Assembly: GCF_000373245.1 (NCBI RefSeq)
Contig: NZ_KB890750.1
Coordinates: forward strand, 772,030-832,219
From: Echinicola pacifica DSM 19836
GTDB taxonomy: Bacteria; Bacteroidota; Bacteroidia; Cytophagales; Cyclobacteriaceae
Length of the DNA: 60,190 nt
Reading direction: 5' to 3'
Of this stretch, positions 1-60,190 are shown one piece after another (position 1 is the first letter of the stretch; every line of letters starts with the position of its first letter). The notes beneath the pieces are model-generated. The model did no database searches. It was not told the origin of the DNA and worked only from the letters and a program-made list of their open reading frames with translations. The position numbers were made by a program, and so were the translations under genes.

Positions 1-22
1 CCCTGCCGATATAGAAATAAGC

Positions 23-910
23 ATGAAGAATAAAATTGTAATTTTCGGAGAAATACTATGGGATTGTTTCCCTGACAAAAATATCCCTGGTGGAGCGCCA
101 ATGAACGTGGCCGTTCATACAAAATATTTAGGACTGGACACCACCTTCATCTCCAAGGTAGGGAATGACACCTTGGGTAAGGAATTGGTAGCTTTTGCCC
201 ATAGTAAATCACTCCCTACCCGATTTATTGAAACTGACTCTATTCATGACACGAGCAGAGTGCTGGTGGACAATTCCGACAATGAAAATATCCGCTATGA
301 AATTGTGGAGCCTGTGGCTTGGGATTTTATGGAGTGGAATGAGGAAAAGCAACAAAAAGTGGATGAGGCAGACGCCATGGTTTATGGCAGTCTAGCAGCT
401 CGTAATGCCACAAGTCGTGCTACCCTGCTAAAACTTCTGGCTACTTCTAGTCTCAAAATCTTTGATATCAACCTTCGTGCTCCGCACTATTCTCCAGAAA
501 TACTGCAGCAGCTTCTTGCAAAGGCCGATATTCTCAAAATTAATGAGGAGGAACTAGACCTGCTAAGCCAAATCCACCAGCTGCCGCAGGAAATCACTGC
601 CGCCTTTGCCCTGCTGGCAGAAAAATTTCAGCTCAAAATGATATGTCTCACCAAAGGATCTGCTGGCGCCATGATATACGACGGAAAGCAAATCCATCAT
701 CATCCCGGTTATAAAATTAAGGTGGAAGACACCGTAGGATCAGGTGATGCCTTTCTCAGCGGATTTATCTATCAATTCCTCCAAGGAAAACAACCTGAAG
801 AAATCTTGGATTTTGCCTGTGCCCTTGGTGCTTTGGTGGCCACACAAAAAGGGGGAACTCCGATATATGAAATGAAGGATATAAAACGGACAATGGATAA
901 ATCGCTATAG
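23..910 (+). CDS. PfkB-family sugar kinase (fructokinase-like)
   Basis: This 295-residue protein is a cytosolic carbohydrate kinase of the PfkB/ribokinase family, probably phosphorylating fructose or a similar sugar with ATP. The sequence shows the family's N-terminal substrate-binding stretch GGAPMNVAVH (about residues 23-32) and the C-terminal signature DTVGSGDAF (about 237-245), whose last Asp is the catalytic base and whose Gly-rich turn forms the anion hole. The length is usual for the family. The ATG at 23 lies directly before the conserved MKNKIVIFGEILWD strand, so the start is secure. A strong hairpin at 1040-1061 ends the unit. The upstream partner lies outside the window, so the exact sugar is inferred only from similarity to fructokinases. 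Confidence 0.9.
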   Translation: MKNKIVIFGEILWDCFPDKNIPGGAPMNVAVHTKYLGLDTTFISKVGNDTLGKELVAFAHSKSLPTRFIETDSIHDTSRVLVDNSDNENIRYEIVEPVAWDFMEWNEEKQQKVDEADAMVYGSLAARNATSRATLLKLLATSSLKIFDINLRAPHYSPEILQQLLAKADILKINEEELDLLSQIHQLPQEITAAFALLAEKFQLKMICLTKGSAGAMIYDGKQIHHHPGYKIKVEDTVGSGDAFLSGFIYQFLQGKQPEEILDFACALGALVATQKGGTPIYEMKDIKRTMDKSL

Positions 911-1039
911 AAATATAGAATGATGGTATCCCTATCATCTATTATTCTAGACTATTCTCATTTTGTTCAAACCAACCTTAAATATATTTGTAAAACAATT
1001 TAGAATTTCTAGGGGCACATCTCATTCTCTTTAATACGA

Positions 1040-1069
1040 GGCCCTGCATTATTGCAGGGCCTATTTTCC
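1040..1069 (+). terminator. Rho-independent terminator after the sugar kinase
   Basis: A perfect 9-bp stem (GGCCCTGCA, 1040-1048, with its complement at 1053-1061) closes a TTAT loop and is followed by TATTTT. It sits 130 bp after the kinase stop, with no other plus-strand gene between. Confidence 0.75.
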
Positions 1070-1120
1070 AGCACCAAAGAGCTAAATTTTATTTCTAATC
1101 GATCATTATTAATTCCAGGT

Positions 1121-1386
1121 TCACCATCCTCCCTCAGCCAAGGTATAGCCCACCACCTCAATGTGTGCATCTACCCTTCTTCTAGGTGCCATGTCAAAAG
1201 CTAGCAAATACCTGCTAAAATTTCCTTCTTCCCCCCTAATACCTTAAGTAAACCATGTTTTTGACCTATGGTCAACTATAATAAATCCAGACTGAAGGCT
1301 ATTTCATATTGATTTCTGATCAAAACCTTCCCCTCATCTAGTATGGCCAGCTCTATTTCGGCAATGGAAATTACCATCTCAGTCAT
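1121..1386 (-). pseudogene. Possible decayed coding remnants
   Basis: Two short minus-strand stretches look protein-like although neither is a complete gene. The first (1386 to 1276) reads MTEMVISIAEIELAILDEG and on, 36 codons, then a stop. It is in frame with, and starts just after, the stop of the lipoprotein gene upstream. The second (about 1243 to 1121) is in another frame, has no start at its beginning, and contains NFSRYLLAFDMAPRRRVDAH before a TGA. Together they could be the frameshifted tail of one lost gene. I do not recognise the family. The call rests only on amino-acid composition and may be chance. Confidence 0.25.
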
Positions 1387-1398
1387 GACATTTGGCGT

Positions 1399-2607
1399 TC
1401 ATTCTTTCATCAGTGTAAATTCCACCAGATCCAGCTTTTCATCCGAAAAAGGATAATAGGGAGTCATATAAACGCTATGACGATATAGAAAATTATTGTG
1501 CAGCCTTCGTTCGGACCTTTTACCGACATGGATTTCTGTTTTTTCCTCACTTACCATATCATAGGCGATCAGGTATTGGCTGGTATTATCGGTCACCTTA
1601 CCTGCTTCATCCCGGACATTTATCACCGGAGAAACGTAAAGCTTTCCCCTTTGCTCATCATATAATGCTTCAGAAAAAGAAGTACTCTTCTTCAATCCTC
1701 CACGGTTTGTATTCTCCACCGCTGCCATATGATTGCTTCCATGACTGGTATTTGCTGCAAGTTGCTTCTGCTCCCCGGTTTTGGTATTATAGAAGAAAAC
1801 TAGCGATGAAAAAGGATAATTATACACTAGCCAATCTCCGCTGCAGGAATACCCTGGGTTTTCATCATTTTTGTAGGATTTTCCCTTTTCGATGCTGAAC
1901 TCTGCTGGAAAGTACAGGGGAAGTATTTCCAAATCTGCATTAAAATCACTGTCAATCGACAGTTTTGCAAATTGTGGAAAATCGGGATATCCGGTCATAC
2001 CAGGAATAAAAGGTCTTACTATATTTAAAAAAATCTCCCCTTTCACAGGATGATTCATGACCCCATTTCTACTCCAAATTCCCATTTTCTCTATAGCGAT
2101 TTCTGAGAGCCCTGCCTTCTGTAAGCCCTTACGCAATAAATCATAAATATCGATGACTTGCTTCACCTTCCCCGTGCTATCCACCACATAATAGTCATAC
2201 AGGCTTTCCACCACATAGTGGTTGGCGTCAAGCATATAGGCCCTGCTTGGTTTATGCTGCAGCTGATCCGGGCTGTCGCCCAAAGAAAGATTAATGACAC
2301 GATCGCAGGTCATCTTCTCCAAATCATTCACCACAATGCTGCTTTCACCACCCAGAAACACCATATACGTTTTATCCCCTACGGAATTAATGGTAGGCGA
2401 AGGGCATTTCGTTGAAATGGTATAATCCAAATAAGTGATTTCAGATCTGCCTTCGACAAATGCTAAATTGGTTGAGTGCTCAGCGCTATTTTTAGTGCAG
2501 GCTCCAAGCATCAATAAGCCCACTATCAGCAGGTAGAGTACTGGCATCCGCATAAACATCTGCTGACAGTCTGCACTCTTCATAGGCTCCCTCTCGGATC
2601 TGCTCAT
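1399..2607 (-). CDS. DUF4221-like outer-surface lipoprotein
   Basis: The product is a predicted exported lipoprotein of about 400 residues. A hydrophobic stretch (MPVLYLLIVGLLMLGAC) ends in a good lipobox, LGAC, so the mature protein begins at that Cys. The rest is rich in beta strands with propeller-like repeats (for example MVFLGGESSIVVNDL, LIAYDMVSEEKTEIHV) and resembles the DUF4221 family seen in Cytophagales genomes. Its function is unknown. I chose the ATG at 2607 because it overlaps the TGA of the upstream small gene in an ATGA, which suggests translational coupling. An ATG at 2619 and one at 2583 (just before MKSADCQQMF) are alternatives and all keep the signal peptide. It probably works with the small exported peptide encoded before it. 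Confidence 0.65.
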   Translation of the reverse strand: MSRSEREPMKSADCQQMFMRMPVLYLLIVGLLMLGACTKNSAEHSTNLAFVEGRSEITYLDYTISTKCPSPTINSVGDKTYMVFLGGESSIVVNDLEKMTCDRVINLSLGDSPDQLQHKPSRAYMLDANHYVVESLYDYYVVDSTGKVKQVIDIYDLLRKGLQKAGLSEIAIEKMGIWSRNGVMNHPVKGEIFLNIVRPFIPGMTGYPDFPQFAKLSIDSDFNADLEILPLYFPAEFSIEKGKSYKNDENPGYSCSGDWLVYNYPFSSLVFFYNTKTGEQKQLAANTSHGSNHMAAVENTNRGGLKKSTSFSEALYDEQRGKLYVSPVINVRDEAGKVTDNTSQYLIAYDMVSEEKTEIHVGKRSERRLHNNFLYRHSVYMTPYYPFSDEKLDLVEFTLMKE

Positions 2608-2840
2608 TTGCCCGTCCAATAATGATCATTCTCACATACATCCTCTATTTCCATATTGCTTCCTTCATTGCAGTTTTCATGAAACTGATCGATCATCTCA
2701 ATGGCCTCATCCGCTCCACACGCATATAACATCCCACCACAGGCCTTTGCCTCAAAACTCAGAAACATTCCTGTGCTCAGATTCATTATACTTATAAGCA
2801 TCAGCAATTTGGGGATCCATTTAATCTTTTCCATTTTCAT
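2604..2840 (-). CDS. Small exported cysteine-containing peptide
   Basis: This 78-residue protein has a short basic start (MKMEKIKWIPK), a hydrophobic segment (LLMLISIMNLSTGMFLSF) and then EAKACGG, followed by an acidic tail with three more cysteines (YACGADEAIE, HENCNEGS, EDVCENDHYW). The layout resembles the NVEALA-type small peptides of Bacteroidetes, in which a leader ends near an Ala-rich motif and the gene lies before a beta-propeller lipoprotein gene. Here too a propeller-like lipoprotein gene follows, overlapping by ATGA. That parallel is inference: the NVEALA motif itself is not present, only EAKACGG at the matching place. The four cysteines could form disulfides after export. Confidence 0.6.
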   Translation of the reverse strand: MKMEKIKWIPKLLMLISIMNLSTGMFLSFEAKACGGMLYACGADEAIEMIDQFHENCNEGSNMEIEDVCENDHYWTGK

Positions 2841-3250
2841 TGGTCTTTGGTTTTAACTAAAAATAAAAGTCAAATAAATTAATGAAAAAAAATATGATAA
2901 ATAGATAAATTCAAAGGAATTAAAAAAATAAAAATTGATCATCGCGCCAAAAACGCAAATAAACGGCATATTATCACTGAAAATAGGAAGAAAAATAGGT
3001 TGACATAGCTTTGGTCGCCAAACCCGGCCTCCTCTATTAAGGGAGGCCGGTAAGCAATCCAATCAGCAAATGTCTATTTTCGCTGGATTCAATGGTCGCT
3101 GCATAGACCTTATTCATTATATAAAGCGAATCTTAAACAAATATTTAATTAAAGATTATAACTTTTCGCTCCAAAAAGATCTAGACCTATACTATATTTC
3201 ATCAGGCCGGGTATTTAAATTAATTACCTCATAAATACCTCAGCAAATGA
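2841..3250. other. Gene-free interval with one hairpin
   Basis: This 410-base AT-rich spacer holds no convincing gene. It contains a 9-bp perfect inverted repeat (CCGGCCTCC at 3024-3032, complement at 3042-3050, 9-nt loop). The hairpin lies about 200 bp past the oxidoreductase stop and could end that transcript, but neither side has a clear T-tract. Confidence 0.4.
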
Positions 3251-4324
3251 TTAAGAGATCGGAACCCTTTGCCCTTCCTTCGCTGATTTGAAGACAGCTT
3301 CCACCACCTTGATATCCTTCAGGCCTTCCTCTCCGGGCACCATCACAGGCGTATCATTCATAATGGCTAAAGCATCATCATCCATCTGGACGGCTTGCTG
3401 GCTCTTCACTTGATTGGTAAATATCGTCCCGTCACTCGCGGAACCCTTAATGCCGGTATAAGACTGGAAAGGCTCCAGCCGGAAATTACCATTGGCGCAG
3501 GTTGCGGTCAGACGGCCCATGTTCATCCCGAAGCTAGTGGCGCAATTGGCCATCAATCCCTCTGGAAACTCTAGGATGAAATTCATAGTTTCATCCACCT
3601 CGTTAAATTTATCTGGCCTGGTGCCACTCTCATAGGCCATCACAGACAGCGGCTCCCTCCCTGTCAGGTAACGGACAGCATTGAGAGGGTAAACTCCCAT
3701 ATCATACATAGCACCACCGCCCATTTCTTTATCCAGACGCCAGATTCCCGTGCTGTTCATCCTAAATCCCGCCACTGCTTCCAGCATCAAAAGCTGGCCA
3801 AAAGTCTGCTTGTTTACATATTCCCTTAACTTTTGCGTATTGGGTTCATGCTGCATTCTATAGCCTACGGAGAGTTTTACCTTGTTCTTTTTGCAGGCAT
3901 CGATTATTTGTTCACATTCTTTGACGGTTTTGGCAAGTGGCTTTTCGCACCATACATGCTTTCCGGCATTGGCGGCCTTAATCGCAAATTCGGTATGCAT
4001 ACTATTGGGCAGGACCACATAAATCACATCGATATCGGGATTATCAGCTATAGAATCAAAGTTCTCATAGTTATAGATATTCTTATCAGGGATATTGTAT
4101 TTCTCCTGCCAGGTACTGGCCTTAGAAGGGGTGCCCGTCACGATCCCAGCGAGATAGCAGTTGGAGGTCATCTGCAATGCCGGAGCCAGCTGGCCCGTGC
4201 TGTACCCGCCTAGCCCCACGAGGGCGACGCCGAGCTTGTCCTTCTTTTTGCCAAAGCTTATCGAGGGGAATCCTAATGCTGCCGTGGCCAGAGCACTACT
4301 TTGAATAAATTGTCTTCTTTGCAT
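3251..4324 (-). CDS. Tat-exported Gfo/Idh/MocA-family oxidoreductase
   Basis: The 357-residue protein is an NAD(P)-dependent sugar or sugar-acid oxidoreductase of the Gfo/Idh/MocA family, similar in layout to periplasmic glucose-fructose oxidoreductase. A twin-arginine signal is visible at the start (MQRRQFIQSSALATAALGF), so the enzyme is probably exported folded with its cofactor. The Rossmann fold starts at about residue 32 with VALVGLGGYS, and the family's EKP motif is present as WCEKPLAKT at about 129-137. The C-terminal half has the usual beta-sheet substrate domain (GGGAMYDMGVYPLNAVRYL). The gene stands alone between a terminator and a long spacer. The substrate cannot be read from the sequence. 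Confidence 0.85.
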   Translation of the reverse strand: MQRRQFIQSSALATAALGFPSISFGKKKDKLGVALVGLGGYSTGQLAPALQMTSNCYLAGIVTGTPSKASTWQEKYNIPDKNIYNYENFDSIADNPDIDVIYVVLPNSMHTEFAIKAANAGKHVWCEKPLAKTVKECEQIIDACKKNKVKLSVGYRMQHEPNTQKLREYVNKQTFGQLLMLEAVAGFRMNSTGIWRLDKEMGGGAMYDMGVYPLNAVRYLTGREPLSVMAYESGTRPDKFNEVDETMNFILEFPEGLMANCATSFGMNMGRLTATCANGNFRLEPFQSYTGIKGSASDGTIFTNQVKSQQAVQMDDDALAIMNDTPVMVPGEEGLKDIKVVEAVFKSAKEGQRVPIS

Positions 4325-4356
4325 GGTTTGGTGTATTTTGAGTCAAAATTAAGATA

Positions 4357-4394
4357 CAAAAAAAACAGCCCATCCGAATTTACGAACAGGCTGT
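4357..4394 (-). terminator. Terminator of the first PorT-family gene
   Basis: Read on the minus strand, ACAGCCTGTTCG pairs imperfectly with CGGATGGGCTGT across a short AT loop and is followed by an uninterrupted T-tract. It lies just past the stop of the 4418-4966 gene. Confidence 0.8.
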
Positions 4395-4417
4395 ATTTAT
4401 AAAATTTTCATATATGA

Positions 4418-4966
4418 TTAAAAATCCTTGCCTAGAGACACCTTAAATACGCTGTTTTTGGAGTCAACCTCATTATAATTCAGATCGACAAAGCCAAAAT
4501 CATAGGAGCCTTGAATATTAAATCCTAAAGGCAAGTTAATCCCTACCCCCACGACTCCGCCAATATCAAACTTGGTAAGGCCATCCAGAGAGGTAATATC
4601 AGTGGTTCCCTTATAACTCCGCGCTACTAATACAGAGGCCTGCGGACCAGCAAACACATTAATAATAGGCAAAAACCCAAAGCGAGCCAGGATAGGCACA
4701 TCGATATAATTTAATCGCTCGGTCCCCACAGTAGTACCATCATCAATTTTGCCGCCCTTCTGGGAATATTGAATTCCCGGCTCTAAAGCGATAAGGCCCA
4801 AAAAATTAATTTTGTGATAAATCCCTGCATGAAAACCAGAGTTACCATCCGAGGAAATTCCTGATAATTCAGGGTAATTCCACCCTGCCCGGATTCCAGT
4901 TTGTGCATTAGCATAGAAACCCGCACTAAGCATCAAAAACAAGACAATTAAAATACTTTTTTTCAT
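4418..4966 (-). CDS. PorT-family outer-membrane beta-barrel protein
   Basis: This 182-residue protein has a clear signal peptide (MKKSILIVLFLMLSAGFYANAQ) and then alternating amphipathic strands typical of the small PorT / OMP_b-brl_2 barrel family: GIRAGWNYPELSG, GFHAGIYHKINF, ALEPGIQYSQKGG, YIDVPILARFGF, NVFAGPQASVLV, GGVVGVGINLPLG, ending in Phe (KVSLGKDF), the usual final residue of barrels inserted by BamA. Its cargo or role is unknown. These barrels are common in Bacteroidetes and are not by themselves proof of a T9SS role. A close paralogue lies upstream on the same strand, separated by its own terminator. Confidence 0.85.
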   Translation of the reverse strand: MKKSILIVLFLMLSAGFYANAQTGIRAGWNYPELSGISSDGNSGFHAGIYHKINFLGLIALEPGIQYSQKGGKIDDGTTVGTERLNYIDVPILARFGFLPIINVFAGPQASVLVARSYKGTTDITSLDGLTKFDIGGVVGVGINLPLGFNIQGSYDFGFVDLNYNEVDSKNSVFKVSLGKDF

Positions 4967-5096
4967 GAAATAATTGGTTTACAGTAAATTAAACTTCTAT
5001 AGAAAAACTTTCAAATAATAATTCCTATAACGTACGAATTGAAATTTTGTGGTATTATTCATTAGATTTCATGTAAATATTACCTGTTTAATGAAT

Positions 5097-5133
5097 AAAA
5101 AAAAGGGAACTTCAATTTAATGAAGATCCCTTT
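5097..5133 (-). terminator. Terminator of the second PorT-family gene
   Basis: On the minus strand AAAGGGATCTTCA pairs with TGAAGTTCCCTTT with one mismatch across a short AT loop, followed by eight Ts. It separates the two tandem barrel genes into two transcription units. Confidence 0.85.
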
Positions 5134-5150
5134 AGCACTTTTTGGGCTGC

Positions 5151-5756
5151 TTAGAAGCTATAACCTAGAGAAACTTTAAAGCCTCTATTATACACTTCCG
5201 CATCCGAGTCCTTGAATACTGGCGTGAGGCCCAGGTCATAACTACCCTGGACATTTATGCCCACTGGCAAGTTATAGCCTACCCCGAAAACCAATCCTGC
5301 ATCCAAGTCATTGATATCATCTCTTTCGAATCCGAAGGTGGTGCCAAAAGCATCGCCTTCCAATTCTGCCTTGGTCAGGATGGAACCTTGAGGTCCTGCA
5401 AAAATATTAAAGCCATCAGTAGCGTAGAATCTCAGTAAGATGGGTACATCCACATATTCCAAAATGGTACGAGATTCTGCAATATTATCTGCTTCTGTAC
5501 CTTTCTGAGAATAATACACCCCTGGCTCAATGGATAAGCGGTCCGTCACGAACATATTACCATACACACCGGCGTGGAAGCCAGCCCGATTGGTATAGTC
5601 GTTATTGGAGCCATCATCACCGCCCCAGTTAAAGAAGTTTGCGCCACCTCGAATACCAAAGGTACTCTTCTGATCACTGGCATCCATTCGTCTCTGAGCG
5701 CTGGCGTCCCATGCAATTAGGGAGAATGCGAAAATTGCAAAAATTACTTTTTTCAT
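5151..5756 (-). CDS. PorT-family outer-membrane beta-barrel protein (paralogue)
   Basis: A 201-residue barrel closely related to the 4418-4966 product. The start is placed at 5756 because the signal peptide MKKVIFAIFAFSLIAWDASAQ begins there. The longer frame to 5813 would add 19 residues that do not fit a signal. Shared strands include FGIRGGANFFNWGG, GFHAGVYGNMF, SIEPGVYYSQKGTE, LEYVDVPILLRFY, NIFAGPQGSIL, VFGVGYNLPVGINVQGSYDLG, and the last residue is Phe (KVSLGYSF). It has a longer acidic N-terminal insertion (DDGSNNDYTN) than its neighbour. The pair looks like a tandem duplication that has diverged. The function is unknown. Confidence 0.85.
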   Translation of the reverse strand: MKKVIFAIFAFSLIAWDASAQRRMDASDQKSTFGIRGGANFFNWGGDDGSNNDYTNRAGFHAGVYGNMFVTDRLSIEPGVYYSQKGTEADNIAESRTILEYVDVPILLRFYATDGFNIFAGPQGSILTKAELEGDAFGTTFGFERDDINDLDAGLVFGVGYNLPVGINVQGSYDLGLTPVFKDSDAEVYNRGFKVSLGYSF

Positions 5757-5813
5757 GGTATTTATATAGTTGGTTTGGCCACTCATACGCCAATTCCATG
5801 CCAAAAACTCCAT

Positions 5814-5840
5814 AAAAAAAGGGAGAAATTACTTTCTCCC
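5814..5840 (-). terminator. Terminator of the symporter/GNAT/racemase unit
   Basis: A perfect 8-bp stem (GGGAGAAA / TTTCTCCC at 5821-5828 and 5833-5840) with a 4-nt loop is followed, on the minus strand, by seven Ts. It lies immediately past the racemase stop. Confidence 0.85.
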
Positions 5841-5873
5841 CCTTATATTTTGAGCTAATAATTTCAGTATCAG

Positions 5874-6944
5874 TCAAATAATTTTCTTCTCTATATAATA
5901 GGAATTTAATATCGCTAAAGCACCCATATACTTCAATTTGAACTTAACCAATCCCCCCACCTCATACTTCTTAGGATTTCGCCCCAAGTCCAGGATCAGC
6001 ATATCAGAACTAGCCCCTAATATCTCAAACTCCTCCTTATCATAAAGCAGGTATTTGGGATCCACATCCAGCAAACCAAGGTCCAGAATGGCCCGGAAAG
6101 AGGATTGCCCATATAGGGATTCATCGATCTGGGTGATCTCCCCTTGCGGATTTGCCGCCAAAGTACCGGTGGGCAGCAGTGGCTTTTCCTGCATTTCTAT
6201 GATCTCAGCACAGAGCTCAAAGACCTCATCGCTCATCCCGGAAATGGTACTATCATCAAATAAATCCGCTCCAAAATATAAGGTCTCCCCGACGCGGAAA
6301 TGATTTACCCCTTTCGGCAATTGATGATTGAGCATCAGCGGAATGGTCACCGAAGTGCCTGCTGAAACCCAAGGGATGTCTTTATTAAACTTAAGTTCTA
6401 TTATTTGCTTATAAAGCGATAGCTGCACCAGCTTATCGGTAGAAGGCATTACGCCATTGAGACAATTAAGGTTGGTGCCTAGCCCGATGACCTCCACATT
6501 GGGTAAGTGGAATATTTTTTCATAGAAACCCACTAAATCATCGCCCATGACGCCTTCCCGAAGGTCGCCTGTTTCGACCATAATGATGATCTGATGCTTT
6601 CTTTCCTGGCGGACTGCCTCCTCGCTTATCCAGCGGATCGTGGTCAGCTCACTATTAAGGCTTACATCGGCATACCTCACCACATCAGCCAAATTCCGCT
6701 TAGAAGGTGGTTTTATATAGACCGTTTTCACCTCAGCATTGATTTCCTTTACCTTAGCAAGGTTACTAATTCGTGAATCATGGATTTCATCCACTCCCAG
6801 GTTTAGTAATTCCTGAATGTAAATTTCGGTGCCACATAGCAACTTAGATACTACTCCCCAAGCCACTCCATGGGCATTGAACTTATCCTTCAAAAACTCA
6901 AAATTCTGCTTTAGATTACCTTTATGTAAATTTAAAAAAGCCAT
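5874..6944 (-). CDS. Alanine/ornithine-racemase-like PLP enzyme
   Basis: The 356-residue product is a fold-type III PLP enzyme of the alanine/ornithine racemase-like group (YhfX/ornithine-racemase type), which interconverts L- and D-amino acids. The PLP lysine is most likely K34 in WGVVSKLLCG, at the end of the first barrel strand as in alanine racemases. RVGETLYFG, about residue 219, matches the family's RxGxxxYG phosphate-contact motif. The N-terminal barrel is followed by a C-terminal beta domain (GALAILNSYYIEKK). It is the last gene of a unit with a sodium symporter and an acetyltransferase, which points to use of an imported amino acid. The exact substrate (ornithine, alanine or other) is not determined by what I can see. 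Confidence 0.75.
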   Translation of the reverse strand: MAFLNLHKGNLKQNFEFLKDKFNAHGVAWGVVSKLLCGTEIYIQELLNLGVDEIHDSRISNLAKVKEINAEVKTVYIKPPSKRNLADVVRYADVSLNSELTTIRWISEEAVRQERKHQIIIMVETGDLREGVMGDDLVGFYEKIFHLPNVEVIGLGTNLNCLNGVMPSTDKLVQLSLYKQIIELKFNKDIPWVSAGTSVTIPLMLNHQLPKGVNHFRVGETLYFGADLFDDSTISGMSDEVFELCAEIIEMQEKPLLPTGTLAANPQGEITQIDESLYGQSSFRAILDLGLLDVDPKYLLYDKEEFEILGASSDMLILDLGRNPKKYEVGGLVKFKLKYMGALAILNSYYIEKKII

Positions 6945-7060
6945 TATTTATTTACCTCCTTACTCGTAAAACCTATTAAAATACCAGTTGGCACCTTTAT
7001 TAAACTTAAAAAACAATAAAAAGTTCTTGGTCGTATTTTATTCCCCCACAATATAGAGCA

Positions 7061-7498
7061 TTATTTTTTCAGTCTCATTTCCAAGTATTTGTTGGTAAAG
7101 CCGAGTTTTTCATACAGCTTTTTGGCAGGATTATCCGGCTCCACGTGCAGGGCAATATCACCTGTAGTCATATTTATGGCCGTAGCCATTAGCTTCTTAC
7201 CTATTCCCATCCCTCTGCATGAGGCATCCACGGCGATATAGACCAGTATATTTTCGGGAATGTATCCTGACATTCCTGTTTTATTTAGGATGGTCGCCCC
7301 CACGATCTGGCCTTTATCACGGGCCAGCACCACAAATCCCCCTTTGTCAATGGACTGGTCCAAGGCATAATCCAGGCACTTCATGATATCCTCATGCGGA
7401 TCACCAAACTCATCTAAATGGTGAAATAAAAAGTCTGCGACTTCCTTCTTCTGTAGGAAGGTAGCATTATCTATGGTAGATAGTGTTTGAATTTCCAT
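7061..7498 (-). CDS. GNAT-family N-acetyltransferase
   Basis: A 145-residue acetyl-CoA-dependent N-acetyltransferase. The core fold is visible: strand 4 as VLVYIAVDASCRG, then the acetyl-CoA pyrophosphate loop RGMGIGKKLM (the Q/RxxGxG/A signature), and the C-terminal YEKLGFTNKYLEMRLKK. It lies 21 bp after the symporter gene and 117 bp before the racemase gene on the same strand, so it is probably co-transcribed. A plausible job is acetylation of the amino acid or amine handled by the neighbours, but GNAT substrates cannot be read from sequence and the link is inference. Confidence 0.8.
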   Translation of the reverse strand: MEIQTLSTIDNATFLQKKEVADFLFHHLDEFGDPHEDIMKCLDYALDQSIDKGGFVVLARDKGQIVGATILNKTGMSGYIPENILVYIAVDASCRGMGIGKKLMATAINMTTGDIALHVEPDNPAKKLYEKLGFTNKYLEMRLKK

Positions 7499-7518
7499 TA
7501 ATCTCTATTTATTATATT

Positions 7519-8934
7519 TTAAAATGTAATTTTCAACCTATCCACAAGCAAAAACACTGCTAAAGAGGCCAGCAATCCAAATAAATTAGCATCCAGCTCC
7601 AATGGCAAAGGTACCTTGGCAATCGCCAAACCTGCGGTCACTCCTCCCCCAACCAGCATAGAAGCAAGAGCCGCAGAGGGATTTTTCTTCTTCCAAAACA
7701 ATCCTGCGAGAATAGGAATCAGCAGTCCTGATACCATAAAAGCATAAGAATAAAGCATTAGCTCCAGGACATTGGTCATCTGTAAAGCTATCACCAATGC
7801 CACCGCACCGATCACCAAAGTACTGATCTGACTTACCCTTATTCCAGCATCCTCAGACTTGTTTCTAAGCCACTTCCCTAATAGGTCCGTGGTAAGGTTT
7901 CCTGAGGCAGCCATCAGGCAGGAATCGGCTGTAGAAAGCACTGCCGAAAAGTAGGCAGACATCATCAGCCCCATAATACCAGCAGGCAATACATGTCGCA
8001 ATAAAATAGGAAGTCCCATCTCGGGGTCCAGGCTGGCCTGATCTCCCACGATCATACCCTGCTCAAAAGCTACCTTGGCCAATAAGCCCAAAGCTACGCC
8101 CATAAAAGCCATGATAGGCCACTCAAAAAGCCCAGCGATAAACCAGGCTTTGCGTGCGGTCTTCACATCCCTGCTTGCAAAAATCCGCTGATATAAGGTC
8201 ATCCCTACAAACCAAATAGGCAAAATCGTAATCCCCCAATTGGCAAGGTCTTGCCATCGGATATTAGAAAGACTAAAATACTCTGCTGGTAAGGTCTGCT
8301 GGATTGCCTCCCAACCTCCTACGTGGTAGTAGGATATGGGCAAGCCAATAAAGATAAAGCCAGCCAAAAGAATAATCCACTGAATGGTATCAGTATAGAT
8401 TACCGCCTTCAGCCCACCCATCACTGTATAGATGACCGCGATGGCTCCCATGATCATTAATGCCGTATTCAAGCTTAAGCCCTCAAAAGTCCCTGAAGCC
8501 AGCTTGGCACCCGCCAGGAGCTGAGAGGATGTGAATCCAATATAGCCCACAAAACATATTATCCCAGCCACAAAGGCCACCCTCCTGTCAAAAAGGTATT
8601 CGAAAATCTGTGGAAAGGTATAGAATTTACTAAAGGCAGGGTTTGATTTCACCGCAGGAATCAAGAATACCGCTGCCAACCAGGCACCAATAAGGCCTGT
8701 AAATAGCATCCAGCTCCCCGAAAGGCCCATAGCAAAGCCTAAGCCTCCTAAGCCTATAGAAAACCCTCCTCCCACATCCGTGGCCACCACCGACAGTCCT
8801 ATATGCCATGGCCCCATACTTCTGCCTCCTACATAATAATCATCCTGGCCCTTATTATTCTTCATGAAATATACTCCCACGCCCAGCATGACTAACATAT
8901 ATACAATAAAGATGATGAGGTCAATTACTTCCAT
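7519..8934 (-). CDS. Sodium:solute symporter (SSS family)
   Basis: This 471-residue inner-membrane protein carries about 13 hydrophobic segments and the features of the sodium:solute symporter family (PutP/SGLT-like). They include an N-terminal segment (LIIFIVYMLVMLGVGVYFM), then YYVGGRSMGPWHIGLSVVATDVGGG in the unwound helix that binds substrate and sodium, and YFSAVLSTADSCLMAASGNL in transmembrane segment 8, whose Ser residues contact sodium in relatives. It starts the minus-strand unit that continues with a GNAT enzyme and a racemase-like enzyme, so an amino acid or related solute is the likely cargo. The cargo cannot be fixed from sequence. Confidence 0.85.
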   Translation of the reverse strand: MEVIDLIIFIVYMLVMLGVGVYFMKNNKGQDDYYVGGRSMGPWHIGLSVVATDVGGGFSIGLGGLGFAMGLSGSWMLFTGLIGAWLAAVFLIPAVKSNPAFSKFYTFPQIFEYLFDRRVAFVAGIICFVGYIGFTSSQLLAGAKLASGTFEGLSLNTALMIMGAIAVIYTVMGGLKAVIYTDTIQWIILLAGFIFIGLPISYYHVGGWEAIQQTLPAEYFSLSNIRWQDLANWGITILPIWFVGMTLYQRIFASRDVKTARKAWFIAGLFEWPIMAFMGVALGLLAKVAFEQGMIVGDQASLDPEMGLPILLRHVLPAGIMGLMMSAYFSAVLSTADSCLMAASGNLTTDLLGKWLRNKSEDAGIRVSQISTLVIGAVALVIALQMTNVLELMLYSYAFMVSGLLIPILAGLFWKKKNPSAALASMLVGGGVTAGLAIAKVPLPLELDANLFGLLASLAVFLLVDRLKITF

Positions 8935-9262
8935 TTACCCTTTTTATTATTTTATACACTGATTTCTAAAAAGCTTAAGTTATAATTCCGATGATATCAT
9001 CCTAATAAAACACCCAAAAACCTTAATATTCACAGTATAACCATATGTCAACTTATTTTAAGACAGGACATTTTACCTCGTCAGGAAAAATGGATGCATC
9101 GCTCCCCAGTTAATAGCTGCGAAAAACCCACCTCATAAATCGTAAGAATAGTCCCTTACCCAGCCAATAATAGCCTAATAAAAACCTATGAATTAAAGGT
9201 GAGAAGGAGCTGGATGAATTCGATTTTTAAAGGGAATTATTATTCGAAAAATTAAGACAAAA
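8935..9262. other. Gene-free spacer upstream of the symporter
   Basis: About 330 bases without a gene. The part next to the symporter start should hold its promoter, but I could not pick a confident -7 box. I see no repeat or further RNA-like structure here. Confidence 0.4.
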
Positions 9263-9291
9263 AAAAAGAGCCGGATCAACCGGCTCTTTTT
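9263..9291 (-). terminator. Terminator of the sdhCAB operon
   Basis: A 12-bp perfect stem (AAAAAGAGCCGG, 9263-9274, with its complement at 9280-9291) around an ATCAA loop lies 20 bp past the sdhB stop. On the minus strand it is followed by a run of Ts. Confidence 0.9.
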
Positions 9292-9311
9292 ATTAGATAT
9301 ATGAAGGTATC

Positions 9312-10061
9312 TTATACATTTTCACTACTGGCAACAGCCGAGAAGTATTCTCTATTCATACGGGCGATATTGGTTAGGCTGATACCTTTAGGGCATTCAG
9401 CAGAGCAGGCACCGGTATTGGTACATGCACCAAATCCTTCTGCATCCATCTGAGCGACCATCTGCTCGGCTCTTTCTTTTCGCTCCACCTGCCCTTGCGG
9501 CAGCATAGCCAATTGAGAGATCTTAGCGGAGGTAAATAGCATGGCAGAGGCATTCTTACAGGCCGCTACACAAGCCCCGCAGCCTATGCAGGTCGCTGCA
9601 TCGAAGGCTTCATCAGCGATTCTCTTTGGAATAGGAATTTCGTTGGCATCGGGTACGCCACCTGTGTTCACAGATACATAGCCACCAGCCTGGATGATAC
9701 GGTCAAAAGCACCTCTATCCACCACCAGATCTTTTACCACAGGGAAAGCAGATGCTCTCCAAGGCTCAATCACAATGGTATCTCCATCCTTAAATGAGCG
9801 CATATGAAGCTGGCAGGTCGTGGTCTGTTGTGGTCCGTGAGGCTTACCATTTATATACAGTGAGCACATACCACAGATCCCTTCACGACAGTCATGATCG
9901 AAGTGTACAGGATCTTCATTTTTTTCGGACAACTCCTCATTCAGCACATCGAGCATCTCCAGAAAAGACATATCTTCAGAGATCCCCGTCAATGTATAAT
10001 TATTAAAACTACCCTTGTCAGCGTTGTTTTTTTGTCTCCAAACTTTAAGTGTTAAGTTCAT
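9312..10061 (-). CDS. sdhB: Succinate dehydrogenase/fumarate reductase iron-sulfur subunit
   Basis: This 249-residue subunit carries electrons between the flavin of SdhA and the quinone/haem of SdhC at the inner membrane. The N-terminal plant-type ferredoxin domain has the 2Fe-2S ligands in CREGICGMC with a later CQLHM. The C-terminal domain has two cluster motifs, [11 protein letters not shown] and [15 protein letters not shown]. The length fits the group with one large membrane anchor. It is the last gene of the three-gene unit, 30 bp after sdhA. The enzyme links the TCA cycle to the quinone pool. Whether it runs mainly as succinate oxidase or fumarate reductase cannot be read from sequence. 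Confidence 0.97.
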
Positions 10062-10091
10062 ACGAGTTATGAGTTTTAAATTTAGAAATAA

Positions 10092-12026
10092 TTACTTGTA
10101 GCTACGCTGAGTCAACTTCACATTTTCGAACTCAAGGATTTCCTTATTAAGTTCTTCCGGAACATCGTTTCCTTTATGCTCCCATGCTGCTACGTAAGCA
10201 AAGTTTTCATCATCCCTCAAGGCTTCACCCTCTTCAGTCTGATACTCGTCTCTAAAGTGACCACCGCACGATTCATTTCTGTGCAAGGCATCTCTTACCA
10301 TTAGTTCGCCAAGCTCAATGAAATCAGCTACCCTATGCGCTTTTTCCAGCGATAAGTTCAGCTCCTCATTATCCCCTAGAACTTTCACATCTTTCCAGAA
10401 CTCTTTCTTCAATTCCTGGATCAGGCCGATAGCTTTTTGCAAGCCTTCAGCATTACGGGCCATACCACAATATTCCCACATGATCTTGCCTAAGCGCTTG
10501 TGGAAATCATCAATGGTTTTCTTTCCTTTGATGCCAAGTAATTTTTGAATTTTATCTTTCACTGCCTTTTCAGCACTTCTGAATGCTTCATGATCGACAG
10601 GTAATTTATCGTAAGGCATACCAGCGAGGTAATTACCGATGGTGTAAGGAATCACAAAATACCCATCAGCAAGACCCTGCATCAATGCAGAGGCTCCAAG
10701 TCTATTGGCGCCGTGATCAGAGAAGTTGGCTTCTCCAAGGGCATATAATCCTGGCACACTGGTCATCAGGTGGTAATCTACCCAAAGTCCGCCCATGGTA
10801 TAATGTACCGCAGGGTAAATTTTCATTGGGGTTTGGTAAGGATTCTCACCAGTGATCTGCTGGTACATATCGAAGAGGTTACCGTATTTGGCGCTGATCA
10901 GGTCTTCTCCATCTCTGCTGATCGCATCTCTGAAATCCAGGAATACAGCTTCACCAGTTTCATTTACACCGCGACCTTCGTCACATACGTATTTGGCATT
11001 ACGGGAAGCCACATCACGAGGCACTAGGTTACCAAAGGAAGGATACCTTCTTTCCAGGTAATAATCTCTGTCCTCATCCTTAATATCTCTAGGAAGAATC
11101 TCTCTTTTCCTGAGTTTCTGGGCTAGTTCTATAGTTTTAGGCACCCATACACGACCATCATTTCTCAGGGATTCAGACATCAGCGTCAATTTGGACTGAT
11201 GATCTCCGGAAACGGGGATACAAGTAGGGTGAATCTGCGTATAGCAAGGGTTGGCAAAGAAAGCACCTTTCTTATGCGCTCTCCATGCAGCTGTCACATT
11301 GGATCCCATGGCATTGGTCGATAGGAAAAAGACATTTCCATATCCACCAGTACACAGCAATACCGCGTGAGCACTATGAGATTCGATGGCTCCGGTGATG
11401 AGGTTTCTGGTCACGATGCCTCGGGCCTTACCCTCCACGGTCACTAAGTCCATCATTTCTGTCCTTGGGTAGAGTTTTACTTTACCATTGGCTACCTGAC
11501 GGCTCAGGGCAGAGTATGCACCGAGGAGCAACTGCTGTCCAGTCTGGCCTCGGGCGTAGAACGTTCTGGATACCTGAGCGCCACCAAAAGACCGGTTAGC
11601 CAATAGGCCTCCATATTCTCTGGCAAATGGCACCCCTTGGGCCACACATTGGTCGATGATGCTTACAGACACTTCTGCAAGGCGGTAAACGTTAGCTTCA
11701 CGGGAGCGATAATCTCCACCTTTGATGGTATCATAGAACAACCGGAAAACGGAGTCCCCATCATTTTGGTAATTTTTGGCGGCATTGATCCCCCCTTGAG
11801 CGGCAATGGAGTGAGCACGACGCGGGCTATCCTGGAAGCAAAAAGCTTTCACATTATAGCCAAGTTCTGCCAATGAGGCCGCTGCTGATGCGCCTGCCAA
11901 ACCAGTACCCACGACGATCACCTCATATTTTCTCTTATTGGCCGGATTGACCAACTTCATATTGAATTTATGCTTTGTCCACTTTTCAGCTAATGAACCT
12001 GCTGGTATTTTAGAATCAAGTATCAT
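10092..12026 (-). CDS. sdhA: Succinate dehydrogenase/fumarate reductase flavoprotein subunit
   Basis: A 644-residue catalytic subunit with covalently bound FAD. It shows the dinucleotide-binding [17 protein letters not shown] (about residues 41-57), the [12 protein letters not shown] stretch that holds the FAD-attachment region near the conserved HS ([11 protein letters not shown]), the active-site HPTCIP, and the C-terminal [12 protein letters not shown] with catalytic His/Arg residues. It is 12 bp downstream of sdhC and 30 bp upstream of sdhB. The length and sequence style fit the Bacteroidetes/epsilon-type flavoprotein that pairs with a single five-helix anchor. Confidence 0.97.
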
Positions 12027-12038
12027 ATTGGCTTATTA

Positions 12039-12725
12039 TTAATTCAGGGATGAGAAATAGATGTAAATCGGCATGGATGCAAACAATGCCGGAACAAGGA
12101 TAGAAAATGCGCTTCCAATAAACTTGATTGCAGGAGTGTATTTCTTGTGATTAAGCCCCAAGGTCTGGAAGGCACTCGCAAAGCCGTGATTGAGGTGAAA
12201 TCCTAGGAAAGCCATGGCTACCACATACAAGATCACCAAACCAATATTAGAAAAAGCCAGGTTTACGACTGCATACAAATCTCTATATTCCCCACTCTCA
12301 TAGGTCACCATTGGAATGGATCCCCAGTGCATCTGAGCCCAGAAATTCTGAAGGTGAACGACGATAAAAATCAGAATGATGGTACCCAATACGCCCATAT
12401 TGCGAGAGTTCCAAGAGCTATTGCTGCTGGCTTTCACCTCTGCGTATCCTACAGGTCTCGCTTTCTTGTTTACCACTGATAGTATGATCGCATAGACCAC
12501 ATGGGCAATAATCGAGATATAGGTCAGATAAGACAAGGCCTTTACCAGTTGGTTGGTTGTCATAAAATCTGCGTATTCATTGAAGGCCTGACCTCCATCT
12601 CCCTTGAAAAGGAGCATATTTCCAGACACATGTCCTATCAGAAATATAATCAGGAATAATCCCGTAAGGGCCATTAGCAACTTTCGTCCCAAAGTGCTAG
12701 AAAAGGTTTTGGTTACCCAACTCAT
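12039..12725 (-). CDS. sdhC: Succinate dehydrogenase cytochrome b subunit
   Basis: This 228-residue membrane anchor binds haem and quinone for the SdhAB head. Five hydrophobic helices are visible: LLMALTGLFLIIFLIGHVSGNM, ALSYLTYISIIAHVVYAIIL, GVLGTIILIFIVVHLQNFW, IGLVILYVVAMAFLGFHLNHG, and FIGSAFSILVPALFASMPIYI. Histidines in helices 1, 2, 3 and 4 are candidate haem ligands, as in the single-anchor class with two b haems. It is the first gene of the operon and has a Bacteroidetes-type promoter about 50 bp upstream. Confidence 0.95.
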   Translation of the reverse strand: MSWVTKTFSSTLGRKLLMALTGLFLIIFLIGHVSGNMLLFKGDGGQAFNEYADFMTTNQLVKALSYLTYISIIAHVVYAIILSVVNKKARPVGYAEVKASSNSSWNSRNMGVLGTIILIFIVVHLQNFWAQMHWGSIPMVTYESGEYRDLYAVVNLAFSNIGLVILYVVAMAFLGFHLNHGFASAFQTLGLNHKKYTPAIKFIGSAFSILVPALFASMPIYIYFSSLN

Positions 12726-12777
12726 AAATTTCTTTCTTTATTTAATGTAGATGGTTTATTATAGTTCACTAGTCTAA

Positions 12778-12808
12778 CAAAGTTAAAGGCAGGAAGGTTA
12801 TCAAACAA
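12778..12808 (-). promoter_or_regulatory. Promoter of the sdhCAB operon
   Basis: On the minus strand TAACTTTG (12785-12778) matches the Bacteroidetes -7 consensus TAnnTTTG exactly. A TTG lies 20 bp upstream (12808-12806), the usual -33 spacing. This predicts a leader of about 45 nt before the sdhC ATG. Confidence 0.7.
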
Positions 12809-12935
12809 TGGGCTTTGGGACTAATCAACTTATTTTAAAACGTTCTAAATAATTATTAAAACCACTTTCTACTGCCTTTTTGAAACTTTTTTGCCCCTGA
12901 GTGCTTTATTTTCCGTTTGGATTTCAATAAATAGG

Positions 12936-13015
12936 TTCACTTCATTAACTTTAATCCGTATATAAATGTAAAATGAAGTGAAATAAACTTGTTTACGTAG
13001 ATTCACATTTACGTA
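12936..13015. promoter_or_regulatory. Dyad and direct repeat upstream of the surface-protein gene
   Basis: An 11-bp perfect inverted repeat (TTCACTTCATT at 12936-12946, complement at 12972-12982) is followed by two copies of TTTACGTA at 12992-12999 and 13008-13015. They lie 76 to 150 bp before the ATG at 13092. They may be regulator sites for the surface-protein operon. No regulator is identified. Confidence 0.4.
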
Positions 13016-13091
13016 TATACACGTGAAATTTTTAAGTAAACTGCCTCCAATTTGGTTTTGGGACCAGGCAAAAGCCATAAGCATACTTAAT

Positions 13092-15878
13092 ATGAGAATA
13101 AAAGCTTTACTACTCACAGCTGTTTTATTGACCCTCGCAGGATTCCATGAATTGATGGCGACCCATATTCGGGCCGGTGAGATTATTGCAGAAAGAATAT
13201 CTACCACCTCGCTGACTTATAGGATCGTGGTGGTGGGCTACACCGATACACGTTCCTCCGTGGTCTTTGGCCCGGGAAAAATCGCCTTTGGTGATGGTCG
13301 GGTAGTAGAAAACCTCAATACTGAAAGTGACTTTAGTAGAGTCGAGTCGCTGGGAAATCAGATTGAAAAAAACATTTTCGTGATTACCCATACTTATCAA
13401 GGGCCTGGCCAATACACGATAAGGTTTCAGGAATTTAACCGAAATGACCTTACCCTAAACATGGACAATTCGGTGGAAACCCCCTTCTATATCGAAACCA
13501 TGATCACAATTGATCCCTTCGTAGGCATCAATAACTCCCCTATCCTCACCATCCCCCCGGTGGACAATGGGCAGATCAACACACGATACATTCATAATCC
13601 GGGAGCTTACGATCCGGATGGAGATAGCCTCGCTTATCGATTTAAGGATGTGGTGCCACTTCAGGATTTCAAAACGCCCGTAAGCAACTACCGAAGTCCT
13701 GCCAGCAGCGAATTTAGCTTCAATAGGGAAGATGGCTCTCCCAATCCCTTCATCACCATGGATCCCCTTACGGGAGATCTGGTCTGGGATGCACCAGGCA
13801 TAGCCGGCCAATATAACGTAGCTTTTCATATAGAAGAATGGCGAAAGGTCAACGGGGAGTATATGAAGATAGGCTATGTGGTCCGGGATATGCAGATCAT
13901 CATCGAAAACTCCGATAATCAGCGCCCCGAGCTCATACTTCCACCAGACTTATGTGTCATCGCAGGCACAGATATTAGCGAGATTATCCAAGGCTTTGAC
14001 CCGGATGGGGATGATATAAAAATTGAAGTCTTCGGAGATCCTATTGAGATTTCCTCCTCTCCTGCTACCTACAGCCCGCTGGCCACCTATCAGGCCTCTC
14101 CAGGCATCATCAACTTTGACTGGCAGACGATCTGCAACCATGTCAGAGCCCGCGACTATCAGGTGAGAGTGCGTATCACTGATGATCCTGACTCAGGCCC
14201 TGCCCTGGTGGACATCAAGACTTGGAATATCCAGGTAATCGGCCCCGCCCCAATCATACAGGATGTGGTGCAGAGTGAAGGGCGATCGGCGGATCTAAGT
14301 TGGGATCCCTATTCCTGTGCCAATAGCGCAGAGATCATGGAAATCTGGAGAAGTGTCAATAGCAATCCTTATACTCCGGACTCTTGCGAGACGGGTATAC
14401 GTGACGGCTATGAGCTCATAGGCACTACTAATATGAGTACTTTTGAATTTGAAGATAATAATAATGGCACCGGGCTAGCTCCAGGAAATACCTACTGCTA
14501 TCGTCTTGTGGCCAGCTATCCTCAGCCACGAGGTGGCGAAAGTAAAGTTTCTGAAGAATTCTGTATCACCATCGATGTAGATGTTCCCATCATCACCAAT
14601 GTGAGCGTGGAAAATACTGATGCGGTCACTGGCGAAATCGATGTAAAATGGACTCCTCCTTACGATATTGATACACAGCAATACCCTGGCCCTTATGAAT
14701 ACCAACTGTTGAGATCACAGGGCTTTATGGGCAACTCCAATCTAGAATTGGTGACCACCACAAGTGATACCTTATTCACCGATACTGGCTTGAATACCGC
14801 AGACCATGTTTACAGTTATAAAGTCGTCCTATTCGATGGTGGACAAGCGATAGACACTTCCAGTGTGGCTTCCTCTGTATGGGTGCAGCCCACCATCATC
14901 AATGAGGCCATAGAACTTAAGTGGGAATTTAATGTTCCTTGGAACAATCGCATTGCTGAATATACCCATGAGGTCTATAGAAATCGAACCGATGCCAATG
15001 CCACTGATGAAGACGTCTTTACCCTAATTGCAGAGGTAAATGTCAGCAGCTCAGGCTTCATTTTCTTAGATGATGGTAGTCATAATGGAGTCCCACTGAG
15101 CAAGGATACCGAATATTGCTATTATATCATCACCAAAGGAGCCTATAATGTCCCTATGATAGAATATCCACTGGTCAATAAGTCTCAAATCATATGTGCC
15201 CGACCAGATGATAATACCCTGCCATGTCCCCCAGTGCTCACCTACGAAGGGCCAGACTGTGCAGAACTGCTGGCAAATGAAGAATGTAGCTTTTCTAGCT
15301 ACTTCCATAACCTAAGCTGGGAGCCGGACTTCACCGCCACCTGTGATGATGAGCTAGGTGCATTCCGCATTTACTTTAGCCTCACCGGTGAGGAAGGTAC
15401 TTTTGAGCTGACCCGCACGGTAAGCTCTCTCGATAGAACAGCCACACTTTCAGAATTGGATGATTTTAAAGGATGCTACTATATCACCGCCGTGGATCGA
15501 TCTGGGAATGAAAGTGCCCCGAGCAATATCGTATGCGTGGACAACTGCCCGAACTACGAGCTGCCAAACGCCTTCACTCCAAATGCTGATGGTACCAACG
15601 ACACCTTCATGGCTTTTGACAACCCTTTCTCTAGATGCCCTCGATTCGTGGAAGCGGTGGAAATTAAGATCTTCAATCGCTGGGGCGTCCAGGTTTTTGA
15701 ATATAATAGCAGTTCCTCAAACGAAAAAGACATTTATATTCGTTGGAATGGTACCGACCAAAATGGTAATGAGCTTCCTGCTGGAACTTACTTCTACAAT
15801 GCCACCGTATTATTCGATGCCAATGAGGTAAGTCTCCAGCGCCAGGAGCTTAAAGGACACATTCAAATTATCAAATGA
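13092..15878 (+). CDS. Large surface protein with T9SS type-B (CHU_C) sorting domain
   Basis: The 928-residue product is exported and then passed through the type IX secretion system to the cell surface or medium. I place the start at 13092, where MRIKALLLTAVLLTLAGF gives a signal peptide. The upstream 23 codons are not signal-like. The mature part begins ATHIRAGEI, a common start of type-B T9SS cargo, and continues with Ig/cadherin-like and fibronectin-like repeats (for example NPGAYDPDGDSLAYRF, IIQGFDPDGDDIKIEV). From about residue 825 it ends in the gliding-motility-associated C-terminal domain: NAFTPNADGTNDTF, IFNRWGVQVFEY, WNGTDQNGNELPAGTYFY, GHIQIIK. No catalytic domain is visible, so an adhesin or structural role is likely. 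Its stop overlaps the next start. Confidence 0.9.
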   Translation: MRIKALLLTAVLLTLAGFHELMATHIRAGEIIAERISTTSLTYRIVVVGYTDTRSSVVFGPGKIAFGDGRVVENLNTESDFSRVESLGNQIEKNIFVITHTYQGPGQYTIRFQEFNRNDLTLNMDNSVETPFYIETMITIDPFVGINNSPILTIPPVDNGQINTRYIHNPGAYDPDGDSLAYRFKDVVPLQDFKTPVSNYRSPASSEFSFNREDGSPNPFITMDPLTGDLVWDAPGIAGQYNVAFHIEEWRKVNGEYMKIGYVVRDMQIIIENSDNQRPELILPPDLCVIAGTDISEIIQGFDPDGDDIKIEVFGDPIEISSSPATYSPLATYQASPGIINFDWQTICNHVRARDYQVRVRITDDPDSGPALVDIKTWNIQVIGPAPIIQDVVQSEGRSADLSWDPYSCANSAEIMEIWRSVNSNPYTPDSCETGIRDGYELIGTTNMSTFEFEDNNNGTGLAPGNTYCYRLVASYPQPRGGESKVSEEFCITIDVDVPIITNVSVENTDAVTGEIDVKWTPPYDIDTQQYPGPYEYQLLRSQGFMGNSNLELVTTTSDTLFTDTGLNTADHVYSYKVVLFDGGQAIDTSSVASSVWVQPTIINEAIELKWEFNVPWNNRIAEYTHEVYRNRTDANATDEDVFTLIAEVNVSSSGFIFLDDGSHNGVPLSKDTEYCYYIITKGAYNVPMIEYPLVNKSQIICARPDDNTLPCPPVLTYEGPDCAELLANEECSFSSYFHNLSWEPDFTATCDDELGAFRIYFSLTGEEGTFELTRTVSSLDRTATLSELDDFKGCYYITAVDRSGNESAPSNIVCVDNCPNYELPNAFTPNADGTNDTFMAFDNPFSRCPRFVEAVEIKIFNRWGVQVFEYNSSSSNEKDIYIRWNGTDQNGNELPAGTYFYNATVLFDANEVSLQRQELKGHIQIIK

Positions 15879-16309
15879 GTAATATAACTGAGCAATACGA
15901 TATCGTACTTTTCGATGGAGTCTGTAATCTATGCAATCAAGCCGTAGATTTCGTGATCCAGAGAGATCCGGAAAATCATTTCAAAATAGCCTCCCTGCAA
16001 GATAAACCAGGCAAACGTCTGCTTAGAGGGAGAAATTTAAATGAGGATTACCTGGATTCTTTGGTACTGTTGAGAGAGGATAAGGTATATTATAAGAGCA
16101 GAGCGGCTCTGGAAATCACTAAAAAACTTAAGGGGCTCTGGCCCCTTTTGTATGGTTTCATTATTGTACCCGCATTCATCAGAGATCCTGTTTATGACTA
16201 TATAGCCCGAAATCGCTATAAATGGTTTGGAAAAAAAGAAACCTGTAGGTTTCCTACTGAAGAGGACAAAATGAAATTCCTAAAATTAGAGGATTTGGAA
16301 AAAGCCTAA
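15875..16309 (+). CDS. DCC-family thiol-disulfide oxidoreductase-like protein (DUF393)
   Basis: This 144-residue protein belongs to the DCC (DUF393/YuxK) family, named for its DxxCxxC motif, seen here as FDGVCNLCNQAVDFVIQRD near residue 14. The family has a thioredoxin-like fold and is annotated as putative thiol-disulfide oxidoreductase. The true activity is poorly known. The ATG overlaps the stop of the T9SS surface-protein gene in an ATGA, so the two are probably translated in a coupled way. That is odd because this protein has no signal peptide and should stay in the cytosol. No partner function is apparent. Confidence 0.85.
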   Translation: MSNITEQYDIVLFDGVCNLCNQAVDFVIQRDPENHFKIASLQDKPGKRLLRGRNLNEDYLDSLVLLREDKVYYKSRAALEITKKLKGLWPLLYGFIIVPAFIRDPVYDYIARNRYKWFGKKETCRFPTEEDKMKFLKLEDLEKA

Positions 16310-16696
16310 TATATTGAGCCTTTGGCAATTATTATTAGCTCTTCCGCAGGATAATTCTCACTAGCAATAGGAAGCCCTCTCATCCTATTATTCCATTTGG
16401 CCATAGGGGTTTTGATGCGTCGTTTTTTTGGTATATTTGCTATCCAAATTAAAGAAGCCTAACCTTTTCCGGTATTTAATTTAGTATCCATAAAAGTCTA
16501 ATCAGGGCTTTCCGAAGCTTTAGGGTTTTGGGTATCTTTTGAGAATGGCAAGGCTAAAGGTAGCATTAATAGGACATTATTTAAATTATTATTTCACTGA
16601 TAATCAACACTATGCCATTCAAAGAATTGGTATAAATCAGCAGCAGAAATAGTGATAGTTTATTAATCTGATTTTCACACAAAAAGACCTTATAGT
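16310..16696. other. Gene-free interval before fabD
   Basis: A 387-base AT-rich spacer with no convincing gene, RNA or repeat. The fabD promoter should lie in its last part, but I could not choose a box with confidence. Confidence 0.35.
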
Positions 16697-17572
16697 ATGA
16701 AAGCATATGTATTCCCTGGTCAGGGCGCCCAATTCCCAGGAATGGGTAAAGACCTATACGAAAGTAATGAAGAAGCTAAGAGATTATTTGAGCAAGCAAA
16801 TGAGATTTTAGGTTTTAATATCAGTGAAATCATGTTTAATGGAACCGCTGATGAGCTTAAGCAAACCAATGTCACTCAACCAGCCGTATTTTTACATTCC
16901 GTAATTTTGGCTAAGACCACTCCCGATTTTAAGCCAGATATGGCTGCGGGACATTCTTTGGGTGAGCTATCTGCCTTGGTGGCAGTAGATGCGCTATCCT
17001 TTGAAGATGGGCTAAACCTGGTTTATCAGCGCGCACTTGCAATGCAGGAAGCTTGTGAAATCAATCCTTCCACTATGGCGGCGATCCTGGGGCTGGAAGA
17101 TGCCAAAGTAGAGGAGCTTTGTGCCTCCATAGAGGAAGAAACGGTGGTTGCGGCAAATTATAATTGCCCTGGTCAACTGGTGATTTCTGGCTCCAATAAG
17201 GGAATCGAAATCGCCTGTGAAATAGCCAAAGAAGCAGGTGCAAAGAGAGCCCTGCCCCTTCCTGTGGGCGGAGCATTTCACTCCCCATTGATGGAGCCTG
17301 CTCGCGAGAAACTAGAAAAAGCCATTGCCGCCACCAGCTTCAAGACGCCCTCTTGCCCTGTATACCAAAATGTAAGCACCAAGGGTGAAACCGAGGTGGA
17401 AACCATCAAGAAAAACCTTATCGCTCAACTTACTGCTCCCGTAAAATGGACCCAGTCTGTCCAAAACATGGTGGCCGACGGAGCAACAGAATTTGTTGAA
17501 TGCGGCCCAGGAAAAGTACTGCAAGGCTTAGTGAAGAAAATTCATCGCGAAGCCGAAGTTTCAGGCCTTTAA
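16697..17572 (+). CDS. fabD: ACP S-malonyltransferase
   Basis: This 291-residue enzyme moves malonyl from CoA to acyl carrier protein to feed fatty-acid elongation in the cytosol. The nucleophile is S87 in GHSLGELSA and the partner histidine is H195 in GGAFHSPLM. The N-terminal FPGQGAQFPGMGKDL and the C-terminal FVECGPGKVLQGLVKKI are typical of the family. The start at 16697 is fixed by the conserved MKAYVFPGQGAQ. It is a single-gene unit with its own terminator at 17603-17646. The nearest following gene, bioA, is another acyl-chain-related pathway gene, but a terminator and a dyad separate them. Confidence 0.95.
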   Translation: MKAYVFPGQGAQFPGMGKDLYESNEEAKRLFEQANEILGFNISEIMFNGTADELKQTNVTQPAVFLHSVILAKTTPDFKPDMAAGHSLGELSALVAVDALSFEDGLNLVYQRALAMQEACEINPSTMAAILGLEDAKVEELCASIEEETVVAANYNCPGQLVISGSNKGIEIACEIAKEAGAKRALPLPVGGAFHSPLMEPAREKLEKAIAATSFKTPSCPVYQNVSTKGETEVETIKKNLIAQLTAPVKWTQSVQNMVADGATEFVECGPGKVLQGLVKKIHREAEVSGL

Positions 17573-17602
17573 ACATCATATTCTTTCTATAGAAATGCAT
17601 CA

Positions 17603-17646
17603 ATTGCTTTTCCGACCCTGCAGTTCGGGAAAGCAATTTTTCTTTT
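17603..17646 (+). terminator. Terminator of fabD
   Basis: ATTGCTTTTCCGA (17603-17615) pairs with TCGGGAAAGCAAT (17624-17636), with one G-T pair, across an 8-nt loop and is followed by TTTTCTTTT. Confidence 0.85.
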
Positions 17647-17647
17647 A

Positions 17648-17696
17648 CTCAGTCCATTCATGCGGCACTTTAAAGTCACAGGCTGAATGGACTGAG
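17648..17696. promoter_or_regulatory. 13-bp dyad upstream of bioA
   Basis: CTCAGTCCATTCA (17648-17660) and its exact reverse complement TGAATGGACTGAG (17684-17696) flank a 23-nt spacer. They sit between the fabD terminator and the bioA start, 86 bp before the ATG. There is no T-tract, so an operator or leader structure fits better than a second terminator. The regulator is unknown. Confidence 0.45.
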
Positions 17697-17781
17697 ATAT
17701 AAAATAGCAAACCAAGGCTATAATCTGCCTTTAGCGCAGCCTAATCACCAGTACCTGGCTGCCAAAAAACGCAAAACTCAT

Positions 17782-19077
17782 ATGACGGAGCGAGAAATCC
17801 TTTCCATAGATCATAATCATATCTGGCACCCTTATACTTCTGCCACGAGGGACACCGACAATCTGGTGGTGAAGAGTGCAAAAGGGGTGTTTCTGGAGCT
17901 GGAAGATGGGCGGAACTTGATCGATGGAATGTCCAGCTGGTGGTCCACCATTCATGGATATAATGTCCCCGAGCTCAACGATGCCATCAACGAACAGCTT
18001 CAGAAGATGGCTCATGTGATGTTTGGCGGTATCACTCATGCCCCTGCAGCAGCCCTGACGAAGAAGCTCCTGTCCATTATCCCTAAGGGCTTGGATCATG
18101 TTTTCTATAGCGATTCGGGCTCTGTGGCGGTGGAAGTAGCTTTAAAGATGGCGCTGCAATACTGGTATGCTGCTGGAAAACCTACCAAAAACCGCTTCAT
18201 TACTGTGCGTAATGGCTATCATGGAGACACCTGGCATGATATGTCCGTCTGTGATCCCGTGACTGGCATGCATAGTATTTTCAATAATCGCTTATCCCCA
18301 CAGCTGTTTCTGGAGGCTCCTCAGTCGAAATTTTCAGGGCCATTTGATCAGGAGGAGGTTCGCAAAATCGAAGCGGTATTATCCGATAATCATCGTGAGA
18401 TAGCAGCATTTATCCTGGAGCCCATTGTGCAGGGTGCGGGAGGAATGCGGTTTTATCATCCAGAATATTTAAAAGCCGTACATGCCTTATGCAGGAAATA
18501 TGATATACTGCTGATAGCGGATGAGATAGCCACGGGTTTTGGAAGAACAGGAAAGCTATTTGCCTGCGAGCATGCGCAGATCAGCCCAGACATCATGTGC
18601 GTTGGGAAGGCACTTACAGGGGGTTATTTATCCTTTGCGGCGACATTTTGCTCCAGCGAGGTGGCCAGGACCATTTCTTCTGGATCCCCGGGGGTATTTA
18701 TGCATGGTCCCACTTTTATGGGAAATCCGCTGGCCTGCGCCACGGCTTTGGCAAGTATAGACCTTCTGCTCGCCTCCGATTGGAGCTCGCGGATTGAGCA
18801 GATTGCAAAGCAACTTAGCGAAAAACTGAATCCACTGAGCAGTCTGGGCCAAGTTGCCGATGTACGAGTACTGGGCGCTATAGGGGTTGTGGAAATGCAT
18901 GAAGCGGTGGACATGCTTTCCATTCAGCAGGAATTAAGTAGTCGTGGATTATGGCTTAGGCCCTTTGGGAAACTTATCTATACCATGCCGCCATTTGTAA
19001 TCACTGAGCAGGAACTTCATCAGGTTACCTCCGCCATGGTGGAGGGAATACGTGCTTATTGTAAATCCAATAAATAG
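17782..19077 (+). CDS. bioA: Adenosylmethionine-8-amino-7-oxononanoate aminotransferase
   Basis: The 431-residue PLP enzyme makes 7,8-diaminononanoate from KAPA using S-adenosylmethionine as amino donor, the antepenultimate step of biotin synthesis. Family marks include HIWHPYTS near residue 13, the [11 protein letters not shown] substrate-site tryptophans (about 52-62), [20 protein letters not shown], the PLP-binding Asp in [17 protein letters not shown] and the Schiff-base lysine K276 in [15 protein letters not shown]. No other bio gene is in the window, so it is detached from the rest of the pathway here. An inverted repeat upstream may regulate it. Confidence 0.93.
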
Positions 19078-19172
19078 CAAAAAGTAAAGAAAAAACTGCA
19101 CATTTCACTTAACAATATCGGTAGCTGTCCGTTAGTAGGGTATAACTATTTTGTACACCAAAAACATCTACC

Positions 19173-20000
19173 ATGCCATTTTTAACGAATAAATCCGGCA
19201 AGCAGCCGGTAGATTTATTTTATCAGGATTACGGAACTGGAAAGCCAGTTATTTTGGTCCATGGCTGGCCATTGAGTCATCAAGCTTGGGAAGGCCAGAT
19301 TCAAAGCCTCCTGGAGGCTGGCCATCGGGTAATCGCCTATGATCGCAGAGGCTTTGGCTTATCCTCTCAGCCTCTCGAGGGCTACGACTATTCCTCACTT
19401 GCAAGTGACTTACGAGAAATCATTCTCCAGCTCGACCTTCAGGAAGTTTCCATTGTGGGATTCAGCATGGGGGGCGGCGAAGTGGTCCGCTATCTTACCA
19501 ATTATGGCCCCGATCGCATCGCTAAAGCAGCACTTATTGCTTCCATCATTCCTCTAGTCGCTCAGAAATCCGACAATCCCCATGGCGTACCTGCAGAGGG
19601 TTTAGAGGAGATTATGGAGGCCTTAAAAACCAATAGAGTCGGCTTTTTGAAAGATTTTCATAAGAACTTCTATAATTTTGAGGAGAATAAAGATCGACTA
19701 TCAGAAGCCAATTTGGACTATGATTTCTCCATCGCTTCCCACGCCTCCCCTATCGCCACCATCAAAGCTGCTGAGGCCTGGGCGGGCACAGACTTCCGTC
19801 AGGAACTTAAAAATGTCACCGTCCCCACCCTAATCGTCCATGGGGATGCCGATAATATTGTACCTATAAAAACCTCTGGAGACCAGGCCGCAGAAGGTAT
19901 CGCCAATCGTGAATATCATATCCTTAAAGGCGCACCACATGGGCTAAACCTCACTCATAGAGAGGATTTGGATAAATTATTGATCGAATTTTTGAAATAA
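19173..20000 (+). CDS. Alpha/beta hydrolase (arylesterase/haloperoxidase type)
   Basis: A 275-residue cytosolic serine hydrolase of the cofactor-free haloperoxidase/arylesterase group. The oxyanion-hole strand is VILVHGWPLSHQAWEGQ. The nucleophile elbow is GFSMGGGEVVRYL with Ser at about residue 98. The acid is Asp in LIVHGDADNIVP and the histidine is in LKGAPHGLNLTHRED near residue 251. The triad is therefore intact and the length normal. It has its own terminator at 20003-20040. The physiological substrate is not known. The peroxidase label of such proteins often reflects a side activity. Confidence 0.88.
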   Translation: MPFLTNKSGKQPVDLFYQDYGTGKPVILVHGWPLSHQAWEGQIQSLLEAGHRVIAYDRRGFGLSSQPLEGYDYSSLASDLREIILQLDLQEVSIVGFSMGGGEVVRYLTNYGPDRIAKAALIASIIPLVAQKSDNPHGVPAEGLEEIMEALKTNRVGFLKDFHKNFYNFEENKDRLSEANLDYDFSIASHASPIATIKAAEAWAGTDFRQELKNVTVPTLIVHGDADNIVPIKTSGDQAAEGIANREYHILKGAPHGLNLTHREDLDKLLIEFLK

Positions 20001-20002
20001 AT

Positions 20003-20050
20003 AATTCCCCCTTTGAGAGCAAACTATCAAAGGGGGAATTTACTTTTTAG
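20003..20050 (+). terminator. Terminator after the alpha/beta hydrolase
   Basis: A perfect 14-bp stem (AATTCCCCCTTTGA at 20003-20016, complement at 20027-20040) with a 10-nt loop, followed by TACTTTTTAG, directly after the stop codon. Confidence 0.9.
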
Positions 20051-20324
20051 TCATTTTCAACTCTAATCAAACCTGATCTAACTAATTGCCATGATAGGTA
20101 AACTGCCATCCCAGCTCCTAAAATCCAGGTAATACCTATTCATAGTATTAGGATAGGAGAAATATTATTAATGGATATCACTGACCTTGCTGCAAGCAAA
20201 GAATAAAATCCATGAGGTCTCCAAAGTTGAATGGTCCAATACTTCTATTTCTGTATAGATTTTGCAGCTAAACGGAGGGATTTTCTATGTTCATTTTATA
20301 AATTTGTGGCAAAACAACGAATTC

Positions 20325-20660
20325 ATGACCTTTTTAGAGAAAGTAAAATCCAGCCCAGAGCAAATAAGCTTCCAGGAAACGATCAGCTATATTGATGCGA
20401 ATTATCATTTTGAGCCCTGCCAATTCACCAATGGAAACACGGTAAATGAAGCGGGAAAAAATAACGGATCGTGCAAGATATTCAGTTTGGGGCAGCAATT
20501 AGAACTCAGTAAAGAGCAGACGCTGCAATTATTTGGGGATATATACAGGAATGATGTATTAGGAAATCCCGAGGGAACTGATCATCAGAACATTCGAAAT
20601 TTTATGGATAGCGGCTGGCAAGGTATTGCCTTTGAAGGCCAGGCCTTAAGGGCCAAGTAA
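20325..20660 (+). CDS. HopJ type III effector family protein
   Basis: The 112-residue product matches the HopJ family, first named from a Pseudomonas effector but found widely in non-pathogens. Recognised stretches are FTNGNTVNEAGKNNGSCKIFSLGQQL, LFGDIYRNDVLGNPEGTDHQNIRNFM and the final GWQGIAFEGQAL. I place the start at 20325 (MTFLEKVKSS), which fits the family. The frame is open back to 20262 but the added residues are not conserved-looking. There is no signal peptide and no type III secretion gene in the window, so the effector label should not be taken as function. The role is unknown. It ends at a terminator shared with the convergent MATE gene. Confidence 0.82.
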   Translation: MTFLEKVKSSPEQISFQETISYIDANYHFEPCQFTNGNTVNEAGKNNGSCKIFSLGQQLELSKEQTLQLFGDIYRNDVLGNPEGTDHQNIRNFMDSGWQGIAFEGQALRAK

Positions 20661-20706
20661 TCCTGGTTTAGGAATATTAATAGCTTCAGGAAGCTAGATT
20701 TTCTAC

Positions 20707-20745
20707 CACCGGCCTGACCCTAAAAAGAATCAGGCCGGTGGGTTT
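20707..20745. terminator. Shared terminator between convergent hopJ-like and MATE genes
   Basis: CACCGGCCTGA (20707-20717) and its exact complement (20730-20740) close a 12-nt loop between the two convergent stops. The plus side is followed by GGTTTATT. Confidence 0.75.
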
Positions 20746-20746
20746 A

Positions 20747-22138
20747 TTAGATCTTTAAGGTCTTCCATTTCCCCTTATTAAAGATATAAGCACTTACCAG
20801 CGCATGGACCGAGTGCCCCACTGCAATGGCTATAAAGACGCCCTTAGCACCAAGCCCCCAATACTGACTAAGGAAATAAGCCAGGGGCAGCTGAAACATC
20901 CACAAGACCCCAATATTAATCAAAGTTGGAGTACGGGTATCTCCCGCGCCATTTAGGGATTGGCTCATCACCATGCCATAGGCAAAAAACACATACCCCA
21001 AACATATAATGCCCAAGCCTGTGGATCCCACCGCTACCACTTCTGCATTATCATTAAACAAAGCAATAATATAGGGTCCAAAAATAAAGAATAGCAGACC
21101 TATGCTTCCGAGAAATATAGCGGTAAAATGAGCTGATTTCCATGCCGACTGCTCCGCTCTATCGGCAAATCCTGCCCCAAGGTTTTGACCAACCAAAGTG
21201 GCGGAAGCATTAGAAAAGCCCATTGCAGGCAATAATGCAAATATTATCAATCGAATGGCGATGGTAAAGCCCGCCAAGGCTATACTTCCTGAGCTGGACA
21301 CTATGCGCATCAGCACGATCCAACTGGCCGATTCTATCAGGAACTGGCCCATCCCACCCATGGCTATTTTCAATATATTCCGGACCATAGGCCACTTCCA
21401 CTGTAAGTGACTTGCCTGGTACTTGATTATGGATTTGCCACCAAAAAGCACGGATAGCTGATAGATAACGCCAACTGACCTGCCGATGGTGGTGGCCCAG
21501 GCGGCACCTTCCAAGCCCATGGCAGGGATGAAGCCTAAACCAAAAATCAATAGTGGATCCAATACAATATTAATCCCATTGGCCAGCCAGAGGGTGCGCA
21601 TGGCGATCACAGCATTGCCAGCGCCACGGAAGACACCATTGATCAAGAAAAGCAGCATTACACTAATATTCCCGCCAAAAATCACCTGTGTATATCGAAA
21701 TCCGCTATCCACCAGCTCAGGCTCGCCACCCATAAGCATCAGCAGGTCTCTGGCAAACCAAAAACCCAGGGCACCTACCACCAAAGCTAAGATGGTGCAG
21801 ATGCCTATTGCTTGAAAGGCCGCTTCAGAAGCCTCCACCCGCTTCTTTTCGCCGATTCTACGTGCCACCACTGCCGTGGCGGCCATACTCAAGCCGATGG
21901 CCACCGAATACACGATGGTCAGTACAGACTCCGTAAGCCCCACCGTGGCGACAGCCTGTACGCCCAGCTTCCCCACAAAGAAAATATCGACCACCGCAAA
22001 CAGCGATTCCATCAACATCTCCAAAATCATAGGAATCGATAGATAAAATATAGCCTTGCGGATACTCCCCACCGTAAAGTCAAGGTCCTGACCCGTGAGC
22101 GCAGCTTTGAAGTGTTGGATTATTTTTTGAAATGTCAT
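20747..22138 (-). CDS. MATE-family multidrug efflux transporter
   Basis: This 463-residue inner-membrane protein has twelve hydrophobic segments in two similar halves, each starting with a MATE repeat. The first half has SIPMILEMLMESLFAVVDIFFVGKLG, the usual family opening, followed by VATVGLTESVLTIVYSVAIGLSMAATAVVARRIG. The second half has GMGQFLIESASWIVLMRIV and ALAGFTIAIRLIIFALLPAMGFSNASATLVGQNLGAG. MATE proteins export cationic drugs or metabolites in exchange for sodium or protons. The cargo is unknown. It stands alone. Confidence 0.93.
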   Translation of the reverse strand: MTFQKIIQHFKAALTGQDLDFTVGSIRKAIFYLSIPMILEMLMESLFAVVDIFFVGKLGVQAVATVGLTESVLTIVYSVAIGLSMAATAVVARRIGEKKRVEASEAAFQAIGICTILALVVGALGFWFARDLLMLMGGEPELVDSGFRYTQVIFGGNISVMLLFLINGVFRGAGNAVIAMRTLWLANGINIVLDPLLIFGLGFIPAMGLEGAAWATTIGRSVGVIYQLSVLFGGKSIIKYQASHLQWKWPMVRNILKIAMGGMGQFLIESASWIVLMRIVSSSGSIALAGFTIAIRLIIFALLPAMGFSNASATLVGQNLGAGFADRAEQSAWKSAHFTAIFLGSIGLLFFIFGPYIIALFNDNAEVVAVGSTGLGIICLGYVFFAYGMVMSQSLNGAGDTRTPTLINIGVLWMFQLPLAYFLSQYWGLGAKGVFIAIAVGHSVHALVSAYIFNKGKWKTLKI

Positions 22139-22333
22139 AATAAATAAAAATGCAGTTGGAAAATGTCCACTTGAAAATCAGGTATAGTGCTACCTAATAT
22201 GGACTAAATAGTAAACCGATCGCTTGATTATGACTTCATGATGGGACAAAATTGATTATTTTTGAATAAAAATACACTATCCTAAAAGATAATTTTTTAG
22301 TTCATAAGGTATAAATCCTTAAAACCAAAAGGC

Positions 22334-22816
22334 TCATTCCCTCCATTTCTCCACTTTGCCCAGGTCCTTACATTCCTCCAAGAGATCCTGGATAGACTTC
22401 TTATAGAGTGGATGAATAAAATCAGGCATTATTTCCGCCAAAGGCGCGAGGACAAACTTCCGCTCCCTCATATATGGATGAGGGACAACCAGATCTGGCT
22501 CCTGGATCAGCTGCTTTCCAAAGAATATAATATCTATATCCATGGTTCTATCCCCCCATTTGATATCCCTTTGTCGGCCCAGCTGAGTTTCCACCTGCTG
22601 AGCGAAAGCAAGCGTATCCATAGGATTCAGGGGAGTCCACATGCATAGGGCCTGATTTAGAAAGCCCTGCTGGGCCACACCTCCCCAAGCGGCAGTTTCA
22701 TATATTGAGGACTGCTTATCCAAAGTGAATTTCTCCAACAAAAGTGCCTTTGCTTCAGAGATAGCGGAAAATCTATCTCCCAAATTGCCACCGATTAAAA
22801 AGGTAACCTGCTCCAT
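22334..22816 (-). CDS. folK: 2-amino-4-hydroxy-6-hydroxymethyldihydropteridine diphosphokinase
   Basis: This 160-residue enzyme transfers pyrophosphate from ATP to 6-hydroxymethyl-dihydropterin in folate synthesis. The N-terminal LIGGNLGDRFSAI is the usual start. The substrate-binding YETAAWGGVAQQGFLNQAL lies near residue 40. WGDRTMDIDIIFFG, about residue 91, gives the two metal-binding Asp residues (DIDI), and VVPHPYMRERKFVLAPLAEI completes the signature. It is divergent from sppA with an 85-bp gap that must hold both promoters. Confidence 0.95.
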   Translation of the reverse strand: MEQVTFLIGGNLGDRFSAISEAKALLLEKFTLDKQSSIYETAAWGGVAQQGFLNQALCMWTPLNPMDTLAFAQQVETQLGRQRDIKWGDRTMDIDIIFFGKQLIQEPDLVVPHPYMRERKFVLAPLAEIMPDFIHPLYKKSIQDLLEECKDLGKVEKWRE

Positions 22817-22901
22817 GGAATTGTGGTATTTTAGATTGCAAAGCTAAAAGAAATAAGAAAAAAGCTGTATTTTCGAGCCAAGAAAATCAAACAGAATAAA
22901 T

Positions 22902-24659
22902 ATGAAATTTTTAGGCAACGTGCTGGCGGTAATAGTTGGATTGATGGTATTTTCCTTTATTGGAATAATATTATTCGCTGGGCTCATCACTCTCTCTGCC
23001 TCAGAAGATACGGTAAGTGTAAAAGAAAATTCGCTTTTGCACCTGAAATTAGACAATGTGGTGCTCGTGGAGAGGACGGCCGAAGATCAGCTGGATCTTT
23101 CCTCCTTTGGCCCCTTGGCCTCGCAGTATCAGATGGGAATCTCCAATATCAAAAAGGCTATCCGCACTGCTAAAGAAAATGAAAATATTAAGGGAATATA
23201 TTTGGAGGCCGGAATGGTCATGGCCAGCCCTGCGGCATTGACGGAAATCCGTCAGGAGCTTCGGGATTTTAAGGAATCAGGAAAATTTATTATTGCCTAT
23301 GGGGAATTATTCTCCGAAGGCGGGTACTTCCTTGCTTCCGAGGCCGATGAGGTTTACCTCAATCCACTTGGCGGATTGGAGTTTAATGGACTGAGCTCGG
23401 AAGTATTATTCTTCAAAGGTCTATTTGAGAAATTAGAAATAAAGCCGGTTATCTTCCGTGTGGGAGAATATAAGAGTGCCGTGGAGCCCTTTATCCTTGA
23501 TAAGATGAGCGATGCCAATCGTCGTCAGACGGAGATATTCTTAAATGACCTTAATGATTACATGATACAGGGAATCGCTGAAAGCCGGTCTCTGGATGCT
23601 GCAACACTTAAGGAGGTCAATGATCAGATGCTGGTCAGGAAACCTGAGGATGCCCTAAGCCATAAACTCGTGGATGGCATATGGTATGATGATCAGGTGA
23701 AGGATCTGCTTCGGGAGAAGTTAGGCTTAGAGGAAAATGACGAAATTCCGGTGATCAATATCACTAATATCAATAAAACAGCAAAGACCAAAAACATTAG
23801 CGCTGGCGATCGAATCGCAGTCATCGTGGCAGAAGGAGAAATCCAAAGTGCTGAAATGGAAGGCACTATAAGTTCGGAGGTATTTGCCAAAGAAATCAAG
23901 GAGGCCCGCTTAGACGAGGACATCAAAGCGATCGTGCTCCGTGTGAATTCCCCGGGAGGCTCAGTGTTGGCTTCTGAAGTGATCTGGAGAGAAGTGAATG
24001 AGGCCCGTAAGGTAAAGCCTGTAATCGCCTCTATGTCTTCAGTGGCTGCTTCTGGTGGATATTATATCTCTGCCCCAGCGGACACCATTGTGGCGCAGCC
24101 AAATACCATCACCGGTTCCATCGGTATTTTTGGGATGTGGTTTAATGCCAAAGATCTATTAAACAATAAACTCGGCATCACCACCGATGTCGCTAAGACG
24201 GGTGAGTTTTCGGACTTTATGAACCCTACCCGTGAACTTACTGAGCTGGAAAAAAGCATTATTCAAAATCAAATTGAAGATGGCTATGATACCTTTATTC
24301 AGCGAGTGGCTGATGGCAGAGGGATGAGCAAGGAGGCCGTATTGGAAGTGGCCTCAGGAAGAGTATGGAGTGGCATCCAAGCTAAGGAAAATGGCTTAGT
24401 CGATGTACTGGGAGGCTTGGATGATGCGATAGAAATAGCCGCTGCCAAAGCTGGACTCACCGACAACTATCGGGTACTCTATCTGCCAAAACAAAAGAAC
24501 ATCCTTGAACAAATCATGAGTGAGTTCGGTGCAGATATTGAAGCTCGCTATGTGCGCTATCGATTCGGTGACACCTATCAGCTGTATCAGCAGATCGAAA
24601 AGGTGAAGAAAATGCAAGGAGTAATGGCTCGAGTGCCTTATGATATTACCGTAAAATAA
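22902..24659 (+). CDS. sppA: Signal peptide peptidase SppA (67K type)
   Basis: This 585-residue membrane-anchored serine protease degrades cleaved signal peptides at the periplasmic face. An N-terminal anchor (VLAVIVGLMVFSFIGIILFAGLITL) is followed by two ClpP-like halves. The catalytic pair is split between them, as in the E. coli enzyme: the general-base lysine is K191 in VGEYKSAVEPF in the first half and the nucleophile is S384 in SVAASGGYYISAPAD in the second. LRVNSPGGSVLASEVIW is the oxyanion region. The length matches the duplicated long form rather than the short form of Gram-positives. It ends at a terminator shared with the convergent RND operon. Confidence 0.95.
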   Translation: MKFLGNVLAVIVGLMVFSFIGIILFAGLITLSASEDTVSVKENSLLHLKLDNVVLVERTAEDQLDLSSFGPLASQYQMGISNIKKAIRTAKENENIKGIYLEAGMVMASPAALTEIRQELRDFKESGKFIIAYGELFSEGGYFLASEADEVYLNPLGGLEFNGLSSEVLFFKGLFEKLEIKPVIFRVGEYKSAVEPFILDKMSDANRRQTEIFLNDLNDYMIQGIAESRSLDAATLKEVNDQMLVRKPEDALSHKLVDGIWYDDQVKDLLREKLGLEENDEIPVINITNINKTAKTKNISAGDRIAVIVAEGEIQSAEMEGTISSEVFAKEIKEARLDEDIKAIVLRVNSPGGSVLASEVIWREVNEARKVKPVIASMSSVAASGGYYISAPADTIVAQPNTITGSIGIFGMWFNAKDLLNNKLGITTDVAKTGEFSDFMNPTRELTELEKSIIQNQIEDGYDTFIQRVADGRGMSKEAVLEVASGRVWSGIQAKENGLVDVLGGLDDAIEIAAAKAGLTDNYRVLYLPKQKNILEQIMSEFGADIEARYVRYRFGDTYQLYQQIEKVKKMQGVMARVPYDITVK

Positions 24660-24761
24660 TAGATCATCACCTTTCGATTATATCTTCGGAAAATTTTTCT
24701 GGTTTATAAATCGATAGACATCATTCGACTTAATAATAAGTATTCTTAATAGAATTAAATA

Positions 24762-24797
24762 AACAAGCCTCCTCAAGGATAATTGAGGAGGCTTGTT
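24762..24797. terminator. Bidirectional terminator between sppA and the RND operon
   Basis: A perfect 15-bp stem (AACAAGCCTCCTCAA at 24762-24776, complement at 24783-24797) with a 6-nt loop lies between the convergent genes. T-rich sequence follows on both strands. Confidence 0.92.
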
Positions 24798-24823
24798 TTG
24801 TTGGAGACCTATAGGATCTATGA

Positions 24824-26296
24824 TCAGGAAGCTCCCTCAGCAGGTTCTTCCAGTACAGGTTCACTCATTGATCCTCCTAGCGCTTTATATAGATCCACGA
24901 GGCTTTGCAGCTTCTGAGTCTTAAGGCCTACATAATCCAACTCGGCCTCCAACGCTCTATTTTGAGAATTGATTACATCAAGATAGTTGGCATAGCCCAC
25001 CGAAAACATGGTGTTGGCATTAGAGATGGACCTCCTTAGCACCAATACCTCGTCAGTTTTCAGACGAAGCTGACTATCCAGAGAGGAGTACCGATTTACC
25101 ATATCCAGTACCTCCAGGTAAGCATTCAAGGCCGTTTGCTCATAATCGAGGAAGGCTATTCTCTGGGAGGCTTTCGCCTGCTCAAAGGAAGCCCTGATTT
25201 GCCCTTTATTGAATAGTGGCGCCATCAATCCCGCTCCTGCTTCATAGAAGGTGGAGGCTGGGCTCAAAAACAATTTGCTAAACTCAAAGGCATTAAATCC
25301 TGCCGAGCCGAATAGCCTAATACTTGGAAAGAAAGCCGCTCTGGCGGACATGGCATCTGCTTTAGTTGCTTGCAGCTCCATCTCAGCCTGCTGGATGTCG
25401 GGTCTTCTCTGAAGGAGATTGGCCGGCACCCCAAGGTGGATGATCTCTGGTACGAAGTCCACCTGAGAAAGGGTGGTGCGCTGTAGCCCTTCCTCATAGG
25501 TTCCAAGCAAGCTCATCAAGGCAATTTCTGCTGACCTCAGCTCCCGCTCCCTTTGTATCAATAGGGACTTGGAATTTAACAGCTGAGCCTCGAATTGATC
25601 CACTGCCAACTGAGTTTCTTTGCCAGAATCCTTCAGGTCTTTGGAGAGCTGATAGGCCATTTCCTGATGCGCTATATTCTTGCTAAGGATAATAATTTCC
25701 TCATCCAGCCCCACCATCTTATAGTACAGCTTGGCGACCTTTGAGATCAGCTGAGTTTTGACGAGGTTGGCAGCCTGCTGAGAGCCTAACCATCGAGCAA
25801 CAGCCGCCTTCTTTTTCTGCTTGAATTTGCCCCATAAATCTAATTCCCAAGAAAAATCCGCTCCAATAGCGAAATTTCGGTAGGGGTCAGGGATATGCTG
25901 ATCTTCTGTAAGATTTTCTGAGAAATTAGTATCATAATTTCCCACTCCATCCATGGTATAATCGCCAAATTTCTTCTGGCTGGCGCCCAGCATTCCATTG
26001 ACAGTAGGAAGCCAAGCTTTCTTTCCTTGCGTCATTTGGATAGTAGCGATCTGAATCCTTTCCATAGTCTTCAGCACGTCCTGATTGGACTGCAGTGCTG
26101 TGGAGATCAATCGCTTCAACTTCTCATCCTCAAAGAAAAGATTCCAATTCTCCTCCGCCATGGTTCCTGATGAATCCTCCGCATAATGATAATCAAGCGG
26201 GATATCCAAGGATTGGTCTTCTACTATTTCTCCGGATTTACATCCCCAGGCCATAGAAAGGATCAGGGCGCTACCGATGATATATTGTCTTTTCAT
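24824..26296 (-). CDS. RND efflux outer-membrane lipoprotein (NodT/TolC family)
   Basis: The 490-residue protein is the outer-membrane channel of a tripartite pump. A short signal peptide ends MAWGC, giving a probable lipid-anchored Cys near residue 19. Two outer-membrane-efflux repeats follow, with the coiled-coil helices ATMERIQIATIQMTQGKKAWLP and LLQRRPDIQQAEMELQATKADAMSARAAFFPSIRL, the latter being the family's most conserved region. The ATG overlaps the stop of the pump gene in an ATGA, so the two are coupled. A substrate cannot be assigned. Confidence 0.93.
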   Translation of the reverse strand: MKRQYIIGSALILSMAWGCKSGEIVEDQSLDIPLDYHYAEDSSGTMAEENWNLFFEDEKLKRLISTALQSNQDVLKTMERIQIATIQMTQGKKAWLPTVNGMLGASQKKFGDYTMDGVGNYDTNFSENLTEDQHIPDPYRNFAIGADFSWELDLWGKFKQKKKAAVARWLGSQQAANLVKTQLISKVAKLYYKMVGLDEEIIILSKNIAHQEMAYQLSKDLKDSGKETQLAVDQFEAQLLNSKSLLIQRERELRSAEIALMSLLGTYEEGLQRTTLSQVDFVPEIIHLGVPANLLQRRPDIQQAEMELQATKADAMSARAAFFPSIRLFGSAGFNAFEFSKLFLSPASTFYEAGAGLMAPLFNKGQIRASFEQAKASQRIAFLDYEQTALNAYLEVLDMVNRYSSLDSQLRLKTDEVLVLRRSISNANTMFSVGYANYLDVINSQNRALEAELDYVGLKTQKLQSLVDLYKALGGSMSEPVLEEPAEGAS

Positions 26297-29200
26297 GATT
26301 CGTCAGTTGCTGCTTTAGATTTGTTTTTAAAATGTGTGGACAAGGACTCGAACACCACATACAATCCTGGGATTAGGAAGATCCCCACCAGGGTCCCGAT
26401 CAGCATTCCCCCGGCGGCAGCCGTCCCAATGGTCCGGTTACCGATGGCCCCAGCCCCACTGGCGATCGTCAATGGGATAAGGCCACAGATAAATGCAAAA
26501 GAGGTCATCAGGATCGGTCGAAGTCTTTCCACTCCCCCATTGATCGCTGACTGCAAAATGCCAATACCGCGATCTCGATTTTGGATAGCTATCTCAATAA
26601 TCAAAATGGCATTTTTGCCCAGCAGGCCTATCAGCATGACCAGGGAAACCTGCGCATAGATATTATTCTCCAAGCCTGTCAACTTCAGCAGAAGAAAGGC
26701 CCCGAAAATCCCCGCCGGAAGGGAAAGTATCACTGGCAGAGGCAATAGGTAACTTTCATATTGCGCAGCTAGAAGCAGATAAACAAAGACCAAACAAATC
26801 GCAAAAATATATAGCGCCTGGTTTCCAGATTCTATCTGCTCACGGGTGATCCCCGACCAGTCAATATCGTAGCCTCTAGGAAGTGTCTCCAGAGCGGTGG
26901 CTTCCACGGCCTTGACCGCGTCACCGCTACTAAAACCAGCCGCGGCTTCCCCATTGATCATCGCTGAGGTAAACATATTATAGCGGGTAAGCTGCTCAGG
27001 GCCATACACCCGCTCCAAAGTCACGAAGTTGGAATAAGGCACCATATCTCCTCTGGAGCTTTTGGCATACATCTTCAGCAGTGATTCGGGGTTGGTCCTG
27101 TACTCGGGGGCGGCCTGAATCATCACCTTATACATCTGACCAAATCGAATAAAGTTGGACGCATAAAAACTCCCGATAAAGCTCTGCAAGGTGGCCATGG
27201 CATCATCCACGGATACGCCCAGCTGAGCGGCTTTGTCATGATCTACATGAAGGATATATTGAGGGAAATTGGGGTCAAAGTTTGTAAAAACCCCTGCTAG
27301 CTCCGGCTTCTCATTTAGCGCAGCTACAAAATCCTGCGTGGTCTGAGCGGTGATGTCCAAAGGCCCACCAGTCTTGTCCAACAGTCGCATCTCAAATCCA
27401 CTGGCATTACCAAAACCAGGCACACTTGGAGGCGGGAAAAACTGAATCTCCGCTCCAGTAATATGACTAACCCGATCCTGGTATTCTACGATCAGCTCAT
27501 TGACACTCTGCTCCCTATCTCCCCAGGAGACCAGGTTAATCATCCCCATGCCATAGGAGGCACCGGCAGTCTCAGTAAGCAGGGAATATCCGGCGAGGGT
27601 GGAGATGGTCTCCACCTCATCCAGTGGCAATAAAGCCGCCTGCACATCATCAAGAATCACCTTGGTACGCTCCACAGTAGCGCCCGGAGGAGTGGTCACA
27701 TTCACATAGATCATCCCCTGGTCCTCTGTAGGGATAAATCCAGATGGCAAAATACTGCTTATCCCAAAAGTGGCGATAAAAAACACGCCCAGAATTCCAA
27801 AAGTTACCGTTTTACGTCCCACGATGGAGGTAAGCACCTTTCCATATTTGCCAGAAAGCTGCTCATAGCGTCGGTTAAACCCATCAAAAAACCGCTGAAG
27901 GAAGCCTTTTGGTTTTCCCTCTTCTTGATGGTTGGGCTTCAGCATCATGCTACATAAGGCGGGGGACAAGGTCAATGCATTCACGCCAGAAATCACGATG
28001 GCTATCGCCAAAGTCAATGAAAACTGACGATAAAATATCCCCACAGGCCCCGTCATAAAGCCTACTGGCACGAATACCGCTGACATCACCATGGTGATCG
28101 CTATGATCGCCCCGCCTATTTCCTTCATCGCCGCAATGGTCGCATCCTTGGCATTCATCTTTTGCTCATGCATCTTCACATGGACCGCTTCCACCACCAC
28201 AATGGCATTATCCACCACAATTCCTATCGCCAATACCAAAGCAAAAAGAGTCAGTAAGTTGATCGAGAATCCAAACAACTCCATGAAGAAAAAGGTACCG
28301 ATAAGCGATACCGGCACCGCAATGGCGGGTATCAGCGTGGATCGGAAATCCTGCAAAAATATAAATACAACGATGGATACCAGAAGAAATGCTTCGATCA
28401 GGGTTTTGATCACCCCCACGATGGATGCATCCAGGAATCGGGAGACATCATACGAAATATTGAAGGACATGCCTGGAGGGAAGGTGCTGGCTTCCAGCTC
28501 TGCCATCTTTTCTTTGATAGCCGTGATCACATCCCGCGCGTTGGAGCCGGGTCGCTGCTTGATCATAATAGAGGCCGAAGGTCGCCCATCGGTAATAGAA
28601 ACCATATTATAATCTTCCGAGTCAAACTCCACCTCAGCCACATCTCTGATTTTCAGTAAGGAGCCATCTGGTAAGGCTTTTATGGTAATATTTTCAAACT
28701 CCTCCTCTGAATTAAATTTGCCACTATATCGCAATACATATTGGAGCATCTGAGGATCCTTGTCCGAGCTGATGCCGGATTTTCCTGGTGCCGCTTCCAC
28801 ATTCTGAGAACGTATAGCGCTGGTGATGTCTTGGGGAGAAATGTCGTAAGCCACCATTCTATCAGGATTCATCCATATCCTCATGGCATAATCCCGCGAG
28901 CCCATGATCTCAGCAAAGCCCACTCCATCGATCCTCTTCAGTTCCCGGAGAATATTGATATCTGCGAAATTATATACAAATTTCTCATCCTGGGTGGAGT
29001 CAGAACTCATAAGGTTCAGGTATAGCAGCATACTATTTACCTCTTTTTCGGTCATCACCCCTGCACGGATCACCTCTTCTGGGAGCTCATCCACCACCGT
29101 GCTGACACGGTTTTGGACGTTTACCGCGGCTTGGTCAGGGTCTGTACCCACCTTGAATACCACGGTAATCACCGTAATGCCGTCATTGGTATTCACCGAG

Positions 29201-29436
29201 TTCATATAGATCATTCCGGGTACCCCATTGATGGCTCGCTCCAGGGGAGTAGCCACCGCCTTGGCTAATACTTCAGCATTGGCCCCCGTGTACTGAGCTG
29301 TCACAGTCACCGAGGGAGGTACGATCTCCGGAAACTGAGTCACCGGCAGAGACGTCAAGGACAGCAGCCCCATCAAGGTGATGATCACCGAGATGACCGT
29401 TGACAAAATCGGTCGTCTTATAAATAATTCGAACAT
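26293..29436 (-). CDS. RND efflux pump, HAE1/AcrB family
   Basis: This 1047-residue inner-membrane proton-driven pump has the full AcrB layout: an N-terminal helix (RRPILSTVISVIITLMGLLSL), two periplasmic porter domains and twelve membrane helices. The proton-relay aspartates are visible in helix 4 (FALVLAIGIVVDNAIVVVEAV), and GLIPLTIASGAGAIGNRTIGTAA is the typical C-terminal stretch. It is the middle gene of a three-gene efflux operon, 32 bp after the adaptor and overlapping the outer-membrane gene. The hydrophobe/amphiphile class is clear; the natural substrate is not. No TetR or two-component regulator lies next to it. Confidence 0.95.
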   Translation of the reverse strand: MFELFIRRPILSTVISVIITLMGLLSLTSLPVTQFPEIVPPSVTVTAQYTGANAEVLAKAVATPLERAINGVPGMIYMNSVNTNDGITVITVVFKVGTDPDQAAVNVQNRVSTVVDELPEEVIRAGVMTEKEVNSMLLYLNLMSSDSTQDEKFVYNFADINILRELKRIDGVGFAEIMGSRDYAMRIWMNPDRMVAYDISPQDITSAIRSQNVEAAPGKSGISSDKDPQMLQYVLRYSGKFNSEEEFENITIKALPDGSLLKIRDVAEVEFDSEDYNMVSITDGRPSASIMIKQRPGSNARDVITAIKEKMAELEASTFPPGMSFNISYDVSRFLDASIVGVIKTLIEAFLLVSIVVFIFLQDFRSTLIPAIAVPVSLIGTFFFMELFGFSINLLTLFALVLAIGIVVDNAIVVVEAVHVKMHEQKMNAKDATIAAMKEIGGAIIAITMVMSAVFVPVGFMTGPVGIFYRQFSLTLAIAIVISGVNALTLSPALCSMMLKPNHQEEGKPKGFLQRFFDGFNRRYEQLSGKYGKVLTSIVGRKTVTFGILGVFFIATFGISSILPSGFIPTEDQGMIYVNVTTPPGATVERTKVILDDVQAALLPLDEVETISTLAGYSLLTETAGASYGMGMINLVSWGDREQSVNELIVEYQDRVSHITGAEIQFFPPPSVPGFGNASGFEMRLLDKTGGPLDITAQTTQDFVAALNEKPELAGVFTNFDPNFPQYILHVDHDKAAQLGVSVDDAMATLQSFIGSFYASNFIRFGQMYKVMIQAAPEYRTNPESLLKMYAKSSRGDMVPYSNFVTLERVYGPEQLTRYNMFTSAMINGEAAAGFSSGDAVKAVEATALETLPRGYDIDWSGITREQIESGNQALYIFAICLVFVYLLLAAQYESYLLPLPVILSLPAGIFGAFLLLKLTGLENNIYAQVSLVMLIGLLGKNAILIIEIAIQNRDRGIGILQSAINGGVERLRPILMTSFAFICGLIPLTIASGAGAIGNRTIGTAAAGGMLIGTLVGIFLIPGLYVVFESLSTHFKNKSKAATDES

Positions 29437-29468
29437 AGTCTAATCAGAAAATAAAGTGTAAGGATCTT

Positions 29469-30644
29469 TTAAAGGGAGTTATAAAGGGTATCATAAGCCT
29501 CTTTTTCAGAGACGGCTACCGGATTGATCGTTGATCCATCCTTCACCTGCTGGATACCATCATAGATTATGCTGTCACCTTCCTTGAAGCCTTCCGCAAC
29601 ATAAAAAAGTCCAAACCGCTTGATCGGCCTGAAACTCCTCACCTGCACTTTATTATCCTTATCCATCACATAGACATAAGTATAATCCTGAATTTCAAAA
29701 CATGATTTTTGGGGAATCAAAAACACACTATCCATCTCGCTGATCGTCTCTATCTTTCCACTGGCTCCATGCTTGATCAGACCGTCAGGATTGGGAAAGC
29801 GTACCCGGAAAGCGATGGATCCCGTGCCTCTCTCAAAATCCGCCTCCATGGTTTCCAACTTCCCTTTATAGGGGTATTTTTGGCCATCTGACAGGATGAG
29901 AGTCAGTTCTCTCTCTATTTCTTCCTCGCCCTGGGAATTCATTTTTTCACGCATAAATCTCAGGTATTCATTCTCATTCACCTTATAATAGGCGAAAATC
30001 TCTGAGATATCGGTGATATGCGTCATCAGTTCCCCCGTGGTCACGAGGCTGCCCGTCTTGAAGGGAATTCTATCGACAATCCCATCAAAAGGAGCCTTGA
30101 TAGTGGTGTAAGAAAGGCCCGTCTGGGCGTTATTTAGCATAGACTCCGCCTGCATGATTCCTGACTTTGCCATGTTTAGTTTGGCTTGCGCCAATTCTAA
30201 TTCGGAAGAGGTGATGATTTTCTTATCCACCAAAGTTTGCAGCCTTTCCACTTCGAGCTTGGCTGCCTGGGATTCAGCTTTTGCCTGCATCAGGCGAGCT
30301 TTATTGCTATTCACCAGCTCCTGAAGCTCCGCCGAGCTGAGTTTAAATAATGCCTGCCCTTTCTTCACATATGCGCCTTCATCTACATAGATCTCATCCA
30401 CAAAACCCTCTACTTTAGCGCGAACCTCCACAAACTGAACTGCCTGAATATCGCAGACGTAAGTCTGAGGCACTTCTATATTCTTGGTGGTAAGCTTCAT
30501 GATTGGAATATCCAATGGCTTATTTCGCTTAAGCTCTCTGGTCTTTCCGTCATTACAGCCCACCAGCGGCAGGTACATCGCAAGCAATAAAATGGCCCAC
30601 AAGGATCGTTTGGTAAACAATTGGTGATTTGACAGCATTCTCAT
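29469..30644 (-). CDS. RND efflux periplasmic adaptor lipoprotein
   Basis: The 391-residue adaptor joins the pump to the outer-membrane channel. The signal peptide ends in a lipobox, LPLVGC, anchoring it in the inner membrane. The biotinyl-lipoyl half motifs are VRAKVEGFVDEIYVDEGAYVKKGQALFKL and TIKAPFDGIVDRIPFKTGSLV. Between them lies an alpha-hairpin (NKARLMQAKAESQAAKLEVERLQTLV). A beta-barrel and membrane-proximal domain follow. It is the first gene of the operon. The upstream region has no clear consensus promoter. Confidence 0.93.
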   Translation of the reverse strand: MRMLSNHQLFTKRSLWAILLLAMYLPLVGCNDGKTRELKRNKPLDIPIMKLTTKNIEVPQTYVCDIQAVQFVEVRAKVEGFVDEIYVDEGAYVKKGQALFKLSSAELQELVNSNKARLMQAKAESQAAKLEVERLQTLVDKKIITSSELELAQAKLNMAKSGIMQAESMLNNAQTGLSYTTIKAPFDGIVDRIPFKTGSLVTTGELMTHITDISEIFAYYKVNENEYLRFMREKMNSQGEEEIERELTLILSDGQKYPYKGKLETMEADFERGTGSIAFRVRFPNPDGLIKHGASGKIETISEMDSVFLIPQKSCFEIQDYTYVYVMDKDNKVQVRSFRPIKRFGLFYVAEGFKEGDSIIYDGIQQVKDGSTINPVAVSEKEAYDTLYNSL

Positions 30645-31569
30645 AGATAGGTTGAGTTATAGTAGTGATTCTGATATTCCTTATTTTGGATAAGACATAG
30701 TTATCCCCTGATTTTTGGTATAATTTTTAAATTAGGGCAATTACAACTATTCCGTTCGAGGCGTCTTGCAATAGGGTGGATGCAGGATTAAGGCGTAAAT
30801 ATTATAATTACCACTAGTAAAAATGGTACATCAGTTCACAGAACCTTAAAGCCACTATCATCGCACAAGATGTATTTTGGGTCATTGATCAGCTCATTAG
30901 CCAATCGAATTTTCCCTCAAAGCAAGACTTTCATTGATAATATCCCTCAATAGTTTTTGTCCTCCCCGAAGGAAGAATTCCAAACGTCTAAAGATGATAC
31001 TACCTCATAACCTCTAATGCAAAAATATATTTTTTATAATCTGACGGCATATTTATTACATGATCGGTAGTTATTTTGTCCAAACATAAATCATACACAC
31101 GCAAAACCATCACTTTAGTAAGAATATAACAATTTGAAATACAGTAATTTATAGATTGAATTAATAGGAAAAGTCTATTAAAATATTTTTTCCAGTAAAT
31201 ACCCAATGGTTTATCGAAAATTTTATTAAACACTGATTAATATTTTCCAAAAAACGAGGCTAACGAAAGGTTTCTGTCCCTACTATCAGAAAAACAGGAT
31301 GGAATTTATCGCAGGAAAAGTAATGAAAAGGATAAACTAGGGGATACTAAATAGCAGTTGAAATTTATGAAGAAAAGCTCTGGCAACTTTTAAAAAACAA
31401 GAATTTCCAAGAGTATCAATTCTAATCGATCCGGATCAATTTTTATAGGAGGATGAAAAGAGAAGAATTCTAAAAAATGGCTATACCGGGGCAGTCTCAT
31501 AGAAGTGGATTTTTGGCGAGCACCGTCTCTGATCCTTTCGCCGTGGGGATCCCATAAGGACCGCTGGGA
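30645..31569. other. 925-base interval without a convincing gene
   Basis: The spacer upstream of the RND operon is AT-rich, with many stops in all frames. A 77-codon minus-strand frame at 31000-31233 looks like chance (basic/aromatic, low-complexity AT codons). The last ~70 bases before 31570 are more GC-rich and read, on the minus strand, as NPSGPYGIPTAKGSETVLAKN directly after the small-gene stop, which may be coincidence or a remnant. I see no repeat or terminator with confidence. Confidence 0.35.
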
Positions 31570-31773
31570 TTACCTGACCTCATCGAGGTCATAATCCTTC
31601 CCTATCCCCCAGCGCAGTAATTCATCTAATTCATAAACCTCCAAAGTGGCTAAGTCCTTCACCTGGAAATTATCTCTACCAATCTTTGCCATCACCTCCA
31701 GTTGGCGGTGTTCACCATAATTGGTAAAGGAATACACACGACCAACCCTCAAATTATCCAATGCAATTGCCAT
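31570..31773 (-). CDS. Small uncharacterised cytosolic protein
   Basis: The product has 67 residues, no signal peptide and no membrane segment. It reads as a compact beta-rich domain: LDNLRVGRVYSFTNYGEHRQLEVMAKIGRDNFQVKDLATLEVYELDELL split by short loops, then an acidic tail GKDYDLDEVR. Codon use and the balanced composition make it look like a real gene, and it resembles a type of small protein I have seen in other Bacteroidetes, although I cannot name a family. It is alone on the strand between two long spacers. The function is unknown. Confidence 0.65.
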   Translation of the reverse strand: MAIALDNLRVGRVYSFTNYGEHRQLEVMAKIGRDNFQVKDLATLEVYELDELLRWGIGKDYDLDEVR

Positions 31774-32214
31774 ATTTTAATCTATTATTATCTAGGTAAT
31801 ACTATTTCAATGATAAGCCAAATTCCCGAAAAATGGTCTAATCAGGAGCTGCAGCTATAATGCTTTGCTGGAGAAATTTAGTTCCCAGCTATGCAAAGAA
31901 AACATATAAAAGCATAGGAATCCTAATGTTTTTTGGCGGGCCACTAAAAAGGTAGATTTGAGCAGTAAAAACCGATAAACATGACCATTTTTTATTTTGC
32001 TGGTATAATATTCAAAAATGCGGTGCGGGCTAGGTTTGGGTGATGGAGGGGCCAATATCCATCCTATCTCTTTTATTTCATTGATTTTGCAAAATGATGG
32101 GGAGATAGAGAAAAAACCATTTAAAATTTTTAAAAGTATTTTTCATAACAAACATTCTAATAATTTAAGAAAATACTAAATTTACAGCCAAATCATTAAA
32201 AGTTCATCACAAAA
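31774..32214. other. Divergent spacer upstream of the serine-synthesis gene
   Basis: A 441-base AT-rich region that must hold the promoters of the small minus-strand gene and the plus-strand fusion gene. TAAATTTA about 45 bases before the plus-strand ATG is near the -7 consensus but lacks a convincing -33 element. No gene or repeat is evident. The 66-codon minus-strand frame in it looks like chance. Confidence 0.35.
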
Positions 32215-34107
32215 ATGACCACTGATAAAAAATTTATCATCGATTTCGACAGTACATTTACGCAAGTTGAGGCCTTGGATATTTTAGGAGAAATCAGCTT
32301 ACGAAATGATCCCCAAAGGGATGTAAAACTACAAGCCATAAAGGACATCACTGATCTTGGGATGGAAGGCAAAGTCACCTTGCGCGAGAGTCTGGAGAAG
32401 CGCATAGAGGTTCTCGGCGCCAATAAATCGCAGATTTCCGAGCTAGTGGAGGCCCTTAAGAAGAAAGTATCGAAGTCATTTCATCGTAATAAGGACTTTT
32501 TGCTTGAAAATGCGGACAATATTTATATTATTTCCAACGGATTCAAGGACTTCATCACCCCCGTGGTGGGACAGTATGGTATCAAAGCCGAGAATGTATA
32601 TGCCAATGAGTTTGTCTATGATGCCGATGGTAATATCACGGATTTTGACAGGGACAATTTACTTTCGAGAAATAATGGTAAGCCAGAAACCATCAAGACG
32701 CTGAACCTCGAAGGGGACGTATATGTTATTGGGGACGGATATACCGATTATGAAATCAAGGCCTCTGGGCTTGCTAATAAATTTTATGCTTTTGTAGAAA
32801 ATATAAATAGACCCAAAGTTTCATCCAAAGCCGATCATATCGCTCCAAGTTTAGATGAAATTTTGTATGTAAATAAGATGAACAAAAAATATAGCTATCC
32901 GAAAAGCCGCATCAATGTGCTGCTTTTAGAAAACGTCCACCCTATAGGTGTGGAGATCATGAAGCAAGAAGGCTACAATGTGGAAGTGGTCAGTTCTGCT
33001 ATGTCTGAAGAGGAACTATGTGAGAAAATCAAAAATGTCTCCATCATCGGTCTTCGCTCCAAGACACAAATCACCAAGAAAGTATTAGAAAATGCCAATA
33101 GGCTTATTGCTATTGGAGCATTCTGTATAGGCACCAACCAGATCGATCTGGAGACCTGTCAGGAAAAAGGAATTGCCGTATTCAATGCACCGTTTAGCAA
33201 TACGCGTTCTGTGGTAGAATTGGCGATTGCGGAACTTATATTCCTTATGAGAAATCTCCAGGACAATGCGGTAAAAATGCACCAAAGCATTTGGAATAAG
33301 TCAGCTTCCGGAAGTTTTGAGGTGAGAGGAAAGAAACTCGGTATTATAGGATATGGTAATATCGGTGCTCAGCTTTCAGTATTGGCGGAAAGCATGGGGA
33401 TGAATGTCTTCTATTACGATATCGTGGAGCGTCTGGCACTTGGTAATGCCACCAAAATTGACTCTTTAGACGAGTTATTGGAGACCTGCGATATGATCTC
33501 TCTTCATGTGGATGGCAGACCAGACAATAAGGATATTCTCAACAGAGAGAAGATCTTCAAAATGAAAAAAGGGGCTATTCTAGTTAACCTAAGCCGTGGA
33601 CATGTGGTGGAAGTACCCGCCCTTCGTGAGGCATTGGAGACAGGCCATCTTGCAGGTGCTGCGGTGGATGTATTCCCTTCAGAGCCCAAAAACAATGATG
33701 AGCCTTTTGAATCAGAATTGAAAGGATGTCCTAATACCATCCTGACACCTCATATCGGTGGTAGCACCCTGGAGGCGCAGGAAAACATCGCACAGTTTGT
33801 ACCAGGCAAAATCATCGAATACATCAATACTGGAAACACCTTCAACAGTGTAAACTTCCCAAATATCCAACTGCCATTCCTTAAGGATGCGCATCGATTG
33901 ATCCATATTCACCATAATGCTCCCGGAGTATTGGCGAAGATCAATCAGGTATTGGCGAATTATAAAATCAATATTGCGGGTCAGTACTTGAAGACGAATG
34001 AGAAGATCGGATATGTGATCACCGATATAGACAAGCAGTATTCCAATGATGTGATCGATGCCTTGAAGGAAATAGAAGGAACCATCAGGTTTAGAATATT
34101 ATATTAA
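32215..34107 (+). CDS. serA: Fused phosphoserine phosphatase / D-3-phosphoglycerate dehydrogenase
   Basis: This 630-residue protein joins two enzymes of serine synthesis. Residues 1-220 form a HAD phosphatase like SerB: the nucleophile pair D10/D12 in FIIDFDSTF, motif II IISNGF, the motif III lysine in NNGKPETIK, and motif IV VIGDGYTDYEI. Residues from about 235 form phosphoglycerate dehydrogenase: the NAD-binding GIIGYGNIGAQL near 377-388, LVNLSRGHVVE, and the catalytic His at 513 in LTPHIGGST. A C-terminal ACT domain (APGVLAKINQVLANYKINIAGQYL) could bind serine for feedback inhibition. All key residues of both halves are present, so both activities are plausible. The middle step, SerC, is not in the window. 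A terminator follows the stop. Confidence 0.92.
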   Translation: MTTDKKFIIDFDSTFTQVEALDILGEISLRNDPQRDVKLQAIKDITDLGMEGKVTLRESLEKRIEVLGANKSQISELVEALKKKVSKSFHRNKDFLLENADNIYIISNGFKDFITPVVGQYGIKAENVYANEFVYDADGNITDFDRDNLLSRNNGKPETIKTLNLEGDVYVIGDGYTDYEIKASGLANKFYAFVENINRPKVSSKADHIAPSLDEILYVNKMNKKYSYPKSRINVLLLENVHPIGVEIMKQEGYNVEVVSSAMSEEELCEKIKNVSIIGLRSKTQITKKVLENANRLIAIGAFCIGTNQIDLETCQEKGIAVFNAPFSNTRSVVELAIAELIFLMRNLQDNAVKMHQSIWNKSASGSFEVRGKKLGIIGYGNIGAQLSVLAESMGMNVFYYDIVERLALGNATKIDSLDELLETCDMISLHVDGRPDNKDILNREKIFKMKKGAILVNLSRGHVVEVPALREALETGHLAGAAVDVFPSEPKNNDEPFESELKGCPNTILTPHIGGSTLEAQENIAQFVPGKIIEYINTGNTFNSVNFPNIQLPFLKDAHRLIHIHHNAPGVLAKINQVLANYKINIAGQYLKTNEKIGYVITDIDKQYSNDVIDALKEIEGTIRFRILY

Positions 34108-34130
34108 ATCACTAGAAAAACCACTAAACC

Positions 34131-34172
34131 AAAGGAGAGGGAAATGATGATCATTTCTCTCTTTTTTTTTGA
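34131..34172 (+). terminator. Terminator of the serine-synthesis fusion gene
   Basis: A stem built from GAGAGGGAAATGA and TCATTTCTCTC, with a small bulge, is followed by ten Ts, just after the stop at 34107. Confidence 0.8.
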
Positions 34173-34179
34173 GTAAAAA

Positions 34180-34382
34180 AAATAAGACCCGGGCCTAAGA
34201 GTGTTACCAAACCCCTTTATAGACAAGATTTGAGCTGCCCTGACTTCGCAACCTTCCACTGTTATCCTGCTTCCGAAGAAACGAGGTCCCGACAGAATCG
34301 GGATGAGGCCTGGTTTTGAAAATAGGCTTCACTCGGCATTTTTGTTAATTGTGAAGTTGGAACATGTCTGTGACCCGAGCCT
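34180..34382 (-). ncRNA. Candidate structured RNA of about 200 nt (family not identified)
   Basis: This minus-strand stretch has no reading frame but behaves like an RNA gene. Its ends pair: GGCUCGGGUC (34381-34372) with GGCCCGGGUC (34195-34186), ten consecutive pairs including G-U. The next helix is UGUUCCAA (34364-34357) with UUGG-U-AACA (34210-34202). Internal hairpins are CUUCAC/GUGAAG (34356-34351, 34332-34327), CCCGA/UCGGG (34302-34298, 34292-34288), and a UUCG tetraloop near 34275. It ends in TTATTTTTTTT and has a good promoter. Size and closed ends resemble 6S RNA or a large SRP RNA, but I do not find the diagnostic SRP loop, a tmRNA tag or RNase P core, so I leave it unnamed. Confidence 0.55.
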
Positions 34383-34386
34383 AATG

Positions 34387-34418
34387 CAAATATACAAATA
34401 AGAATGGGGAATGGTAAA
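34387..34418 (-). promoter_or_regulatory. Promoter of the structured RNA
   Basis: On the minus strand TATATTTG (34394-34387) matches the TAnnTTTG -7 consensus. TTTA lies 20 bases upstream (34418-34415), at the -33 position. The predicted start falls at about 34381, exactly where the closing helix of the RNA begins. Confidence 0.6.
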
Positions 34419-34826
34419 TATTACCTTCATTCTTGGAATTCCCTTTTAGAACTCTTTGATATTCTGTGAAGAAAATACAAGATTAATGCCAGAGATGGGA
34501 TTTGCTTATCCAATTTGTTCGCATTAAATTGGTATAATGGATCAGAGCCAAAATCATGCAGTCTCTATTAATTTAATAGTCAGCGGATCAGGTCATCTAT
34601 ACAATAGCTTAATGCCCAAAATGCTCTATATAAAAAAAATAAGGCGGATAAAAACAACAAGATATTGCACCAAGCTGGTATTTCACTGGCAAATTTTAAA
34701 CATTACCCTTATATTCGCCTAAGATTAGAGAAGTCATAAATTTGCATTGAATTTATTTACAGATATAATTTTTAATTACTCTATCAAAAGAAGGTAGAGG
34801 AGAATCACTAAACAGCTGCTTAGGAC

Positions 34827-35753
34827 ATGTACCAAATTAAAAAACTGATCGTTTGCCTGGATCACACAGAAATGGACGTTACCCTGGTTAAGTTTGCATC
34901 GTTTATTGCAAAGATAAACCAGACTAAAAAAATCTACTTCACCAATGTGATCCGCAACCTTCAAATGCCAAAAGACATCCTAAAGGAATTCCCCAATTTG
35001 GTGGAAAACATGGTAGATGAAAGGAAAGGCCAAATGCAGGCTGTAGTAGAAAAACACTTTGACAAAAGTCATGAGGTAGAGTTGACCTATGTGGTCAAAG
35101 AAGGCCAACTATCCAAGAAGATATTGAAACTGGCGCATGAAAAATCAGCGGATATGATCCTGGTAGGTAGGAAGACCACCCTTGCAGGAAGTGGCGTGGT
35201 ATCGCAGCGACTGGCAAGAAGAGCCTCCTGCTCCCTGACCATCATCCCTGAGACCATCACTGCACCCAAGGTGGACAAAATACTCGTTCCCATTGACTTC
35301 TCCGACTACTCCAAAGACGCACTCGAAGAGGCCATCATGATCGCCGAAAGAAATGGCAAGCACGTCGAAATCGTATGCCAAAATGTATTCTCAGTACCTT
35401 CAGGATATCACCTTACCGGTAAGTCTTACGACGAATTTGCCGAGATTATGAAATCCAACTCAGAGGTAAACTACAAGAAATTCATTCGGAAAATAGATAC
35501 CAAGGACGTTAATATTACACCTATCTATACCGTGGATAATAATGATGATCCTGTGGAAGATATCATCAATATGGCTAAGGAACTTAAGGTCGATAGCATC
35601 GTAATTGGTGCTAAAGGTAGGACCGCCGCCACAGCCCTCTTCATCGGTAGCATCGCCGAGCGATTGATTCAACTCAACGAACAGTTTCCGCTCGTGGTCA
35701 CCCGACCAAAAGGTAAAAATGCTGGTATCCTTGACTATATCCTTGAAATTTAA
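34827..35753 (+). CDS. Tandem universal stress protein
   Basis: The 308-residue protein has two Usp domains in a row. The first begins IKKLIVCLDHTEMDVTLVKFA and ends near SCSLTIIPE (about residue 147). The second begins VDKILVPIDFSDYSKDALEEAI. The second half keeps the complete ATP-binding motif G-2x-G-9x-GS (GAKGRTAATALFIGS). The first has a degenerate version (GRKTTLAGSG), so only the second half is likely to bind nucleotide. Such proteins are cytosolic and linked to stress and energy status. The regulator gene begins 9 bases after its stop, so the two are probably one unit. Confidence 0.92.
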   Translation: MYQIKKLIVCLDHTEMDVTLVKFASFIAKINQTKKIYFTNVIRNLQMPKDILKEFPNLVENMVDERKGQMQAVVEKHFDKSHEVELTYVVKEGQLSKKILKLAHEKSADMILVGRKTTLAGSGVVSQRLARRASCSLTIIPETITAPKVDKILVPIDFSDYSKDALEEAIMIAERNGKHVEIVCQNVFSVPSGYHLTGKSYDEFAEIMKSNSEVNYKKFIRKIDTKDVNITPIYTVDNNDDPVEDIINMAKELKVDSIVIGAKGRTAATALFIGSIAERLIQLNEQFPLVVTRPKGKNAGILDYILEI

Positions 35754-35762
35754 TTCTGCTTC

Positions 35763-36341
35763 ATGGAAGATTACCTGATTGGTATTGGCAAGAAGATCAA
35801 GGAAATTCGAAAAAATAATAATCAAACCATACTGACCTTGGCCCAGGAAGCCGAGGTCAGCAATGGATTAATTTCCCGCATCGAAAACGGTCGTACCATC
35901 CCTAGTTTACCCGTACTTCTGAATATCATCCAGGCCCTAAAGGTGGAAGTACCCGAGTTTTTCAATGCCCTCCCCAAGCAAAAACAAGCCAATTTTTTAG
36001 TCTGTAAAGCTGCCGATCAAACCTTAATTGAGAAAGAAGAAGAAGCCGAAGGCTTTGTATATAAATCCATCCTTGGAAAGCAGTTTTCCTCTATGGGTAT
36101 GGAAGCCGTCCTATTAGAAATCCACCCCGGCTCCAAAAGAACCGCTGTGGTCACCGATGCCTATGAGCTCAAATATATGATCGCAGGAGAATGCGACTAT
36201 CATATTGGAGAAGAAAAAGTTTCCCTCAGCGAAGGAGATTGCCTGTTTTTCGATGGAAGAATCCCTCACCTACCTTCCAATATTAGTCAATCCGTCGCTA
36301 AAATGCTGGTCATCTATTTCTATCAGGAACCAGCACACTAA
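35763..36341 (+). CDS. XRE-family regulator with C-terminal cupin domain
   Basis: A 192-residue transcription regulator. The N-terminal helix-turn-helix (about residues 8-64) reads IKEIRKNNNQTILTLAQEAEVSNGLISRIENGRTIPSLPVLLNIIQAL. A cupin domain (about 105-188) contains LLEIHPGSKRT, YMIAGECDYHIGEEKVSLSEGDCLFFDGRIPHLPSN, with histidine and glutamate positions that could bind a metal or small ligand. XRE-cupin proteins usually sense a metabolite and control nearby catabolic or stress genes. It follows a universal stress gene and is convergent with the phosphonate operon; either may be its target, which is inference. Confidence 0.9.
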   Translation: MEDYLIGIGKKIKEIRKNNNQTILTLAQEAEVSNGLISRIENGRTIPSLPVLLNIIQALKVEVPEFFNALPKQKQANFLVCKAADQTLIEKEEEAEGFVYKSILGKQFSSMGMEAVLLEIHPGSKRTAVVTDAYELKYMIAGECDYHIGEEKVSLSEGDCLFFDGRIPHLPSNISQSVAKMLVIYFYQEPAH

Positions 36342-36371
36342 AAGCCCCCCGCAAAATCAAACGGAGGGCTT
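36342..36371 (+). terminator. Probable terminator after the XRE-cupin gene
   Basis: AAGCCCCCCG pairs with CGGAGGGCTT (one bulge) across a 10-nt AT loop, right at the stop codon. There is no long T-tract, so termination strength is uncertain. Confidence 0.5.
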
Positions 36372-36459
36372 CAGCAACAAAACAAACAAAATTAAATCCG
36401 GAATGAATGGGAATCGTCCATCCTATCGCGAATAGCAGGAAGAACTGATCTCTAAAAGC

Positions 36460-36533
36460 TTGCAGACGCTAGCGTCCAAACCTCCGGAGCATCGCCCCTG
36501 CCTTCTGCGGAACGTCCACTCCCTCCCCTCCGG
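36460..36533. repeat. GC-rich block with palindromes between convergent genes
   Basis: The block has a 12-bp perfect palindrome GACGCTAGCGTC (36465-36476) and two copies of CCTCCGGA (from 36481 and 36526). It is clearly more GC-rich than nearby spacers. It may be an intergenic repeat or the end of the phosphonate operon transcript. The copy number in the genome is unknown. Confidence 0.35.
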
Positions 36534-36534
36534 A

Positions 36535-37215
36535 TCAAATCAATAGTGCTCGGAGCTCTGTAATGGTTTCAAGAATATAATCGGGCTTGGCCAGGGCCAA
36601 TTGATCTCTGGTCTGAGCACCACTTAGCACTCCCACAGACAGCCCGCAACCCGCAGCTTTGGCCTCTTCTATATCAATGGCAGAATCGCCCGCCTTCAAC
36701 ACCAATTTTGGATCCTCAATCTGGGTGAGCTCCATGGCCTTTAGGATCATATCAGGATGAGGTCTTCCCCTCTCCACCTGATCAGAAGTCACCAATCCAT
36801 CGATCTGCTTACCTACTTCCCAGCCCAATTTCTTCACCAGCATCTCTGCGATTCGCTGGTCATAGCCAGTATTCAGGACCACTTTTATCCCTGCCTTATG
36901 TAGTGCTTCAAAGAGCTCTTCCACCCCCTCAAAAGTTTTGACGTTTAGGGTTTCATAGGCCTCTATCAATGAAGGCTTAAAATTCGCAAAGGCATGCTTT
37001 GCCTCCTCTTCTATCTCCGTAGAATCCGTACAAGCCGCCAAAGTATCAGTGATAGCCTGCAACTTCTCCTTACCAGCACCATGCTTCAACACCTCTTCCA
37101 GGGTCACCTTATACCCCAGATCCAATATCACCTGATGGACAGTTTTGTACACCACATTGTCCTCATCCACACTTGTGCCTGCCATATCAAATACGGCCAG
37201 TTTTATGCTTTTCAT
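36535..37215 (-). CDS. Phosphonatase-like HAD hydrolase (PhnX-like, TIGR03351 type)
   Basis: The 226-residue enzyme likely cleaves the carbon-phosphorus bond of phosphonoacetaldehyde, giving acetaldehyde and phosphate. The first HAD motif is FDMAGTSVDED: nucleophile D10 followed at +2 by Ala (A12) instead of the usual Asp. This DxA pattern is a mark of phosphonatases rather than ordinary HAD phosphatases. In the cap, HGAGKEKLQAI places K49 where phosphonatase has the Schiff-base lysine (MGxxKxxH). Later motifs are VVLNTGYDQRI, RPHPDMILKAMEL and KAGDSAIDIEEAKAAG. Its start lies one base past the end of the FAD-oxidase gene, so it is the last gene of that operon. Confidence 0.85.
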   Translation of the reverse strand: MKSIKLAVFDMAGTSVDEDNVVYKTVHQVILDLGYKVTLEEVLKHGAGKEKLQAITDTLAACTDSTEIEEEAKHAFANFKPSLIEAYETLNVKTFEGVEELFEALHKAGIKVVLNTGYDQRIAEMLVKKLGWEVGKQIDGLVTSDQVERGRPHPDMILKAMELTQIEDPKLVLKAGDSAIDIEEAKAAGCGLSVGVLSGAQTRDQLALAKPDYILETITELRALLI

Positions 37216-37216
37216 A

Positions 37217-38380
37217 TTATTTACTATTTAAAATACTTTTAATATTTTCCTTGGAAAAACCCGCGCTGCCTGTCATTCCTTTCCCGCCTATCCCGGTGAG
37301 AATTTGGATTGTATTACCTATGTTTTTTTGGAAGATATCCGATGTTTTACACTGAGAATACATACCCCACCACCTTTGGCCTATCTCATAGGTAGGAAGT
37401 TCAATAATCTTCCTGGCCTCAGCAATCATAAAATCATCAATGGCCATATCTAAGTCAAAGCCTAGAGTCTCCACAGAGGAAGCATCGGCATATTGATGGG
37501 AGTCCCCAATGATCACCGAACCGTCCTCCGCTTGCTTAAACAAAATATGCACGCCCCATTTTTTCTGAGGAGAGTTTTCGTTCTCCAGCGCTTTGATCGC
37601 TGCAAAACTAGGGCACTCTGCGAAGGCCTCATATCGGCGGATAGACCAGCCCGTCAATATTGATCCGGGAAGAGAGTATTCCTTCCCCTGAGAGATCGTT
37701 TTCATCATCTGGAGCTTGGAAACTTCCAAGTCACTATTGAGAAATATTTCTGGAAATAAAGCTTTGAAATCCCTGCCACTGCATACCAATGCTTTTGCAC
37801 CTAGAAAACAGGTCCCCCCAGCTGTATGAACCTCCACCTGACCATTGACCTCCTCACAATGTATCACGAGCTGGTTGGTCACTAAGCTTAAACCTAGGGA
37901 AGTCACCAGATAGTCCAGGAATTGGTGGATCATGCGATCAGGCTCCACGGTGACCTCATCCGGGAAATAAAGACCAGACCTTACATAATCGGATCTTAAT
38001 CCCGAAAATTTTGTAAGGCATTCCGTTTTGGACCAACGAATGGATGCGTAATCATTGGTTTTATTGATAGCACATAATTCGTCCAGCAGCGCTTCTTCCT
38101 GCTCATCAGAAGCCAAATATACAGAGCCATTCTGGCGAATGGAAATATCAGTAATTGCCTGGATTTCCTTATAGATCTTCAAGCTTTCCCTGCCATAGGC
38201 CTGCCACTTACTGTTCATTCCCGAAGGTACCACCTGCCCAAAATTCCTAACTGTGGCCTCCTGTGGCTGATAATCCTTCTCCACCATCAAGACGGTATAG
38301 CCCATCTTCAAGGCATGGTAGGCATGAAATGCACCGAGCACCCCAGCTCCTATTATTATAAGGTCATACTTGTTGTTCAT
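37217..38380 (-). CDS. FAD-dependent oxidoreductase, phosphonate-associated (TIGR03364/HpnW type)
   Basis: This 387-residue flavoenzyme belongs to the DadA/glycine-oxidase-like family. The FAD-binding fold starts at the N-terminus with YDLIIIGAGVLGAFHAYHALKMG and MVEKDYQP. The substrate half includes VRSGLYFPDEVTVEPDRM, and the C-terminal flavin contact is LTGIGGKGMTGSAGFSKENI. TIGR03364-type proteins are known to sit beside phosphonate genes. Here it lies between a transporter gene (17-bp overlap) and a PhnX-like hydrolase gene (1-bp gap). It could oxidise an aminoethylphosphonate-type amine to phosphonoacetaldehyde for the hydrolase, which is inference from family and context. Confidence 0.85.
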   Translation of the reverse strand: MNNKYDLIIIGAGVLGAFHAYHALKMGYTVLMVEKDYQPQEATVRNFGQVVPSGMNSKWQAYGRESLKIYKEIQAITDISIRQNGSVYLASDEQEEALLDELCAINKTNDYASIRWSKTECLTKFSGLRSDYVRSGLYFPDEVTVEPDRMIHQFLDYLVTSLGLSLVTNQLVIHCEEVNGQVEVHTAGGTCFLGAKALVCSGRDFKALFPEIFLNSDLEVSKLQMMKTISQGKEYSLPGSILTGWSIRRYEAFAECPSFAAIKALENENSPQKKWGVHILFKQAEDGSVIIGDSHQYADASSVETLGFDLDMAIDDFMIAEARKIIELPTYEIGQRWWGMYSQCKTSDIFQKNIGNTIQILTGIGGKGMTGSAGFSKENIKSILNSK

Positions 38381-39650
38381 GAATCATTAATTTTTCGGAT
38401 GTAATCGCTTTATATTTTTTCTGAATTGCCCAGCGGGATATGATCATCAATATAAAGCCTACCAATGCAATCATATAAGAGCTATAAATAAAGAAGTTTA
38501 GCCAACTAATATCATCCATAAAGAAGTTTTTGTACACCAATACCATCACACTGCCCAGGTACCCAAAGGCATCGGCAATATAGATGAGAAATCCTGCGTT
38601 GGCTTTAAGATGAAATACTCCTATAAATCGATCAAAAAAGAGGCAGTTGAAGGGTACATAACAGATATACAAACCAAATCCAGAGGCTACCATCCACGAA
38701 AACGGCGATAATATCCCTGCTTGAAACAACATCGTGGATCCACCCACAGTCAACACCCCCATCAGCAAGAGAGCAAAATAGGTGTTCAATGCCTTGAGAT
38801 TGTCCCTAATCACCACTACTCCTCCAAGGATCAGCAGGACAACCACCGCTACGATCATCTCCGAATAACTAAACACCATAATGTCCCCCTCAAAGCCAAC
38901 GCTGTCCCAGAGCTCCCTGGCAAAATTATCCCTAAAATCTCGGAATGCAGTCAATAGGGTGTAGAAGAAAACCAATAATAATAGAGGAAAAATAAAGCGT
39001 GTCATCACCCTCATCCTATCCTCTTTGGTCATCGGTACTCTCGGTGACTTAAGCGCCTCATCCTCTGGGCTGGGCGCAGGAAGCCTCTCCAGCATCCAGG
39101 CAAAAACCACCATTGGGAGAATGAAAATAGCCCCAGTGACCGCCGGCATCCAAAAAGCAGATATACTCCACTGGTCCATCGTCCATAAGCCTATGCTCTT
39201 CACCACCCCACTAGAAACTATAAAGCTTCCACATAAAGCCACTCCAAGGATCTCCGTAAACTTACGGCCTTCCAAATACGAAAAAACTATCCCCCAGACC
39301 ATCCCGAGAGTCAGTCCATTGAATATCATCAGGAGAAAATTATAGGGAGCGGGAATCAATGCAAATAACACCAAGCTAAGCTCCGCAAGCAAAATCATCC
39401 CTACCAGGTACCAGGGGCGGTGCCTGGCCTCCATCTCTGACACATAACGGATGCCTGCAAATTTGGATATTGCGTAACCCAGTACCTGAGCAATAATTAG
39501 CAGAATCTTATAGTCCATTCCCCAGAGTCCAAGGCCTTCAAAAGGAACCGCCGAAAAGGGCTTCCGGAAGGCATACATGCAAAAATACGCACCAAATGCC
39601 GCCAAAGCGCCATGTGCCAGAAATATCATTTGCTGTTTTTTCACTTCCAT
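38364..39650 (-). CDS. DUF5690-family MFS-like transporter of the phosphonate operon
   Basis: The 428-residue inner-membrane protein has about 12 hydrophobic segments in the MFS arrangement, with the N-terminal pattern LAAFGAYFCMYAFRKPFSAV reminiscent of organophosphate:phosphate antiporters (GlpT/UhpT-like). It then matches the DUF5690 family of Bacteroidetes (for example LIFNGLTLGMVWGIVFSYLEGRKFTE with small differences). It is the first gene of the operon and overlaps the FAD-oxidase gene. The GlpT-like start and the neighbours suggest uptake of an aminophosphonate, which is inference. A GTTTAC/GTAAAC dyad lies 110 to 130 bp upstream. Confidence 0.8.
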   Translation of the reverse strand: MEVKKQQMIFLAHGALAAFGAYFCMYAFRKPFSAVPFEGLGLWGMDYKILLIIAQVLGYAISKFAGIRYVSEMEARHRPWYLVGMILLAELSLVLFALIPAPYNFLLMIFNGLTLGMVWGIVFSYLEGRKFTEILGVALCGSFIVSSGVVKSIGLWTMDQWSISAFWMPAVTGAIFILPMVVFAWMLERLPAPSPEDEALKSPRVPMTKEDRMRVMTRFIFPLLLLVFFYTLLTAFRDFRDNFARELWDSVGFEGDIMVFSYSEMIVAVVVLLILGGVVVIRDNLKALNTYFALLLMGVLTVGGSTMLFQAGILSPFSWMVASGFGLYICYVPFNCLFFDRFIGVFHLKANAGFLIYIADAFGYLGSVMVLVYKNFFMDDISWLNFFIYSSYMIALVGFILMIISRWAIQKKYKAITSEKLMIHEQQV

Positions 39651-39728
39651 AACCTGCCCAAATCGTTAAATTTTATATCTTGCTGATTGCTAAATACAGC
39701 CGCTGCATTGTTGAGTATTAATTAATAT

Positions 39729-39779
39729 TAGTAAACTTAATTCTTCAAAATTGGCAAAATGTTTACATATAGTAAACTT
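39729..39779. promoter_or_regulatory. GTTTAC-N5-GTAAAC dyad plus a third half-site
   Basis: Between the divergent phosphonate operon and sigma-factor gene, GTTTAC (39761-39766) and GTAAAC (39772-39777) form a dyad with a 5-base spacer. A repeat TAGTAAACTT occurs at 39729-39738 and again at 39770-39779, so a further half-site lies 41 bases away, about four helical turns. This is the layout of a repressor or activator operator. Which of the two flanking units it serves is not certain. Confidence 0.5.
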
Positions 39780-39882
39780 TACGATTTTAAGAATGTGTTA
39801 TTTTCTTGAGGAATGCTTAACATTACAGTCATCTATCCATTGGGGGATTAAACCTCTCGCATAGGGACTAGTCTAAGGGACA

Positions 39883-40434
39883 ATGAGTAAATTTGAAGAC
39901 CAGGAAATATTAGCTTTAATAAGAGACCCAAATACCCTTGAGCAGGGGTATAAGGTTTTGATGGAGCAATATCAGCGAAGGATTTACGGCGTAATTCGGA
40001 AGATGTTGATCATTCATGAGGACGCTGATGATGTCACCCAAAACACCTTTATTAAGGCTTTTAGGTATATTAAAAATTTCAAGGGAGATTCCAGCTTGTT
40101 CACCTGGCTGTATAGAATTGCGACAAATGAAAGTTTAACACATTTGGAGCGAAAGAAAAAGCGATTTCTGATACCGATAGAGGATCATCATCAGAAGATG
40201 CAGTCCTATCTGGACGAATCCCCCCTTATCGATGGGGATGAGATAAGCATCCGTCTCCAAAAAATCCTGCTAACTCTACCGGCAAAGCAGCGCCTAGTGT
40301 TTAACCTGAAGTACTTTGAAGAATTGAGTTACGATGAAATCAAAGAAATAACGGGCACCAGCGTAGGCGCCTTAAAAGCCAGTTATCATCATGCCTCCAA
40401 AAAAATAGAAGCAGAAATAATGGCGGCAGATTAA
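39883..40434 (+). CDS. ECF-type RNA polymerase sigma factor
   Basis: The 183-residue product is a group 4 sigma factor. Region 2 reads YQRRIYGVIRKMLIIHEDADDVTQNTFIKAFRYIKNFKGDSSLFTWLYRIATNESLTHL, with the typical DADDVTQ and FTWLYRIA. Region 4 reads LLTLPAKQRLVFNLKYFEELSYDEIKEITGTSVGALKASYHHASKKIE, the helix-turn-helix for the -35 element. It heads a three-gene unit with a one-helix membrane protein and a Spy-like periplasmic protein, the usual layout of an envelope-stress sigma factor with its anti-sigma partner. Confidence 0.93.
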   Translation: MSKFEDQEILALIRDPNTLEQGYKVLMEQYQRRIYGVIRKMLIIHEDADDVTQNTFIKAFRYIKNFKGDSSLFTWLYRIATNESLTHLERKKKRFLIPIEDHHQKMQSYLDESPLIDGDEISIRLQKILLTLPAKQRLVFNLKYFEELSYDEIKEITGTSVGALKASYHHASKKIEAEIMAAD

Positions 40435-40470
40435 ACCTCTACAGAAAATATAAGTCAAACCCACACTATT

Positions 40471-40845
40471 ATGAAAAACATACCCGAACATACATTATTC
40501 AAGACCCCGGAAGGTTATTTTGAATCTTTAGGCACGAAAACCCTCGCAAGGAAGAAAAAGAAAGCGCAGATGGTGGTGATGTCTAGGATAGGGCTAGCCG
40601 CAAGTGTACTTTTGGCGGTGGGATTATACTTTAGTAATCCTTTTGCAGAAGAAATAGAGCAGAGCCAGTATGTATCCATGGATGCTGAAATTGATCAAAT
40701 GATAGAGCAAGGAATATGGAGTGCAGACGATGTACTGTCCATGTCTGAGGATCCTGATGCGGTCCTGGATGAGCTCCTGCAAGAACAATGGGGCGCTTAT
40801 CAGATGAATGATGCCGATTTGGACTTGGAATTATTGACCTATTAA
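40471..40845 (+). CDS. Single-pass membrane protein, probable anti-sigma partner
   Basis: This 124-residue protein has a cytosolic N-terminus (HTLFKTPEGYFESLGTKTLARKKKK), one transmembrane segment (IGLAASVLLAVGLYF, about residues 37-51) and an acidic periplasmic part (YVSMDAEIDQMIEQGIWSADDVLSM). It starts 36 bp after the sigma-factor gene. I see no classical anti-sigma zinc motif, and the family is not recognised. Size, topology and position make an anti-sigma or signalling partner the best guess. The PEGYFE motif near the start is common in such Bacteroidetes proteins. Confidence 0.7.
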   Translation: MKNIPEHTLFKTPEGYFESLGTKTLARKKKKAQMVVMSRIGLAASVLLAVGLYFSNPFAEEIEQSQYVSMDAEIDQMIEQGIWSADDVLSMSEDPDAVLDELLQEQWGAYQMNDADLDLELLTY

Positions 40846-40855
40846 TCGAAAAAAA

Positions 40856-41302
40856 ATGAAGAAGATACTATTATTTCTAGTAATGATCGCCTGCAGTGGT
40901 GCGCTCTATGCTCAGCGGCCAGCTGCTGCTGACTATGACTCCGAAAAGCTACAAGCCGCCAAAATTGCTTTCCTAACGCAGAAACTAGACTTGCAACCCG
41001 ATCAAGCCACCGAGTTCTGGCCTTTGTATAATAAATTTGACGAGGAAAGACGTGGGTATTTCAAGCAGATGAGGGGTAAAGAAAAAGTCGAAGTTGAAAC
41101 CCTTACTAATGAGGAAGCCAAAAAATTGATCGAGAATAAATTTAAGATGCAACAAGGATTGCTCGATTTGGAGAAAGATTTTACATGGAAGATAGCGAAA
41201 ATTTTAAGTGCAAAACAAGCCTATATGCTCCAGGAAGCAGACCGTGATTTTGTTAGGCATTTGTATAAAATGAACCGTCAGCATGGCCCTGGCCCTCGCT
41301 AA
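40856..41302 (+). CDS. Spy/CpxP-like periplasmic protein
   Basis: A 148-residue exported protein with a signal peptide (MKKILLFLVMIACSGALYAQ) and a mostly helical mature part. The helices carry the LTxxQ-like pattern of Spy/CpxP/CnrX-type proteins: AFLTQKLDLQPDQATEFWPLYNKFDEER and KIAKILSAKQAYMLQEADRDF. It is the third gene of the sigma-factor unit (10-bp gap) and could be the periplasmic sensor or chaperone that controls it. A terminator follows. Confidence 0.8.
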   Translation: MKKILLFLVMIACSGALYAQRPAAADYDSEKLQAAKIAFLTQKLDLQPDQATEFWPLYNKFDEERRGYFKQMRGKEKVEVETLTNEEAKKLIENKFKMQQGLLDLEKDFTWKIAKILSAKQAYMLQEADRDFVRHLYKMNRQHGPGPR

Positions 41303-41336
41303 TCACTCAATAGCTTTCATCTATCACCTAATACAT

Positions 41337-41374
41337 AGAGCACCGCATTCCTAGAATGGCGGTGCTCTTTTTTT
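41337..41374 (+). terminator. Terminator of the sigma-factor operon
   Basis: AGAGCACCGCATTC pairs with GAATGGCGGTGCTCT (one extra G) across a 3-nt loop, followed by seven further Ts. Confidence 0.88.
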
Positions 41375-41517
41375 GCTCCCCTATTGATAGATTTCAAAGC
41401 ACTGAAGAATCGCACCATTCAAGGAGAAACCAGCCATGAAAAGATCCATGGCGGGTTTCCCGTATTCCAATAGCCAAAGGTCCTTTGACAAATCAATAAG
41501 TTATTATTCTTTCTTCA

Positions 41518-43362
41518 TCAGTCCATATTCACATTTGCTTTATAAAGTTGGCTATGTACCTTCTGGAGGAACTCAGGAGTAAGTTTCACTACTTTTCGAT
41601 CATAGGTCATCAGGCCATTGGTTTCCACTTCCACATCAGTGGTTTGGGTGTACACTGCGGCAGAGAGTCCTTGAGGAATTAATTTTGTCAAAGCTTCCAT
41701 GAGCTCCGCATAGCGATCCTGGAGTTCTCCCACCGACTTAAAGCTCTGATATCCCCAATTGTCTTTTTGCTGCCAGGTATGTCCTTCCACGGGAAGCCCC
41801 AATCCTCCAAATTCGCCCAAGGTAATCACCATATCTTTCCCGAAAAACTGAGGGTTTGGCATCGCAGGTTCAGGATAATGATGTAGATCGATGATTTGCC
41901 CAACAGGGAAGAAATTTCCTCCGCTGGCACCATTGATCAATCTACTTTGGTCATAATTCATGGTCCATTTCACGATTTCTTCGGTCTTGAATTGGCCCCA
42001 GGCTTCATTAAATGGCACCCAAACGATAATAGAGGGGAAATTATGAAAGTCATCCATTATTTCCTTCCACTCAGCTTTAAAGATCGCCTCTGATTCAGGG
42101 CTTCGTTCTTTTTCGGTTCCCACACCGACGATTCCAGGACGCGGATTCCAATTATTACCCAGGTCTCCACTAGGCATATCCTGCCATACCAGCATCCCCA
42201 TTTTGTCGCAATGATAATACCATCTGGCGGGCTCCACTTTCACATGTTTACGGATCATATTGAAACCCATATCCTGTGTTTTGGCAATATCAAATACCAG
42301 GGCTTCCTCAGTGGGAGCGGTATAGAGGCCATCTGGCCACCATCCTTGGTCCAGCGGGCCATATTGAAAGATGAATTTATCATTGACCAGCATCCGCTGC
42401 ACTCCCTCCGCATCAAGCTCCATACTTACTTTTCGCATGGCTGCATAGCTCTTGGCCTGGTCCAGCACCTTCTTGCCATTGGTAAGACTTATCTCCAAAT
42501 CATATAAAAATGGATTTCCCGGCTCCCAGAGCTGTGCATTCGGAATGGCTAAGACAGCCGCCTGGCCTATCGTCACTTGCTGCTCAGACAGCACTTGACC
42601 TTCGTTTAATACTTTAACCTCTAGCATTTGACCCGGTAGGGCTCCCTCCACCTCTGCTTCCACGGTAAGGGTACCAGCATCCACATCAGGGGTGTTTTTG
42701 GTTGATGAAATATAGCTTGCAGGAACCTTCTCCGTCCATACGGTTTGCCAGATTCCTGTCACTGGAGTGTACCAGATTCCATGTGGATTCTTCACCTGCT
42801 TGCCTCTAGGCTGCGGCCCTTCATCTGTGGGATCCCATACCCGCACCATGAGTTCATTTTCTTTTGCACCGCTAAGGGCCTCGGTAATATCAAAGGAGAA
42901 AGGCGTATATCCACCTTGATGAATACCAATGGATTTACCATTAATAAAAATCTCTGCTTCCCAGTCCACCGCGCCAAAATGAAGCAAAATTCTTTCTTTG
43001 CTGGAGGCTTTCGCCTCAAAGGAGGTTTTGTACCAAAGCTCTTGGTCCTTCCCCACCGATTTGCCCACTCCTGACAAGGCCGACTCCACAGCAAATGGCA
43101 CTAAAATCTCCCCGTCAAAAGTCTCGGGCAACTCAGCACCCTTCGCCAGAATGCTGTAGTTCCACAGTCCATTGAGATTATTCCAGTTGTCTGCCCGCAC
43201 CAGTTGAGGTCGAGGGTATTCGGGATGTACTGCATGAGGATTAATATTCTCGGCCCACTCGGTCATCACTTTTCCTGCCACTGGAGCCCATTTTCCTTCC
43301 TGGGCCCAAGCAAATGATTGAGCTAATAGCATAGCTGCTCCTAGCAAAATTGACTTTTTCAT
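41518..43362 (-). CDS. GH2-family glycoside hydrolase (beta-galactosidase type)
   Basis: The 614-residue exported enzyme has a signal peptide (MKKSILLGAAMLLAQSFAWAQ), a sugar-binding jelly roll (about 50-210, with GGYTPFSFDIT and HGIWYTPVTGIWQTVW), an Ig-like domain and a TIM barrel. The general acid/base is E453 in VPFNEAWGQ and the nucleophile is E517 in TLGEFGGLG, so it should be active. It is shorter than LacZ and lacks the extra C-terminal domains. GH2 includes beta-galactosidases, glucuronidases and arabinopyranosidases, so the bond is not fixed by sequence. It is the last gene of the polysaccharide locus, 60 bp after the GH127-type gene. Confidence 0.88.
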   Translation of the reverse strand: MKKSILLGAAMLLAQSFAWAQEGKWAPVAGKVMTEWAENINPHAVHPEYPRPQLVRADNWNNLNGLWNYSILAKGAELPETFDGEILVPFAVESALSGVGKSVGKDQELWYKTSFEAKASSKERILLHFGAVDWEAEIFINGKSIGIHQGGYTPFSFDITEALSGAKENELMVRVWDPTDEGPQPRGKQVKNPHGIWYTPVTGIWQTVWTEKVPASYISSTKNTPDVDAGTLTVEAEVEGALPGQMLEVKVLNEGQVLSEQQVTIGQAAVLAIPNAQLWEPGNPFLYDLEISLTNGKKVLDQAKSYAAMRKVSMELDAEGVQRMLVNDKFIFQYGPLDQGWWPDGLYTAPTEEALVFDIAKTQDMGFNMIRKHVKVEPARWYYHCDKMGMLVWQDMPSGDLGNNWNPRPGIVGVGTEKERSPESEAIFKAEWKEIMDDFHNFPSIIVWVPFNEAWGQFKTEEIVKWTMNYDQSRLINGASGGNFFPVGQIIDLHHYPEPAMPNPQFFGKDMVITLGEFGGLGLPVEGHTWQQKDNWGYQSFKSVGELQDRYAELMEALTKLIPQGLSAAVYTQTTDVEVETNGLMTYDRKVVKLTPEFLQKVHSQLYKANVNMD

Positions 43363-43422
43363 TTTGGTTTATTTTAAGTTAAAAATTCAGTACAAAGAAA
43401 TTATTCATTGATAATCCATAAG

Positions 43423-45564
43423 CTAAAGCGGCTTAATCAGCTCCGGAAATGCCGCTATCCGAAGCCTTGCTGCACCCATAGGAATTAGCACGACATCTTC
43501 CACCCTCTCTGCCGACTGCTTTGGCAGGTCCTTCAGCTCTCCTACCAAGCCATGAGAATCCAAGGTCCAGGAGGGGATTTTTTTACCCTTCGCTTTTATG
43601 AGGATAGGGACTTCCTCAGGAGTCCAAGGGAAGTTCGAATCTGGCCAAGGCCTCTCAATAACTTCCATACTAAGCCCGGGCTCAGCCCCATTTACGACCA
43701 AGCTATAATTCCAATCGCTGGAAGGATGGACTTCCCATGAAGGCCATTTTTTAGTATCCGCTCCTTTCTGCCATTTAGAATCCCATATAGCAGTTTCCTC
43801 GCTATCTCGCTGAATATATTCCTCTTCAATTTTGAGAGAATACGTCAATGGGCCCCGCGATACACTAAAACTATTGCTATTTTCTGCCCAAGTCTTCACC
43901 TTTAGTTTCATGGAAAAATGTAGGCTAACGATATCCTCAGAATGCCACTTTCTAAGTATTTTTATATAGCCAGAGCCACTTATATTATCTTTAATACGCT
44001 CCCCATTTATTCTAAGCGAAGCAGCAGAAGTCCAAGAGGGGATTCTAAAATAAAGAGGAAATTCTACCGGATATGGGGTTTCTATCTGAAATTCTAGCGA
44101 TTCCCTAAACGGGTATTGTGTATTTTCTTTAATGCTTATCTCGACTCCTTCTCCCACTATAGCCTTCACGGTACTGGGACCATAGATACCGGCCACCAAG
44201 CCATTATCAGGTGTCGCCATCCATAAGTTTTCAATAAAATACGGCCAACCTTGGGAGTGATTATGTTGGCAACATCTAGAGCTGAAGGGATTCATCATCA
44301 AAAATGGGCCACTATTGGCTATGCCAGGAGCATGATTTTTGGCATCCAGCAAGACCATATTGGGGGAGGTAATATAATGTAACGATTTAAAATCTGGCAT
44401 TACTGCAGCTGGGTACATATTATAAGCCACCTCCTCCACATGGTCTGCCCAAAAAGGGTCGCCTGTAATTCGCAATAAATGCTCATCGGAATTCATCTGC
44501 TCCACCAGACCACATGTTTCGGTTCCTTGCCGTGGGTCTGCATAGCCAGGACGGGCATTTTCATCACTCCCAAACATGCCCCCAGGCACCTGCCCAAAAT
44601 AAGCTCTAATAATTTGGAAATTACCGTAGGTAGCTTCTAAATGTTGTTCATTATGACTTAATAAATAATACTGTGCTGGCTCTCTAAAGGCCTGAGCATG
44701 GTTCACATTGTGCCAATCGATCTGATCTCTATACCAGTCTGGCACTTCTCCCCCACCTCGTACTTCGTAATAATTATGAATATCCTTAAGGTCATGACTT
44801 CTTCCTATCCAATCTGATGTGTTTCGATGGATTTTTTCTGCCAATTGGAGCAAAAAAGGCTCTGCGGTCCGGTTATAAAGCCAATAAACACTATGGAGAT
44901 TATCGCCTCCGCGCAACTTCTGCCAATAGCCTTTCAAGAATTGATCATCAGGAACACTCAGCTGAAATTTAAAATAATCGGTCATCAATTTAAGGACCCT
45001 TTCTTCCTCTGTATATTCATAATAGGATTGTAGGCAATAGAGCATAATCATATTAGCCCAGAAATCCTGCTTGTCTCCATCAAAGTGTTTTGGTCCAAAA
45101 TTACCGTCAGAACGCTGACTATTCATGGTACCTTCTATCCAAATTTTTGCTTCCTCTAAAATGGCGGGATCATCTAGGAGATATCCCAAATGGGCATAGC
45201 CCTTTAGCCAATATGGCACCTCTTCCCATCCCCAGCTCCCTTCTCCTTCAGGGTCTAACCAAGCGTTGTCTTCCTTCTGTAGCCAGGCACTTATCTCCCC
45301 TAAATGGCCTGTGAGCCCCTTACTTTGTCGTAGTAAATATTCCTTGAGAAACCCCTCTGGTCGCACAGCAGCTACCGGCAATTTTATCAGTGCACTGGGA
45401 AGAAGCGGGGCCCTGTTGCTAATATAGTGGGCATTCGTGCCGCTATTGTCTATCCTATCTACCTTAGTGACCTGACTGGGATTTTGGTCCTGTGTACTAC
45501 AAGACATCACTATAATAGTCAGTATCAACGTTCCTATCAAGCCATTATTTGTTTTTCTCCACAT
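43423..45564 (-). CDS. GH127-like (DUF1680) beta-L-arabinofuranosidase-type lipoprotein
   Basis: This 713-residue enzyme has a lipoprotein signal (LTIIVMSC) and the DUF1680 alpha/alpha-barrel with C-terminal beta domains. In the characterised family member HypBA1, a zinc site of Glu338, Cys340, Cys417 and Cys418 holds the Cys nucleophile. The matching residues here are E349 and C351 in GTETCGLVEQM, and C431 and C432 in SRCCQHNHSQG. A Glu in GSDENARPG fits the acid/base. The residues after the Cys pair (QHN) differ from the CCPPN I associate with the family, so the specificity may differ. It likely removes beta-linked L-arabinofuranose. The next upstream gene ends 10 bp before it. Confidence 0.82.
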   Translation of the reverse strand: MWRKTNNGLIGTLILTIIVMSCSTQDQNPSQVTKVDRIDNSGTNAHYISNRAPLLPSALIKLPVAAVRPEGFLKEYLLRQSKGLTGHLGEISAWLQKEDNAWLDPEGEGSWGWEEVPYWLKGYAHLGYLLDDPAILEEAKIWIEGTMNSQRSDGNFGPKHFDGDKQDFWANMIMLYCLQSYYEYTEEERVLKLMTDYFKFQLSVPDDQFLKGYWQKLRGGDNLHSVYWLYNRTAEPFLLQLAEKIHRNTSDWIGRSHDLKDIHNYYEVRGGGEVPDWYRDQIDWHNVNHAQAFREPAQYYLLSHNEQHLEATYGNFQIIRAYFGQVPGGMFGSDENARPGYADPRQGTETCGLVEQMNSDEHLLRITGDPFWADHVEEVAYNMYPAAVMPDFKSLHYITSPNMVLLDAKNHAPGIANSGPFLMMNPFSSRCCQHNHSQGWPYFIENLWMATPDNGLVAGIYGPSTVKAIVGEGVEISIKENTQYPFRESLEFQIETPYPVEFPLYFRIPSWTSAASLRINGERIKDNISGSGYIKILRKWHSEDIVSLHFSMKLKVKTWAENSNSFSVSRGPLTYSLKIEEEYIQRDSEETAIWDSKWQKGADTKKWPSWEVHPSSDWNYSLVVNGAEPGLSMEVIERPWPDSNFPWTPEEVPILIKAKGKKIPSWTLDSHGLVGELKDLPKQSAERVEDVVLIPMGAARLRIAAFPELIKPL

Positions 45565-45574
45565 GTCCTTAAGC

Positions 45575-48094
45575 CTATTTATTCAAAAAATAATCCTTTA
45601 GTACTGGCATAAAATACCCGCCTACTACTGACCTGGCTCTAAAACCTACAGATTCCGCTGTGGTGGTTTCATGCCAATCACTCACCGGAATCCGGTCGGG
45701 AGTGTTATTTATATAGTCAATCATGGGAGCTATTAGCGCTTGTTTATCGTGATCTGACTTTGCCAGTGAGGCCGTCCAAAATACCCAATCCGACTTAGTA
45801 TAGGTTTTCCGACTATCCAAGGGAAGGCCAAAAGCTTCTTGCTTGCTTAGGTAATAAAGGACCTCCTGATGAGCTACCTCATCAGGGAAGATGTCTAGTC
45901 CAAGAAGATTATTCCATACCAAGTTATATTTTTGGCTCCAAGAGCCTTTTTGGTCAAAAGTCAAGCTGTAATGGTCTCCATCAATGGCCTTATCCATCCA
46001 CTTCTGCGCAAAATCCTTGGCCAATAGTGTGTATTTCTCCGCCTCTGCCGTTTTCCCTAAGGATTGAGCCATCTGCCCATAACCGGCTATCGCTAATATC
46101 GCTTTGACTGACAAGTTGGTATTATGTGCCAAATGTCCAGCAAAATCATCCGTACAAAGCTGATTTGCTGGGTCAAAGCCTTCCTTGGCAAGGTATTCCA
46201 CCCAAGTGGTCAATACCTCCCAATGTTGGCTCGCATAGTCGGCTGTTCCTTCCACTTTAGAGATCGCTGTAGTTAACAAAATCATATTTCCCGCTTCCTC
46301 CACAGGCATATCCTCGCCATAAGTCTGCCCGTTGGCGAGTGGGTAAGTTCCTATATCGTGGGCGGGAAAAGGCTTGGCCCATTTGCCACTTTCACTATAA
46401 TAAAAAATAGGGTCTAACATGCCTTTTAGCAAATCAGGATTATATAATAAAAATAAAGGAGCAGAAGGATAGCTTATATCCACGGTACCAATGGAACCAT
46501 TACTGAAGTTTTCTTTAGAAAAAAAATACAACTCCCCATCAGGCCCTTCCACTGCTTTGTGTGCAGCTATGGCTTGCCTATACACTAGCGCACATATCTC
46601 CGCATATTCCACACCTGCCGCCGCTTTGGCATCCTTATAAAGCCTCTCGTCAAACTGCTTAGCGGCCCGCATTATTGACTCATAGTCTGAGCGTGCAGCT
46701 TGGAGCATCTCAGCGGTACTTTTGCCATATTTCTTCCACCAAGCTTTAAGATTGACACTAAAAAACTGAACGGAATAAATATCATCATAGGCGAGAGTAA
46801 CAAAATCAGTAGTTTCTTTCTTTCCCACCTTTCCAAAATCAAGAGCCATTGCCGCAGTAATCATGCCCTGTACTGGCGCGGAAGCATCCGGCAAGGCTCC
46901 TTCCACCGTCAGTTTACCATGATTTACAAAGTCCAAAATGCTTAACTGATTGAAATTTATGGTCGAGCTAATGGAGTGCTGGTCTGAGGCAGTCAGGTAC
47001 ATATACCCCCAATCAATTCTTATATTATCTCCTTTCTTTTGAAGCACTGGCTGTGTAACAGTACCCAATCTTAGAGCTGTTAAACCTTCAATTTCCAAAC
47101 GCTCCCCTCCCACCATCTGATCTGTAGTATTTACCGCTAAGTCAGATGAAGCACTAAGATACACCTGTACCTCATGAAGTTGGGTATCCAATGAATTGGC
47201 CGAAAAGCTTATATAATTTGCAGGCCTACTGAAGACCTCCAAATCATCTGGCAACATCGGAGAAGTGAACTTTACTTTCAGAGCCACAGGTCCGGCATGA
47301 AAAAAGTAGTCTGTTGAAGTGGCGCTTACACTTGCACTTATTTGTTCAGCCGTGTCTATACGTACTGATGATGGGATTACCTCCAAAATTCCTGCATCCA
47401 AAAAAGCGCCCCCCCGTGTATTCTCACAATGAATTGCCAATACATTTGTTCCCTTATGCAAGGACTCTTTCACTTCCTCAGGAAGAGTAATTTGGATAGG
47501 AGCATTTACCCAGCCTATTTTCTCATAGGCTTTGATCCCATTGATAAATACCTCTACATTATCATCGTGATGTATATTGAGTAGTAAATCATTAAAATCC
47601 GTTCGATCCAACTCAAAAGTTCTTCTAACCCAAATATCTTTGGTCGTCCATTTGTTTGGAGCAGGACTATCTTCCCCATTGGTAAAAGCACCCTTGGTGG
47701 TATGCCAATTTACCCCCTCCACAAACTCCTCCTGCATCCATGAGTCATTGGGCTGCGAATAGGTATATTTCCACTGCCCCTCCATCCCAGACATAGGTAA
47801 CAAAGTGGATGTTTCGGTCATTTCTTTTCCTAAAAAATAATATGATTTACCATCTACACGCACCAGCCCTTGAAGTTGGTTTGGAAGGCCCGTCCAGTGC
47901 TTAGTAGCACTCCCTGCAAGTTGATCATCCATACTCCAAATACTTAAATAAGGATCCACAGTGATCAATGGAAATGCTGGCGGCCGAATGGACATTTCAT
48001 CCTCTTGGTGAATCTTGGTACTTTGAGCCTGGCAACTTATTCCAGCCAAATATAGAGGGAATAGCAATGTATATTTTAGTAGATTATTCATCAT
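45575..48094 (-). CDS. Glutaminase-type DUF4965/DUF1793 lipoprotein with sugar-binding domain
   Basis: The protein is about 839 residues long. I place the start at 48094/48091, where MMNNLLKYTLLFPLYLAGISC gives a lipoprotein signal. The frame is open to 48181 but those residues overlap the preceding gene and are not signal-like. After FPLITVDPYLSIWSM, a galactose-binding-like jelly roll (VRRTFELDRTDFNDLLLNIHHDD, VEVFINGIKAYEK) is inserted, as seen in GH2 enzymes. The second half is an alpha/alpha-barrel of the fungal glutaminase A type (DISYPSAPLFLLYNP, FPAHDIGTYPLANG, GNMILLTTAIS, NLVWNNLLGLDIFP, VFWTASLAK). In polysaccharide loci such proteins are probably carbohydrate-active, and the glutaminase name is likely misleading. 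Confidence 0.8.
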   Translation of the reverse strand: MMNNLLKYTLLFPLYLAGISCQAQSTKIHQEDEMSIRPPAFPLITVDPYLSIWSMDDQLAGSATKHWTGLPNQLQGLVRVDGKSYYFLGKEMTETSTLLPMSGMEGQWKYTYSQPNDSWMQEEFVEGVNWHTTKGAFTNGEDSPAPNKWTTKDIWVRRTFELDRTDFNDLLLNIHHDDNVEVFINGIKAYEKIGWVNAPIQITLPEEVKESLHKGTNVLAIHCENTRGGAFLDAGILEVIPSSVRIDTAEQISASVSATSTDYFFHAGPVALKVKFTSPMLPDDLEVFSRPANYISFSANSLDTQLHEVQVYLSASSDLAVNTTDQMVGGERLEIEGLTALRLGTVTQPVLQKKGDNIRIDWGYMYLTASDQHSISSTINFNQLSILDFVNHGKLTVEGALPDASAPVQGMITAAMALDFGKVGKKETTDFVTLAYDDIYSVQFFSVNLKAWWKKYGKSTAEMLQAARSDYESIMRAAKQFDERLYKDAKAAAGVEYAEICALVYRQAIAAHKAVEGPDGELYFFSKENFSNGSIGTVDISYPSAPLFLLYNPDLLKGMLDPIFYYSESGKWAKPFPAHDIGTYPLANGQTYGEDMPVEEAGNMILLTTAISKVEGTADYASQHWEVLTTWVEYLAKEGFDPANQLCTDDFAGHLAHNTNLSVKAILAIAGYGQMAQSLGKTAEAEKYTLLAKDFAQKWMDKAIDGDHYSLTFDQKGSWSQKYNLVWNNLLGLDIFPDEVAHQEVLYYLSKQEAFGLPLDSRKTYTKSDWVFWTASLAKSDHDKQALIAPMIDYINNTPDRIPVSDWHETTTAESVGFRARSVVGGYFMPVLKDYFLNK

Positions 48095-48134
48095 ATTATA
48101 TTTTATTTCAATAATTATATGAACTGAATTTAAT

Positions 48135-49193
48135 TTAAAACACTGGTTTTTTCTCTGGATGATGACTAGGTTCTTGACCATAAACCAATGGCCAATCTTC
48201 CCTCCATATCAACTTATCCAAGCATAATGTTCTTCTATTGGTTTCATTAGAGGAGCGTGCTTTCCTTTTGAGCATGGCATGGTAAATCAACCAATCTGTA
48301 CCTGCCTTATCGCTGACTATCTCGGCATTATGACCTGGACCAACAAAGCCCTCTTCTCCTAAATTCCCCTTGAGTACCAGCTCCCCGTAATGGCCATCAA
48401 GAAGCTTATTCCCTGCCTTATCCTGATAGGGACCTTCTAGATGAGATGACCTGCCCACCCAGACCTGGTAGCTACTATTGATACCTTCACAACAGGACCC
48501 ATAGGAGGCAAATAGATAATAAAAACCATTTCTGTGAAGGATATAACTTGCCTCCAGATGGTCTCCTGCAATTTGGGTTTTATCCCCTACCACCGACTTC
48601 CCATCCTCACTTAGTGAAATCATATATAACCCCTTAAAACTCCCCCAAAACAGGTATTTCTGCTCACCTTCCTCATAATAATGGGGATCAATTGAATTCT
48701 CCACACCTATACTTTTAGAGTCAAATAACTTACCCTGATCCACAAATGGGCCTTCTGGGGAATCTGCAATGGCTAAGCCGATTCCTGGATTCGGATCTCC
48801 CCAAGTGGAGTATGAGTAATACATGAAGAAATGCTTTCCTACCTTACTTACATCTGGTGCCCATATCCCTCCTTCCTTCTTCCAATTGGGTTTGGTAGAA
48901 AGCGCATCTCCTACTAATTCCCAATCAGTAAGATCCGTTGATTTGAGAATAGGCAGCAAATGGTATCCGCCCTCCTCTGCCCAATCATTCTCGGTCCCGT
49001 AAGCATAAAAATATTCCCCCTCCTTAATTATTGTTGGATCAGCCAAAATAGGTTCCCAAACAGGATTGGTATAGGTATTATTGATTCTATCCTTATCGAT
49101 AGTGCTTGCTGAGGGTTCTTGTGCATTACTCGTACATGCTACTGTATGGAACAATAGCAGGAGGAGCATAAATATATTTTGGCGAACTTTCAT
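48135..49193 (-). CDS. GH43-family arabinanase/arabinofuranosidase lipoprotein
   Basis: The 352-residue lipoprotein (signal ending HTVAC, Cys20) is a five-bladed propeller enzyme of GH43. The catalytic base is D52 in LADPTII. The second Asp is in ENSIDPHYYEEG, and the acid is the Glu in DHLEASYILHRNGFYYLFAS. The stretch YGSCCEGINSSYQVWVGRS resembles endo-1,5-alpha-L-arabinanases rather than xylosidases. GPGHNAEI supplies the conserved His near the calcium. It is the first enzyme gene after the SusCD block and is separated from it by 295 bp containing a stem-loop. Confidence 0.87.
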   Translation of the reverse strand: MKVRQNIFMLLLLLFHTVACTSNAQEPSASTIDKDRINNTYTNPVWEPILADPTIIKEGEYFYAYGTENDWAEEGGYHLLPILKSTDLTDWELVGDALSTKPNWKKEGGIWAPDVSKVGKHFFMYYSYSTWGDPNPGIGLAIADSPEGPFVDQGKLFDSKSIGVENSIDPHYYEEGEQKYLFWGSFKGLYMISLSEDGKSVVGDKTQIAGDHLEASYILHRNGFYYLFASYGSCCEGINSSYQVWVGRSSHLEGPYQDKAGNKLLDGHYGELVLKGNLGEEGFVGPGHNAEIVSDKAGTDWLIYHAMLKRKARSSNETNRRTLCLDKLIWREDWPLVYGQEPSHHPEKKPVF

Positions 49194-49379
49194 ATTATAT
49201 ATAGGTTCATCTATTCAATATTAAACTGTACAGAATGTAAGAGGAAATAATATCAGGCGTTAAGAATACCACTTGTATCATTGTCGAGGTTCTTTGACTC
49301 AGCAAAATGGTCATTTATGAATGGCAACTTCACTCGAGACTCTCAACTAGAGTATATCTTCTTAGTTAGGCTAAAATTA

Positions 49380-49447
49380 TAGGAGGAAGAAATAGGCCTG
49401 TGGTTTTTAACACCACTTGTATTAAACCTCAATTTATCTTCCTCCTA
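49380..49447 (-). promoter_or_regulatory. Stem-loop between the SusCD block and the enzyme block
   Basis: TAGGAGGAAGA (49380-49390) and its exact complement (49437-49447) enclose a second pair GGTTT/AAACC (49402-49406, 49424-49428). On the transcribed strand this gives a long hairpin 40 bases past the DUF3823 stop, followed by ATAATTTT. The 11-mer ACCACTTGTAT inside it recurs at 49268-49278. It could be a partial terminator or an mRNA-stability element. Confidence 0.5.
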
Positions 49448-49488
49448 CATTTTAAATCCAATTCAATGAAGGTCTATCTGACATAGAT

Positions 49489-50193
49489 TCAAAAATCAAC
49501 TCGCTCAATAGCCGAAAATATCATATCCTCAACGCCTTCTATTTTCAAGCCGACCCTGGCATAAACATAGCCTTGGGTGGGACTGATAGTAGGAACAGAA
49601 GTCGTCAAGTTTATAGAAGAAAGGTCAGTAATATCCGAGCCACTAACCCTGGCGGCGCTAATGCTCGTCCGTCCATCCACAAAGGCAGTTTTGCTTAGGT
49701 AAAGAACTGCCTCATTTATCGGTCGGGCATCACTGTTAGTGATCACCTGTTCTATACCAAAACTGGCTAATACGGAGGTGCTATTTCCAGTTATGGTCAC
49801 ATTCCGAATCATATAATAAGGAAGCACTTCAATATCCATCGTTAAGCCAGTCCGAAGGTTCAGGGGAATAGTATCCGAGCTGGTTTCAGGGTTGGGAATA
49901 TTCATGAAGGGACCTTGATCAGCGGGAATGATTAGTTTATAGTCACCAGAGAATAAAAGCGATGAAAATGATCCCGCCTGATCAATCGCCACACTGATAT
50001 TCCCAAAGGTTTGCCAGCCTTCTTCGTAAAGTTGAAAATACACGTCATTATAGCTTACACCTATCGGGTACCCATTATATACCAAATTTCCTTCGAAGAG
50101 TAATTTAGGTTCATCGTAATTATCATAAGCACAGGAGGAAATACCTATTGCTAACAGGCTAATTCCAAGCAAATATTTTATATTATTTTTCAT
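49489..50193 (-). CDS. DUF3823 surface lipoprotein of the polysaccharide locus
   Basis: A 234-residue lipoprotein (signal GISLLAIGISSC, then an acidic AYDNYDEP anchor region typical of surface-exposed lipoproteins). It matches DUF3823, whose members follow susD genes: LLFEGNLVYNGYPIGVSYNDVYFQLYEEGWQ and later strands with VTITGN. The likely role is a SusE/F-like accessory glycan-binding protein at the cell surface. It lies 24 bp after susD and is the last gene of the receptor block. Confidence 0.85.
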   Translation of the reverse strand: MKNNIKYLLGISLLAIGISSCAYDNYDEPKLLFEGNLVYNGYPIGVSYNDVYFQLYEEGWQTFGNISVAIDQAGSFSSLLFSGDYKLIIPADQGPFMNIPNPETSSDTIPLNLRTGLTMDIEVLPYYMIRNVTITGNSTSVLASFGIEQVITNSDARPINEAVLYLSKTAFVDGRTSISAARVSGSDITDLSSINLTTSVPTISPTQGYVYARVGLKIEGVEDMIFSAIERVDF

Positions 50194-50217
50194 AGGATTT
50201 CAAAATTTAACAGGTCT

Positions 50218-52086
50218 CTAATGGTTGGGATTTCTTACAATCTTTGGATTGTCCGTTAAGATATTATCACTGATTTTAGAATAATAATTTCCCAAACGAA
50301 ACCGATGAGCATTGAAGACTGGCGTGGGGATAAACTCCTCAAAAACATACTTCAGATGGTTAGGACTACCGGGACTATAAATTTTGTAAGGTTTCAGTCC
50401 AAATACTCTGGTGCTAATGGCATCAGCATCCCCAGGTGTATCTGTCAGTGGTACCGCTTCTCCATTCCATACTTGATGGGCGAGCCTCCATCGTTTCAAA
50501 TCCCAAAGGATATGATTTTCAAAGGAAAGCTCCACCTTTCGCTCATGTACGATTCGGTCAAAATCCATCTCTGCTGGAGTCAGGTCTATGGGCATGCCCG
50601 CACGTCTCCGGACCTGGTTCATATAATTTACAGCCTTCACGGGATCACCAAGTTCATAGGCGGCCTCCGCTGCATTGAGGAGTACCTCAGCATAGCGAAA
50701 GCGAATCCACCATACGGAACTTCCTGTGCCTCTTTGACCCGAGCCTACTTGTGTATCGACGTATTTGCGGAGATAGAACCCATTCTGAGCAGACCATTCT
50801 AAGTTGGCAATAGGACCATCATAACCCACCACTTGCTCTGGATCCGTCTGGCCTGGAAGCGTGGCTCTTCCTCCCAACTGATCCGAGGTGACGATGGACC
50901 CATCCTGGAGTTTGTATCCGGCCCATATGTCCACCTCAGCCCCTCTAAAAGTGGAGCCAGGGAGGATGACTGTTCCTGCTAGACGAGGATCACGTCCCGA
51001 AAATATGTCCTGCGGATTTTCATAATATATCACTGCTCCAGACGGGTCGGTGGTGGGTAATGGGGCGAAACTATTATCCATAAGTTCAAAAGATTGAACT
51101 AAATTTAAAGATGGATTTAACTTACCACCGGCGGTATTTTCTTCTCTCAAACTTCTCGGGATAGCATCAATGGTGAACCCATGGGTAGTCGCTTGCACAA
51201 GAAAATCCTTTGCGAAAATCACCTCAGGATTATTATTTTTAGTAAGAAAAAGGTTGGCAAAATTTTCAGACCGATTAGCATCATTATTATAAAGTTGGTA
51301 CGTACCACTTTTGATCAGCTCTTCTGCTGCAGCTAGAGCAAGGGTATAATAGTCAGAGGCCATACTAAGGGGTATGCCCACCTCATCCCCCGGAAGGGAA
51401 ACATTAGGGGTAGATTGTCCATATTTAGCAATAGAGCCAGCATATAAAGCCGCCCGAGATTGCAAGGCCAGAGCGGCACCTTTGGTAGCACGGGAGTAGG
51501 TCCCACCTTCGGGAAGCTCTGATTTGATGGATTCCATCTCACTAATCACAAAATCATAGATCTCATATTCCTTGGCCCTGGGATGTTGGAGGTAGGTAGG
51601 ATCCCCACTATTATCATATTCGAGAGGTTCTAAGATCAATGGTACTCCCCCCATGCGCTTGACATGCTCAAAGTACACCATGGCGCGGATAAAACGAGCC
51701 TCGGCAATAAATCGACTTCTACTTTCTGCATCCAAATTCCCGGCTTCCTGAGCTTTAACTAAGAATAAATTAATATCCCTGATGTAAGAATAATCCCATA
51801 TTCCCCAGTCATCATAATCATAATCCTGGTTTTGATGTCTGTAATAGTCGCCAGCATTGGAGGCAAATAATTCATCAAAGTTGGCAAACTCCCACCATAT
51901 TTCGACCGATTGATAATCAGGAAGTCGATTGTACAAGTCAGCGAGTACAGAAAGTACCAGGTCTTCATTTTCCCACACTTGATCCTCAGTCAACAGGTCA
52001 GTAGGCTGTCGGGTCAAGAATTCTTCGTCGTTGCAGCCTGTCAGCAGAGCTAAACAAGTGCATATACTTAATATGATTTTTTTCAT
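50218..52086 (-). CDS. SusD/RagB-family glycan-binding lipoprotein
   Basis: The 622-residue surface lipoprotein (lipobox LLTGC, then NDEEF) caps the SusC transporter and captures glycan. The N-terminal part FLTRQPTDLLTEDQVWENEDLVLSVLADLYNRL and the tetratricopeptide-like helices (FIAEARFIRAMVYFEHVKRMGGVPLI) are diagnostic, as is the C-terminal VNYMNQVRRRAGMP and ERKVELSFENHILWDLKRW. It starts 12 bp after the susC stop. The glycan cannot be read from the sequence. Confidence 0.95.
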   Translation of the reverse strand: MKKIILSICTCLALLTGCNDEEFLTRQPTDLLTEDQVWENEDLVLSVLADLYNRLPDYQSVEIWWEFANFDELFASNAGDYYRHQNQDYDYDDWGIWDYSYIRDINLFLVKAQEAGNLDAESRSRFIAEARFIRAMVYFEHVKRMGGVPLILEPLEYDNSGDPTYLQHPRAKEYEIYDFVISEMESIKSELPEGGTYSRATKGAALALQSRAALYAGSIAKYGQSTPNVSLPGDEVGIPLSMASDYYTLALAAAEELIKSGTYQLYNNDANRSENFANLFLTKNNNPEVIFAKDFLVQATTHGFTIDAIPRSLREENTAGGKLNPSLNLVQSFELMDNSFAPLPTTDPSGAVIYYENPQDIFSGRDPRLAGTVILPGSTFRGAEVDIWAGYKLQDGSIVTSDQLGGRATLPGQTDPEQVVGYDGPIANLEWSAQNGFYLRKYVDTQVGSGQRGTGSSVWWIRFRYAEVLLNAAEAAYELGDPVKAVNYMNQVRRRAGMPIDLTPAEMDFDRIVHERKVELSFENHILWDLKRWRLAHQVWNGEAVPLTDTPGDADAISTRVFGLKPYKIYSPGSPNHLKYVFEEFIPTPVFNAHRFRLGNYYSKISDNILTDNPKIVRNPNH

Positions 52087-52098
52087 GATAGGTTCTGG

Positions 52099-55000
52099 TT
52101 AGAAAGTCAAATTAAACCCTAAGTTCATATTCACATTTTGTGGATATTGAAGCCCGTTTTCATCCCGTACCTCCGGGTCTATACCAAATTGATGAACATT
52201 GTCCACAGAGAACAGATTATAAGTTGAAAAATATACCCTAGCTCGTTCAATCTTCAGCTTACTTAATACCTTAGGAGGCAATGTATAGCCTAGAGAAGCT
52301 GTTCGCATTCTTAGGTATTTGACATTGGTGAGCCACCATGTTGAATTTTTATTATAATTACTATGGTTTCCAGCATTGTACCGTAGGGCTGGGCTTTCTC
52401 CGGAAATCCACTCACTATCCAAATTATAAGGATCTGCACGATGCCACCTGTCATCGTACATATAAGCTAGCAAATTGCCACCATTCTGATAAGGCCATCT
52501 CATCTCCCAATTCTGATTATAGGAAGCCAACGACCCACCTGAGAAGTCCATCGTTAGATCAAAGTTCTTATAGTTAAAATACATATTTAACCCATAACTT
52601 ATGCTTGGTGTCCCGTCCAAGCTATAGCCGATTGGACGCTGGTCAAAATCATCGATCTTGCCATCCTTATTGACGTCTTTATAGATCAAATCTCCTGGTA
52701 AGAGCGTTCCATTTCCTTGCCCATCTATATTCACCATATAGGAGTTTACCTCCTCTTGAGACTGGAATTGACCTATCACCTCATAGCCCCAAAAAATCCC
52801 ATTCCACCTGTCTTCCCTTGAGTTTCTAAAATGATCCCAACTGCTACTAAATGTAGGGTTGTAAGAGTTTAGATACTTTCCTCGCGCATAGCCAAAAGTG
52901 CCGCCAATTCGAAAAGTCAAATCCTGCACCTTTCCATTATAATATAAGCCCATGTCCCCTCCCAAGGTCACATCACTAGCCAAATTCTCATCGGTAAGTC
53001 CATATCCCAGTTCCGAAGGCAGGAATACATCATCCTTTATATCTCTAAGACCATCTCTTTTTCGATGGAAATAATCCAAAGTCCCCGTAATCTTTCCTGA
53101 GCCAAAAGAAAAATCCAGCCCTATATCAAACATCTTACTAGTGTACCATGATAAATTATCCACAGGCTGCCCTGTATTACTTGATCCTTGCACATTCTCC
53201 CCATCAAGTATGACGGTGGATACCCCATAATTATAGCCTGTCAGATAGTCAAATGAATTAATATACCGCGGATCATCCGAATTGATACCGGCATTGATAT
53301 TATCATCGCCCAGCTCTCCATAAGAAATCCTAAGCTTCAGTTCATCAAAATTGGTTTTGGTAGAGAAATTATCCAAGAAAGCCTCATCACTCAATCTCCA
53401 TCCGGCAGATATCGAAGGGAAAAATCCCCATCGCTTATCCGGAGCAAACTTCCATGAAGCATCATACCTTCCAGAAACTTCCAGTAAATACTTGCCTTTG
53501 TATTCATAATTGACCCGCCCTACATATCCAACTCTGGCTTCCTCATATTCATAGTCATTATAAGTATCGGTATCCGCAAACTGCACGAGTGGAAGAAAAT
53601 TATTGGTGGGTACAGAGTGGAGATAATTGCGATAATCTAACCTCTGGATCCGCTCATATAGTCCTAAAATGGCCAGCTTATGGTTCTCAGCAAACACCCT
53701 ATCATAATTCAATTGGAACTGATAAACAGTCTCTTCTATTTTCTGTTGATTTCTGTCTCTATAAGGATTGTCATTCCCCCCTGTCCGAATATATTCCTCT
53801 GTCTGCGGGATATAATCATATACATCATAGGTATATTCGAAGGTATTGCTATATCGATCTGCATAGTAATAGGAGTAAAGTGCTTTGGCCTTTAGCCCCT
53901 CTACAGGAATGTCATACTCTGCGGTAAAGTTGGTCTGGATAGTCTTCCAGTAATCCTCATAAAACCCTGTCCTTTCGTAATTAAGTAAGGCCCAATTGGT
54001 TTCGATATTATTGATATTGGCTGGATAGTCTGGATTATCATTAGCATAAGGGCGCTCTGTAGGCCGATTTCGGAATAAGGCAAATCTAGGTTGCCAATAA
54101 TCATCCCCTCCCGGGACACCAGGATTATCTCTATTTTCTATTCGACCATTGAGCTGCAATCCTATGGTGATCCGATCCGTGACATCAGTAGTGATATTGG
54201 ATTGAAGATTAGTCCGATTGAATTCAAATTCATCGCTGAAAACTGACTTTTGGTCAAACCTGGTTACTGCCAGATAATAATTTGTCTTATTCGATCCACC
54301 GGATACACTCGCACTAAAATTACTTTGAGGAGCGTTGCCTTTGATAATATAATCTCGCCAATCAAATGACCGATATCCGTACTCCGTGCCGGTCTTCCAT
54401 TTGTCAAGCTCCTCAGGAGTAATATTAGTAGATCCAAATTGGTTTAGGTCTGCATCTGCCCTTCCCAGCATCCATTCGTAACCATTAACTCCTTCGGGAA
54501 ACCTAGACCAGTTTTGAATACCGTAGTATCCATTAATGCTGATCTGCGGATCATCACCACGTTGCCCTCTTTTGGTGCTTACCACCACGACCCCATTGGC
54601 CGCTCGAGATCCATAGACCGCTGCTGATGCGTCCTTCAGGATTGTAATACTTTCTATATCTCCCGGAGCTAGGTTATTGAATTGACCCTCGTCTTTCTGG
54701 ATGCCATCAATTACATAGAGAGGCGAGCCAAGATTACGAATCATTAATTGAGCGCCAGCACCTGGACGGCCATCAGGCTGGCGAAAAGACAGCCCAGGCA
54801 GCTTTCCTGCCAATGCACCACCCACTGTCGCGGTGGGCACCTGATCAATATCTCTGCTGGTGATATTAGATACCGCCCCTGTTATAGACTCCTTCCTTTG
54901 CTCTCCATAACCGACCACGATCACCTCCTCGAGGTCTCCCAACTCACTCTCTAGGTGCATATCGAAATCGCTTCTATTTCCTACTTCTTGTTCTAAGGTT

Positions 55001-55254
55001 TTGAAACCTATAAAACTAATTCTAATTACAGGATTACTCCCTGTAAGCTCCAATTTGAACTCACCATTGATTCCTGTAACAGTCCCATTAGTGGTACCTT
55101 TTTCCAAAATACTTACTCCTGGGATAGGTTCCCCAGTCGCTTTCTCTTTGATGATGCCTTGAATCTCCTGTCGTCCTTGCGCGACCACAGAAAAAACAAG
55201 GCTACATAGCAGAATAATTATCAAACTGCCATACTTCAGTAATCTTGATTTCAT
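52099..55254 (-). CDS. SusC/RagA-family TonB-dependent glycan transporter
   Basis: This 1051-residue outer-membrane protein imports oligosaccharides using TonB energy. After the signal peptide (LIIILLCSLVFSVVAQ) come a carboxypeptidase-regulatory-like domain (IQGIIKEKATGEPIPGVSILEKG), the plug with VVGYGEQRKESITGAVS and IESITILKDASAAVYGSRAANGVVVV (the SusC signature), and a 22-strand barrel ending in Phe (NLGFNLTF). It is the first gene of the leftward polysaccharide operon. The HTCS gene lies divergently 700 bp away. Confidence 0.96.
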   Translation of the reverse strand: MKSRLLKYGSLIIILLCSLVFSVVAQGRQEIQGIIKEKATGEPIPGVSILEKGTTNGTVTGINGEFKLELTGSNPVIRISFIGFKTLEQEVGNRSDFDMHLESELGDLEEVIVVGYGEQRKESITGAVSNITSRDIDQVPTATVGGALAGKLPGLSFRQPDGRPGAGAQLMIRNLGSPLYVIDGIQKDEGQFNNLAPGDIESITILKDASAAVYGSRAANGVVVVSTKRGQRGDDPQISINGYYGIQNWSRFPEGVNGYEWMLGRADADLNQFGSTNITPEELDKWKTGTEYGYRSFDWRDYIIKGNAPQSNFSASVSGGSNKTNYYLAVTRFDQKSVFSDEFEFNRTNLQSNITTDVTDRITIGLQLNGRIENRDNPGVPGGDDYWQPRFALFRNRPTERPYANDNPDYPANINNIETNWALLNYERTGFYEDYWKTIQTNFTAEYDIPVEGLKAKALYSYYYADRYSNTFEYTYDVYDYIPQTEEYIRTGGNDNPYRDRNQQKIEETVYQFQLNYDRVFAENHKLAILGLYERIQRLDYRNYLHSVPTNNFLPLVQFADTDTYNDYEYEEARVGYVGRVNYEYKGKYLLEVSGRYDASWKFAPDKRWGFFPSISAGWRLSDEAFLDNFSTKTNFDELKLRISYGELGDDNINAGINSDDPRYINSFDYLTGYNYGVSTVILDGENVQGSSNTGQPVDNLSWYTSKMFDIGLDFSFGSGKITGTLDYFHRKRDGLRDIKDDVFLPSELGYGLTDENLASDVTLGGDMGLYYNGKVQDLTFRIGGTFGYARGKYLNSYNPTFSSSWDHFRNSREDRWNGIFWGYEVIGQFQSQEEVNSYMVNIDGQGNGTLLPGDLIYKDVNKDGKIDDFDQRPIGYSLDGTPSISYGLNMYFNYKNFDLTMDFSGGSLASYNQNWEMRWPYQNGGNLLAYMYDDRWHRADPYNLDSEWISGESPALRYNAGNHSNYNKNSTWWLTNVKYLRMRTASLGYTLPPKVLSKLKIERARVYFSTYNLFSVDNVHQFGIDPEVRDENGLQYPQNVNMNLGFNLTF

Positions 55255-55954
55255 AAAATATTAGGTTTTGGGTTAAGGTTATTTTTATATAAATCGACAC
55301 CTTACTGGCAATAAAAGTAAGGACCATGACCAAATCAGTACTTAAGTGACTAGTCCACAAATACTATAAAGACCGGGGTCTCCTATCTTTTAATCAAATG
55401 TCCTTGAAGACGCGAATGAAGGGCGTAAAAAACCAGCATCTAAAAATGCAATGTGAAAATGAATCATCATTATAGGGTTTAGTGTTTGAAAACTAAAGAC
55501 TGTCTTACCGAAACAGCCCTATACTATCCTAGCTTCGTGAGCTTGAATACTACTTTGCTAAGTTATCCATGCTCCTCCCAAGCGGATGGAACAAATCCTT
55601 CAGAAATGGAGACTTTTCCTCCAATATTGTCTTTCTAAGTTTTTTGAGTGATATTATTCGCTTTGGGGAGGAAATAGAATTGATTCTTTATAAATGCACC
55701 GTGGCAATGCTTAGGGCTTAAGGGACTGACTCGAAATGCTAAAAATCCGTCACCTCATCGTAATAATCCTTCAATTTTGAGTTTGTAAATTCTATTTTAG
55801 CACCCAGCCTATCCCTAAATCAAGCATTTTGCTAATTTTAGACTGTTAAGCCTTTACGCTGTCCCTTTGACTTGCCTTTTGGAGGCTTGATCCGGTAGCT
55901 CTTATTTATAGAATCATCATCTAATGCCTAATGTCTTCGCCGAGGCCTGCGCTA
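55255..55954. promoter_or_regulatory. Divergent control region between susC and the HTCS gene
   Basis: This 700-base region has no gene and must hold the susC and HTCS promoters and the HTCS operator. I find only partial -7 boxes (for example CTGATTTG on the minus strand near 55345) and a small palindrome ACTTAAGT within AGTACTTAAGTGACT about 90 bases before susC. Neither is conclusive. Confidence 0.4.
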
Positions 55955-58900
55955 ATGAAAAAAATTATTCTCCTTCTATATGTCCTTTCTTGCTTTTTGA
56001 CTTCAGTCCAAACGCATGGTCAGTTGGCAAAAGACCATTATTTTGAGCATTTGGATATGTCTGATGGCTTGTCTGGAAGTACGGTCTTTAGCATTCTCCA
56101 GGATAGCCAAGGCTTCATGTGGTTTGGGACCAAAAATGGGCTAAACCGATATGATGGGCATAGCTTCCGCCATTTCGGCGCGCAGCCTGACAAACCTAAT
56201 ACCTTGAAAGACAATTTTATTTATGGATTGTTTGAAGATAGCCAGCAGAGGATCTGGGTCGGCACTGGGGACGGACTCTTTATCTATAATTCTAAAACCG
56301 AAGACTTCATCTCCTTTGACCTACAGTCGGATTTAGGAAATCAGGTACGTGGATCTATTGGAGAGGTGAAGGAGGATCAATCGGGAAATATATGGATTGC
56401 GGCAAATAGGAGAGGCTTCTTTAAGTATAATGAAAAAGATAATACCTTAATTCAACATCAGCCATTTTCCGAAAACCAGGAAGGATTTACTCCTCCGGAC
56501 AATACCTCCAGCATAGTCATTGATCCTAAAGGAGATATCTGGGTGGCCACCACCTCACGAGGACTTTTCAAATTTAGCATTCACGAAAAGGGATTCAAAC
56601 CAGTAAAAATGAACCAAGAGGTGATCGATGCTTTTATCTTAGAATTGGAAGATTTTGGAAATTACCTCCTTATTGGCACTAAGAATATGGGGGTGGTAAA
56701 AATGGATAAATCCACTGGACAATGTATCCCCTTACTGACCAAAGACCCTTACGGCAAGAATTTATTCATAAGAGAAATCTGTAAAACTTCCCCGCAAGAG
56801 CTCTGGATTGGGACCGAGTCCGGGATATTCAACTATAACCTGGAAACCAATACCTATCAGAATCTAAGGGAAAATCCTAATGACCCTTATTCAATATCAG
56901 ATAATGCGATCTATTCCATCTATCAGGACAATGAAGAAGGGATGTGGGTAGGTACCTATTTTGGAGGGTTAAACTATCTTCCAAACCACCCCACCTCCTT
57001 TAAGAAGCATTACCCTATCTCCACGTCAAATTCCATCAGTGGCAAACGCGTACGGGAGTTTGAGGCTGGTAAAAACGGCACGATATGGATCGGCACTGAG
57101 GACGCCGGCCTCAATCTTTACGATCCCAAAACTGATCTCTTCCGCCATTTCAAACCTGAAAACAACCTTCATAGCCTCTCCTATCATAATGTCCATGGAT
57201 TAGCGCGTAAGGGCGACCAGCTATGGGTGGGCACAGCGACCTTTGAGGAGGGATTAAACCTCGTGGATCTATCTACCAACAAAATTAAACCTATTAGCCT
57301 GCATAGTGAAGAGCATATTCCTCATGATAATGAGATCCATTCCCTTATTGTGGACCATAAGGATCGACTATGGATGGGCACTGTCGGTGGCCTCTTCCGC
57401 TATCATGATTCCTTGCAACGGTATAACTGGGTGCCAGAGGTAGGGCACAAATTCATCTACGACCTACTCGAGGATAAGCATAATAACCTTTGGCTGGCCA
57501 CCTATGGAGCCGGCCTGATCCGCTATAATCCCGAAACAAAGGAAACTAAACTATATACTTCAGACAGCGCTATTCCTGAAAGCCTTCCTCATAATCTCGT
57601 AATTAGCCTTTTTGAGGACAGTCAAGGTAGAATATGGATAGCAACAGAAGGCGGTGGATTCTGTCTATACGAGCCATCCACCGACAGCTTCACCCCTTAT
57701 AATACCTCCAATGGCTTCCCCTGTACCAATGCATATAAAGTAGTGGAAGATATCTCGGGTCACCTGTGGATCAGCAGTGATAAGGGATTACTGGAATTCA
57801 ACCCACAAACTACCCAGTACCGACTATTTACGAGTGATAATGGGCTGATGCCTTATCCTTTCAATTATAAAAGTGGGTTTCGAGATAAGGATGGAACCTT
57901 ATATTTCGGTTGCTTGAATGGCTTTATTTCCTTCGACCCCAGGGATTTCAAACCTTATACTTATAATCCCCCGATAGTCTTTACCGGAATTCAAGTTTTT
58001 AATAAACCAGTGGAAATCAATGGTAAAAATCCAATATTAAAACAAGCGATCACCCACAGTTCTCAGATCACATTGAATTACAGTCAATCTTCTCTAAGTT
58101 TTGATTTTGCGGCATTAAGTTATACCGCTTCCAAGGCTCGCCCCTATGCCTATAAAATGGAAGGTTTCGATCAAGACTGGACCTATCTCAGCCAAAACCA
58201 AAGAATTAATTATACCTATTTGCCTCCCGGTCAATATACCCTCAAAGTAAAATCGGCGAATATCTTTGGGGAATGGTCCGATTCTATAGGCAGCCTGGAC
58301 CTCCTGATTACTCCTCCTTTTTGGAAAACCTCATGGGCTTACCTTTGCTATTTCTTACTGCTGGGCACTATCCTGTTCTGGCTTAGCCGCAGCTATAATA
58401 ATCGAATTGCCCATCGCCAAAAGCTTGCTTTTAAACGCCTGGAGGATGAAACTCAAAAGGAAGTGTACCAATCCAAAATAGAATTTTTCACCAATATTAC
58501 CCATGAGATAAGGACACCTTTGACGCTAATCAAAGGACCTTTGGAGAGCATATTGAGGAAAAATGAGAGCCTTCCTACGGAGATACGAGAAAATCTATGG
58601 ATCATGAATAAAAATGCCAACCGCCTGATAGACTTAAGCAATGAGCTATTGGATTTCAGAAAAACGGAGAAGCAGGATTTTCGACTCAATTTCACACGTA
58701 CTGATGTAGGAAAACTCCTTAATGACACCTATACGCGTTTCAAAACCAGCGCAGAGCAGAAGCTCATCAACTGCCATCTGACTGGAATTCAAACGCCCTA
58801 TTATGCCGATATTGACCGAGAAGCCTTTACCAAAATCATAAGCAATTTATTATCCAATGCCATCAAAAATGCAGAGGCAACGGTAACCATACAATTGATT

Positions 58901-60019
58901 GTCATGCCGCAGGAGGAGGATTTTAAAGTATTGATCTCCAATGACGGTAAGCTAATTTCTGCAGAACTCAAGCATAAAATATTCGAACCTTTTTTCCAGA
59001 TAGATGGAAACACTGAATCCGGTTCTTCGCCGGGTACTGGCTTAGGCCTCCCACTAGCTAGATCGCTAGCCGAGATGCATGGAGGCAAGCTTTTCCTCGA
59101 CCAAGCCCTAGAAGCCAACAGAAATACCTTCACCTTACAATTGCCTATAAAGCAGCAATCCAGCATCATTTTGTCAGATCCCATGGACCAGACGGAGGAG
59201 CAAGACAGTCATGCAAAACCTCCCAAGGAGAAAGTTGAAATGCGGTCAAACCAAAAGAAGCCTAGCTTATTGGTGGTGGAAGATCATCGGGAATTGCAGC
59301 AATTCATCTATAAGGAACTCAAGGCGGAATACCTTATTCATAAGGCAGAGAATGGAAAGCAGGCCTTAGCAATATTAAATGAAAAGCCCGTGGACCTCAT
59401 CATTAGTGATGTTATGATGCCTATTATGGATGGCTTTGCACTTTGCAATGCGGTCAAATCGAATCTTGAATTTAGTCATATCCCCCTTATTCTTCTGACC
59501 GCCAAGAACACCCTAAGTGCAAAAATCGAAGGGATGGAAATGGGAGCAGATGTCTATCTGGAAAAGCCATTTTCTATGGAGTACCTAAGCCTACAAGCCA
59601 AAAATCTCCTTCAATACCGAGACAAGATCAGACAGGCATTCGCCAACCAACCTCTGGTTCATGTGGAAAGTATTGCACATACCCGTGCGGATGAGGAATT
59701 CCTCTTTAAGGCCAATGAAGCCATCTTAGACCAGCTTAGCAATGAAGCCTTTGGGGTAAACGAGCTTGCAGATGTCCTCTGCATGAGCCAATCCAGTTTA
59801 TTGAGAAAGATCAAAGGCGTCTCAGAATTGACGCCCAACGGCTATATACGATTGGTACGGCTAAAGAAAGCCGCAGAACTCCTACGGATAGGAAACTATT
59901 CGATCACAGAAATAAGCGAAAAAGTAGGCTTCAGCTCCCCTTCCTATTTCTCCAAGTGCTTCCATAAGCAATTTGGAGAACTACCTAAGGATTTTAGCAA
60001 AAAGGCTGATTTCAACTAG
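55955..60019 (+). CDS. Hybrid two-component system regulator (HTCS)
   Basis: The protein, about 1354 residues from the ATG at 55955 (MKKIILLLYVLSCFLTSVQTHGQ, a signal peptide), senses breakdown products in the periplasm and switches on the neighbouring locus. Order of parts: two seven-bladed propellers of reg_prop repeats (WVGTGDGLFIYN, WIGTESGIFNYN, WMGTVGGLFRYH and others, to about 680), a Y_Y_Y domain (YTLKVKSANIFGEW), one membrane helix near residue 793, the histidine kinase with H850 in NITHEIRTPL, ATPase boxes NLLSNAIKNA and GTGLGLPLARSLAEMHGG, a receiver with D1152 in ISDVMMPIMDG, and a C-terminal AraC-type DNA-binding domain. All phosphorelay residues are present. The 676-bp upstream spacer separates it from susC. 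Confidence 0.96.
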   Translation: MKKIILLLYVLSCFLTSVQTHGQLAKDHYFEHLDMSDGLSGSTVFSILQDSQGFMWFGTKNGLNRYDGHSFRHFGAQPDKPNTLKDNFIYGLFEDSQQRIWVGTGDGLFIYNSKTEDFISFDLQSDLGNQVRGSIGEVKEDQSGNIWIAANRRGFFKYNEKDNTLIQHQPFSENQEGFTPPDNTSSIVIDPKGDIWVATTSRGLFKFSIHEKGFKPVKMNQEVIDAFILELEDFGNYLLIGTKNMGVVKMDKSTGQCIPLLTKDPYGKNLFIREICKTSPQELWIGTESGIFNYNLETNTYQNLRENPNDPYSISDNAIYSIYQDNEEGMWVGTYFGGLNYLPNHPTSFKKHYPISTSNSISGKRVREFEAGKNGTIWIGTEDAGLNLYDPKTDLFRHFKPENNLHSLSYHNVHGLARKGDQLWVGTATFEEGLNLVDLSTNKIKPISLHSEEHIPHDNEIHSLIVDHKDRLWMGTVGGLFRYHDSLQRYNWVPEVGHKFIYDLLEDKHNNLWLATYGAGLIRYNPETKETKLYTSDSAIPESLPHNLVISLFEDSQGRIWIATEGGGFCLYEPSTDSFTPYNTSNGFPCTNAYKVVEDISGHLWISSDKGLLEFNPQTTQYRLFTSDNGLMPYPFNYKSGFRDKDGTLYFGCLNGFISFDPRDFKPYTYNPPIVFTGIQVFNKPVEINGKNPILKQAITHSSQITLNYSQSSLSFDFAALSYTASKARPYAYKMEGFDQDWTYLSQNQRINYTYLPPGQYTLKVKSANIFGEWSDSIGSLDLLITPPFWKTSWAYLCYFLLLGTILFWLSRSYNNRIAHRQKLAFKRLEDETQKEVYQSKIEFFTNITHEIRTPLTLIKGPLESILRKNESLPTEIRENLWIMNKNANRLIDLSNELLDFRKTEKQDFRLNFTRTDVGKLLNDTYTRFKTSAEQKLINCHLTGIQTPYYADIDREAFTKIISNLLSNAIKNAEATVTIQLIVMPQEEDFKVLISNDGKLISAELKHKIFEPFFQIDGNTESGSSPGTGLGLPLARSLAEMHGGKLFLDQALEANRNTFTLQLPIKQQSSIILSDPMDQTEEQDSHAKPPKEKVEMRSNQKKPSLLVVEDHRELQQFIYKELKAEYLIHKAENGKQALAILNEKPVDLIISDVMMPIMDGFALCNAVKSNLEFSHIPLILLTAKNTLSAKIEGMEMGADVYLEKPFSMEYLSLQAKNLLQYRDKIRQAFANQPLVHVESIAHTRADEEFLFKANEAILDQLSNEAFGVNELADVLCMSQSSLLRKIKGVSELTPNGYIRLVRLKKAAELLRIGNYSITEISEKVGFSSPSYFSKCFHKQFGELPKDFSKKADFN

Positions 60020-60132
60020 CAATCACTTTCATAGGAAGAGCTGGTATGTTGAGGTTGATTGGTTTCGTAATTCTATTTATAAGGAGGGGCAAAATCAATT
60101 TTCCCAAAAAAAACGAGGGCTATAAACGAAAA

Positions 60133-60159
60133 AAAGCTATGAAAACAATCCATAGCTTT
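60133..60159. terminator. Hairpin after the HTCS gene
   Basis: AAAGCTATG (60133-60141) and its exact complement CATAGCTTT (60151-60159) close a 9-nt loop. On the minus strand the stem is followed by Ts, so it may instead end a gene that lies beyond the window. Confidence 0.55.
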
Positions 60160-60190
60160 AGTCAATTAACAATAAACCCAAAATAACCTG

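Follow-up and report, generated by a model that had tools for sequence, protein, structure and literature searches.

Locus and RNA gene

The window, a stretch of 60,190 nucleotides of contig NZ_KB890750.1 from Echinicola pacifica DSM 19836, carries a SerB-SerA fusion gene and a universal stress protein (usp) gene separated by a gap at 34108-34826, the interval that the first-pass annotation had singled out as explained by neither gene. Within this gap, an RNA gene of about 200 nt lies on the minus strand, and its parts can be mapped as follows (all models are described below).

32215-34107, plus strand: SerB-SerA fusion gene, with HAD phosphatase, phosphoglycerate dehydrogenase and ACT parts
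34827-35753, plus strand: universal stress protein (usp) gene
34176-34382, minus strand: 6S-family RNA gene, ~200 nt (R2 matches, covariation, reciprocal model matches)
34415-34418, minus strand: -33-like element TTTA, which lies 20 nt ahead of the -7 box and is shared by every one of the 11 genus genomes
34387-34394, minus strand: -7 box TATATTTG of the TAnnTTTG type, the same in each of the 11 genomes of the genus (L001-L011)
34372-34382, minus strand: 5' strand of the closing stem P1, pairing with 34185-34195 (swap test, changes on both sides)
34353-34364, minus strand: 5' strand of P2, the helix adjoining the bubble, pairing with 34202-34215 (swap tests; column counts weaker)
34335-34352, minus strand: 5' side of the central bubble, between the conserved P2 and P3; putative pRNA template by analogy
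34324-34334, minus strand: 5' strand of P3 (GAGU, GCCU) of the internal arm, pairing with 34232-34240 (98.8 and 100% of cells paired)
34312-34315, minus strand: 5' strand of P4 (AACC), pairing with 34250-34253 (95.8% of cells paired)
34287-34303, minus strand: internal-arm hairpin 1 (93.4% of cells paired; both-side changes in 4 of 5 pairs)
34266-34286, minus strand: internal-arm hairpin 2, with a UUCG loop in E. pacifica (98.9% paired in the three pairs at its base, variable in the loop and upper stem)
34246-34269, minus strand: conserved 24-nt core (CAGGATAACAGTGGAAGGTTGCGA), matched exactly in 37 genome-contig stretches
34250-34253, minus strand: 3' strand of P4 (GGUU) (pair counts, constrained fold)
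34232-34240, minus strand: 3' strand of P3 (pair counts, constrained fold)
34216-34231, minus strand: 3' side of the central bubble, strongly conserved (AAAUCUUGUC...; invariant and near-invariant columns)
34202-34215, minus strand: 3' strand of P2 (swap tests, constrained fold)
34185-34195, minus strand: 3' strand of P1 (swap tests, pair counts, constrained fold)
34175-34182, minus strand: T-tract of eight T's, two bases past P1, the likely 3' end (from the sequence)

Judging from the helix, the promoter box and the T-tract, the gene would start near 34382/34381 and end in the T-tract near 34176. The first base of the ten-pair closing helix, at which the start had been predicted, was confirmed at 34382/34381, and the eight T's were found at 34182-34175, where a T-tract had been proposed as the 3' end. 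The earlier reading of a TAnnTTTG -7 box with a -33 element 20 bases away likewise holds at 34394-34387 and 34418-34415 of the minus strand. A passage of PMC7366714 gives the sigma-ABfr consensus as TAnnTTTG at -7 and TTTG near -33. The position of TATATTTG relative to the helix start is constant to within one base across the 11 genus genomes, and L012-L016, the relatives that follow, retain the box (as TATATTCG in L014); among more distant sequences, some (for example L019, L020, L027, L029 and L036) have it close to the start, and in others it is unrecognisable. The TTTA element has a weak consensus, and a sigma-70-type promoter scan also touches the site. From its -7 box, the promoter would be of the Bacteroidota (sigma-ABfr) type, and would drive transcription of the RNA gene. 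At the other end, a terminator scan picked out 34214-34191 of the minus strand, with the tail after it, as terminator-like, and the arrangement of P1 followed by T's recurs at the ten 6S-Flavo loci that we examined. On the plus strand, a near-perfect palindromic hairpin with nine T's follows the serB-serA gene at 34134-34170; it was seen by eye and is not in the output of the terminator scan.

The setting of the RNA gene also bears on a reading in which the RNA serves one of its neighbours, serB-serA or usp, as a cis-acting element or an antisense RNA. Within 1.5-kb flanks, the only range counted, serA (the fusion or whatever part of it the flank includes) accompanies the RNA at 17 of 31 loci, and usp does so at 19 of 31, as such a role would suggest; however, neither gene is within these flanks at 9 of the 31 loci, the RNA points away from usp, and its T-tract lies before the serA coding region. 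We regard such a role as very improbable.

Conservation and covariation of a rod-shaped fold

A BLAST search with the interval gave matches in 35 of 59 genomes at E <= 0.01; 31 of these match the RNA by coordinates, all of them from the family of E. pacifica, and the other four (G038, G044, G055, G056) have matches of 28-37 bases only. The RNA is present in all 11 genus genomes, E. pacifica included, at an identity of at least 83%, and four genomes have a second short BLAST match, each to the query tail outside the RNA. A model built from 29 BLAST-found sequences, without any Rfam-found sequence (R2), has a single match each in 137 of 148 sampled family genomes, representing 79 of 84 genera, and no match in the other 11 genomes. 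Three genera are without an R2 match in any sampled genome (g6: G015, G359; g175: G310, G378, G410; g181: G316, G381, G413), as are two further genera in the single genome sampled from each (G312, G342); in such genera, either the RNA has been lost or it is too diverged for R2. When 148 genomes were drawn from the order, 23 had an R2 match, 12 of them outside the family. The stretches with the exact 24-nt core are titled Echinicola, Cyclobacterium, Algoriphagus, Lunatimonas, Litoribacter and others, and three of them are MAGs titled Spirosoma fluviale.

In the minimum free energy (MFE) fold, both ends of the RNA are closed by ten pairs, the end-closing helix that had been read from the window sequence. 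With an MFE of -62.9 kcal/mol against -51.99 (sd 4.3) for shuffles (z -2.54; 5 of 200 shuffles as stable), single-sequence folding is only moderately unusual, and the comparative evidence is decisive. Enforcing the conserved pairs yields a rod at -61.4 kcal/mol, in which P1 and P2 are followed by a central bubble (34352-34335 and 34231-34216, 16-18 nt per side), then by P3, P4 and two hairpins; six further weak pairs are possible inside the bubble of the E. pacifica sequence in the constrained fold. This rod costs 1.5 kcal/mol over the MFE. The outer helix of the first-pass annotation is right, and one local MFE hairpin is not the conserved state. That hairpin, CUUCAC/GUGAAG, is lost in more distant relatives, where CUUCAC becomes CCUAAC and GUGAAG is mostly kept. 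The UUCG loop noted earlier is present, but it sits in a hairpin whose loop and upper stem vary in relatives. The whole is a rod of ~200 nt with a closing stem, a central bubble and an internal arm.

The pairs of this rod covary. On a MAFFT alignment of 31 sequences (A1; L030 and L032 left out, likewise from the pair counts), RNAalifold found 28 pairs, 20 of which have both sides changed in at least one sequence. On the same alignment, with P1 and P2 written out by hand and one duplicate row merged to leave 30 distinct sequences, 36 pairs were counted: 89.4% of cells are paired versus 81.2 in shuffles, both-side changes occur in 23 of the 36 pairs versus 13.7, and covariation is 0.324 versus 0.189, each value being reached by none of 500 shuffles. 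Pairing falls to 27-59% when the partners are slid by one to three columns. Compensatory changes in the ten-pair helix, proposed as a check by the first-pass annotation, were found throughout, with all ten counted pairs of P1 changed on both sides. For P2, the structure-blind alignment gives 84% paired cells and both-side changes in one of seven pairs, counts that are weaker partly because linkers are of unequal length and the register slips in some rows.

We therefore used strand-swap tests, which avoid the register problem of the alignment, although their permutation controls ignore the relatedness of the sequences. Among 31 sequences (P2 of L017 mis-anchored), own strands pair at -19.34 kcal/mol for P1 and -7.85 for P2, compared with -10.99 and -6.22 for permuted strands, and none of 10000 permutations did as well in either case. 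With 14 Rfam-found loci added (45 sequences; L071 and L075 mis-anchored), the values are -20.47 versus -10.26 for P1 and -11.10 versus -8.00 for P2, again with 0 of 10000 permutations. The closing stem and P2 thus both covary in the swap tests, with column counts that are strong for P1 and weaker for P2. The strand types of P2 vary from group to group and match inside each: the family of E. pacifica has AAACUUC/GAGGUUU and AAACCU/AGGUUU, and most loci of the family labelled f25, like the Bacteroidales-1 loci, have AAACUC/GAGUUU. The alignment is varied enough to tell sequence-fixed from pairing-fixed parts, and lists 34 invariant columns: the 3' bubble side and the inner arm core are fixed in sequence, the closing stem in pairing only.

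These comparisons leave very little room for the interval being a chance structure, a dispersed repeat or a short-protein gene. The z-score is only -2.54, and 51-aa and 42-aa minus-strand open reading frames run across the RNA interval, both of which would suit such an origin; the single match per genome in 137 family genomes, the covarying pairs and the model matches across the phylum all argue against it. Chance structure is refuted by the covariation. A dispersed repeat, named at the outset as an outcome that would overturn the RNA reading, was rejected on finding one match in the E. pacifica genome by both BLAST and R2. The other such outcome, a lack of conserved pairing in related genomes, was not seen either, the pairs being preserved through both-side changes. 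A coding ORF was rejected since the length of the RNA varies by non-multiples of three in the alignment and conservation follows the pairs.

Homology to the 6S RNA families of Bacteroidota

At gathering cut-offs, Rfam gave no match in the whole window. With the threshold opened for 33900-34700, eight matches appeared, the best of them to 6S-Flavo (RF01685), which aligns end to end at 34357-34209 on the minus strand with 23.9 bits against a cut-off of 85 (E 0.7); Bacteroidales-1 (RF01693) also matches end to end, at 34377-34181 on the minus strand, with 16.8 bits against a cut-off of 60 (E 2.4). In a filtered search of the whole 5.4-Mb genome (G000), of a kind that misses some weak matches, the RNA locus is the sole 6S-Flavo match at E <= 10 (23.2 bits, E 1.63). 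Any 6S-Flavo match at this threshold was found in 25 family genomes. In 19 of these, a match falls on the RNA locus itself, located by BLAST or by the model; in the other six it lies elsewhere (G009, G012, G020, G022, G031, G036). None of the 59 genomes, E. pacifica included, reaches the 6S-Flavo cut-off. The general 6S model (RF00013), which is above cut-off in 4 of 14 control genomes, has no match in the E. pacifica genome and two weak matches in the 59 genomes, none above cut-off. Of the Rfam comparisons proposed earlier, those with 6S-Flavo and Bacteroidales-1 thus pointed to the RNA locus with scores under their cut-offs, and that with RF00013 came back empty in this genome; no 6S model among RF01685, RF01693 and RF00013 matches at its cut-off. 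Because the cut-offs are the curators' settings for those families, the sub-cut-off scores lower the claim to RF01685 or RF01693 membership as defined, not the claim to homology. An Rfam scan at cut-offs of six fetched loci gave a Bacteroidales-1 match in one of them (L057) only.

The reverse search, from this RNA to the 6S loci of the phylum, is significant. A model of 31 sequences (R1), two of which (L031, L036) had been found via 6S-Flavo and make it slightly circular, matched 28 of 247 phylum genomes at E <= 0.01: all seven own-family genomes drawn, 18 of f25, one of f29 and two with partial matches at E ~0.009, about as many as expected by chance. From the Rfam model that each matches, f25 would be Flavobacteriaceae and f29 a family of Bacteroidales. 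All 18 R1 places in f25 overlap 6S-Flavo places, and the R1 place in f29 overlaps the strongest Bacteroidales-1 match; R1 is without a match in 8 of 26 f25 genomes positive with 6S-Flavo and in one of two Bacteroidales-1 genomes above cut-off.

R2, which leaves both 6S-Flavo-derived sequences out, was tried on 14 of 17 loci fetched with 6S-Flavo or Bacteroidales-1, namely ten 6S-Flavo loci and two Bacteroidales-1 loci above cut-off and two loci below; L085 (the same place as L079) and L086 and L087 (from the own family of E. pacifica) were left out. For all 14, its top-ranked match was the right place, with E from 1.2e-6 to 4.7e-4 in 43,810 bases searched and E 2.1 for the next-best match, model E-values being rough. 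Conversely, Bacteroidales-1 matches R1 places in two own-family genomes (G168, G249) at E ~0.005, and 6S-Flavo and Bacteroidales-1 overlap each other in G070, G111 and G152 (loci L083, L079 and L084). By these sequence matches, 6S-Flavo and Bacteroidales-1, for which Rfam lists no clan, look like one family. The conserved locus, the covarying rod and the homology to recognised 6S families of Bacteroidota, the last by the R2 ranking and the reverse searches, are shown by this analysis.

Another stable housekeeping RNA, whether RNase P, SRP RNA or tmRNA, would fit the size, the closed ends and the own promoter in a general way. The gene for each was found above cut-off on another contig (C19 for RNase P, C2 for SRP, C3 for tmRNA), and no Rfam match to any of them lies at the RNA locus, in agreement with the first-pass annotation, which had seen no hallmarks of the three; this identity is refuted as far as the Rfam models go, and we give it next to no weight. 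Since R2 ranks all 14 loci correctly and RNase P, SRP RNA and tmRNA lie elsewhere, the RNA is best read as the 6S RNA of its lineage. Very probably it is the 6S RNA of the Echinicola/Cyclobacteriaceae lineage, a divergent homologue of 6S-Flavo and Bacteroidales-1, and the earlier leading guess of 6S RNA, made from size and closed ends, is thereby supported by homology, through the weak but sole 6S-Flavo match and the significant reverse search.

A homologue by descent could still have taken on a new role, such as that of an mRNA base-pairing regulator or a protein sponge, and the 34 invariant columns exceed the needs of a purely structural role. We consider a changed role unlikely, given that the rod is preserved in full, along with both sides of the bubble and the type of promoter, and that no other locus in the genome reaches a 6S cut-off.

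Likely function and relation to known 6S RNAs

6S RNA ties up RNA polymerase once cells stop growing, and it acts on the whole transcription programme. The box of the E. pacifica gene suggests that a sigma-ABfr-type promoter would drive a transcript of about 200 nt ending in the T-tract. The RNA folds into a rod in which P1 and P2 make up the closing stem, P3, P4 and two hairpins form the internal arm, and the central bubble lies in between. If it works as its counterparts in other bacteria do, the rod would resemble an open promoter to RNA polymerase carrying the primary sigma factor, and may retain the enzyme when nutrients are scarce. Once nucleotides are available again, the enzyme would transcribe the bubble's 5' side into a short product RNA (pRNA) reaching the 5' strand of P2, so that P2 may open and the polymerase be freed; by position, the pRNA could start opposite the U's at about 34348/34347. 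Polymerase binding, pRNA synthesis and a growth-phase role are thus proposed by analogy with other bacteria. Within the phylum, passages of PMC7366714 describe a 6S RNA with two classes of pRNA in B. thetaiotaomicron, as well as the unusual primary sigma factor and promoter of Bacteroidota, and part of PMC9723704 names 6S RNA among the RNAs detected in F. psychrophilum.

The RNA can be set beside three known groups. It shares with 6S-Flavo (RF01685) the same order of conserved blocks, a P2 adjoining the bubble, the inner-arm helices, P1 followed by T's and reciprocal model matches; in contrast, the Rfam model of 108 positions covers the inner part only, stopping about 30 nt before either end of the R1 match in the genomes that both models find, and the apical part is longer in the E. 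pacifica RNA (149 nt matched to the 108 positions). With Bacteroidales-1 (RF01693; 6S-Bacteroidales suggested), it aligns over the full length and shares the ACCGAG and CUCAAAUC-UGUC blocks at the bubble together with P1 and P2, whereas the sequence of the internal arm differs. Canonical 6S RNA (RF00013; E. coli SsrS and B. subtilis 6S-1) resembles it in being a rod of ~200 nt with a closing stem, a bubble and an internal arm, going by a passage of PMC8876501 that describes 6S RNAs as rods of this length with a central bubble and two arms; its model is without a match in the E. pacifica genome, however, and the likeness is one of anatomy. In the relevant part of PMC2864571, 6S-flavo (Bacteroidetes) and Bacteroidales-1 are given as separate motifs. 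Among the literature matches listed, no title concerned a Cytophagales 6S RNA, and an earlier listing is possible in the 6S dissemination survey of Wehner et al. 2014, which PMC7366714 cites.

A broader proposal is that all Bacteroidota 6S RNAs form one phylum-specific family, with bubble and arms shaped to the unusual primary sigma factor, not to one of the sigma-70 kind, and possibly with a release switch in the 3' strand of P2. As a whole, we find it doubtful: its one-family part, covering 6S-Flavo, Bacteroidales-1 and the Cytophagales group, is supported, and the tests of sigma-specific mimicry and of the switch were negative or unspecific. In the supposed switch, the 3' strand of P2, once freed, would form a local hairpin by pairing with a near-copy of the 5' strand of P2 that lies downstream. 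When the second half was shuffled, a release hairpin as good arose in 0 of 200 cases for the 31 own-family sequences and in 2 of 200 for ten f25 sequences; own halves were no better than swapped ones, with permutations as good in 5777 of 10000 (own family), 9605 of 10000 (f25), 3273 of 10000 (all 45 sequences) and 1421 of 10000 (15 divergent sequences), so that these tests give no pair-specific evidence for the hairpin. A TAnnTTTG mimic in the 3' bubble was unsupported among the 31 sequences, with a mean best match of 3.77 of 6 versus 3.57 in shuffles.

The RNA is likely a divergent relative within the known 6S kind, ordinary in function and useful as a finding. A recognisable 6S RNA through Cyclobacteriaceae closes an annotation gap in a set of genomes in which 0 of 59 reach the 6S-Flavo cut-off, and the group of the E. 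pacifica RNA connects two Rfam families for which no clan is listed.

Two minor observations concern other parts of the window. A 67-aa ORF at 31570-31773 on the minus strand has no Pfam or NCBIfam match. At 36535-38380, also on the minus strand, a phosphonatase-like hydrolase (TIGR03351) adjoins a TIGR03364 FAD-dependent oxidoreductase, both above cut-off, and the two genes are probably a phosphonate-type catabolic pair.
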